NCBI GenBank assembly: GCA_015488555.1
Contig: WFNO01000078.1
Location: 1-39,175, forward strand
Source: Gammaproteobacteria bacterium
GTDB lineage: Bacteria; Pseudomonadota; Gammaproteobacteria; SZUA-140
DNA length: 39,175 nt
Direction: 5' to 3'
In this document: positions 1-39,175 of the stretch, one piece after another
Numbering within the stretch: position 1 is the first letter of the stretch
How the letters are laid out: each line of letters starts with the position of its first letter
The notes under the pieces: generated by a model
Seen by the model: only the letters and a program-made list of their open reading frames with translations
Told to the model about the DNA's origin: nothing
Databases searched by the model: none
Position numbers and translations under genes: made by a program

Positions 1-1
1 T

Positions 2-130
2 GAGCTGGGCAATTTCTGTCCCAGGAACATTGGTGAATTGAGTAACTATGCACGGCGCAGGCTCAGGTCCATGCAGCGCCGGCCAACACTGGTGACCGCG
101 TTCTGGAAACAGGCCGAGTTGCCTTTGTGA
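2..130 (+). CDS. C-terminal fragment of an IS630-type transposase (cut by window edge)
   Basis: The reading frame is open from the first complete codon at base 2 to a TGA at 128-130 and gives 42 residues. They include ELGNFCPRNIGELSNYARRR and, close to the end, RRPTLVTAFWKQAELPL. I recognise this as the usual C-terminus of one IS630-family transposase subgroup: an NFCP motif, then an arginine-rich helix, then a TAFW...AEL ending. The catalytic DDE core would lie upstream, outside the window. It differs at its C-terminus from the complete IS630-type transposase at the other end of the window, so it belongs to a different element. Whether the gene is intact cannot be told. The call rests on remembered family similarity over a short stretch. 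Confidence 0.55.
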   Translation, partial: ELGNFCPRNIGELSNYARRRLRSMQRRPTLVTAFWKQAELPL

Positions 131-358
131 AATGTTCATCATTTATGCAAGTATCAATAGGAGCCAGGTCGAATAGTACCTCGTTGTGCCGCTTTCTCGC
201 GACGGCGCCCAATTACCTGGATAGGCTCCTGGCATCGAGTCGGGAGTCGAAACAGGAACCGAAACGGGAATCGGGGGCGGCTTCGCGCTCTCTGTTTCCG
301 CTCGCTATGCGTCAGGCGGAGATTGGGGTTTGGGTACTCTGTAGAATAAGAGATTTGC
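131..358. other. Non-coding stretch between transposase fragment and yhbY
   Basis: No convincing gene is seen here; open frames on both strands are low-complexity and overlap each other. The first 40 or so bases probably include the right end of the insertion sequence whose transposase ends at 130. Bases 236-285 hold an imperfect short repeat, with variants of GAAACGGGAATCGGG such as GAAACAGGAACC. AGGAGCC near 160 and GGCTCCT near 225 form a 7-bp inverted pair. There is no T-run after a stem, so I do not call a terminator for yhbY. Confidence 0.5.
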
Positions 359-697
359 TCACGAATCTCCCGTGTATTCTCCGGTATGCGCTGGTCGCCC
401 GGGACGATAGAGAACGGCGATGCGGCCAATGTGCTGGACCCAGGCGCTGCAGGTCCGGCGGCAAATCTCTTCGGTTACCCGCTGGCGTGTCGTGCGGTCA
501 AGACCGACCAGCTTGATTTTGATCAGCTCGTGATGGGCCAGGCTCAGGTCGATTTCCCGGAGCACCGCGGGTGTGAGTCCGGCCTGTCCCACGGTCACTA
601 CCGGTTTGAGCGCGTGCGCCCGGGCGCGCAGCGCCCTGCGCTGTTTCGACGTGAGCTGCGGCGCGTCCTGGAGCGTATGTAGGGCGGATTTCGTCAT
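359..697 (-). CDS. yhbY: YhbY-type ribosome-assembly RNA-binding protein (CRM domain)
   Basis: The 112-residue product is one CRM domain, a small fold that binds pre-50S ribosomal particles and takes part in large-subunit assembly in the cytoplasm. Diagnostic features are the N-terminal LTSKQRRALRARAH helix, the strand-loop KPVVTVGQAGLTP with the RNA-binding GxxG loop (GQAG), and the terminal strand IGRIAVLYRP. The length matches the family (about 97-110 residues) with a short extra tail after the domain. It is transcribed divergently from rlmE, another 50S maturation gene, with about 50-100 bp between the starts. This pairing next to rlmE-ftsH is the standard gammaproteobacterial arrangement. 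The ATG at 697 is the first good start after the AT-rich promoter-like region at 701-717. Confidence 0.93.
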   Translation of the reverse strand: MTKSALHTLQDAPQLTSKQRRALRARAHALKPVVTVGQAGLTPAVLREIDLSLAHHELIKIKLVGLDRTTRQRVTEEICRRTCSAWVQHIGRIAVLYRPGRPAHTGEYTGDS

Positions 698-700
698 GAG

Positions 701-717
701 GCTATGATAGTATAGTA
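701..717. promoter_or_regulatory. Candidate divergent promoter region between yhbY and rlmE
   Basis: An AT-rich island, GCTATGATAGTATAGTA, sits in an otherwise GC-rich spacer. Read on the plus strand it offers TATGAT (703-708) or TATAGT (711-716) as -10 boxes for rlmE. Read on the minus strand it offers TATACT or TATCAT for yhbY. Neither direction has a good TTGACA-like -35 box at standard spacing. Overlapping -10 boxes would make the two promoters compete for polymerase. Called by eye only. Confidence 0.35.
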
Positions 718-745
718 GAAACTCAGTTCCGTGGAGTAGGAGGGC

Positions 746-1423
746 GTGGCTCGCCTGGATTCCACATCATCGAAGTCGAGATACGCGTTCCCTGAATTCA
801 TGTCCAAACGCCCCAGCAGCCGGCGCTGGCTCACCGAGCACCACAACGACGACTACGTGCGACGGGCCCGCGAGGCGGGTTACCGTTCGCGCGCGGCTTA
901 CAAGCTGCTGGAGATAGACGCACGGGATGGCCTGCTACAACCGGGCATGACAGTGGTGGATCTGGGGGCGGCGCCAGGCGGCTGGTCCCAGGTGGCAGCC
1001 CGGGCCGTGGGCCCACAGGGACGGGTGTTGGCCCTGGATCTCCTGCCCATGGCGCCGCTGCCCGGTGTGGAATTCATCCAGGGGGATTTTCACGAGCAGG
1101 CGGTGTATGAAGCACTGCTGGCACGGTTACCTGACGGCAGGGTAGATCTCGTCCTGTCGGATATGGCCCCCAATATCAGCGGCGTGGCGGCGGTGGATCA
1201 GCCTCGCTCCATATATCTAGTTGAATCGGCAGCAGAATTTGCATCTCGCGTATTGCGGTCCGGCGGTGTCTTGTTGGCCAAGGCCTTCCAGGGCAGCGGT
1301 TTTCAGGAACTGGTAAGGGAATTGCACTCCGACTATGTACAGGTGGTGGTGCGCAAGCCCAAGTCTTCCCGCCCTCGTTCCCGCGAAGTCTATCTATTGG
1401 CTCGAGGGCTGCGCGGGAAATGA
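746..1423 (+). CDS. rlmE: 23S rRNA (uridine-2'-O)-methyltransferase RlmE
   Basis: RlmE (FtsJ/RrmJ) methylates the 2'-O of U2552 in the 23S rRNA A-loop late in 50S assembly, using S-adenosylmethionine. The SAM-binding motif VVDLGAAPGGWSQ, the catalytic-tetrad segments LSDMAPNISG (Asp) and LLAKAFQGSGF (Lys), and the C-terminal SREVYLLARG (Glu) are all present, as is the upstream YRSRAAYKL segment with the first catalytic Lys. Two starts are possible. GTG at 746 has GGAG at 733-736 and AGGAGGG at 738-744 upstream and gives 225 residues. ATG at 800 has no Shine-Dalgarno sequence but matches the usual N-terminus (MSKRPSSRRWLTEHHND) and gives 207 residues, close to the family length of about 209. 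I keep the GTG because of its ribosome-binding site. ftsH follows on the same strand. Confidence 0.95.
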   Translation: MARLDSTSSKSRYAFPEFMSKRPSSRRWLTEHHNDDYVRRAREAGYRSRAAYKLLEIDARDGLLQPGMTVVDLGAAPGGWSQVAARAVGPQGRVLALDLLPMAPLPGVEFIQGDFHEQAVYEALLARLPDGRVDLVLSDMAPNISGVAAVDQPRSIYLVESAAEFASRVLRSGGVLLAKAFQGSGFQELVRELHSDYVQVVVRKPKSSRPRSREVYLLARGLRGK

Positions 1424-1443
1424 ACCTGGAGGCGCAGGTACGA

Positions 1444-1449
1444 TATAAT
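1444..1449 (+). promoter_or_regulatory. Perfect TATAAT -10 box upstream of the small ORF and ftsH
   Basis: TATAAT occurs 20 nt after the rlmE stop. The -35 region at 17-nt spacing (TGAACC, 1421-1426) is poor. If used, it would start a transcript near 1456, covering the small ORF at 1487 and ftsH. I saw no sigma32-type pair (CTTGAA with CCCCAT) at proper spacing, although ftsH is often heat-regulated. Confidence 0.4.
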
Positions 1450-1486
1450 CCTAGAACGATAGCCAGGGAAAGGAAGGCGCAGCATC

Positions 1487-1675
1487 ATGAACGGGAAAGG
1501 AGGCAAAACGATTCCAGACTTGAATGGTCAAATAACAAGACACATATCGATTAAGGAGGGAAGCAGGATTCGCGTAATGTCACTTCCCGCGGAAAGGGTG
1601 TGGGTCCGGGAGCGAAAACGGTTGAACGTTCGTGACCTCGCATCCGAAATTTTTTATTTCAGAGGTGTCTCTTGA
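1487..1675 (+). CDS. Small hypothetical protein between rlmE and ftsH
   Basis: This ORF of 62 codons has ATG at 1487, preceded by a purine-rich GGAAAGGAAGG at about 9 nt, and a perfect TATAAT 40 nt upstream. The product is strongly basic (repeated K/R, for example RVWVRERKRLNVRD) and has no signal peptide, membrane segment or family motif that I recognise. It stops 21 nt before the ftsH start, so co-transcription is possible. Base composition is lower in GC than the neighbours, which could mean a recent or non-coding origin. It may be a chance ORF in a 5' leader of ftsH. Confidence 0.3.
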   Translation: MNGKGGKTIPDLNGQITRHISIKEGSRIRVMSLPAERVWVRERKRLNVRDLASEIFYFRGVS

Positions 1676-1696
1676 ATCAGAAGAGAGGACAGTAAC

Positions 1697-3646
1697 TTGA
1701 ACGACATGGTCAAAAACATCATCCTGTGGGTGGTTATCGCCGTGGTGTTGATTTCAGTGTTCAACAACTTTAGCCCACCCCAGGTGGTTTCGCGTCAGCT
1801 CTCTTATTCCGAGTTCCTCGAAAGCGTCAAGAGCGGTGAGGTCAAGGAAGTGATCATCGACGGCCGCGCCATCCACGGGACTACCCAGAGCGGCGAGAAG
1901 TTCGCCACGTATAGCCCCGGCGATCCTGGTCTGGTGGGGGATTTGCTGGACAACAATGTGGTGATCCGGGCCCGGCCGCAGGAGCAGCAGAGCTTCCTCA
2001 TGCAGGTCTTCATCTCCTGGTTCCCCATGCTGCTACTGATCGCGGTGTGGATCTTCTTCATGCGCCAGATGCAGGGCGGTGGCGGAGGGCGTGGCGCCAT
2101 GTCCTTCGGCCGCAGCCGGGCACGCATGCTCAGTGACGACCAGGTGAAGGTCACATTCAACGACGTGGCCGGCGTGGAAGAGGCAAAGGAAGAGGTGGCC
2201 GAGCTGGTGGAGTTCCTGCGCGATCCCAGCAAGTTTCAGAAGCTGGGCGGCAAGATTCCCCGCGGTGTTCTCATGGTGGGCTCGCCCGGCACTGGGAAGA
2301 CCCTCCTGGCCAAGGCCATCGCTGGTGAGGCCAAGGTGCCATTCTTCACCATTTCCGGTTCCGATTTCGTGGAGATGTTTGTGGGCGTGGGTGCGGCCCG
2401 CGTACGTGACATGTTCGATCAGGCCAAGAAGCACGCCCCTTGTATCATCTTCATCGACGAGATCGACGCTGTGGGTCGGCATCGCGGCGCGGGTCTGGGC
2501 GGCGGCCACGACGAGCGCGAGCAGACCCTCAACCAATTGCTGGTGGAGATGGACGGTTTCGAGGGCAACGAGGGCGTGATCGTCATCGCCGCCACCAACC
2601 GTCCCGACGTGCTGGATCCCGCCTTGCTGCGTCCTGGCCGCTTCGACCGCCAGGTGGTGGTGCCTTTGCCGGACATCCGCGGCCGCGAGCAGATCCTCAA
2701 GGTGCACATGCGCAAGGTGCCGCTGGCCGACGACGTGGATCCCGCGGTCATCGCCCGCGGCACGCCTGGTTTTTCCGGCGCCGACCTGGCCAATCTGGTG
2801 AACGAGGCCGCCCTGTTCGCCGCCCGTGCCAACAAGCGTACGGTAGACATGGAGGATTTCGAGAAGGCCAAGGACAAGATCATGATGGGCGCCGAACGCA
2901 AGTCCATGGTGATGAGCGAGGAGGAAAAACGCCTCACCGCCTATCACGAGTCCGGGCATGCCATTGTCGGCCGTCTGGTGCCGTCCCACGACCCGGTGCA
3001 CAAGGTGAGCATCATTCCCCGCGGCCGGGCCTTGGGGGTTACCATGTTCCTACCGGAGGAGGATCGCCACAGCTACAGCAAACAGCGCCTGGAGAGCCAG
3101 ATCTCCAGCATGTTCGGCGGGCGCATCGCCGAAGAACTGGTCTTCGGTCCCGACGCCGTGACGACGGGGGCCTCCAACGACATCCAGCGGGCCACCGAGA
3201 TCGCCCGCAACATGGTTACCAAGTGGGGCCTGTCGGAGAAGATGGGGCCGCTCACCTACAGCGAGGAAGAGGGTGAGGTCTTCCTGGGTCATGCGGTGAC
3301 CCAGCACAAGAACGTCTCCGACGAGACGGCCCACGCCATCGACAAGGAAGTCCGTGCCATCGTGGACCGCAACTACGAACGGGCGCGCAAAATTCTCATG
3401 GAGAACATGGACAAGCTCCACATGATGGCAGAGGCCTTGATGAAATATGAGACCATCGACAGCGAACAGATCGACGACATCATGGCCGGCAAGGAGCCGC
3501 GCCCGCCGCGGGGTTGGGGCCAGTACGAGGGGCCGGGCTCTGGCGGCGATGCTGCAACGGACGAAACCGACTCCACCAAGAAGGCGCAAGAAGACGCGGA
3601 AGGTGGTGCCGAGGGTCAGATCGGAGGGCCTGCCAGCCAGCACTGA
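1697..3646 (+). CDS. ftsH: ATP-dependent zinc metalloprotease FtsH
   Basis: FtsH is a membrane-anchored AAA+ protease that unfolds and degrades misassembled membrane proteins and regulatory proteins. The 649 residues show TM helix 1 (about 6-24), a periplasmic domain, TM helix 2 (about 101-121), Walker A GSPGTGKT (195-202), Walker B IIFIDEID (250-257), the second region of homology around [17 protein letters not shown], and the zinc site HESGH (417-421). The C-terminus is a disordered acidic tail. Start choice: TTG 1697 gives [11 protein letters not shown], matching the MSDMAKNLILW form in E. coli, with AGAGGA upstream; ATG 1706 is the alternative. It lies between rlmE and folP as in many gammaproteobacteria. 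Confidence 0.98.
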
Positions 3647-3761
3647 AGCCAGCGGCCCACAGCGGTAACCCCAAACGGTATCGGCCGGCTCTATTCTCGA
3701 ACTGGCATCGAGCAGGGTGGGAAGCGTGTTCGCCGATATCTGATCCGTGGGAGCGCACCCC

Positions 3762-4634
3762 ATGAATCCACCGTCCGGTCTGTTGCGTTGTGGCAGACAT
3801 GTCCTGGACTTGCGCCGGCCGCAGGTGATGGGAATACTTAACGTCACCCCCGATTCCTTCTCGGACGGGGGTGAATTTTTTTCGCTGGAGGCTGCTCTCG
3901 CCCATGCCCGACTGATGGTTGAGCAAGGGGCGGCTATCATCGATGTGGGCGGCGAATCCACCCGCCCCGGTGCGGTGCCGGTGGCCGAGACCGAGGAGTT
4001 GCGACGAGTGATCCCCGTGGTCGAGGCCTTGAGCGCCGAACTCTCCGTGCCGATTTCCGTGGATACCTCCAAACCCCGGGTGATGCGCGAGGCCGTGGCC
4101 GCTGGGGCGGGTATGATCAACGACGTGCGGGCCTTGCGCGCGGAAGGGGCACTGGAGGCCGCTGCCGAACTGGGGGTGCCGGTATGTCTCATGCACATGC
4201 AGGGCGAACCCCGCACCATGCAGGCAGCTCCCCGGTACCAGGACGTGGTGGCCGAGGTGATGCGATTTCTGGAGGCGCGGGTCGCGGCCTGTGAGGCGGC
4301 GGGCATTCCCGCGGAGCGCCTGCTGGTGGATCCAGGGTTCGGTTTTGGCAAGGAACTTGCCCATAATTTGGAACTCATGCGCCGCCTGGATCGTTTCCAG
4401 GAACTGGGGCTGCCACTGCTGGTGGGGGTCTCGCGCAAGTCCATGATCGGCGGTGTGCTGGACGTGCCGGTGGAGGACCGGCTCTACGGGAGTATCGCCC
4501 TGGCGGTGCTGGCGGTGTGGCAAGGGGCCCGCCTGATCCGCTGTCACGACGTGCGGCCCACCGTGGATGCAGTGCGCATCTGTCAGGCAGTGCTGGAAGG
4601 TTCGGAGCAATCCCCGCCGCGGCACGTGTCCTGA
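3762..4634 (+). CDS. folP: Dihydropteroate synthase
   Basis: FolP joins p-aminobenzoate to 6-hydroxymethyl-7,8-dihydropterin diphosphate in folate synthesis; it is the sulfonamide target. The 290-residue TIM-barrel protein carries both family signatures: [15 protein letters not shown] with the following GGESTRPGA loop, and the pterin-binding [24 protein letters not shown] and GVSRKSMIG segments. ATG 3762 is preceded by GGGAG (3749-3753) at 8 nt, which is better than the in-frame GTG at 3747. It lies 115 nt after ftsH and 121 nt before glmM, all on one strand; no terminator is visible in either gap. Confidence 0.97.
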
Positions 4635-4755
4635 TCGATCCGCGCAACGACGTACTACCGGTTTCTCTCCGGGACCGCGGGCCACCGCTTGGCATCGAAG
4701 GCCGACACGGCCGAGAACAGGGATTTGGAAACCGAATCACGAAAGAGGGAAGGGA

Positions 4756-6153
4756 ATGGGAGGAAGAGACAAGCGTTATTTCGGGACCGACGGCATTCGA
4801 GGGCGGGTGGGCCAGCCGCCCATCACGCCTGACTTCGTGCTCAAGCTGGGTTGGGCCGCCGGGCGCGTGCTGGCGGACGGCGGTCATGGCAGCGTGCTCA
4901 TCGGCAAGGACACGCGCATCTCCGGCTACATGTTCGAGTCCGCCTTGCAGGCTGGGCTCTCGGCTGCGGGGATCGACATCCTGCTGCTGGGGCCCATGCC
5001 CACACCCGCCATCGCCTATCTGACCCGTACCCTGCGGGGCGCCCAGGCCGGCATCGTCATCAGCGCCTCGCACAATCCGTATTACGACAATGGCATCAAG
5101 TTCTTCTCCGCCGAAGGAGCCAAACTGCCCGACGCAGTGGAACTGGCCATCGAGGACATGTTGGAGCAGCCCATGGAGACCCGCGATTCCGCCGCGCTGG
5201 GCAAGGCGGAACGGGTGAACGACGCTGCCGGGCGCTACATCGAATTCTGCAAGAGCACCATCCCCTCCACCTTGTCCCTGAAAGGACTTAAGATGGTGGT
5301 GGACTGCGCACATGGCGCCACGTATCACGTCGCCCCCCACGTCTTCGAGGAACTGGGCGCGGAAGTGATTCCGGTGGGCACCGAACCCGACGGCCTCAAT
5401 ATCAACCGGGCCTGCGGGGCCACTCACCTGGAGACCCTGCAGGCGCAGGTACTGGCGGCAGGGGCGGACCTGGGGATCGCCCTGGACGGGGACGGTGACC
5501 GGGTCATGATGGTGGACCACCGCGGGGAAGTGGTGGACGGTGACGAATTGCTGTTCATCATTGCCCGCTCCCGCCACGAGGCGGGCCGCCTGCCGGGTTC
5601 GGTGGTGGGGACGGTGATGAGCAATCTCGGCCTGGAGCACGCCCTGGCGGAACTGGGTGTGGAGCTGGCCCGGGCCGCGGTGGGCGATCGCTACGTATTG
5701 GAGATGCTGACCCGCAACGGTTGGGTGCTGGGCGGCGAGTCCTCGGGGCACATCATCTGCTTGGATCGTACCACCACCGGGGACGGCATCGTTTCCGCCT
5801 TGCAGGTGCTGGCGGCCATGGTGCAGGCGGGCGAGCCCTTGCATGCCTTCAAGGCCGGCATGCAGAAGTATCCCCAGCACATGGTCAACGTACCGCTCGT
5901 ACCCGGTTTCGATTGCCGGGCGTCGGCGGCCGTGCAACAGGCCGTGCAGGCCGTGGAGGCCGAACTGGCCCGGCGGGGGCGGGTGCTGTTGCGCCCCTCG
6001 GGCACGGAACCCGTCATCCGGGTCATGGTGGAAGGGGAGGACGAGAGCCAGGTGCGCCGCCTAGCCCAGCAACTGGCCGATGCAGTGGCCGAGGCCCAGT
6101 CCGGTTTCCGCGACCCGGGGGAAGGCGGGGCTGGTAGCCAGGCCTGCGGCTGA
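4756..6153 (+). CDS. glmM: Phosphoglucosamine mutase
   Basis: GlmM converts glucosamine-6-phosphate to glucosamine-1-phosphate on the route to UDP-GlcNAc, which feeds peptidoglycan and lipid A. Motifs are the N-terminal [10 protein letters not shown], the catalytic phosphoserine loop [17 protein letters not shown] (Ser105 by alignment with E. coli Ser102), the Mg-binding LDGDGDR, the sugar-binding GGESSGH, and the phosphate-binding [18 protein letters not shown] 4756 has AGAGGGAAGG just upstream. At 465 residues it is about 20 longer than E. coli GlmM, owing to a C-terminal tail ([15 protein letters not shown]). Upstream in-frame codons back to 4567 run through the folP end and are not expected to be translated. 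Confidence 0.97.
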
Positions 6154-6316
6154 GCTAGCGGGCAAACCCTCCAGAGCCCCATTGCTGAGGCCTTGTCGTC
6201 TTGTGGCGGGCCGAACAGGCAGGCGCGGGCTTTTCCCACACAAGCCATGCCATATTGATTTCTCGCCCCCCTCCCGGTAAGCTTCAGCGTTCATTTTTTC
6301 AGCGAGAGGATTCGAG

Positions 6317-7078
<762 letters not shown>

Positions 7079-7094
7079 GCGGAGCGACGGCGGT

Positions 7095-7556
7095 ATGTTG
7101 ACGATCATCCTGGTGGTTCATATCCTGGTGGCGATCGCCTTGATCGGCCTGGTGCTCATCCAGCGGGGCAAGGGGGCGGACATCGGTGCAGCCTTCGGCA
7201 GCGGGGCGTCCCAGACTGTGTTTGGGAGTCGGGGATCTGCCTCCTTCCTAACCCGGACCACTGCGGTATTGGCCACGATATTCTTCGTGACTAGCCTGAG
7301 CCTGGCCTATCTGTATGCGCAGAAGACCGAACGCCGCAGCGTTACCGAGGTGCTGGAGACCGCTGCCGAGCCGGACGGCCGGCCCTCAGTTCCGCAATCC
7401 ACGGTACCGGATATGCCACCGGATTTGCCGCCCGTGCCTGCTGAGATGTTGGATGAGGGAGACGGTATGCCCACTGACGTACCGGTATTACCGGATCATG
7501 CCGATACAGTGGAGCCGTCAGGGAAAGCGTCAGGCGGGGATGCACCGTCTCCATAG
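7095..7556 (+). CDS. secG: Preprotein translocase subunit SecG
   Basis: SecG is the small inner-membrane subunit that helps SecYE and SecA move proteins through the Sec channel. The first 75 residues fit the family: TM helix 1 (about 2-22, ILVVHILVAIALIGLVLIQ), the conserved cytoplasmic RGKGADIGAAFGSGASQTVFG loop, and TM helix 2 (about 53-73). The remaining 75 residues form a proline- and acid-rich tail (PSVPQSTVPDMPPDLPPVP), making it 153 residues versus 110 in E. coli; such tails vary. ATG 7095 is only 16 nt after tpiA, with GGAGCGACGG upstream. tRNA-Leu follows 29 nt later, as in E. coli and Pseudomonas. Confidence 0.95.
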   Translation: MLTIILVVHILVAIALIGLVLIQRGKGADIGAAFGSGASQTVFGSRGSASFLTRTTAVLATIFFVTSLSLAYLYAQKTERRSVTEVLETAAEPDGRPSVPQSTVPDMPPDLPPVPAEMLDEGDGMPTDVPVLPDHADTVEPSGKASGGDAPSP

Positions 7557-7585
7557 GCCGGTTTCTCTCCACGATCTTTCTCATC

Positions 7586-7670
7586 GCCGATGTGGTGGAA
7601 TTGGTAGACACGCCGTCTTGAGGGGGCGGTGGCGAAAGCCGTGCCGGTTCGACTCCGGCCATCGGCACCA
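7586..7670 (+). tRNA. tRNA-Leu (anticodon GAG)
   Basis: This 85-nt class II tRNA has an encoded CCA (7668-7670). The acceptor stem GCCGATG (7586-7592) pairs with CATCGGC (7660-7666), with discriminator A at 7667. The anticodon stem CCGTC/GGCGG encloses loop TTGAGGG, placing anticodon GAG at 7620-7622. The long variable arm is GGC-GAAA-GCC, and the T arm has GGTTCGACTCC. It reads CUC/CUU. The position after secG matches E. coli leuU. The encoded CCA and the close 5' neighbour suggest release from a longer secG transcript. Confidence 0.97.
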
Positions 7671-7673
7671 AAA

Positions 7674-7764
7674 AATCAAAGGGGTCAGAGTAAATGATCA
7701 ACTGGGAGAGTATCTACTCCTAACTTCCTTACATATGTGATCATTTGCTCTGACCCCTTTGATT
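7674..7764. mobile_element. MITE-like perfect-hairpin element next to tRNA-Leu
   Basis: Two 27-nt arms, 7674-7700 and 7738-7764, are inverted copies of each other with a single mismatch (T at 7691 against G opposite). They flank a 37-nt centre without coding capacity. The arms contain AAAGGGGTCAGAG. I recall similar GGGGTCAGAGTAAAT-type ends around Y1/REP-associated transposase genes and small non-autonomous elements in gammaproteobacteria; that link is from memory. No transposase lies inside, so it would have to be mobilised in trans. It begins 3 nt after the tRNA CCA. As RNA it would fold into a long hairpin at the tRNA 3' side. Confidence 0.7.
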
Positions 7765-7822
7765 CCCTATATCCCCAATAAATAACAGGTTGATTATGCT
7801 TCCATTATTGCCTGGACTGTGC

Positions 7823-7852
7823 TTGACAGGGTGCAATGCGCTGGCCTAGACT
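7823..7852 (+). promoter_or_regulatory. Candidate sigma70 promoter of the nuo operon
   Basis: TTGACA (7823-7828), a full consensus -35 box, is followed after 18 nt by TAGACT (7847-7852), four of six matches to the -10 consensus. Transcription would begin near 7859, giving a leader of about 100 nt before nuoA at 7961. Bases 7765-7960 hold no gene that I can support. This is the only good promoter between the MITE-like element and nuoA. Confidence 0.55.
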
Positions 7853-7960
7853 CATCCATTCTGCAAGGCGGTCTTCTGGGGGAGGGAGATGGCCGGAAAG
7901 ATGCGAGTTCCCGCAACAAAAATATAAGATCGAAACGCTCAGGGCGGTGATACCTGTTCC

Positions 7961-8317
7961 ATGCTAGAGAACTATCTCCCGATTTTGGTTTTTCTCGTAT
8001 TGGGTATCTTCTTCGGCCTCATGCCGTTGATGGTCGGTTTCGCGTTGGGGCCACGCCGTCCTGACAGCGAGAAGCTCTCTCCCTATGAGTGCGGCTTCGA
8101 GGCCTTCGAAGACTCGCGCATGAAGTTCGACGTGCGTTATTACCTAGTGGCCATTCTGTTCATTATCTTCGACCTGGAGATCGCTTTCCTCTTTCCCTGG
8201 GCGGTAGTGCTGGAAGAGATCGGTATGTTCGGGTTTATGGCCATGGTGATCTTCTTGGGCATCCTGGTCATCGGTTTCGTCTACGAATGGAAGAAAGGCG
8301 CTCTCGAATGGGAATGA
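7961..8317 (+). CDS. nuoA: NADH-quinone oxidoreductase subunit A
   Basis: NuoA is a three-helix subunit of the membrane arm, at the junction with the peripheral arm near the quinone site. The 118 residues show TM1 (about 8-28), then the loop with [20 protein letters not shown], whose Cys is the residue known to move between exposed and buried states in complex I, then TM2 with the acidic pair in [14 protein letters not shown], and TM3. Length matches the family. ATG 7961 is preceded by AGGGCGG. It is the first gene of a complete nuoA-N set in canonical order. Confidence 0.97.
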
Positions 8318-8441
8318 TGGGCGCGGGCGGCGAGGCGGTGCGCCATGTGCCGCGTGCGGAGGGCGGCCGCTGGGTTTCCAGTTGGTATTTCCTCGATTTC
8401 GGTCCGAAAAAGGGCCGCAGCAGCGGCTGGAGAGCTTGACG

Positions 8442-8918
8442 ATGGCGATTGAAGGCATCCTCAAGGAGGGCGTGGTGACCACCACCGCGGACAAGCTCAT
8501 CAACTGGGCGCGCACTGGATCCTTGTGGCCCATGACCTTCGGCCTGGCCTGTTGTGCCGTGGAAATGATGCATGCCGGTGCCTCGCGCTACGACTTGGAC
8601 CGTTTCGGCGTGGTGTTCCGTCCCAGTCCCCGGCAGTCGGACGTGATGATCGTGGCAGGCACCCTGGTGAATAAGATGGCGCCCGCGCTGCGCAAGGTGT
8701 ATGACCAGATGAGCGAACCGCGCTGGGTGATTTCCATGGGTTCGTGCGCCAACGGCGGCGGATACTACCACTATTCCTATTCGGTGGTGCGCGGTTGCGA
8801 CCGTATTGTGCCGGTGGACATTTACGTGCCCGGCTGTCCGCCCACCGCCGAGGCCTTGCTCTACGGCGTCATCCAGCTCCAGAACAAGATCAAACGCACC
8901 AACACCATAGCCCGCTGA
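8442..8918 (+). CDS. nuoB: NADH-quinone oxidoreductase subunit B
   Basis: NuoB carries iron-sulfur cluster N2, the last electron carrier before quinone. The 158-residue product has the four N2 ligands: the tandem Cys37-Cys38 in LACCAVEMM, Cys102 in [11 protein letters not shown] and Cys132 in [14 protein letters not shown] 8442 begins the conserved [11 protein letters not shown]-terminus. The spacer of 124 nt after nuoA is open in one frame (a run ending at 8439) but shows no family motif, so I do not call a gene there. nuoC begins 8 nt after the stop. Confidence 0.98.
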
Positions 8919-8926
8919 GCCCCATC

Positions 8927-9550
8927 ATGTCCGCACGTGTCGAGACACTGGCCGCACAGGTCCGGGAACGCTTCGGCGATCTGGTGGAGGCCTGCATCGT
9001 GGCCCATGGCGAACTCACGATCTGCATTCCCAAGACTAGCCTGCGCGAGGTCTGCCTGGCGCTGCGTGACGAAGAGCCTTTCCGGTTCGAGATGCTCATC
9101 GACCTGTGCGGGGTGGATTATCTCCGCTACGGCGAAAGTCCCTGGGAAGGGCCTCGTTTCGCGGTGGTCTATCATTTGTTGTCTATCGCCCGCAATCAGC
9201 GCATTCGCCTGCGCACCTTCGTGGCAGAGGACGATCCCCGGGTGGAATCCGTGGTGGAGATCTGGAACTCTGCCAATTGGTACGAGCGGGAGTGTTTCGA
9301 CCTGTTCGGCATCCTCTTCGAGGGCCATCCGGATCTGCGCCGCCTGCTCACGGACTACGGTTTCGTGGGGCATCCCTTCCGCAAGGATTTCCCTCTCGAG
9401 GGATTCGTGGAAATGCGCTACGACATCGAGAAACAGCGCGTGGTCTATGAGCCGGTGAGCATCGAACCGCGCATCAATGTACCGCGTGTGATTCGCCGCG
9501 ATCACCGCTATGTGGATCTCAGCGGAGGCGACGAGGTGCAAGGTGGCTGA
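8927..9550 (+). CDS. nuoC: NADH-quinone oxidoreductase subunit C
   Basis: NuoC is the 30-kDa-type subunit of the peripheral arm; it has no cofactor and packs against NuoD. The 207-residue product shows the family signature [20 protein letters not shown] followed by [20 protein letters not shown]. It is separate from NuoD, unlike the NuoCD fusion of E. coli. ATG 8927 lacks a clear Shine-Dalgarno sequence (GAGCCCCATC) but lies 8 nt after nuoB, so re-initiation is likely. Its 3' end overlaps nuoD by 8 nt. Confidence 0.97.
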
Positions 9551-10796
9551 GATCCGCAACTACACCATGAATTTCGGGCCCCAGCATCCTTCCGCCCACG
9601 GGGTCCTGCGCTTGGTGCTGGAGATGGACGGTGAGGTGGTGGTCCGGGCCGACCCCCACATCGGCCTGTTGCACCGCGGCACCGAGAAACTGGCCGAGAC
9701 CAAGCCGTACATCCAGAGCATCGGCTACATGGACCGCCTCGACTACGTGTCCATGATGTGCAACGAGCACGGTTACGTGCTGGCCATGGAGAAGCTGCTG
9801 GGTATCCAGCCGCCGCTGCGGGCACAGTACATCCGGGTCATGTTCGCCGAGATCACCCGCATCCTCAATCACCTGTTGTGGGTGGGGGCGCATGCCCTGG
9901 ACATCGGTGCCATGACCGTGTTCCTGTATGCCTTTCGCGAGCGCGAGGATCTACTGGACGCCTACGAGGCGGTGTCCGGGGCACGCATGCACGCCACCTA
10001 TTTCCGGCCCGGGGGGGTCTATCGCGACCTGCCGGACAGCATGCCCCAGTACCAGCCTTCCAAATGGCACAATGCCAAGGAGACGGCCCAGCGCAATCGC
10101 AATCGCCAGGGTTCCCTGCTGGACTTCTTGGAAGACTTCACCGAGCGCTTTCCCGGTTATTTGGACGAGTATGAGACCCTGCTCACCGACAACCGCATCT
10201 GGAAACAGCGCACCGTGGACATCGGCGTGGTGCCGCCGGAGCGGGCTCTGCAACTGGGTTTTACCGGCCCTATGTTGCGCGGTTCCGGCATCGAATGGGA
10301 CTTGCGCAAGAAGCAGCCCTATGAGGTCTACGACCGCCTGGACTTCGATATCCCGGTGGGAGTCAATGGAGATTGCTATGACCGCTACCTGGTGCGCATG
10401 GAGGAGATGCGCCAGTCCAATCGCATCGTACGCCAGTGTATCGGCTGGTTGCGGGCCAATCCCGGGCCGGTGATGCTGGAGAATCACAAGATCACGCCGC
10501 CCAAGCGCACGGAGATGAAGGGCGACATGGAATCCCTCATCCACCACTTCAAGCTCTATACTGAGGGCTTCTGCATGCCGGAGGGAGAAGCCTATGCGGC
10601 GGTGGAGCATCCAAAGGGCGAGTTCGGCGTCTATATCGTTTCCGACGGTGCCAACAAACCCTATCGTCTCAAGATCCGGGCCCCCGGTTTCGCCCACCTG
10701 GCCTCGCTGGACGAGATGTGCCGCGGGCACATGCTGGCGGATGTGGTGGCGATCATCGGCACACAGGACATCGTCTTTGGAGAGATAGACCGTTGA
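9543..10796 (+). CDS. nuoD: NADH-quinone oxidoreductase subunit D
   Basis: NuoD is the 49-kDa-type subunit, related to the NiFe-hydrogenase large subunit without its metal site; it forms much of the quinone-binding pocket. [16 protein letters not shown] carries the quinone-site His, and [13 protein letters not shown] lies where the quinone-site Tyr is expected. The C-terminus [19 protein letters not shown] is typical. I choose GTG 9543 ([13 protein letters not shown], 417 residues), which matches the family N-terminus and has GACGAGG upstream. This gives an 8-nt overlap with nuoC and implies coupled translation. Confidence 0.97.
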
Positions 10797-11299
10797 CGAG
10801 CGAGACCCAGACCCAGGCGCCTCTCATTTCCGAGGAGGCGCGCCGCAAGATCGATCAGTGGCTGGCCAAGTATCCGGAGGACCGGCGCCAGTCGGCGGTG
10901 CTGCCGGCCCTGACCATCGTCCAGGAGGAGAACGGCGGTTGGCTCACCACCGAACTCATGGACGCGGTGGCGGACTACCTGGGCATGCCGCCCATCGCCG
11001 TGTACGAGGTGGCCACGTTCTACAGCATGTTCGACCTGGAGCCGGTGGGCCGGCACAAGATCACGGTGTGCAACAACATCTCCTGCATGCTGTGCGGGGG
11101 CGACGAGATCATTCGCCATATCGAAGAGAAACTGGGGATCAGGGTGGGCGAGACCACCCCGGACGGCAAGTTCACCCTGAAGCGCGAGGAAGAGTGCCTG
11201 GCGGCCTGTGCCGGCGCGCCCATGATGGCGGTGGACGGCCACTACTACGAGCATCTGACGCCTGACAAGGTGGATGCCATCCTCGACGGCCTGGAGTGA
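10793..11299 (+). CDS. nuoE: NADH-quinone oxidoreductase subunit E
   Basis: NuoE holds the off-pathway [2Fe-2S] cluster N1a next to the FMN site. The 168 residues include the thioredoxin-like ferredoxin ligands Cys93 and Cys98 ([13 protein letters not shown]) and Cys135 and Cys139 ([13 protein letters not shown]). The start is TTG 10793, which shares the TTGA overlap with the nuoD stop and has GGAGAG at about 8 nt. No ATG is available in a sensible place: the next downstream ATG would remove part of the conserved N-terminal helices. Confidence 0.96.
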
Positions 11300-11303
11300 C
11301 GAC

Positions 11304-12611
11304 ATGAACCGAGTCTGTTTCACCACGCTGAAGTACGACCAGCCCTATACGCTGGAGAACTACCGCAAGGAGGGCGGCTACCAGGCTTGGGAGAGGATCC
11401 TCAAGAAGAAGATCCCGCCCGAGGAGGTCATCGAGACGGTGAAGAAATCCGCCCTGCGCGGGCGCGGCGGCGCCGGTTTTCCCACCGGCCTGAAATGGTC
11501 CTTCATGCCGCGCCAGTCCCCGGGGCAGAAATACATCGTCTGCAATTCCGACGAGAGCGAACCCGGTACCTGCAAGGACCGCGACATCCTGCGCTTCAAT
11601 CCCCACGCCGTGATCGAGGGCATGGCCATTGCCGGTTATGCCATCGGCGCCACGGTGGGGTACAACTACCTGCGCGGCGAGTTCCATCACGAGCCCTACG
11701 AGCGCTTCGAGGCGGCCCTGGCAGAGGCGCGCGCCTCCGGTTATCTCGGCCGCAACATCCTGCGCTCCGGGGTGGATTTCGAGATCTACACCCATCTCGG
11801 CGCTGGCGCCTACATCTGCGGCGAGGAGACCGCTCTCCTGGAGTCCCTGGAAGGCAAGAAGGGACAGCCGCGCTTCAAACCGCCGTTCCCCGCCAATTTC
11901 GGGCTCTACGGCCGGCCCACCACCATCAACAACACGGAGACCCTGGCCTCGGTCCCCGCCATCCTGCGTAATGGCAGCGAGTGGTTCCTCGGTTTGGGGC
12001 GCCCCAACAACGGCGGCGAGAAGATCTTCTCCGTCTCCGGTCACGTGAACGAGCCCGGCAACTATGAAGTGCCCCTGGGCATCCCCTTCCGCGAACTCCT
12101 GGAGCTGGCGGGCGGGGTGCGCGGTGGGCGCCGGCTCAAGGCGGTGATCCCCGGCGGTTCCTCCATGCCGGTGCTGCCCGCCCACATCATCATGGAATGC
12201 GACATGGACTACGATTCCCTGGCCAAGGCAGGTTCGGCCCTGGGTTCCGGCGGGGTCATCGTCATGGACGAGACCACGTGCATGGTGCGTGCCCTGTTGC
12301 GCATTGCGCGTTTCTACTACAAGGAGTCCTGCGGCCAGTGCACTCCTTGCCGGGAAGGCACGGGCTGGATGTGGCGGGTCCTGGAACGGATCGAGAACGG
12401 GCGCGGGCGCCCGGAGGACCTGGACCTGCTGGTGCACACCGCGGGGCGCATCGAGGGGCGCACCATCTGCGCCTTCGGTGACGCCGCCGCCTGGCCGGTG
12501 CAGAGTTTCCTCAAACACTTCCGGGACGAATTCGTCTATCACATCGAACACAAGCGCTGCCTGGTGGATGGTCCCGGCCCCGGGGGCGCGGCAGCGGAGC
12601 AAGCGGCATGA
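11304..12611 (+). CDS. nuoF: NADH-quinone oxidoreductase subunit F
   Basis: NuoF is the catalytic NADH-oxidising subunit with FMN and cluster N3. In 435 residues it shows the FMN/NADH motif [15 protein letters not shown], the NADH-site [13 protein letters not shown], the segment [19 protein letters not shown], and the N3 ligands [11 protein letters not shown] with the fourth Cys in [16 protein letters not shown] 11304 is 4 nt after nuoE, with GGAG upstream. Its stop overlaps the nuoG start (ATGA at 12608-12611). Confidence 0.98.
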
Positions 12612-15007
12612 GTGCGACGGCGGACGACGTACGGCAGGATCTCGTCGAACTGGAGATCGACGGCCGCACTTTGCAGGCGCGGCGCGGCCAGATGGTGATC
12701 GAGGTGGCCGATGCCGCCGGCATCCACATTCCGCGCTTCTGCTATCACAAGAAGCTCTCCATCGCCGCCAATTGCCGCATGTGTCTGGTGGAGGTGGCCA
12801 AGGTGCCCAAGCCCTTGCCGGCCTGTGCCACGCCGGTGACGGAGGGCATGAAGGTCTTCACCCGTTCGCCGCGTGCCATCGAGGCCCAGCGCGGGACCAT
12901 GGAGTTCCTGCTCATCAATCACCCCCTGGACTGCCCCATCTGTGATCAGGGCGGGGAGTGCGACCTGCAGGAGATCTCCATCGGTTACGGCAGCGACCGT
13001 TCCGAATACCGGGAACCCAAACGGGTGGTGCCCGACCAGGACATTGGCCCCCTGATCGCCACCGAAATGACCCGCTGCATCCACTGTACCCGCTGCGTGC
13101 GTTTCGGCGAGGAGATCGCCGGGGTGCGGGAGCTGGGTGCCACCGGGCGTGGGGAGCACACCCGCATCGGTACCTATATCGAAAGGGCCGTCACCTCGGA
13201 GTTGTCCGGCAACGTGATCGACCTGTGTCCGGTGGGGGCGCTCACCTCCAAGCCCTTCCGCTTCACTGCCCGCGCCTGGGAGCTGGAGGACCGAGAGAGC
13301 ATCGCGCCCCACGACTGTCTCGGGTCACACCTGCTGGTCAAGGTGCGGCGCAACGAGGTGATGCGCGTGGATCCTCGCGAGGAAGAGAGCATCAACGAGT
13401 GCTGGCTCTCCGACCGGGACCGCTTCAGCTACCAGGGCGTGAACAGCGACCAGCGCCTGGAACGGCCCATGATCAAGCGCGACGGCCTGTGGCAGGCGGT
13501 GGACTGGAGCACCGCCCTGGAATTCACGGCGGCGCGCCTGCGGGTCGTGATCCGGGAGCACGGCGCCGATGCCCTGGGAGCGCTGGCCTCACCCAGCGCC
13601 ACCCTGGAGGAGTTGTATCTGCTGCAGAAGCTGGTGCGCGGCCTGGGCAGCCCGCACATCGATCACCGCCTGCGCCAGCAGGACTTCGCCGCCCAGGCGC
13701 AGATGCCGCTCTATCCCTGGCTGGGACAGTCCATCGCCGAGCTGGAAGATCTGAACGCCGCCCTGCTGGTGGGTTCCAACGTGCGCAAGGAACAGCCGCT
13801 GGCGGCCGTACGCTTGCGCAAGGCCGCGCTCAAGGGCGCTTCGGTGGCCTTCATCAATGCCCTGGCCCATGAATTCAATTTCCCTGTCAGCCACAATCTC
13901 AGCGGTTCACCCACCATCATGGAACGCCATCTGGCCGCGGTGGCCAAGGCGGCCCTCGGCCGTACCCGCCTGCAAATCCCTGCCGACATCCAAGGCCTGT
14001 TGAAACAGGTGACTGTGGAGTCCGCCCACCAAGACATCGCCAAGCGTCTGGCTGAGGAGGAGCACAGCACCGTGTTGCTGGGGACCCAGGCCTTCATGCA
14101 TCCGGCCTTCTCGTCGCTCTGCGTCCTGGCGGATCTCATCGCCCGGGCCACCCGCTCGCGCTTCGGATTTCTGAGCGAAGGGGCCAACAGCGCGGGTGCC
14201 TGGCTGGCGGGAGCGGTGCCCCACCGGGGACCATCTGGGACCGCGGCCGGGGAACACGGGCTGCACGCCTTGGACATGGTGTTGCAGGGCCGCCGTGCCT
14301 ATCTCCTGCTGGGGGTGGAACCGGAACTGGATTGTGCAGCGCCGGCCGCCGCCGTGGAGGCCCTGGAGGCGGCGGAACTGGTGGTCGCGATCACCCCCTT
14401 CCGCTCGCCGGTGATGGAACACTATGCCGAAGTCCTGCTGCCGGTGGGGCCGTGGACGGAGACCGCGGGCACCTTCGTCAACGCCGAGGGGCGCTGGCAG
14501 AGTTTCCAGGGTGTGGTGGCGCCGCGCGGTGAGGCGCGCCCGGCCTGGAAGGTGCTGCGCGTGCTGGGCAATCTGTGCGATGTGCCGGGTTTCGACTACC
14601 TGTTGGTGGAAGAGGTACGCGATGAACTCCGCCAGACGGTGGGGGAGGCACGGCCAGAGGCCCATGTCGATTGGCCGGCACCGCCCGCTCTACGCGAAGC
14701 GGATACACTGGTGCGCATCGCCGAGGTGCCGGCCTATGCCGTGGACGGCATCGTGCGCCGGGCAGCGGCCTTGCAACAGATGCCGGATGCGGGCGCTGCC
14801 GTGGCGGCGGTCAATGCCGACACCGCCCGGCGCCTGGAATTGAACGCCGGTGACCGGGTGGTGGTGCGCCAGGAGGACCGGCAGGTGACTCTGCCGCTGG
14901 CCGTGGACGAACGGGTGCCCGACCATTGTGTGCTGGTGCCGGCGGGCCTGGCAGCCACCCGCAGCCTGGGATTGCCTGGTGCCGCCGTGGAATTGCTCAA
15001 GATTTGA
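12608..15007 (+). CDS. nuoG: NADH-quinone oxidoreductase subunit G
   Basis: NuoG conducts electrons along the peripheral arm. The N-terminal ferredoxin domain has the N1b ligands ([20 protein letters not shown]). Next come the N5 His/Cys set in [17 protein letters not shown] and the N4 ligands [10 protein letters not shown] with LCPVGAL. A molybdopterin-oxidoreductase-like domain without metal follows. The segment where E. coli carries N7 has only two cysteines (HDCLGSH and NECWLSD), so N7 is probably absent. At 799 residues the length is normal for N7-lacking members. It starts by ATGA overlap with nuoF. Confidence 0.97.
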
Positions 15008-15016
15008 GGACGTGAG

Positions 15017-15115
15017 ATGCGCATGGTGAAGGAGACGATGCTGCAGCTGATGGACGAGAGAACAGGAGCGACAGGAATGGTCGTGGTGCGGGGTCTGCCG
15101 GAGGGCGGAGTCTGA
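15017..15115 (+). CDS. Possible 32-residue leader or small protein in the nuoG-nuoH gap
   Basis: The 110-nt gap between nuoG and nuoH is almost entirely one open frame: ATG 15017, 32 codons, TGA 15113-15115, then ATG of nuoH two bases later. The product begins [20 protein letters not shown] and ends [11 protein letters not shown]; no family is recognised. It has a GAGGACGTGAG purine stretch upstream. The nuoH Shine-Dalgarno (GGAG) lies inside its last codons, so translating this frame would deliver ribosomes to nuoH. It may be a real small protein, a coupling leader, or chance. Confidence 0.3.
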
Positions 15116-15117
15116 TT

Positions 15118-16173
15118 ATGGAAACGCTGCAAGCCGTCTGGGAGACCCTGCCTGCGGGATGGCAGACTCTATTGTTGATCATCGGCAAGATCCTGCTCAT
15201 CGCCGTGCCCATCATGCTGGCGGTGGCCTATCTCACCCTGGCGGAACGCAAGGTCATCGGCTATATCCAGGTGCGTATCGGACCCAATCGGGTTGGACCG
15301 CGGGGACTGTTGCAACCCATCGCCGACGGCCTCAAGTTGGCGCTCAAAGAGATCATCATTCCCCAGCGCTCCAACCGCTTCCTGTTCCTGATGGCGCCCC
15401 TGCTGGCTCTGGCGCCTGCCCTGGCGGCCTGGGCGGTGGTGCCTTTCGACGACGGCATGGTGCTGGCGGACATCAACGCCGGCCTGCTCTACATCCTGGC
15501 GCTCACCTCGCTCAGCGTCTATGGCATCATCATCGCCGGTTGGGCCTCCAACTCCAAGTACGCCTTCCTCGGTGCCATGCGTTCCGCGGCGCAGATGGTC
15601 GCCTACGAGATCGCCATGGGCTTTGCCTTGGTGGGAGTATTGATGGCGGCGGGTAGCCTCAATCTCGGTGAGATCGTGCGCGCTCAGGAAGGCAGCTTGT
15701 TGCACTGGTTCTGGTTACCGCTGCTGCCCTTGTTCTTCGTCTATTTCATCGCTGGGGTGGCGGAGACCAACCGTGCGCCCTTCGACGTGGCCGAGGGAGA
15801 ATCCGAGATCGTGGCTGGTTTCCACGTGGAATATTCGGGCATGAGCTTCGCCCTGTTCTTTCTCGCGGAATATGCCAACATGATCCTGATCTCGGCGCTT
15901 ACCGCCATCATGTTTCTGGGCGGCTGGTTGTCACCCTTCCAGGGTATTCCAGTGCTGGAGGAATGGTTCTCCTGGGTGCCGGGTCTGGTGTGGCTGCTTA
16001 TCAAGATCTCGATGTTCCTGTTCCTGTTTCTCTGGTTCCGGGCCACTTTTCCCCGTTACCGTTACGACCAGATCATGCGCCTTGGCTGGAAGGTGTTCAT
16101 TCCTTTGACCATCGTCTGGTTGCTGGTGGTCGGTGTGGCCATCATGGCCCAGCTCGGGCCCTGGTTCGATTGA
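15118..16173 (+). CDS. nuoH: NADH-quinone oxidoreductase subunit H
   Basis: NuoH is the eight-helix membrane subunit that closes the quinone chamber and links quinone reduction to proton pumping. In 351 residues it has the cytoplasmic loop [20 protein letters not shown], the acidic quinone-loop [19 protein letters not shown] followed by FHVEYSGM, and a C-terminal helix after [21 protein letters not shown] 15118 has GGAGGGCGGAG upstream. Fe-S subunit gene nuoI follows 12 nt later. Confidence 0.98.
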
Positions 16174-16185
16174 GAGGAGGCAGCC

Positions 16186-16674
16186 ATGAAGAGCCTGCAA
16201 CAGATCATTAAGAGCCTGACCCTCGTGGAACTGTTCAAAGGGCTGCGCCTGACGGGCAAGTATTTCTTTGCCAAGAAGATCACCGTGCAGTATCCAGAAG
16301 AAAAGACGCCTCAGTCGCCGCGTTTTCGCGGTCGCCATGCCTTGCGCCGCTATCCCAATGGCGAGGAACGCTGTATTGCCTGCAAGCTGTGCGAGGCGGT
16401 CTGTCCTGCGCTGGCCATCACCATCGAGGCCGAGCCGCGCGCGGATGGATCGCGGCGTACCACCCGTTACGACATCGATCTGTTCAAATGCATCTACTGC
16501 GGTTTCTGCGAGGAGGCCTGTCCGGTGGATGCTATTGTTGAGACTCGGGTATACGAATATCATTTCGAAAAGCGCGGCGAGAGCATCATGACCAAGGAAA
16601 TGTTGCTGGCCATGGGGGACCGGTACGAACAACAAATTGCCGCCGATCGGGCTGCCGACGCACCCTATCGTTGA
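16186..16674 (+). CDS. nuoI: NADH-quinone oxidoreductase subunit I
   Basis: NuoI is the TYKY-type ferredoxin subunit that carries clusters N6a and N6b between N5/N4 and N2. The 162 residues contain two complete 4Fe-4S motifs: [12 protein letters not shown] and [13 protein letters not shown]. The N-terminal amphipathic helix and [16 protein letters not shown] segment are typical. ATG 16186 is preceded by GAGAGGAGG, one of the strongest ribosome-binding sites in the operon. The 66-nt gap to nuoJ has no feature I can name. Confidence 0.98.
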
Positions 16675-16740
16675 AGCCTGGAACGCTGGTCGGACACAGG
16701 AGTAACTAACCAGGATTATTACCCAGCCCAGGATCATCGC

Positions 16741-17346
16741 ATGAGCATCGAGCCAACCATTTTCTATATCTTTTCCGCGGTGTTAGTTGGTGCTGCAGTG
16801 GCGGTGGTGACAGTGCGCAACCCCGTATACGCTGCGCTGTTCCTGGTGCTCGCCTTCTTCAACAGTGCTGCACTCTGGTTGTTGCTGGAGGCAGAATTCC
16901 TGGCCCTGGTACTAGTACTGGTCTATGTCGGCGCGGTGATGGTGTTGTTCCTGTTCGTGGTCATGATGCTGGATATCAATCTGACACCGCTACGCGAGGG
17001 TTTCATCCGCTACATGCCCGTGGGTTTACTGGTGGCGGTGATTATGCTGTTGGAGATCGCGCTGGTTGTGGGGCCGGAGAATTTCGGTCTGCAGCAGATC
17101 GAGCCACCGCCGCGCCAAGGACCCGAATACAGCAATACCGCCGAATTGGGTAAGGTGCTCTACACCGTCTACGCCTATCCGTTCGAGATCGCCGCCGTGA
17201 TTCTGCTGGTAGCTATTGTTGCGGCCATCTCCCTGAGTCTGCGGCGGCGCCCAGACAGCAAGTATCAGAATCCGGCGGCCCAGATCGCCGTGCGCCGCGA
17301 GGAGCGGGTGCGGTTGGTGAAGATGGAGGCGGAGAAGAACGATTGA
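16741..17346 (+). CDS. nuoJ: NADH-quinone oxidoreductase subunit J
   Basis: NuoJ is a five-helix membrane subunit; its third helix (pi-bulge region) is involved in coupling. The 201-residue product shows TM helices at about 5-22, 29-48, 54-75, 92-112 and 143-165, with the conserved [20 protein letters not shown] segment. The C-terminus is charged ([17 protein letters not shown]). ATG 16741 has only a weak AGGA upstream. The gene is followed by an unusually long structured spacer before nuoK. Confidence 0.96.
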
Positions 17347-17510
17347 GAATCGCTATGCCCGCCGTCTCTGGCGGGCTTGCGGGAGAACAAATAACAAACT
17401 GTTATGCCATTCAAGGGGAGGGGAAATCCAGCGCCGGAGATAATGCGGCGGGCAGCGGCTGGCGTCCAGCCGTCACTGCCGCTTCCTGGCCTGTGCCCGG
17501 AGCAAGGATC
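17347..17510 (+). other. Structured 164-nt spacer between nuoJ and nuoK
   Basis: Other nuo junctions are short or overlapping, but this one is 164 nt and holds three inverted repeats. GCCCGCC-GTCTCT-GGCGGGC is at 17357-17376. ATAACA-AAC-TGTTAT is at 17391-17405. CGGCTGG-CGT-CCAGCCG is at 17456-17472. None is followed by a T-run, so none looks like a Rho-independent terminator. The frame upstream of nuoK stays open through the spacer (from 17343), but that N-terminal extension lacks family similarity. Possible roles are RNA processing, stability control, or a relic of an inserted repeat. Confidence 0.55.
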
Positions 17511-17816
17511 ATGATCGCATTGTCGGATTATCTCATCTTGGGGGCGGTGCTGTTCTGCATCAGCCTGGCTGGCATTTTTCTCAATCGGAAGAACCTGCTT
17601 ATTCTGCTTATGGCCATTGAGCTGATGCTACTGGCGGTGAATATCAACTTTATTGCATTCTCTCACTACCTCAGTGATAGTGCTGGACAGGTGTTCGTCT
17701 TCTTCATTCTCACCGTGGCGGCGGCCGAGGCGGCCATCGGCCTGGCCATTCTCATCGTCCTGTTCCGCAACCGTAGGACCATCAACGTGGGTCACATCGA
17801 CTCCCTGAAAGGATGA
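17511..17816 (+). CDS. nuoK: NADH-quinone oxidoreductase subunit K
   Basis: NuoK is a three-helix, MrpC-like proton-translocation subunit. The product is 101 residues, exactly the common family length. The essential buried glutamate of TM2 is in [16 protein letters not shown] (Glu36), and the second acidic residue is in [16 protein letters not shown] 17511 has AGCAAGGATC upstream. An in-frame extension back to 17343 is rejected because it would add 56 residues with no family match. Confidence 0.98.
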
Positions 17817-17829
17817 GGTACGCAGCGAC

Positions 17830-19782
17830 ATGAAAGCCGTCTATCTCACCGTCGTCTTGGCCCCTCTGTTGGGTGCCATCATCGCTGGTTTCTTCGGCAA
17901 GTGGATCGGCAGGCGCGGGGCCCACAGCGTCACCATCGCCGGCGTGGCCATCTCTTTTCTCTGTTCTCTGGTGACCTTCAAGCACATCGTGCTGGACGGC
18001 AATCCTGCGTTTAACGAAGGCATCTATACCTGGCTGGTCAGCGACGGCATCCGCCTGGAGATCGGTTTCCTGATCGACCGTCTCACCGCCCTCATGATGG
18101 TGGTAGTGACTTTCGTCTCGTTGATGGTGCACATCTACACCATCGGTTACATGAAGGACGATCCCGGCTATCAGCGCTTTTTCTGTTACATTGCACTGTT
18201 CACCTTCTCCATGCTGATGCTGGTGATGGCCAACAATTTCCTGCAGTTGTTTTTCGGCTGGGAGGCCGTGGGCTTGGTGTCCTATCTCCTGATCGGTTTC
18301 TGGTATCGGCGCGAGACGGCGATTTTCGCTGGCCTCAAGGCCTTTTTGGTCAATCGCGTGGGTGATTTCGGTTTTCTTCTCGGGATCGCCGCTGTGCTCA
18401 TGTATTTCAATAGTCTCGACTACAGGGATGTCTTCGCTGCCGCACCGCTGATGCAGGATGTCACCATACAGGTGATTCCGGGCGTGGAATGGTCCCTGAT
18501 TACGGTGATCTGTCTGTTACTGTTCATCGGCGCCATGGGCAAGTCGGCGCAGGTGCCCTTGCACGTGTGGTTGCCCGATTCCATGGAAGGCCCTACGCCC
18601 ATCTCCGCTTTGATTCATGCCGCCACCATGGTGACCGCCGGTATCTTCATGGTGGCCCGTATGTCTCCTCTCTATGAACTTTCGGAGACAGCGCTGAGCG
18701 TGGTGCTGGTGATCGGTGCCCTGACCGCCTTCTTCATGGGCGTGCTGGGCATCGTCCAGAACGACATCAAACGTGTGGTGGCCTATTCCACGCTCTCCCA
18801 GCTCGGTTACATGACTGTGGCTCTGGGGGTCTCGGCCTACGGTGCGGCCATCTTCCATCTCATGACCCATGCCTTCTTCAAGGCCTTGTTGTTCCTGGCC
18901 GCAGGCTCCGTCATCATTGCCCTGCACCACGACCAGGACATCCGCAACATGGGTGGGCTCAAGAAATACATGCCCGTCACTTATTGGACCTTCCTCATCG
19001 GGGCGTTGGCCCTCATCGCCGTGCCCGGTACCGCCGGTTTTTTCTCCAAGGACGCCATCATCGTCGCGGTGGGTGCATCGCAATTGCCAGGGGCCGGTTT
19101 TGCCTACCTGGCAGTCGTGCTGGGCGTGTTCGTCACGGCTTTGTACACCTTTCGCGCTTTCTTTCTGGTGTTCCACGGTCCTGAACGTATGGACGCCCAC
19201 GCCCGCGAGCATCTACGAGAGTCGCCGCTGGTGGTGACCGTGCCCTTGGTGTTGCTGGCGGTACCATCATTGCTGATCGGCTGGTTCGCCATTACTCCTT
19301 TGTTGTTCGGCGATTATTTCGGTGATTCCATTCACGTGGCGCCGGAACACGATACTCTGAGTCGGATCGGCGCCGAGAGCGGCGGGGCCCTCGGCTTCTT
19401 TTTTCATGGCTTGTTGAGTCTGCCGGTGTGGTTGAGTCTGGCCGGTGTGGTCACTGCCTGGTATGTCTATCTGCACCGTCCGGGATTGGCAGACGAGATC
19501 AAGAAACGCTTTCGCACGCTGTATTGCATTCTGGTGCGCAAGTATGGTTTCGACGATTTCAACGAGATCTTCTTCGCCGCTGGCGCGCGCCGTTTGGGGC
19601 GCCTGTTTTGGCGCACCGGTGACGTGACCGTGATCGATGGGGTCATGGTCAACGGTACCGCTCGCGGTATCGGCTGGATCGCGGCCAAGGTCCGTCACCT
19701 GCAGACCGGGCTGCTTTACCACTATGCCTTCGCCATGATCATCGGCGTGCTGGTACTGGTCACCTTCTACGTGCTCATATGA
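17830..19782 (+). CDS. nuoL: NADH-quinone oxidoreductase subunit L
   Basis: NuoL is the distal antiporter-like proton pump of the membrane arm, with a long lateral helix. In 650 residues it has the TM5 glutamate in LQLFFGWEAVGLVSYLLIG, the Lys-containing broken helix in GKSAQVPLHVWLPDSMEGPT with ALIHAATMVTAG, and the TM12 lysine region GFFSKDAIIVA. The C-terminal extension (helix HL and last TM) is present. ATG 17830 has GATGAGG upstream, 13 nt after nuoK. A 92-nt gap to nuoM holds no gene. Confidence 0.98.
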   Translation: MKAVYLTVVLAPLLGAIIAGFFGKWIGRRGAHSVTIAGVAISFLCSLVTFKHIVLDGNPAFNEGIYTWLVSDGIRLEIGFLIDRLTALMMVVVTFVSLMVHIYTIGYMKDDPGYQRFFCYIALFTFSMLMLVMANNFLQLFFGWEAVGLVSYLLIGFWYRRETAIFAGLKAFLVNRVGDFGFLLGIAAVLMYFNSLDYRDVFAAAPLMQDVTIQVIPGVEWSLITVICLLLFIGAMGKSAQVPLHVWLPDSMEGPTPISALIHAATMVTAGIFMVARMSPLYELSETALSVVLVIGALTAFFMGVLGIVQNDIKRVVAYSTLSQLGYMTVALGVSAYGAAIFHLMTHAFFKALLFLAAGSVIIALHHDQDIRNMGGLKKYMPVTYWTFLIGALALIAVPGTAGFFSKDAIIVAVGASQLPGAGFAYLAVVLGVFVTALYTFRAFFLVFHGPERMDAHAREHLRESPLVVTVPLVLLAVPSLLIGWFAITPLLFGDYFGDSIHVAPEHDTLSRIGAESGGALGFFFHGLLSLPVWLSLAGVVTAWYVYLHRPGLADEIKKRFRTLYCILVRKYGFDDFNEIFFAAGARRLGRLFWRTGDVTVIDGVMVNGTARGIGWIAAKVRHLQTGLLYHYAFAMIIGVLVLVTFYVLI

Positions 19783-19874
19783 TGGGCCTTCTGCATGGTG
19801 CAACTGTGAATCGCGACGATCCTACGACCCTGAATCGGAACCCACCACGACGGAAATAGCATAAGGCAGCACAC

Positions 19875-21389
19875 ATGTTCTCCGGACTTCCCTTGTTGAG
19901 CTTGATGATCTGGTTGCCCATCACCGGCGGCATCGCCACCCTGGTGGCCAGTCGCGGTGGCAGGAACGTGATGCGCTGGGTGGCCCTGGTATTCGCGGCG
20001 CTGACCTTTTTGTTCTCCTTGCCGTTATTCATCGGTTTCGACACCACCACCCATCAGATGCAGTTCGTGGAGAAAGTGGCCTGGATTCCTTCCTTCAATA
20101 TCCACTATCACCTGGGCGTGGATGGCATCTCCATGCCCCTGATCCTGCTCACCACTTTCACCACGCTGTTGGTGGTGATCGCCGCCTGGGAGGTCATCCA
20201 GTACCGCCAAGCTCAGTATCTGGCCGCCTTTCTCATCATGGAAGGGCTCATGAATGGGGTTTTCGCTGCTCTCGATGGGATTCTCTTCTACGTCTTTTGG
20301 GAGGCCATGCTCATCCCCATGTTCCTCATCATCGGCATCTGGGGAGGTCCGCGGCGGGTGTATGCGGCCTTCAAATTTTTTCTCTACACTTTTCTCGGTT
20401 CGGTACTGTTGCTGGTGGCGCTCATCTACCTGTTCTACCAGACAGACAGCTTCGCCATCCTGGATTTCCACGAGGTCAAGATCGGGCTCACGGCACAGTT
20501 GCTCATCTTCATCGCCTTCCTGGTGGCCTTTGCCGTCAAGATTCCCATGTGGCCGGTACACACCTGGTTGCCGGATGCCCATGTGGAAGCTCCCACCGGC
20601 GGTTCGGTGATCCTCGCTGCCATCATGCTGAAAATGGGAGCTTATGGTTTCGTGCGCTTCATGTTACCCATCGTACCCGATGCCAGCGCCCAGCTCACGG
20701 GGCTCATCATATCGCTGTCTCTCATCGCTATTGTCTACATCGCACTGGTGGCCCTGGTTCAGGAAGACATGAAGAAGCTCATTGCCTACTCTTCCATTTC
20801 GCACATGGGCTTCGTGACACTGGGCTTCTTCACCGTGTTCGCCATTGTCGCCTCCACTGGTGAGCTGCATGGTGCGGCCATGGGTGTGGAAGGTGCCCTG
20901 GTGCAAATGATTTCCCACGGATTCATTTCGGGGGCCCTATTCTTTTGCGTGGGTGTTATGTACGACCGCATGCATAGTCGTCGCATCAGCGACTACGGCG
21001 GGGTGGTCAATACCATGCCCGTCTTTGCCTCTTTCATGGTCTTGTTCGCGCTGGCCAATACCGGCCTGCCCGGGACCTCGGGCTTCGTTGGAGAGTTCCT
21101 GGTGATCATGAGTGCCTTCAAGGCCAATTTCTGGTATGCCTTCTTCGCCGCCCTGACCTTGGTCCTGGGAGCGGCCTATACTTTGTGGATGATCAAGCGC
21201 GTGATCTTCGGCAAGGTGGCCAACGAACAGGTGGCCAAACTCGAGGATCTCAATCCGCGCGAATTCCTGGTGCTGGGTTCGCTGGCGGTTCTGGTGATGC
21301 TGGTGGGTATCTGGCCCGATCCGCTGCTGGAAGTGATGCATGCCACGGTGGAGAATCTGCTGGTGCAGGCCACCACTTCGAAACTGTAG
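19875..21389 (+). CDS. nuoM: NADH-quinone oxidoreductase subunit M
   Basis: NuoM is the second antiporter-like proton pump. The 504-residue, 14-helix protein shows the TM5 glutamate in FYVFWEAMLIPMFLIIGIWG, the central broken helix with AFAVKIPMWPVHTWLPDAH and VEAPTGGSVILAAIMLKMG, and the TM12 region NTGLPGTSGFVGEFLV, whose Glu replaces Lys as usual for NuoM. ATG 19875 has ATAAGG upstream at about 9 nt. It is followed by nuoN after 42 nt. Confidence 0.98.
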   Translation: MFSGLPLLSLMIWLPITGGIATLVASRGGRNVMRWVALVFAALTFLFSLPLFIGFDTTTHQMQFVEKVAWIPSFNIHYHLGVDGISMPLILLTTFTTLLVVIAAWEVIQYRQAQYLAAFLIMEGLMNGVFAALDGILFYVFWEAMLIPMFLIIGIWGGPRRVYAAFKFFLYTFLGSVLLLVALIYLFYQTDSFAILDFHEVKIGLTAQLLIFIAFLVAFAVKIPMWPVHTWLPDAHVEAPTGGSVILAAIMLKMGAYGFVRFMLPIVPDASAQLTGLIISLSLIAIVYIALVALVQEDMKKLIAYSSISHMGFVTLGFFTVFAIVASTGELHGAAMGVEGALVQMISHGFISGALFFCVGVMYDRMHSRRISDYGGVVNTMPVFASFMVLFALANTGLPGTSGFVGEFLVIMSAFKANFWYAFFAALTLVLGAAYTLWMIKRVIFGKVANEQVAKLEDLNPREFLVLGSLAVLVMLVGIWPDPLLEVMHATVENLLVQATTSKL

Positions 21390-21431
21390 CGGCGATTTCA
21401 ACGACTAGCGGAAAGAGCGACAGACGGATCA

Positions 21432-22868
21432 ATGATTTTCGAATTTCCCAATTTCGTCCCTGCTCTGGCAGAGATTTTCGTGGTCACCATGGCCTGTCTG
21501 GTGCTGTTGGTGGACCTGTTCCTCAGCGAGCGTAATCGGGTGTTCACCTATTTGCTGGCTCAAGCCACCTTGCTAGGGGCCGCGGTGCTCACGGTGAGCA
21601 TTCACGACAACAGCACGGAACTCACTTTCAGTGGCAGTTTCATTCGCGACGCCATGGGTGACGTGCTCAAGGTCTTCATTTATTTGATCACCGCCGTGGT
21701 ATTTCTCTATTCCCGCGAGTATCTGCTGGCGCGCAAGCTGTTCAAAGGTGAGTTCTTCGTCCTCGGCTTGTTCGCTGTGCTGGGCATGATGATCATGGTC
21801 TCTGCGCATAGTCTCCTGACCCTCTATTTGGGGTTGGAGTTGCTGTCACTGTCCCTGTATGCCATGGTCGCCTTGCACCGTGATTCCATGTCTGCCTCGG
21901 AGGCGGCTATGAAGTATTTCATTCTCGGTGCCATTGCTTCCGGCATATTGCTCTACGGCATGTCGCTTCTCTATGGCGCCACAGGTAAGTTGGAGATTGC
22001 CGCTATTGCCGAGATCGTCGGACAGAGCGCTCTCGACGACTTGGTGCTGTTGCTGGCAGTAACCTTCATCGTTGTCGGCCTCGCCTTCAAACTGGGTGCG
22101 GTACCGTTCCACATGTGGATTCCCGACGTCTATCATGGAGCACCTACCCCAGTGACTCTATTCATCAGCGCCGCCCCCAAGATCGCCGCTTTTGCCATGC
22201 TTATGCGGCTGCTGGTGGAAGGATTGGGCGAGTTACACATGCAGTGGCAGGACATGCTGGTGATTCTCGCTGCTCTGTCCATCGTCTTGGGCAACGTAGT
22301 GGCCATCGCCCAGCGCAACATCAAGCGCATGCTGGCCTATTCCACCATCGCCCACGTCGGTTTTCTCCTGCTCGGCATCCTATCTGGCAGCGTGGCGGGC
22401 AACTCGGGGGCCATGTTTTACGTACTGGTCTATGCCCTCATGACCCTGGGCGCCTTCGGTATGGTGCTGCTGCTGAGCCGCGCCGGGTTCGAGGCCGATG
22501 CCATCGAGGACTTCAAAGGACTCAACGAGCGCAGCCCCTGGTTTGCCTTCGTCATGCTGATCCTGATGTTCTCCATGGCTGGAGTGCCTCCGTTGGTGGG
22601 CTTCTATGCCAAGCTGGCAGTATTGCGGGCGGTGGTGGATGTCGGTTTGGTGTGGCTCGCGGTACTGGCCGTGCTCTTCTCCGTAGTGGGGGCCTTCTAT
22701 TACCTGCGCATCGTCAAGTTCATGTACTTCGACAAACCCGAGGAGAGCGCTCCCATCAGCGCCGCCTTCGACATGCGCGCCGTGATGAGCGCTAACGGGC
22801 TCCTGATCCTCGGTTTGGGGATCTATCCCAGCGCTCTGATGGCCTTGTGCGTGACCGTGTTGCGCTGA
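21432..22868 (+). CDS. nuoN: NADH-quinone oxidoreductase subunit N
   Basis: NuoN is the third antiporter-like pump, next to NuoK. The 478 residues include the TM5 glutamate ([19 protein letters not shown]), the lysine of the broken helix ([35 protein letters not shown]) and the TM12 region [17 protein letters not shown] with Lys. It is the last nuo gene. A 126-nt spacer follows before surE; it has the pair GCACCC/GGGTGC but no T-run, so no clear terminator. Confidence 0.98.
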
Positions 22869-22956
22869 TCGCACCGCGGGCCGTCCCGTTCTCGTTCCGG
22901 GCTCGTTTTCCAGGCCGCCATGCGGCACCCGTTCCCTTCCACGCGGAGAGGGTGCG

Positions 22957-22985
22957 TTTACCGCCTGGTTCGAATCCGCTACAGT
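22957..22985 (+). promoter_or_regulatory. Candidate surE promoter ending 9 nt before the start codon
   Basis: TTTACC (22957-22962), 17 nt spacing, TACAGT (22980-22985); each box matches consensus at four of six positions. The expected transcription start falls at about 22992-22995, at or next to the surE ATG (22995). The bases between (CTTGGCCAT) have no Shine-Dalgarno sequence. This arrangement would produce a leaderless mRNA. Confidence 0.4.
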
Positions 22986-22994
22986 CTTGGCCAT

Positions 22995-23786
22995 ATGCAC
23001 ATCCTTATCAGCAACGACGACGGTTATCGTGCCCCGGGCCTGGCGAGTCTGGTGAAGAGTCTCGGCGGACTGGCCCGTGTGACGGTGGTGGTGCCCGACC
23101 GTGATCGTAGCGGAGCCAGCAATTCACTCACCCTGGACAATCCCATCCGTGCTACGATGCTGGAAAACGGCTTCATTCGCGTCAACGGTACCCCCACGGA
23201 TTGTGTGCACCTGGCTATCACCGGCTTACTGGAAGAGGAACCCGATATGGTGGTGTCCGGCATCAACGCGGGTGCCAATCTGGGAGACGACGTGCTGTAT
23301 TCCGGTACCGTGGCGGCCGCCATGGAAGGGCGCTTCCTGGGCTTGCCGGCGATGGCGGTATCGCTGGCCGGCATCCGGCCCAATGCCCAGCTTCAACACT
23401 TTGCCACCGCAGCCCGTGTCGCCGAGCGCATGGTGGTGGGGCTGCAGGCCGAACCTCTGCCGTCCGATATCATTCTCAATGTCAATGTACCGGATCTGCC
23501 TTGGGAACGCTTGGCGGGTACGCGGGTGACGCGCCTGGGACATCGCCACAAGGCAGAACCGGTGATTCAAACCAAGGATCCACGCGGTCAGCCCATCTAC
23601 TGGGTGGGCCCTTCCGGTCCGGAGCAGGATGCCGGCCCAGGAACTGATTTCCATGCTGTCCGCCATGGTTATGTCTCAGTCACGCCCCTGCAGGTGGATC
23701 TCACGCGCCATCAGGCTCTGCCCTTGCTCGAGGACTGGTTGGCGCACCTGGAGGTAGGGCCCGCGCCAGTACCGGGAGATACCTGA
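22995..23786 (+). CDS. surE: 5'/3'-nucleotidase SurE
   Basis: SurE is a cytoplasmic metal-dependent nucleoside-monophosphate phosphatase linked to survival in stationary phase. The 263-residue product starts with the metal-binding [15 protein letters not shown] (Asp8, Asp9) and carries the other active-site loops: [31 protein letters not shown] and AAMEGRFLG. Length is about ten residues more than E. coli SurE, at the C-terminus. It shares a TGATG junction with pcm (stop 23784-23786, next start 23786), the standard surE-pcm coupling. Upstream in-frame starts (for example 22920) lack similarity and precede the promoter-like boxes. Confidence 0.96.
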
Positions 23787-24445
23787 TGCGCCATCACTTG
23801 CAGGGTATCGGCATGACCTCCCAGCGCACGCGCGATCGCCTGGTGGAGCGGCTGTCGCGGGAAGGTATCACCAGTGAAGCGGTGCTCGAGGCCATGCGTG
23901 AAATCCCACGGCATATTTTCGTGGACGAGGCCCTGGCCAGCCGGGCCTATGAGAACACCGCCCTGCCCATCGGCTATGGCCAGACCATCTCCCAGCCCTA
24001 CATCGTGGCGCGCATGACAGAGATTCTGCTGCGTGACGGCCCTCTGCGGCGGGTACTGGAAATCGGTACCGGTTCCGGTTATCAAGCAGCGGTGTTGGCT
24101 CGTTTGGTGGCTGAGGTCTATACCGTGGAGCGCGTGGACGCTCTACAACGCAAGGCTCGACGCCGTTTCCGCGAACTGGGCCTGCGTAATATACGTCTCA
24201 AACATTGCGACGGCAAGCTGGGTTGGCCCGGTTATGCTCCTTTCGACGGCATCCTGGCCACGGCCGCTCCGGTCGAGATCCCACCAGCGTTGCTGGCGCA
24301 GTTGGCGCCGGGCGGTCGGCTGGTATGTCCGGTGGGGCGCCGTGGTGGACAGCGTCTGGTGCTGGTCGCGCGTACCACTCAAGGGTTCGTGGAAGAGGTC
24401 CTGGAGCCGGTGAGTTTCGTTCCACTGATGACGGGCGAGCGCTGA
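23786..24445 (+). CDS. pcm: Protein-L-isoaspartate O-methyltransferase
   Basis: Pcm methylates L-isoaspartyl residues formed by ageing of Asn and Asp, starting their repair; SAM is the methyl donor. The 219-residue product contains the substrate-region [19 protein letters not shown], the SAM-binding [16 protein letters not shown], the acidic strand [10 protein letters not shown] and [24 protein letters not shown] 23786 overlaps the surE stop. ATG 23813 ([14 protein letters not shown]), preceded by AGGG, would give 210 residues, closer to the family length, and is a serious alternative. yqaA and nlpD follow on the same strand. Confidence 0.96.
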
Positions 24446-24475
24446 GAGGCGCGGCCACGACGCGCCATCGCAATC

Positions 24476-25045
24476 ATGTTCTCGGCACTCTATGCGCGGG
24501 TGGTACGGTGGGCGGGTCACCGCCATGCGCCTTGGTATTTGGGAGTCCTGAGCTTTGCCGAAGCGTCTTTTTTCCCCGTGCCGCCCGATGTCATGCTGGC
24601 ACCCATGGTATTGGCTCGCCGGCAGCGGGCTTGGTTCTATGCTACACTCACCACTTTGACCTCAGTCGCTGGTGGCGTGGCGGGCTATCTGCTGGGCATG
24701 TGGGCCTTTGAGTGGGTGGCACCTCTCATTCGCGAGGTCGGCTATTGGCCAGCCTATCTGCAGGCCCGGGATTGGTTCGCCACCTGGGGGGTGATCGTGG
24801 TGTTCATCGCCGGCTTCTCTCCCATTCCCTACAAGGTGTTCACTGTCAGCGCAGGAGCTGCCGGCATGGCTTTTTTACCCTTCGTCTTCGCTTCCATGGT
24901 GGGGCGCGGAGGGCGTTTCTTTTTAGTGGCGGCCCTTATCTACTGGGGTGGCGTGCACATGGACCGCTGGTTGCGCCAGTACCTAGATCGGGTGGGTTGG
25001 CTGCTGTTGGCCGCAGGCGTTCTGGTGTATTATCTGCTGCGTTGA
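24476..25045 (+). CDS. yqaA: YqaA-family membrane protein (DedA/SNARE-associated fold)
   Basis: This is a 189-residue integral membrane protein of the VTT/DedA-like superfamily. Family signatures are the re-entrant segment SFAEASFFPVPPDVML near residue 24-39 and the second FSPIPYKVFTVSAGAAGM around residue 119-136, each with the Pro-rich motif expected in this fold, plus a GRGGRFF segment before the last helices. Relatives are thought to act in lipid or small-molecule transport, but YqaA itself has no settled function. Position between pcm and nlpD is common in gammaproteobacteria. ATG 24476 lacks a strong ribosome-binding site (GCCATCGCAATC). Confidence 0.88.
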   Translation: MFSALYARVVRWAGHRHAPWYLGVLSFAEASFFPVPPDVMLAPMVLARRQRAWFYATLTTLTSVAGGVAGYLLGMWAFEWVAPLIREVGYWPAYLQARDWFATWGVIVVFIAGFSPIPYKVFTVSAGAAGMAFLPFVFASMVGRGGRFFLVAALIYWGGVHMDRWLRQYLDRVGWLLLAAGVLVYYLLR

Positions 25046-25066
25046 TTTCCAGAGAAAGCCGCGCCT

Positions 25067-25915
25067 GTGAAGCTGTGCATGTGGAGCGGACGGTGCCTGA
25101 TCGCAGTCGCTACCGTATTGGCACTGGTTGCCTGCGGCACGTTTGGACAACATATCGTGCGTAAGGGAGAGACTCTCTATTCTATCAGCTGGCGTTATGG
25201 CCTCGACTACCGGGAAGTGGCAGCCTGGAACGGGCTGGCTCCCCCCTATGTCATTCATGAGGGCCAGCACCTGCGCCTCACACCGCCAATCGGACGACGC
25301 CCAGCGTTCGGTATGGGATCCACCCGACGCCCCTTTCCCGCTGAGACAGGCCGTACCTCAAGCATAGTAGCCGGCCGTGGCGGCGCAAGTACGGCGTCAC
25401 CACCGGCTGTGGCGGGAGGAGGACAAAACCCTACTGAAAGAGTCGCCGGGGGAGCTGTTACCAGTAAGACTGCAAGAGGCGCAGCCGTCGAGATCGTAGG
25501 AAATGCTCGAGTGCCAGACTGGACGTGGCCTGCGCATGGGCGCGTGATCGGGCGCTTCGTGCGCGGTAAACCGGGGCGTAAGGGAATCGACATCGCGGGT
25601 ACCCCCGGTACACCGATCTACGCAGCCGCGGCCGGGCGCGTGGTCTACAGCGGCAACGGGATTCCCCGCTACGGGAATCTGCTCATCATCAAGCACAACG
25701 ACAAATATCTCAGCGCCTATGCCCACAACCGGCGCTTGTTGGTGCAAGAAGGCGCCGTGGTGAAGCGGGGGCAGCTGATCGCCGAGATGGGGCGCAGTGG
25801 CACCGGTGTGTCGCAGGTGATGCTGCATTTCGAGATTCGGGTGGACGGCGAACCCGTCGATCCCCTTGCTTATCTACCGTCTCCAAAAGAGGTATCACCG
25901 TCTGTTCCGAAATGA
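25067..25915 (+). CDS. nlpD: NlpD-like lipoprotein (LysM + degenerate M23 domain)
   Basis: NlpD-type proteins sit in the outer membrane facing the periplasm, bind peptidoglycan and activate the amidase AmiC during cell separation. The 282-residue product has a type II signal with lipobox LVAC (Cys23), a LysM domain (about 28-72: HIVRKGETLYSISWRYGLDY), a low-complexity linker, and a C-terminal M23 domain (about 175-275). The usual metal ligand His in HxGxDxA is Lys here (RKGIDIAG), while LHFEIRVDG is kept, so it is probably a non-enzymatic activator as in E. coli. Start is GTG 25067 with AGAGAAAG upstream; ATG 25079 is possible. rpoS, the usual next gene, is not present. Confidence 0.9.
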   Translation: MKLCMWSGRCLIAVATVLALVACGTFGQHIVRKGETLYSISWRYGLDYREVAAWNGLAPPYVIHEGQHLRLTPPIGRRPAFGMGSTRRPFPAETGRTSSIVAGRGGASTASPPAVAGGGQNPTERVAGGAVTSKTARGAAVEIVGNARVPDWTWPAHGRVIGRFVRGKPGRKGIDIAGTPGTPIYAAAAGRVVYSGNGIPRYGNLLIIKHNDKYLSAYAHNRRLLVQEGAVVKRGQLIAEMGRSGTGVSQVMLHFEIRVDGEPVDPLAYLPSPKEVSPSVPK

Positions 25916-26028
25916 ATCATGCCGCTCCTGGCATCGCGACCATGGGCGGAAGCGGTTGGCCAGTACTTTCGGGAAAATGGCATTTCTAACGACATGAATC
26001 ATAGGGTCAAGAGGGAGGAGGAAAAGCA

Positions 26029-26799
26029 GTGAGAAAAACATTCATCGTACTCGCGGTGTGTTGTTTGTTGTTGTCCGCCACGGCGGTGGCTCGGGATTTC
26101 AAGGTCTATGGTTACAAGACGCTGGGACCAGGGGAGATTGAACTGGTGTACTGGACGGACTACGTTCTACAGTCCGATCAGAAGATGAAATATTTCGGCC
26201 AGACCGTGGATCGTGAATCCTTGTGGGCTCATACTTTGGAGGTGGAATACGGGGTGACCGACCGCTTCATGTTGGCCACCTACCTGGATTACGAACAGCC
26301 GGACGGAGAAGATTTCGAATTCGTACAGGCCCGCATCATCGCTGCTCGCTACCGCTTCGGCGAGCCCGGTGAGCATGCCTTCGACACGGCCCTATACGTG
26401 GAATATTATCTGCCGCGCGAAAGCTGGCAAGGCGAGGCTAAGGAGAAGGCGGAGCTGCGCCTGATCATGGAGAAGGATCTGGGCGGCAGCAAGCTGACCT
26501 TGAATCCCAAGTTCGAGAAGGTAACCAGCGGACCCGGCATCGAAGAGGGAGTGGAGTTCGAGTACGGCGTCAGCCTCTATAGCAAGTGGCGCGGGGCTTT
26601 CAAGTGGGGGCTGGAGGTCTACGGGGGGATTGGAGAATTCGTGAACCTGAAACCCATGGACCAGCAGAAACACTACCTGGTGCCTGCCGCCACCTGGAAA
26701 GTGGCCGAGCATTTGAAGTGGAATCTGGGTGCTGCCTTCGGTCTTACCGGTGCTGCCGATGATGTGGTCCTCAAGAGCATCCTGGCGTGGGAGATCTGA
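26029..26799 (+). CDS. Outer-membrane beta-barrel protein of unknown role
   Basis: The 256-residue product has an N-terminal signal peptide (RKTFIVLAVCCLLLSATAVA, likely cleaved before RDF). Alternating polar/aromatic strands follow, such as EIELVYWTDYVL, FMLATYLDYEQ, ARIIAARYRFGE and DTALYVEYYLPR, and the protein ends ...VVLKSILAWEI. This is the pattern of a medium-size outer-membrane beta barrel of about 10-12 strands. I cannot assign a transport substrate. Start is GTG 26029 with a very strong GGGAGGAGG (26013-26021). It is separated from nlpD by 113 nt and has a terminator 31 nt after its stop, so it can be a transcription unit end. It occupies the place where rpoS normally follows nlpD. 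Confidence 0.7.
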   Translation: MRKTFIVLAVCCLLLSATAVARDFKVYGYKTLGPGEIELVYWTDYVLQSDQKMKYFGQTVDRESLWAHTLEVEYGVTDRFMLATYLDYEQPDGEDFEFVQARIIAARYRFGEPGEHAFDTALYVEYYLPRESWQGEAKEKAELRLIMEKDLGGSKLTLNPKFEKVTSGPGIEEGVEFEYGVSLYSKWRGAFKWGLEVYGGIGEFVNLKPMDQQKHYLVPAATWKVAEHLKWNLGAAFGLTGAADDVVLKSILAWEI

Positions 26800-26830
26800 T
26801 CTGCGCGCCTGTTCGTGCAATGGACGAAGA

Positions 26831-26854
26831 GCCCGGATTCGGGCCGGGCCTTTT
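26831..26854 (+). terminator. Rho-independent terminator after the beta-barrel gene
   Basis: Stem GCCCGG (26831-26836) pairs with CCGGGC (26844-26849) around a 7-nt loop, followed by CTTTT (26850-26854). An alternative 5-bp stem GCCCG/CGGGC with a 4-nt loop overlaps it. It closes the plus-strand nuo/surE/nlpD side and lies between convergent genes. For the minus-strand gene ending at 26858 it is a weaker terminator, because the stem is followed by TCTTCG on that strand. Confidence 0.75.
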
Positions 26855-26857
26855 CCT

Positions 26858-27307
26858 TCAGGATTCGATCATCAGGAGGGCAGCGGCGAAATGGCGTCGG
26901 TCCGACATGAGAATGTTGTAGGTGCGGCAGGCCGCACCCGTGTCCATCACCTCAATGCCGATACCGCGTTCCATAAGGGAGACCAACAGGTCGTGAGCGG
27001 GCCAACGCAGGCGGGCACCACTACCGAACAGGATCAGTTCCACGTCCTGTTCGGCGAGGATGTCGAAATGGGCGCGGGAGAGATCCTCGAAGCGCTGCGG
27101 CGGCCAGTCGAAGAGGTGCTGGGGCATGAGTACCAGGCTGCGATGGCGGGTCTCACGACGCACGGGCGGCTGCAGTGGCGTAACCTTGTCCGCGTGCATT
27201 TGCGGGGATTCAACGTCCAGGGCGCGAGGGATGGTGATGGTGATTTCACCGCGGTCGTAGGCGTGGATGCCGTAGCAAGTGGGATCGCGTTCGAGGGTGA
27301 AATGCAT
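26858..27307 (-). CDS. Mth938/DUF498-family protein (NDUFAF3-like)
   Basis: The 149-residue cytoplasmic protein matches the Mth938-like (DUF498/DUF598) family: an N-terminal GIHAYDRGEITI segment, a central VELILFGSGARLRWP strand-loop and the signature GIGIEVMDTGAACRTYNIL followed by AAALL. The mitochondrial member NDUFAF3 is a complex I assembly factor; the role of bacterial members is not settled. Here the gene lies 4 kb from nuoN, convergent to the nlpD-side genes, which fits but does not prove a link to complex I. ATG 27307 has GGAGGA upstream. It is the last gene of the minus-strand cluster. Confidence 0.85.
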   Translation of the reverse strand: MHFTLERDPTCYGIHAYDRGEITITIPRALDVESPQMHADKVTPLQPPVRRETRHRSLVLMPQHLFDWPPQRFEDLSRAHFDILAEQDVELILFGSGARLRWPAHDLLVSLMERGIGIEVMDTGAACRTYNILMSDRRHFAAALLMIES

Positions 27308-27401
27308 GAGATCGTCCTCCCTGCCGCAGGGCGTTCGCCTGGCTGACGTTCCGATTGTAGCCGAAAGCCGCGGGCAATGACAGCGCCCGCGCAGCAGCGG
27401 T

Positions 27402-28193
27402 TCAGGGTGCCGAATGGAAGGTGATGTCCCCGTACCAAGCCTCGGCGCTTGCTCCTGTGTCGTCGGTGTCTGTCATGATGGCGACCCCGGTGATGAGGGG
27501 TGGTTCGCGGCCGAAGACGTGGCGGAAGTCTTCCCGTACGTTGCGCTCCACGGTGTGCCAGCGGCCCACCCCGGCCGGACCGCTGGCGACGACGATCATG
27601 CGAGTGAAGTCGGTGTAGGCATTGGCGATGATGGTCCCGGGGGCGGCGCGGCGCGCCCACACGTAGTTGAGGGCCGCGGCCGGCAGGTCGCCGTAGAGCA
27701 GGCGTGCCGCTTGGTGTTTCAGCCGCCGGCCCCAACTCATGGCCTCTGGGTCGTAGGCGAAGGTGAGATACAGGCGGGCGGGATAGTCGTCGCCGTCCTT
27801 GCGGCGGATGTCGCTGTGCTCGATGAGGCCGCCGATCTTCCACCGCCAGCGGACGATTGGGGTGCGGCGGGGATCGATTTCGATTCTGCGGATGAGCGCG
27901 GCGGCGGCAGCCCGGCTCTGTGCGCGCACTACGGTGACCCCGCCTTCGCGAACCAGGCGGTAACGGGTGTGGCGGGGGATCTTGGGGAAGGTGAGCAGCT
28001 CCCAGCCCGGCGGCGGTGCGGCAGCGGGCGGCAGAGAGGAGAAGGCGCCCACCGTCAGGGTTTCGGCCTGAAGAGGCAGGGAGCAGAGCAATATGAGCAG
28101 CAGAATCGGTGATATATCGCGAGACCACGGGTTCACGAAAAGATCGCGAGCGCGGCTGCGGGGAACTTCAAGATGGCTATAAAGACTCTCCAT
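27402..28193 (-). CDS. Secreted DUF3047-family protein
   Basis: The product matches DUF3047: paired segments TPIVRWRWKIGGLIEHSDIRR, DYPARLYLTFAY, ALNYVWARRAAPGTIIANAY and the ending DTDDTGASAEAWYGDITF. A hydrophobic segment ISPILLLILLCSLPLQA-ET reads as a signal peptide, so a periplasmic location is likely. Function is unknown; the fold resembles carbohydrate-binding beta sandwiches in my judgement, which is inference. Start options: ATG 28193 (263 residues, overlaps the upstream GGDEF gene end by 17 nt) or GTG 28136 (244 residues, places the signal peptide at the N-terminus). Neither has a good ribosome-binding site, so translational coupling to the GGDEF gene is likely. Confidence 0.75.
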   Translation of the reverse strand: MESLYSHLEVPRSRARDLFVNPWSRDISPILLLILLCSLPLQAETLTVGAFSSLPPAAAPPPGWELLTFPKIPRHTRYRLVREGGVTVVRAQSRAAAAALIRRIEIDPRRTPIVRWRWKIGGLIEHSDIRRKDGDDYPARLYLTFAYDPEAMSWGRRLKHQAARLLYGDLPAAALNYVWARRAAPGTIIANAYTDFTRMIVVASGPAGVGRWHTVERNVREDFRHVFGREPPLITGVAIMTDTDDTGASAEAWYGDITFHSAP

Positions 28194-29211
28194 TGATGAC
28201 GCGATTGCGCCCGGTGTGTTTGGCGTGGTAGAGGGCGCGATCCGCACGGTGCAGGAAGTCCACCGAGGAATCCTGTTCCCGGAGCCAAGCCACGCCGATG
28301 GATACGGTGATCTGATCCAGTACTTCCTGTTTGTCGCCCTGCTTTCGGGTCAGGCGCGAGGCGGCGATGCCCTTGCGCAGGGATTCAGCTACGTGCAAGG
28401 CACCGTTGATGGGCGTATGCGGGAGGATGATGCTGAATTCCTCACCCCCGTAGCGGGCGACGACGTCTTGACCTTTGACTGCCTCCCGCATCTTCTCGGC
28501 CACGTAACGCAATACCTCGTCACCCACCAAGTGGCCGAATTTGTCGTTGATGCGTTTGAAGTGATCCACATCGATCATCATCAGGCACAGAGGATCCTGC
28601 TGATCGCGGGCGGCGCGAATGCAGCGCTCCAGCATCTGGTCGAAGCCCTTGCGGTTGAGCAGTCCGGTGAGGGCGTCGATCATCAGCTCTTCGTGGATCC
28701 ATTGCAGCTCGTCGCGCAGGGAGGCCAATTCTTTGGACATGGTCTTGAGTTTTTCCTGGAGTTGGCTGTTGGTAGCCACCATGGCGGCGGTCTCGTTGCT
28801 GAGGGCATCGATGATGTGCATGAGTTTGTTTTCGTCCAGGCCATGTGAGAGGCGCTGGGCATGGCCCTGCAGCGAAGACTGGTAGTGGCCAGCGGCATCG
28901 GTGGCACCGCAGATCTCCCGACTGGATTCGTTGACCAGGCGTTGCAGCTCGGCCCGCAGGCGCTCGATCTCCTGTTCCTTGTCCGTCGCCAGATAGGTTT
29001 CGTAGAGGCGTGCGTTGGTTTCTTCATCGAAGGGCCGACCGCTGGCGAGATGGTCGTCGATGGACCGGCGCAGTGCCTTGTGTTCACCCGCCACGTATTC
29101 GTACCAGATGGCGTAATTGCGCGGGGTGGGTGGAATGCCATGCTGCATGAGCAGGGGCAGGGCCAAGCGCAGGAGTTCGGCAGCGGGCTTGCGGGGCGAG
29201 GCGGGAGGCAT
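28177..29211 (-). CDS. GGDEF-domain diguanylate cyclase
   Basis: This 344-residue cytoplasmic protein probably makes cyclic di-GMP from two GTP. The first 175 residues form a helical, coiled-coil-prone sensor/dimerisation region (EQEIERLRAELQRLV, NSQLQEKLKTMSKELASLRD). The GGDEF domain follows: DALTGLLNRKGF (179-190), the metal-binding MIDVDHFKRIND, and the active loop RYGGEEF (GGEEF at 255-259), which is a catalytically competent variant. The inhibitory I-site RxxD is KGQD (246-249), so product inhibition may be weak. There are no membrane helices. The N-terminal region resembles DgcC/SiaD-type cytoplasmic cyclases with no named sensor domain. The upstream neighbours are PP2C and kinase genes on the same strand. 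Confidence 0.93.
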   Translation of the reverse strand: MPPASPRKPAAELLRLALPLLMQHGIPPTPRNYAIWYEYVAGEHKALRRSIDDHLASGRPFDEETNARLYETYLATDKEQEIERLRAELQRLVNESSREICGATDAAGHYQSSLQGHAQRLSHGLDENKLMHIIDALSNETAAMVATNSQLQEKLKTMSKELASLRDELQWIHEELMIDALTGLLNRKGFDQMLERCIRAARDQQDPLCLMMIDVDHFKRINDKFGHLVGDEVLRYVAEKMREAVKGQDVVARYGGEEFSIILPHTPINGALHVAESLRKGIAASRLTRKQGDKQEVLDQITVSIGVAWLREQDSSVDFLHRADRALYHAKHTGRNRVINGESL

Positions 29212-29349
29212 GAATATAAGGGTCCGACCTTGAATCTACGCTGTCATCCTAACACAAAATGGCGCTTCTTGATCCCTGTCTCGAATTCCAGGCGCGTACC
29301 GATTTGCTTCGGTGGTGATTTGCTGCCTTCCTGCCCATGTTCACGTTTC

Positions 29350-30150
29350 TCAGGCTGCCCGTCGGATCAGAATGAGCGTGAGATCGTCGGGCTTGGACGG
29401 GCGCCGGCCTTCGGAGGCGGCCATGCGCCGGCGGCAGTCCTGTACCAGTCGCGCCATGGCGTCGGCCAGCGGCCCCTTGCGAATGATGGCAACGATCTCC
29501 TCCATGTGCAAGTTGTCGTAGAGGCCGTCGCTTGCCAGCAGCACGGTATCGCGCCGGGCCAAATGCAGGGGAGGACCGATCTCGATGCGCATCTCGCGAC
29601 TGCCCAGCATGTTGAGCAGGAGATGGCGTTCTTCGTGATGCATGGCTTCATTTTCGTCCAGCAGGCCGGCTTCCACGGCGTAACCCACCGGTGAATGCGG
29701 AATGGTCTGCAGCTTGATCTTGCCGCGCTGGCCGGTGACCAGGATGGCGCTGTCGCCCACGTGATAGCTGCGCAGCACGTTGTCGTTGATCTCCACGGCG
29801 GCCAGGGTGGAACCGGCCCCCAGTTCCAGAATCTTGCGATTGGCATGGTCGATGCCGTCGAGCACCGCCTCGCGGAAATTACGCGCCGGCAGATGGGTCA
29901 TGAGGGCATTTTCCAGGGCGTGAACGACGATGGCCGAGGCCTGATCGGCGTTGGCCAGGCCGCCCATGCCGTCGGCGATGGCGAAGATGCCGGCGTTGCC
30001 GTCCAGGCAGAACAAGGCGGCGGAGTCGCCATTGGCCTGTTCGTGCTCTGGAGAACGGGAACTGTAGACGGCCACTTCATAGGAACAGCAGTTATAGGTT
30101 TCCCCATAACCCTCCATGTGGCAATTGGTCAGGATTCTCTTGTGAACCAT
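29350..30150 (-). CDS. PP2C-type serine/threonine protein phosphatase
   Basis: The 266-residue product is a PPM/PP2C phosphatase that removes phosphate from Ser/Thr using two metal ions. The metal-binding motifs are complete: NGDSAALF (Asp42), FAIADGMGG (Asp60), the GDSAILV strand (132-138), LASDGLYDN (Asp208) and the terminal KPDDLTLILI (Asp255/256). There are no membrane segments. ATG 30150 is chosen; ATG 30117 is an alternative, and an upstream TTG at 30264 is excluded because it lies in the -35 box of a promoter-like sequence. The gene follows the kinase gene by about 140 nt on the same strand, the usual pairing of an antagonistic kinase and phosphatase. Confidence 0.92.
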   Translation of the reverse strand: MVHKRILTNCHMEGYGETYNCCSYEVAVYSSRSPEHEQANGDSAALFCLDGNAGIFAIADGMGGLANADQASAIVVHALENALMTHLPARNFREAVLDGIDHANRKILELGAGSTLAAVEINDNVLRSYHVGDSAILVTGQRGKIKLQTIPHSPVGYAVEAGLLDENEAMHHEERHLLLNMLGSREMRIEIGPPLHLARRDTVLLASDGLYDNLHMEEIVAIIRKGPLADAMARLVQDCRRRMAASEGRRPSKPDDLTLILIRRAA

Positions 30151-30233
30151 GCAAATGGAAAAAACTGTCGATGAATTCAGTGTCGCCGCATCCTTTACCG
30201 GGATCCACGGCGGGGGCGTTTCGGGGGCTTGCC

Positions 30234-30264
30234 ATGATACCGCATCTGCCGGCGGATATGTCAA
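30234..30264 (-). promoter_or_regulatory. Candidate promoter of the PP2C gene
   Basis: Reading the minus strand, consensus TTGACA (30264-30259) is followed after 19 nt by TATCAT (30239-30234), five of six matches. The spacing is longer than the ideal 17. It starts 26 nt after the kinase stop codon, so the phosphatase and downstream cyclase could be expressed separately from the kinase. Confidence 0.5.
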
Positions 30265-30289
30265 TCGATGGAGAGTGATGGTAAGGCAG

Positions 30290-31069
30290 TTATTCCCATT
30301 GCATGGTTTCCAGATAGCCTTTCAATTGTCCGGCGGAACGGAATTTCTTCAGGATGGAAGTGCGTTTGAGGCCGCAGATGATGGCCTTGATCTCCGGCGG
30401 ATGTTTGGCGTAATGCTTGCGGCCGCCGATGGCATCGTAAAAGATGCGGATGAGATCGCATACGTCCTGATGGATGTTGTCTTTCTTGGGCGTGCCCCAA
30501 TGGAACATGTCCAGCAACTTGACGTTGAAGCCCAGGCCGAAGCGCTTGATGATGATGTTGTCGGTGTGCAGGTCGCCATGATATTCGCGCATGCGATGGA
30601 TGGCCTCGATGCCGCTGGCCAGGGCATGAAGCAGGTGCAGGCCCTGGAAGGGGCTGAGCCGCCCGCCCGGCTGCCGGGCGAGGAACTCGCTGAGCAATTC
30701 TCCTTCCACGTATTCGGAGACGAGAAAGGTGATGGGGAAGCCGCGGTAGGTGATGGTCTCCTGCGTGATGTACTGGATGAGAATGGGGCAATGACTGAGC
30801 CGGTGCAGTTTCCGGGCGTAATAGATACACGCCTTGTTGCCGATGTTGCGTTCCGGATAGAAGAACTTGGCCGCCCGTTCGATACCGGTGATATTCTCCC
30901 GCACCAGGAACACCTCGCCCTCCCAGCCGGCGCCCAGTTTGGTGATGACCTCGTATTTACCCGCGAGGATGCGTCCCGGATGGAGTTCGAAGCAATCGAT
31001 GGTGGTGGTTTTCGATTTTGCCCCCATGTCGCGCCCGCACTGTAGTTGCGCCTGCACTGTGCGCACCAT
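30290..31069 (-). CDS. Eukaryotic-like protein kinase with variant catalytic motifs
   Basis: The 259-residue cytoplasmic protein has a protein-kinase fold: glycine-rich loop LGAGWEGEVFLV (45-56), the ATP lysine in RAAKFFYP (Lys68), hinge SEYVEGELL, catalytic loop YHGDLHTDNIII (163-174) and metal-binding LLDMFHWG (185-192). The usual HRD is HGD and DFG is DMF; HGDLHxxN is also seen in RIO/ABC1- and aminoglycoside-kinase-like families, so the substrate might be protein or a small molecule. The pairing with a PP2C phosphatase favours protein. There is no sensor, PASTA or membrane domain. Start ATG 31069 is uncertain; ATG 31027 (MGAKSKTTTID) is an alternative. A promoter-like extended -10 lies 90 nt upstream. 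Confidence 0.85.
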   Translation of the reverse strand: MVRTVQAQLQCGRDMGAKSKTTTIDCFELHPGRILAGKYEVITKLGAGWEGEVFLVRENITGIERAAKFFYPERNIGNKACIYYARKLHRLSHCPILIQYITQETITYRGFPITFLVSEYVEGELLSEFLARQPGGRLSPFQGLHLLHALASGIEAIHRMREYHGDLHTDNIIIKRFGLGFNVKLLDMFHWGTPKKDNIHQDVCDLIRIFYDAIGGRKHYAKHPPEIKAIICGLKRTSILKKFRSAGQLKGYLETMQWE

Positions 31070-31159
31070 TGGACCGCCGCGCCTGTCCGCTGGACGGGGT
31101 GCAGGAATGTGCTGCGCCTGCCCTGGCCGGCCGAAGGTCCCTGGACGAATAGTGGGGTT

Positions 31160-31168
31160 ATTCTAGCA
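31160..31168 (-). promoter_or_regulatory. Extended -10 element upstream of the kinase gene
   Basis: On the minus strand TGC-TAGAAT (31168-31160) is an extended -10 motif with five of six core matches, in an A/T-rich patch within GC-rich DNA. No clear -35 box is seen, which extended -10 promoters can do without. Transcription would start near 31153, about 85 nt before the kinase start, and after the stop of the acidic protein gene (31192). Confidence 0.4.
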
Positions 31169-31191
31169 AAAACCCTGCCGTTTCGTGGAAT

Positions 31192-31632
31192 TCAGTCCAG
31201 TTCCTCGTCCAGGTCTTCCACCGACTGCAGGTCGGGGTCCAGGTCCAGGAGTTCCTCGTCCAGCTCGGTGACGGCGGCTTCCGGGTCTTCTGCGGGAAGG
31301 GCTTCGGCGGTTTCTGCTTCTTCCGCCGCTGCCGCGGCGGGCGCAGCAGGTCGTTCGGGGACGTCGATGCGCGGCGTGGTCTTGGGCTGGAAATGTCGCC
31401 GGGCCTTGGTGAAGGCGTCCTTGAGTTCTTCGTAGAGGGCTTGTTCTTCAGGCCGGAAATCGCGCATCTTGGTTTCCACGATGTCGCGCCGGTATTCGAC
31501 GAATTCGCCACGCGCCAGGTTGAACAACCAGACGGTGTCCGGCTTGCCGGTGGTGAGCCGCGGATCGAGCGCCACCGCCGTGCTTTTCTTGCCAGCCTCC
31601 AGATAGGCGAAAATGACAGAATCTTCAGCCAT
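31192..31632 (-). CDS. Hypothetical protein with strongly acidic C-terminal tail
   Basis: This 146-residue product has no family I recognise. Residues 1-85 look folded (MAEDSVIFAYLEAGKKST, VWLFNLARGEFVEYRRDIVETKM). Residues 90-146 are low-complexity, rich in Ala, Pro and Glu, ending in two copies of an LDEEL motif (TELDEELLDLD and EDLDEELD). The tail lacks Ser/Thr except for a few positions (TAEAL, TELDEE, QSVED), which sit in casein-kinase-like acidic contexts. It is the first gene of the minus-strand signalling cluster, 120 nt ahead of the kinase gene. ATG 31632 has no strong ribosome-binding site. An interaction partner or substrate of the kinase is one possibility (inference). Confidence 0.65.
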   Translation of the reverse strand: MAEDSVIFAYLEAGKKSTAVALDPRLTTGKPDTVWLFNLARGEFVEYRRDIVETKMRDFRPEEQALYEELKDAFTKARRHFQPKTTPRIDVPERPAAPAAAAAEEAETAEALPAEDPEAAVTELDEELLDLDPDLQSVEDLDEELD

Positions 31633-32419
31633 GATCGCAGCCCGTGCTTCGGTTCTCCGTGCGGGTATCCCCTAGCGGTAACCCGGACACGCCACTCGAT
31701 ATTATGGGCAGACTGCATGCAGCGGCCCGAAATGCGGGTCTTGTCGGCCGCCCGGTGGCGCGGTCCATGAGTATGTCGGCGATTGGGTCCCAGAGCTTTA
31801 CTGCTGGTATCGTGGCCGATGGACAGTTCATTGCAGAACAGTCCTTTCCTTTCCTGATTCCGTTCTGATTCCCATTGTGGGAGAGAGGAGCAGACGCGGG
31901 CCCTACCCAGCCACAGGACACTGCCACTACCTGTTTGGGAAGACCTACGCGTCTGTGTCCAGCGCGGCGTGAGGGGTGGGCATCTCCGGTATCTGTACGA
32001 ATGCCCACGTGCTTCAGTACTGGTCTGGACGCCCACATTAGCGTTGCGTCATACGGCTTCCCTTCTTTCAGCATGACGTTCCGTTGCATGGCACGTCTCC
32101 AAGTGATCTCGGGTGACCGCAGGAACAGTGCTTCGTTGCCGCCATTGATACTCCAGCGGGAGCAGATTTGCAAGACTGAGTGGCCAAGTCGGATGGCCAG
32201 CTCCGCAGGAGCGGGAAGGGGTTGGGAGTTCGTGTCGCGTGCCGGGTTACCGCACATTCAGCGCCCGTCCACAGGTGCCCGCAGGGCAGTGCCTGATTCG
32301 GTGATCGAGGTGCCTGGAATGCTTTACAGAAGTGGCAGGGAATTGAAGCCCATTGGGGGCTGAGCCTGTCCGTCCGGGCTGTGTTACACTGGCTCATGGG
32401 TAACTTACGCGATGTCTCG
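31633..32419. other. Gene-poor stretch between the divergent clusters
   Basis: No gene is supported in about 790 bases. Two open frames exist (minus 31625-32257, plus 31875-32363), but their translations have no family motif and a high share of Arg, Ser, Pro and Trp without structure, and neither has a convincing ribosome-binding site. A minus-strand segment near 32040-32090 (reading VMLKEGKPYDATL) faintly resembles the C-terminus of some transposases, so this may be decayed mobile DNA. Local GC is lower than in the flanking genes. It may also carry the promoters of the two divergent clusters; TACACT at 32385-32390 is a possible -10 box for the Nudix gene. Confidence 0.45.
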
Positions 32420-32950
32420 ATGTCCCGACCGCGCACGCCCTTACTGGCCGTCGATCTCGTCATTCGCTTGCCCGAAGCAGGCGGGCATCGGGTGGTGCTC
32501 ATCGAACGCCGCAATCCCCCGCCGGGCTGGGCGCTGCCCGGTGGTTTCGTGGATCTGGGAGAGACCACCCAGGAAGCGGCGGTGCGTGAGGCACGGGAAG
32601 AGACCGCCTTGCAAGTGCGCCTGGTGTGCCTGTTGGGCTGTTATTCCGATCCGTCGCGCGACCCCCGCGGCCATACCGCCAGTGTGGTCTATGTGGCCGA
32701 CGGCCGGGGGCGGCTGCAGGGCCGGGACGATGCGCGCCAGGCGCGCATCGTGGAACTCTCTGCCCTGGGACTGGGATCGGGGCCCGGCATGAGCGGGGCG
32801 AGAACAGGTGGAGCCGCGTCAATCGAAGAACGATGGGCATTGGCCTTCGACCACCGCCGCATCCTGGAGGACTATCTCGTCTTCCTGGAGACCGGCACGG
32901 CCCCGCAATGGCGATTCTCGGGGCAGCGGGAGCGTGAATACCCCTCATGA
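32420..32950 (+). CDS. Nudix hydrolase
   Basis: Nudix enzymes cleave nucleoside diphosphates linked to another group. The 176-residue product carries the Nudix box GGFVDLGETTQEAAVREARE-ET (residues 41-62), with the catalytic REAREE intact; the Gly that normally follows is Ala63. The preceding NPPPGWALPGG and following LGCYSDPSRDPRGHTASVVY are typical of the ADP-ribose-pyrophosphatase/YjhB-like group. The C-terminal half (WALAFDHRRILEDYLVFLE) is alpha-helical. ATG 32420 (MSRPRTPLLAVD) matches homologues; ATG 32396 is an alternative that would begin only 6 nt after the possible -10 box. trhP follows 64 nt later. Confidence 0.9.
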   Translation: MSRPRTPLLAVDLVIRLPEAGGHRVVLIERRNPPPGWALPGGFVDLGETTQEAAVREAREETALQVRLVCLLGCYSDPSRDPRGHTASVVYVADGRGRLQGRDDARQARIVELSALGLGSGPGMSGARTGGAASIEERWALAFDHRRILEDYLVFLETGTAPQWRFSGQREREYPS

Positions 32951-33014
32951 TTTGCATATGATCTATGCGGCGAATCCGCCTGCACGGAACCAAAGCGAAA
33001 CCCTGAACGAGGCC

Positions 33015-34460
33015 ATGAACGAAATCCCGAACAAAACCCTGCAGGACAGCGGTGAACGGGATTCCTGCGCGCCGCAGGAAAGGCCGTTGGGGCCCGAGCT
33101 GCTGGCGCCGGCGGGTACCCTCAAGAGCCTGCGTTTCGCCCTGGCCTACGGGGCTGATGCCGTCTATGCCGGCATGCCCCGCTACAGCCTGCGCGTGCGC
33201 AACAACGATTTTCACCGCCTGGAGACCCTGGCCCAGGGCATTGAAGAGACCCACCTCCAGGGGCGCCGCTTCTACCTGGCCTGCAATGTCCTGCCGCACG
33301 ACCGCAAGGTCGAGACCTTTCTCGCTGATCTCGCCCCGGTGGTGGCGCTGGGACCGGATGCCCTCATCATGGCCGACCCTGGTCTTATCCTCCTGGTACG
33401 GGAGCAGTGGCCTGAACTGCCCGTACATCTGTCGGTGCAGGCCAACACCATGAACCATGCCAGCGTGCGCTTCTGGCAGAGGCAGGGCATCCGGCGCGTG
33501 ATCCTGTCCCGGGAGCTGTCCCTGGAGGAGGTGGCTCAGATCCGCCGCCGCTGCCCGGAGGTGGAGTTGGAAGTGTTCGTGCACGGCGCCCTGTGCATCG
33601 CCTATTCGGGCCGCTGCCTGTTGTCCGGCTATTTCAATCATCGCGATCCCAATCAGGGCACGTGTACCAATGCCTGCCGCTGGAACTACAACCTGTATCC
33701 CGCCACCCCTGACGAGAGCGGTGAGGTGGTGCCCGAGCCGGTGCCGGTGTCCGCGCCGTTCCTGCTGGAGGAGGCCACTCGTCCCGGCGAGTTCATGCCC
33801 GTGGAAGAGGACGAGCATGGCACCTATATCCTCAATTCCCGTGACCTGCGCGCGGTGGAGTTCGTGGAGCAGCTGGTGGCCATGGGGGTGGACTGCCTGA
33901 AGATCGAGGGACGTACCAAGTCCCATTATTACGTGGCGCGCACCGTGCAAGTGTACCGGCGTGCCATCGACGACGCCCTGGCCGGCCGGCCCTTCGACCC
34001 GGGACTCCTGGCCCAGCTGGAAACGCTGGCCCATCGAGGCTATACCAGCGGATTCTTCCAGCGCCATCCTCCGCAGGCGCACCAGAACTATCGCAGCGGC
34101 TGCTCCGAGATCGGCAGCCAGCGCTTCGTCGGCGAGCTGCGCAGTGGTGTGGACGCGCGCGGCATGGTGGAAGTGGAAGTGAAGAACAAGTTTGCCGTGG
34201 GCGATGTGCTGGAATTGATGACACCCCGGGGCAACCACCGCTTCGTGCTCCGGGCCATGGAGGACCTGCGGGGCTGGGCGCAGCGGGAGGCGCCGGGCAG
34301 TGGCCATCGAGTGCGCATCCCCCTGGAAATGACTGAAGAGATGGCTGGGAGGATGGTTGGGCAGGCGGGCGCATGGTCGGAAGAGGATTGGCGCATGGGT
34401 TTGCTGGTGCGGGTGACGGAGGCACCCGCGCGATGGCAGGTGAAAGCGGCCTCTTCGTGA
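33015..34460 (+). CDS. trhP: tRNA hydroxylation protein TrhP (U32 peptidase family)
   Basis: TrhP (YegQ) takes part in prephenate-dependent 5-hydroxylation of the wobble uridine U34 in certain tRNAs. The family hallmarks are ELLAPAGTLKSLRFALAYGA, the DAVYAGMPRYSLR segment, and the four-cysteine cluster region CIAYSGRCLLSGYFNHRD followed by GTCTNACRWNY, which is typical of a Fe-S-binding U32 protein. LKIEGRTKSHYYVA and YTSGFF also fit. ATG 33015 gives 481 residues and has GAACGAGG at 5 nt; ATG 32958 would add 19 residues without a ribosome-binding site. It lies between Nudix and sulfotransferase genes on one strand. The ten-nucleotide gap to the next gene indicates co-transcription. Confidence 0.93.
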   Translation: MNEIPNKTLQDSGERDSCAPQERPLGPELLAPAGTLKSLRFALAYGADAVYAGMPRYSLRVRNNDFHRLETLAQGIEETHLQGRRFYLACNVLPHDRKVETFLADLAPVVALGPDALIMADPGLILLVREQWPELPVHLSVQANTMNHASVRFWQRQGIRRVILSRELSLEEVAQIRRRCPEVELEVFVHGALCIAYSGRCLLSGYFNHRDPNQGTCTNACRWNYNLYPATPDESGEVVPEPVPVSAPFLLEEATRPGEFMPVEEDEHGTYILNSRDLRAVEFVEQLVAMGVDCLKIEGRTKSHYYVARTVQVYRRAIDDALAGRPFDPGLLAQLETLAHRGYTSGFFQRHPPQAHQNYRSGCSEIGSQRFVGELRSGVDARGMVEVEVKNKFAVGDVLELMTPRGNHRFVLRAMEDLRGWAQREAPGSGHRVRIPLEMTEEMAGRMVGQAGAWSEEDWRMGLLVRVTEAPARWQVKAASS

Positions 34461-34470
34461 GCGGGATGCC

Positions 34471-35391
34471 ATGAGCGATACAAACGATTCGGTTGCGGGC
34501 GGAAGGGCGCCCGATCCGAAGGGGGCGCCGGATGCGGAGGGGGCGCTGGATCCGCGCTGGGGACAGCCCAGCCCCTTGCACGATCCGCGCATCCTGGCCC
34601 ATTTCCGCGGCCGGCCCAGCGACGTGCTCATCACCACGGCGCCCAAGGCGGGCACCACCTGGATGCAACAGATCCTCCATCAATTGCGCAGCGGTGGTGA
34701 TCCCCATTTTCGTTCCATCTACGAAGTGGTGCCCTGGCTGGAGCGGCCGCGCCGGGACAAGGACTGGCGGGCGGTGCTGGAAGAGTACGAGACCTTGCCG
34801 GAGCCGCGCATCTTCAAGACGCATTGCACCTACCCGCAGACCCCGGACAGCGACCGCGTGCGCATCGTACTCAGCTCGCGGGACCCGCGCGACTGCTGCG
34901 TCAGTTTCTATCACCACCTGCAGGCCATGACCCCGCAGGCGCGGCGCCGCAGCGGCATCCCGGAACCGCGTTCCTTCGACGAATATTTCGAACGCTGGCT
35001 GGCCTTCGGGGCCTGGTTTCGCAACGTGCAGAGCTGGTGGCCTCACATCGAGGACGACAACGTGTTGTGGTTGCGCTACGAAAACATGAAACGAGATCTG
35101 GCAGGTACCCTGGAGCGCATCAGCAGTTTTCTCGGCTGGCCGCTGCCGGCCGCGCGGCGGGAAAAGATCCTGGAATATTGCTCCTTCGAGTGGATGAAGG
35201 CCCATGCCGACCGCTTCACCCGTTTCCCCGAGGACGAGGCCCCCAGTTTCCGCCCCGGCGGCTTTATTCGCAAAGGGGAGGTGGGCGATTACCGCAATCT
35301 GCTCACGCCCGAGCAGGAGGCCCGGATCCTGGAGAAGGCGCGCGCCATGCTGCCGCCCGACTGCCTGGCGTTTCTGGGGCTGCCAGCCTGA
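34471..35391 (+). CDS. PAPS-dependent sulfotransferase (Sulfotransfer_1)
   Basis: The 306-residue cytoplasmic protein transfers sulfate from 3'-phosphoadenylyl sulfate (PAPS) to an unknown acceptor. It has the 5'-phosphosulfate loop ITTAPKAGTTWMQ (Lys59), the catalytic-base motif FKTHCTYPQ (His118, KTH of cytosolic sulfotransferases), the 3'-phosphate loop VLSSRDPRDCCVSFYHH (135-148) and the C-terminal FIRKGEVGDYRNLLT (RKGxxGD, 257-263). The layout is that of animal SULT enzymes, a type seen only in some bacteria. The N-terminal 30 residues are low-complexity, encoded by an 18-bp repeat. ATG 34471 has GGGA upstream and is 10 nt from trhP. The acceptor is not deducible. Confidence 0.9.
   Translation: MSDTNDSVAGGRAPDPKGAPDAEGALDPRWGQPSPLHDPRILAHFRGRPSDVLITTAPKAGTTWMQQILHQLRSGGDPHFRSIYEVVPWLERPRRDKDWRAVLEEYETLPEPRIFKTHCTYPQTPDSDRVRIVLSSRDPRDCCVSFYHHLQAMTPQARRRSGIPEPRSFDEYFERWLAFGAWFRNVQSWWPHIEDDNVLWLRYENMKRDLAGTLERISSFLGWPLPAARREKILEYCSFEWMKAHADRFTRFPEDEAPSFRPGGFIRKGEVGDYRNLLTPEQEARILEKARAMLPPDCLAFLGLPA
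34507..34560 (+). repeat. 18-bp imperfect tandem repeat, three copies, inside the sulfotransferase gene
   Basis: Units 34507-34524 (GCGCCCGATCCGAAGGGG), 34525-34542 (GCGCCGGATGCGGAGGGG) and 34543-34560 (GCGCTGGATCCGCGCTGG) encode APDPKG, APDAEG and ALDPRW. It is a six-residue in-frame repeat in the disordered N-terminus, before the sulfotransferase domain, and could vary in copy number by slippage. Confidence 0.85.
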
Positions 35392-35404
35392 ACCGTGGCC
35401 AGAG

Positions 35405-35420
35405 CGCAGCGAAAGCTGCG
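35405..35420 (+). other. GAAA-tetraloop stem-loop after the sulfotransferase gene
   Basis: CGCAGC-GAAA-GCTGCG forms a perfect 6-bp stem closed by a GNRA loop, 14 nt after the sulfotransferase stop. There is no T-run, so it is not a classic terminator; it may stabilise the upstream mRNA end. Confidence 0.5.
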
Positions 35421-35483
35421 GTGCTTGCAACGCCGCGGACTTGCGAGTAAAACGGTGCCACGAGGCACGGGCGGGTATCCATC

Positions 35484-36401
35484 ATGGCAGTGAGACGCGA
35501 GACAGCAGTGACGCGAGGCGCGAATCGGCGACCCGCTGGGCGCAACGATATTCCCGGTGGCGTGAACGTGCGGGTGGTGGTGGCCGTGCTGGCTCTGCTG
35601 ATCGTGGCGGTGGCGGTCTACCACCTGATGGACGACCCGGAGACACCGGAATCGGAGCCGGAATCGACATCTGGGCCCGCTGGCGTAGTGCTGGAGCTGC
35701 CGCCGGCCGGACAACCCCCCACGCCGGTCCGCCCGGACGGAGAGTCTGCGACGGCGCCTGTTCCTCCGCAGGCGGCCCCGTCTGCGGAGCCGCCGTTGCC
35801 GCCCTTGGAGGTGGGGCTGGACGAGAGTGATAGGCCCTTGCGGGAGACCCTGAGCGCCCTCTTCGGGCCCTCCATGGAGGCGCTGCTGCGCGGCCCCGAG
35901 CTGCTGCGCAAGAGCGTCATCGTGCTCGACAACCTCACGACGCGCCGCTTGCCCGTCAAGTACCTCCCATTGCGGCCGCCGCCCCCGCCCTTTCGGGTAC
36001 AGGAGCGGGAGGACGGCGAACGGCTGTTCCTCGATCCGGCCAACTATGCCCGTTACCGCCCCTATGTGGATCTCCTGAGCGCCGTGGACATGGAGGCGCT
36101 GGCGAGGCAGATCGCGCGCTTCGCGCCCCTGTTGCAGGCGGCCTACGAAGAATTGGGATATCCCGACAGGCGTTTCGAGACGCGGCTGCTGGCGGTTATC
36201 GACGATCTGTTGCAGGCCCCGGAGATCGAAGGGCCCATCGAGCTGGTCCAGCCGGCGGTTTACTACAAGTATGCGGATCCCGAGCTGGAGGCCTTGTCCG
36301 CGGGGCAGAAACTCATGTTGCGCATGGGGCCCGAGAACGCCCGCCAGGTCAAGGCCCTGCTGCAGCGCCTGCGCCGGTCGCTGGTGGAACGGCTGCCATG
36401 A
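35484..36401 (+). CDS. DUF3014-family inner-membrane-anchored protein
   Basis: The 305-residue product has a short basic cytoplasmic N-terminus, one TM helix (about 28-47, VRVVVAVLALLIVAVAVYHL), a Pro/Glu-rich linker (about 50-115), and a periplasmic domain matching DUF3014: LRETLSALFGPSMEALL, SVIVLDNLTTRRLPVKYLPL, YRPYVDLLSAVDMEALA and VQPAVYYKYADPELEALSAGQK. Function is unknown; family members occur in proteobacteria, often beside other conserved DUF genes. ATG 35484 is preceded by a weak GGCGGG. Its stop overlaps the start of the next gene (ATGA, 36398-36401). Confidence 0.85.
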   Translation: MAVRRETAVTRGANRRPAGRNDIPGGVNVRVVVAVLALLIVAVAVYHLMDDPETPESEPESTSGPAGVVLELPPAGQPPTPVRPDGESATAPVPPQAAPSAEPPLPPLEVGLDESDRPLRETLSALFGPSMEALLRGPELLRKSVIVLDNLTTRRLPVKYLPLRPPPPPFRVQEREDGERLFLDPANYARYRPYVDLLSAVDMEALARQIARFAPLLQAAYEELGYPDRRFETRLLAVIDDLLQAPEIEGPIELVQPAVYYKYADPELEALSAGQKLMLRMGPENARQVKALLQRLRRSLVERLP

Positions 36402-37021
36402 AAATCTGCCTGCGCATCGGTGTCAGTCGCTGCCTTTTGGGCGAGACGGTGCGTTACGACGGCGGCCACAAATACTGTCCCGCCCTGCAGCTTTTGGTAG
36501 CGGATTGGCCGGCCGCTGGCGGTGAAGGAGTGGATCCGGAGGTGGCATGGGTGCCGGTCTGTCCCGAGGTGGAGGGTGGTCTCGGCGTGCCCCGCCCGCC
36601 CATCCGGATCGTGCACCGCGGCGGCCGGTTGCACTTGCAAGAGGTGGAGCCGCCCCACCGGGATCACACCGTCGCATTGCAGGATGCCTGGCGGGCGCGC
36701 ATCGACGCCCTGGAGCTGCACGGTTTCGTCTGCAAGCGCGGCTCCCCCAGTTGCGGCCTCGCTTCGGCTCCGGTGTTCGAACCGGGAGGGCGGCAGGTGG
36801 AGGAGGGCGACGGTCTGTTCGTGCGCCTGCTGCGCGCCCTCCATCCCGGCCTGCCGGTGGTGGACGAGCAGGCCCTGGAGGACGAAGTCCTGCGCGCGCG
36901 CTTTCGGGAACGCGTGATCCGCCGCGCGCGGGAGCGCCCGGCGCGACGGCAAGGGGCTCCCGATTCGCTGGCCGGATTTGCTGGCCGGGTTTGCCAACGT
37001 CCCGGCTTCCCCATAATATAG
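36398..37021 (+). CDS. DUF523-family protein
   Basis: The 207-residue product matches DUF523 (YbbK-like): IGVSRCLLGETVRYDGGHK, VCPEVEGGLGVPRPPIRI and FVCKRGSPSCGL, with conserved Cys that suggest a metal or Fe-S role (inference). Usual length is about 150-160; here the C-terminus carries about 45 extra basic residues (RERVIRRARERPARRQG). ATG 36398 overlaps the DUF3014 stop, so the two are translated together. The gene ends at a GC hairpin (37021-37037). Confidence 0.85.
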   Translation: MKICLRIGVSRCLLGETVRYDGGHKYCPALQLLVADWPAAGGEGVDPEVAWVPVCPEVEGGLGVPRPPIRIVHRGGRLHLQEVEPPHRDHTVALQDAWRARIDALELHGFVCKRGSPSCGLASAPVFEPGGRQVEEGDGLFVRLLRALHPGLPVVDEQALEDEVLRARFRERVIRRARERPARRQGAPDSLAGFAGRVCQRPGFPII

Positions 37022-37068
37022 GCCGGCACCACCGGCCCAGGAGTTCGATAACGGGAGTTCGATAACGG
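37021..37068 (+). repeat. GC hairpin followed by 14-bp tandem duplication
   Basis: GGCCGG-CACCA-CCGGCC (37021-37037) is a perfect 6-bp stem overlapping the DUF523 stop codon. It is followed by two exact copies of GAGTTCGATAACGG (37041-37054 and 37055-37068) and a degraded third (TGGTCCGATAGCTG, 37069-37082). The rest of the spacer to 37168 has no gene; CCCGGCCGGG near 37113 is a short palindrome. There is no T-run to support a terminator. Confidence 0.6.
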
Positions 37069-37168
37069 TGGTCCGATAGCTGCCGTCGTACCCGCAGGAG
37101 GGAACACAAAAGGCCCGGCCGGGGCGTCACCACCAACACGTGCGAAGTATGCAGGAGAGCGTCATCCC

Positions 37169-37582
37169 ATGAACGAATCTGTCGAGAGTGGCACTACGCT
37201 GGAGGTCAATCCGGAGATCGTCTGTTTCATCATCGACAAGGCCCATGAGTTCCATGCCAAGGAACAGGTGGTGATCCCAGAACAGCCCGACAACCCCGCC
37301 GACGACTGGGCCCTGCAGGTACTGGCGGATCACGAGGACGATCCCGTGTACCTGGAGTTGAAGAGCACCATCGACGACTTGGAACCGGATCAACAAGAGA
37401 CCCTGGTGGCCCTCATGTGGCTGGGGCGCGGCGACTACACGGTGGAGGAGTGGGAGGCGGCACTGGAGGCCGCTCACGAGCTGCACAACGATCGCACCGC
37501 CGAATACCTCATCGCCACACCCCTGGTGGCCGACTATCTGGAGGAAGGCCTCAACCTGTTGGGCTACTCCTGCGAGGAGTAG
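37169..37582 (+). CDS. DUF3775-family small acidic protein
   Basis: The 137-residue product is acidic and matches DUF3775: NPEIVCFIIDKAHEFHAKE, a central LVALMWLGRGDY and the ending TPLVADYLEEGLNLLGYSCEE. It has no signal peptide or membrane segment, so is cytoplasmic. Function is unknown. ATG 37169 has AGGAGAG about 10 nt upstream. The decayed ion-channel gene starts 12 nt after the stop, so both once probably formed one unit. Confidence 0.85.
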   Translation: MNESVESGTTLEVNPEIVCFIIDKAHEFHAKEQVVIPEQPDNPADDWALQVLADHEDDPVYLELKSTIDDLEPDQQETLVALMWLGRGDYTVEEWEAALEAAHELHNDRTAEYLIATPLVADYLEEGLNLLGYSCEE

Positions 37583-37594
37583 GGACCTTCGCCC

Positions 37595-37954
37595 ATGTGG
37601 ATGGAGGGGGCGGCCAGCGACGTCCTGGTGGCGGTCACGGTCCTGATCCACTACGAGGCCCTGAGCCGGGCCTCGGCCTTCCTGGAGAGGCTCTAGATCC
37701 GCCCCCGGCCGCGCTCCTGGTTCGCGGCCGCCTATTACGTCCTCATCGAAGCCGGTGGCTGGGGAGCACTGGCAGGCAACCGCCGGAGCGGTTTCTACGA
37801 TTATTTCTATTTCTCCCTCTCCAATTACACTTCCCTGGGGCTGGGAGACCTCTATCTCCAGGACGAACTGCGCGTCCTGAGCGGCATCGAGGCCTTGATC
37901 GACCTGATGATGATCACCTGGACGGCATCGTTTGTCTTATTAACCCGGCAATAA
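37595..37954 (+). pseudogene. Decayed potassium-channel-like gene (pore-domain family)
   Basis: One frame reads MWMEGAASDVLVAVTVLIHY, continues EALSRASAFLERL and then meets TAG at 37694-37696. The same frame continues without another stop as FAAAYYVLIEAGGWGALAGN, then the selectivity-filter segment SNYTSLGLGDLYL, and a final TM with LIDLMMITWTASF, ending at TAA 37952-37954. It matches small bacterial Ion_trans_2 channels (IHYEAL start, TxLGxGD filter, ITWTASF end). Between ERL and FAAAYY about 15-20 residues of a helix appear to be missing. So it has an amber stop, a probable internal deletion, and its 3' end is at the left end of the IS630 element. Confidence 0.75.
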
Positions 37955-37968
37955 AATATTGCTATAAT
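37940..37968 (+). promoter_or_regulatory. Candidate junction promoter of the IS630 transposase
   Basis: Consensus TATAAT (37963-37968) overlaps the inner edge of the left terminal repeat. At exactly 17 nt upstream lies TTAACC (37940-37945; four of six matches), which is in the decayed channel gene, outside the element. A transcript would start near 37975, 24 nt before the transposase ATG, and include GGGAGG (37988-37993). Confidence 0.5.
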
Positions 37969-39041
37969 ATCGCCTTCTAGTAGTTGTGGGAGGCGAACAT
38001 GGAGAAGAGTGATGCACGTAGGTTGTCCTTGGCTGCCTTGAACGAGCGTCGGCGGCGCGCGGTGAAGCTGCGTTTGAAAGGTAAGACCTGGAAAGAGGTA
38101 TCGGAGGAGGCAGAGCTGAGTGTCAATGCGTGCCGGTCGGCCTATGCGGCGTGGGAAGCGGGCGGCTGGAGGGCGGTGAATGTGAAGAAGCGTGGTCGCA
38201 AAGAGGGATCTGGCCGGCGTTTGACGGAGGCGCAGGAGAAGCGTATTCGTCGGTTGATTGTGGACAGGACGCCGGATCAGTTGAAGCTGGGATTTGCGCT
38301 ATGGAATCGGCAGGCGGTGGGATTGTTGATCGAACAGGAATATGGGATTCGATTGCCGGTGCGCACGGTGGGGGAATATCTTCGTCGCTGGGGTTATACG
38401 CCGCAGAAGCCGATCAAGCAGGCTTACGAGCAGAATCCGGCGCAGGTGAAGAGGTGGCTGGATGAGGAATATCCGGAGATTGCCCGTCGGGCCAAGGAGG
38501 AAGGAGCGGAGATTCACTGGGGTGATGAGACGGGTTTGTCCACGAACGATGTGCGGGGGCGCGGTTATGCGCCGAAGGGAAAGACGCCGGTGGTACGGGT
38601 GACCCAGAGGAGGGAGAATCTGGGGATCATTTCGACGGTGACCAATCAAGGGAAGGTTCGTTGGAAGCTTTTCGAGGGGGCGATGAATGCGGACATATTG
38701 ATCGATTTTTTCAAGCGGTTGATTCGGGATGCGGGCCGGAAGGTGTTTCTGATTTTGGACAATCTGCAGGTGCATCATGCCCGGAAGGTAAAGGCGTGGC
38801 TGGCGGAACATGAGTCGGAGATTGAGGTGTTCTATCTGCCTAGCTACAGTCCGGAGTTGAACCCGGATGAATGCCTGAATGCGGATTTGAAGGAAGGTGT
38901 CACGAAGCGAGCGCCGACAAGAAGCAAGATGGGATTGAAGAGGGCGGCGGTGAGTCATCTGCGCAAGTTGCAGAAATCGCCCGAGCGAGTGAACCGCTAC
39001 TTCGAGCATGAAGCGGTTCGTTATGCAGCATAGCAATATTT
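37954..39041 (+). mobile_element. IS630-family insertion sequence, complete
   Basis: The element is about 1.09 kb. Terminal inverted repeats are AAATATTGCTAT (37954-37965) and ATAGCAATATTT (39030-39041), perfect over 12 bp and extendable to 17 bp with one mismatch (37949-37965 against 39030-39046). IS630 elements duplicate a TA on insertion: TA precedes the left repeat (37952-37953), but GA follows the right, so either the right copy has mutated or the true ends differ by a few bases. It contains one transposase gene. The remaining 134 bases to the window end (39042-39175) hold no supported gene; GATGAT/ATCATC (39139-39144, 39158-39163) form a small inverted pair. Confidence 0.8.
37999..39033 (+). 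CDS. IS630-family transposase
   Basis: The 344-residue product has an N-terminal helix-turn-helix (about 10-60: RRRAVKLRLKGKTWKEVSEE, then SVNACRSAYAAWEAGG), a second winged-helix-like region (LLIEQEYGIRLPVRTVGEYL, LRRWGYTPQKP) and the DDE catalytic core: IHWGDETGLS (first Asp), FLILDNLQVHHA (second Asp) and SYSPELNPDECLNADLK (Glu). All catalytic residues are present, so it is likely active. ATG 37999 has GGGAGG (37988-37993) upstream; an in-frame TTG at 37984 is less likely. The stop codon TAG (39031-39033) lies inside the right terminal repeat. Confidence 0.95.
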   Translation: MEKSDARRLSLAALNERRRRAVKLRLKGKTWKEVSEEAELSVNACRSAYAAWEAGGWRAVNVKKRGRKEGSGRRLTEAQEKRIRRLIVDRTPDQLKLGFALWNRQAVGLLIEQEYGIRLPVRTVGEYLRRWGYTPQKPIKQAYEQNPAQVKRWLDEEYPEIARRAKEEGAEIHWGDETGLSTNDVRGRGYAPKGKTPVVRVTQRRENLGIISTVTNQGKVRWKLFEGAMNADILIDFFKRLIRDAGRKVFLILDNLQVHHARKVKAWLAEHESEIEVFYLPSYSPELNPDECLNADLKEGVTKRAPTRSKMGLKRAAVSHLRKLQKSPERVNRYFEHEAVRYAA

Positions 39042-39175
39042 GATTGGGCTCTTCAGCAGAATTCGTGGGTAGAAGAGGGTTGTAAATGGGAGATTGAGGG
39101 CAGGGAAGGAGTAGCGCATCCCGCCCCGCCTCTGAGAAGATGATAGTTGCTAAAGCCATCATCAATCGGAGGGAA

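Follow-up and report, generated by a model that had tools for sequence, protein, structure and literature searches.

A conserved kinase/PP2C gene pair with an unusual, compact kinase on a gammaproteobacterial contig

Genes at the locus

The window, by which we mean the whole 39,175-nucleotide stretch of DNA that was analyzed, is an entire contig (G000:C78) from a gammaproteobacterial draft genome of 2.35 Mb in 132 contigs. An initial annotation had described four adjacent minus-strand genes in this contig, and all four open reading frames are found in the order and at the coordinates given there:

28177-29211, minus strand: soluble diguanylate cyclase (GGEEF) with a helical/coiled-coil N-terminus; outside the conserved pair and a neighbor of it in this genus only
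29350-30264, minus strand: stand-alone PP2C-type (PPM) phosphatase, recognized from Pfam, NCBIfam and conservation
30290-31069, minus strand: stand-alone variant Ser/Thr-type kinase, recognized from Pfam, structure and conservation
31192-31632, minus strand: small acidic-tailed protein with a conserved N-terminal domain of about 80 residues, from an independent gammaproteobacterial family; a neighbor of the pair mainly within this genus

The absence of a membrane domain that had been claimed for these proteins is borne out by their hydrophobicity, because no membrane-helix-like stretch occurs in any of the four (maximum KD19 1.26).

There are 164 bp between the genes for the acidic protein and the kinase, 139-172 bp from there to the PP2C gene, and a further 138 bp before the gene for the cyclase. 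The range for the second gap comes from measuring it to two likely PP2C start codons, and this gap is wider in the genus of the window than elsewhere. Because of these distances, a single operon is not obvious for the four genes. Promoter and terminator scans gave no more signal than shuffled sequence, and together with gaps of 138-172 bp this result does not allow the genes to be assigned either to one operon or to four transcription units. Behind the cyclase, on the same strand, lies a DUF3047 gene (255 bits) at 27402-28247.

A kinase that lacks an activation segment

The kinase matches the Pfam Pkinase profile with 45 bits (cut-off 31.7), and only positions 1-141 of the 263 in this profile are covered. 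An AlphaFold2 model has a confident kinase fold (pLDDT 86.6, pTM 0.81), to which the nearest solved folds are those of mycobacterial PknA and PknB (Z 19.6, rmsd 3.6 over 219 residues). The conserved family begins at Met15 (31027).

The label of variant kinase that this protein had received is correct, and it can be made precise by the motifs that are conserved and lost among 56 relatives. The Hanks-type invariants, namely the VAIK lysine (Lys68), the catalytic aspartate (Asp166), the asparagine (Asn171) and the metal-binding aspartate of DFG (Asp187), are present in all 56 sequences, as is the alpha-F aspartate (Asp202). The catalytic loop has the form HGDxHxxN. The alpha-C glutamate is absent: none of the 56 kinases has an acidic residue at positions 84-88, and the corresponding glutamate of solved kinases aligns onto Tyr84 or Lys87 of the window protein. 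The DFG glycine is not retained across the relatives either. The spacing from Asp187 to Asp202 is exactly 15 in every one of the 56, and there is therefore no room for an activation segment and an APE motif. Glu50 and Glu52 are invariant in the same set and positions 58 and 104 are always acidic, so that one of these four may stand in for the alpha-C glutamate. Almost no variation is seen at Thr61 and Ser118. The loss of the alpha-C glutamate together with the activation segment could mean that protein-kinase activity is weak or absent.

This family is single-copy and is unnamed in Pfam and NCBIfam beyond the domain level. A search of open-access papers, which may have missed earlier work, found none on it, and a search for plasmid relatives returned distant kinases only. 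Long open reading frames in three genomes (G302, G199 and G138) were considered as fusions of the kinase to another domain; inspected by eye, they look like upstream open frame or masked extensions instead. An anti-phage defense kinase of the MAD6, PD-T4-6 or PglW type was also rejected. The matches to these proteins, like those to kinases in general, are confined to the kinase domain (residues about 17-187), and for MAD6 and PglW the scores are far under the NCBIfam cut-offs. None of the three neighbors of the kinase gave a convincing match to a defense system.

The PP2C phosphatase

The phosphatase scores 52.8 bits against Pfam PP2C_2 (cut-off 24). Its start is most likely the ATG at 30150 or that at 30117 instead of the TTG at 30264, because a relative in G007 begins at the MVHK methionine. 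The metal-binding aspartates D30, D48, D121, D196 and D243/D244 (numbered from the E at 30114) are kept in 40 of 40 sequences. Unlike members of the named Stp1/IreP subfamily (NF033484), which has a cut-off of 230 bits, the window protein reaches 107.6 bits and so falls outside this subfamily. The kinase is the better conserved of the two enzymes, with a mean pairwise identity of 0.61 versus 0.48 over 35 loci.

Conservation of the kinase/PP2C pair

We surveyed 369 genomes drawn evenly from the class to which the window belongs. The kinase, defined by a family profile match at E below 1e-90, occurs in 45 of these genomes with one copy in each. The PP2C orthologue, defined by a match at E below 1e-60, occurs in 38, and the next phosphatase matches appear only at E 1e-30. 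Both genes are found together in 34 genomes versus 4.6 expected (Fisher p about 5e-34), or in 33 versus 4.4 (p about 4e-33) without the genome of the window itself; these p-values treat genomes as independent although they are related, and the 34 genomes cover many families. In all but one of the 34, the PP2C gene directly follows the kinase gene on the same strand (33 genomes); in the exception, G138, the two are on separate contigs. In nearly all fetched loci the PP2C domain begins 26-112 bp after the kinase stop. Among 59 loci, no third neighbor of the pair is seen in more than 4.

This adjacency is conserved across families and also on contigs titled as other phyla. One scan of GTDB genomes yielded 15 relatives of the kinase, of which 14 share 57-90% identity with the window protein and one, a Halobacteriovoraceae copy, shares 48%. 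The titles of the metagenome-assembled genomes (MAGs) carrying the 14 include Gammaproteobacteria, WOR-3, Binatota, Bacteriovoracia, Gemmatimonadetes and Eisenbacteria; such titles can be wrong, and the spread over phyla is consequently a claim about contigs. The Bacteriovoracia-titled MAG has the pair in the same order with a PP2C that is only 34% identical, and in the Binatota-titled one the order is reversed.

Each gene also occurs without the other. Four genomes have the PP2C orthologue without this kinase. In two of them (G185 and G384) the gene immediately in front of it encodes a canonical kinase of a different kind (115-126 bits in Pfam), an arrangement which suggests that this PP2C stays with a kinase even after the kinase has been swapped. 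The PP2C is at a contig edge in G328 and alone in G318. Loci with the PP2C behind a canonical kinase are L160 (4170-5492) and L161 (6385-7173), and a weak match to a zinc ribbon is seen in the tail of one of the two kinases. The kinase occurs without the PP2C orthologue in 11 of its 45 genomes, and on several related proteobacterial contigs a rhomboid-family gene directly behind the kinase replaces the phosphatase (L026, 8741-9598; L027, 8744-9496; L028; L029; L030). These cases indicate that the kinase is able to work without this phosphatase. The rhomboid was rejected as a general partner, having been seen on these few related contigs only.

The flanking genes

The acidic tail noted earlier in the 31192-31632 product is evident from its composition, with 22 Asp or Glu versus 2 Lys or Arg among the last 60 residues. 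The protein has no match in Pfam or NCBIfam, and 12 of its relatives have none in Pfam. Its predicted structure has a pLDDT of 62.7 overall, with about 78 for the N-terminal domain and low values for the tail. The family, which combines this domain with an acidic tail, is present in 19 of the 369 genomes. Its gene is often near thiC (named by eye) and otherwise in varied places (loci L162-L173). Close to it in two distant genomes is a gene for a small secreted-looking protein that is similar by eye between them (L004, 420-794; L171, 2683-3075) and was not seen at the corresponding place in the window.

The cyclase matches Pfam GGDEF with 161 bits. Its N-terminal region was used as the query for this cyclase type, so that the other, numerous GGDEF proteins are not counted, and on this definition it occurs in 42 of the 369 genomes.

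Proposed function of the pair

The kinase gene (30290-31069) and the PP2C gene that follows it (29350-30264) probably form a two-gene unit whose products act against each other on the same intracellular target. The kinase is expected to bind ATP through its normal Lys/Asp/Asn/Asp set. Without an activation segment it would not be switchable by autophosphorylation of an activation loop, and for this reason it is probably always competent or else controlled by the binding of a partner. It would phosphorylate Ser/Thr residues of one target, or of a small number of targets, inside the cell, the PP2C would strip the phosphate placed there, and the ratio of the two activities would constitute the signal. 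Because no other gene is linked to the pair, the target is probably encoded elsewhere, at no fixed adjacent position. We infer a shared target from the pairing of the genes; opposing action on it, control by a partner and a soluble target are likewise inferred. A precedent exists in the same genome, in which a PP2C domain and a kinase domain are joined in a single 618-aa protein. A broader and distinctly more tentative proposal is that these proteins represent an unnamed, widespread subfamily of compact kinases without activation segment and alpha-C glutamate, which would have a dedicated PP2C and a target conserved across several phyla, and which might be controlled through the phosphatase or a binding partner instead of by kinase autophosphorylation.

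The PP2C could instead act mainly on the kinase itself, autophosphorylated outside the activation loop, which would make the pair a self-resetting switch. This phosphatase is found with a kinase even where the kinase is of another type, dephosphorylation of cognate kinases has been reported for other bacterial pairs (PMC12088040), and the near invariance of Thr61 and Ser118 fits the same idea. However, these two residues may be structural. The usual site of such dephosphorylation is the activation loop, and a phosphate there is excluded because the segment is absent from this kinase. We consider action mainly on the kinase unlikely, and slightly less likely still that the kinase has ceased to be a protein kinase, having become a Bud32/RIO/Kdo-like ATPase switch or an enzyme for some other substrate, with the PP2C kept for another purpose. 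Bud32, RIO and Kdo-type enzymes are likewise compact, and the lack of an alpha-C glutamate, DFG glycine, activation segment and APE motif is consistent with such a change, as are the HGDxHxxN loop and the weak similarity to Pfam Kdo and NCBIfam Bud32 profiles. The best sequence and structure matches are nevertheless Hanks-type protein kinases, and three quarters of the genomes with the kinase also encode a protein phosphatase, by a gene that almost always adjoins that of the kinase.

The initial annotation had joined all four genes into a candidate signaling module in which kinase and PP2C share a substrate, either the acidic protein or the N-terminal part of the cyclase, whose phosphorylation would be linked to cyclic di-GMP. 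Such a scheme would resemble SiaABCD. The survey of gene neighborhoods supports the kinase/phosphatase couple within this proposal and does not extend to the acidic protein or the cyclase, and a four-part switch appears very improbable. A differently built operon with PP2C, kinase and diguanylate cyclase does control a cyclase: in SiaABCD, the cyclase SiaD is bound by SiaC, the protein on which the membrane PP2C and the unusual kinase of that system act (PMC7278518). Two species of this genus have all four window genes side by side, and repeated linkage of the four in distant genomes was not found. The whole region is syntenic between the two species, including Nudix and U32 genes, so their shared arrangement is little evidence for a module. 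The acidic protein and the kinase co-occur above expectation (7 versus 2.3; 6 versus 2.2 without the window's own genome, p = 0.013). Within the family of G281, all four genomes with the acidic protein have the kinase, and G281 itself is the only case outside the two species of this genus in which the acidic-protein gene adjoins the pair. However, the G281 copy, which lies behind the PP2C, is cut short by a stop codon, and the other three of these four genomes carry the gene on another contig. In the class sample, the acidic protein is encoded elsewhere in five of the seven genomes that also have the kinase, and 12 of its 19 genomes lack the kinase. Part of the weak co-occurrence comes from one family (G099, G223 and G326) and perhaps reflects shared ancestry. 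The cyclase type is shared with the kinase at the chance rate (5 genomes versus 5.1 expected) and is on a different contig in the other four genomes with both, which leaves the link from Ser/Thr phosphorylation to cyclic di-GMP without comparative support. A search of open-access papers found no Hanks kinase/PP2C pair acting on a cyclase. The best explanation is that the genes for the acidic protein and the cyclase evolve separately and lie next to the pair by chance in this genus. Dropping them from the hypothesis keeps the hunt for the target from being misdirected, and it leaves the kinase and PP2C as the unit of interest.

Comparison with known systems

Genetic linkage and opposing action have been reported for bacterial kinase/PP2C couples (PMC12088040). 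PknB-PstP of mycobacteria, PrkC-PrpC and Stk1-Stp1 likewise have a kinase gene beside a PP2C gene of the Stp1/IreP type. The window pair resembles them in retaining the catalytic residues of both enzymes and in having a kinase fold closest to PknA/PknB. In contrast to theirs, the window kinase is a soluble protein with neither PASTA nor membrane parts, and it lacks the alpha-C glutamate, DFG glycine and activation segment. The couple is thus of an ordinary kind with an unusual, unnamed kinase, whose control must differ because it does not have the element that switches on most bacterial Ser/Thr kinases. Conserved as a single-copy pair in numerous families of one class, seen also on contigs from other phyla and unnamed in Pfam and NCBIfam above the domain level, it is a defined, testable unit.

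Like SiaABCD of Pseudomonas aeruginosa, the window encodes a phosphatase of the PP2C type together with a kinase, a small protein and a diguanylate cyclase. SiaA is a membrane PP2C, SiaB is an unusual kinase and SiaC is a Thr-phosphorylated partner, whereas the window has a kinase of Hanks type and an acidic protein that falls into no Pfam family, and conservation does not extend to the association with the cyclase. Membership in this system was rejected: the acidic protein has no SiaC-type match, and the cyclase scores 160 bits against the SiaD-type model NF038266, below its cut-off of 290, with only the GGDEF part matched.

In E. coli, the kinase YegI and the PP2C_2-type phosphatase PphC (YegK) are encoded close together, a likeness that we draw by description only. 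YegI is larger than the window kinase and has extra domains.

The PP2C-kinase fusion in the genome of the window is encoded on contig C66 (L001, 1297-3153) and consists of a PP2C_2 domain (residues 69-261) followed by a canonical kinase domain (331-564). It resembles the pair in coupling these two domains. It differs in being one chain with a canonical kinase and a hydrophobic C-terminal tail, and its gene lies beside that of an MFS transporter. In sister genera without the stand-alone kinase, weak kinase-only matches in large open frames suggest similar fusion proteins.
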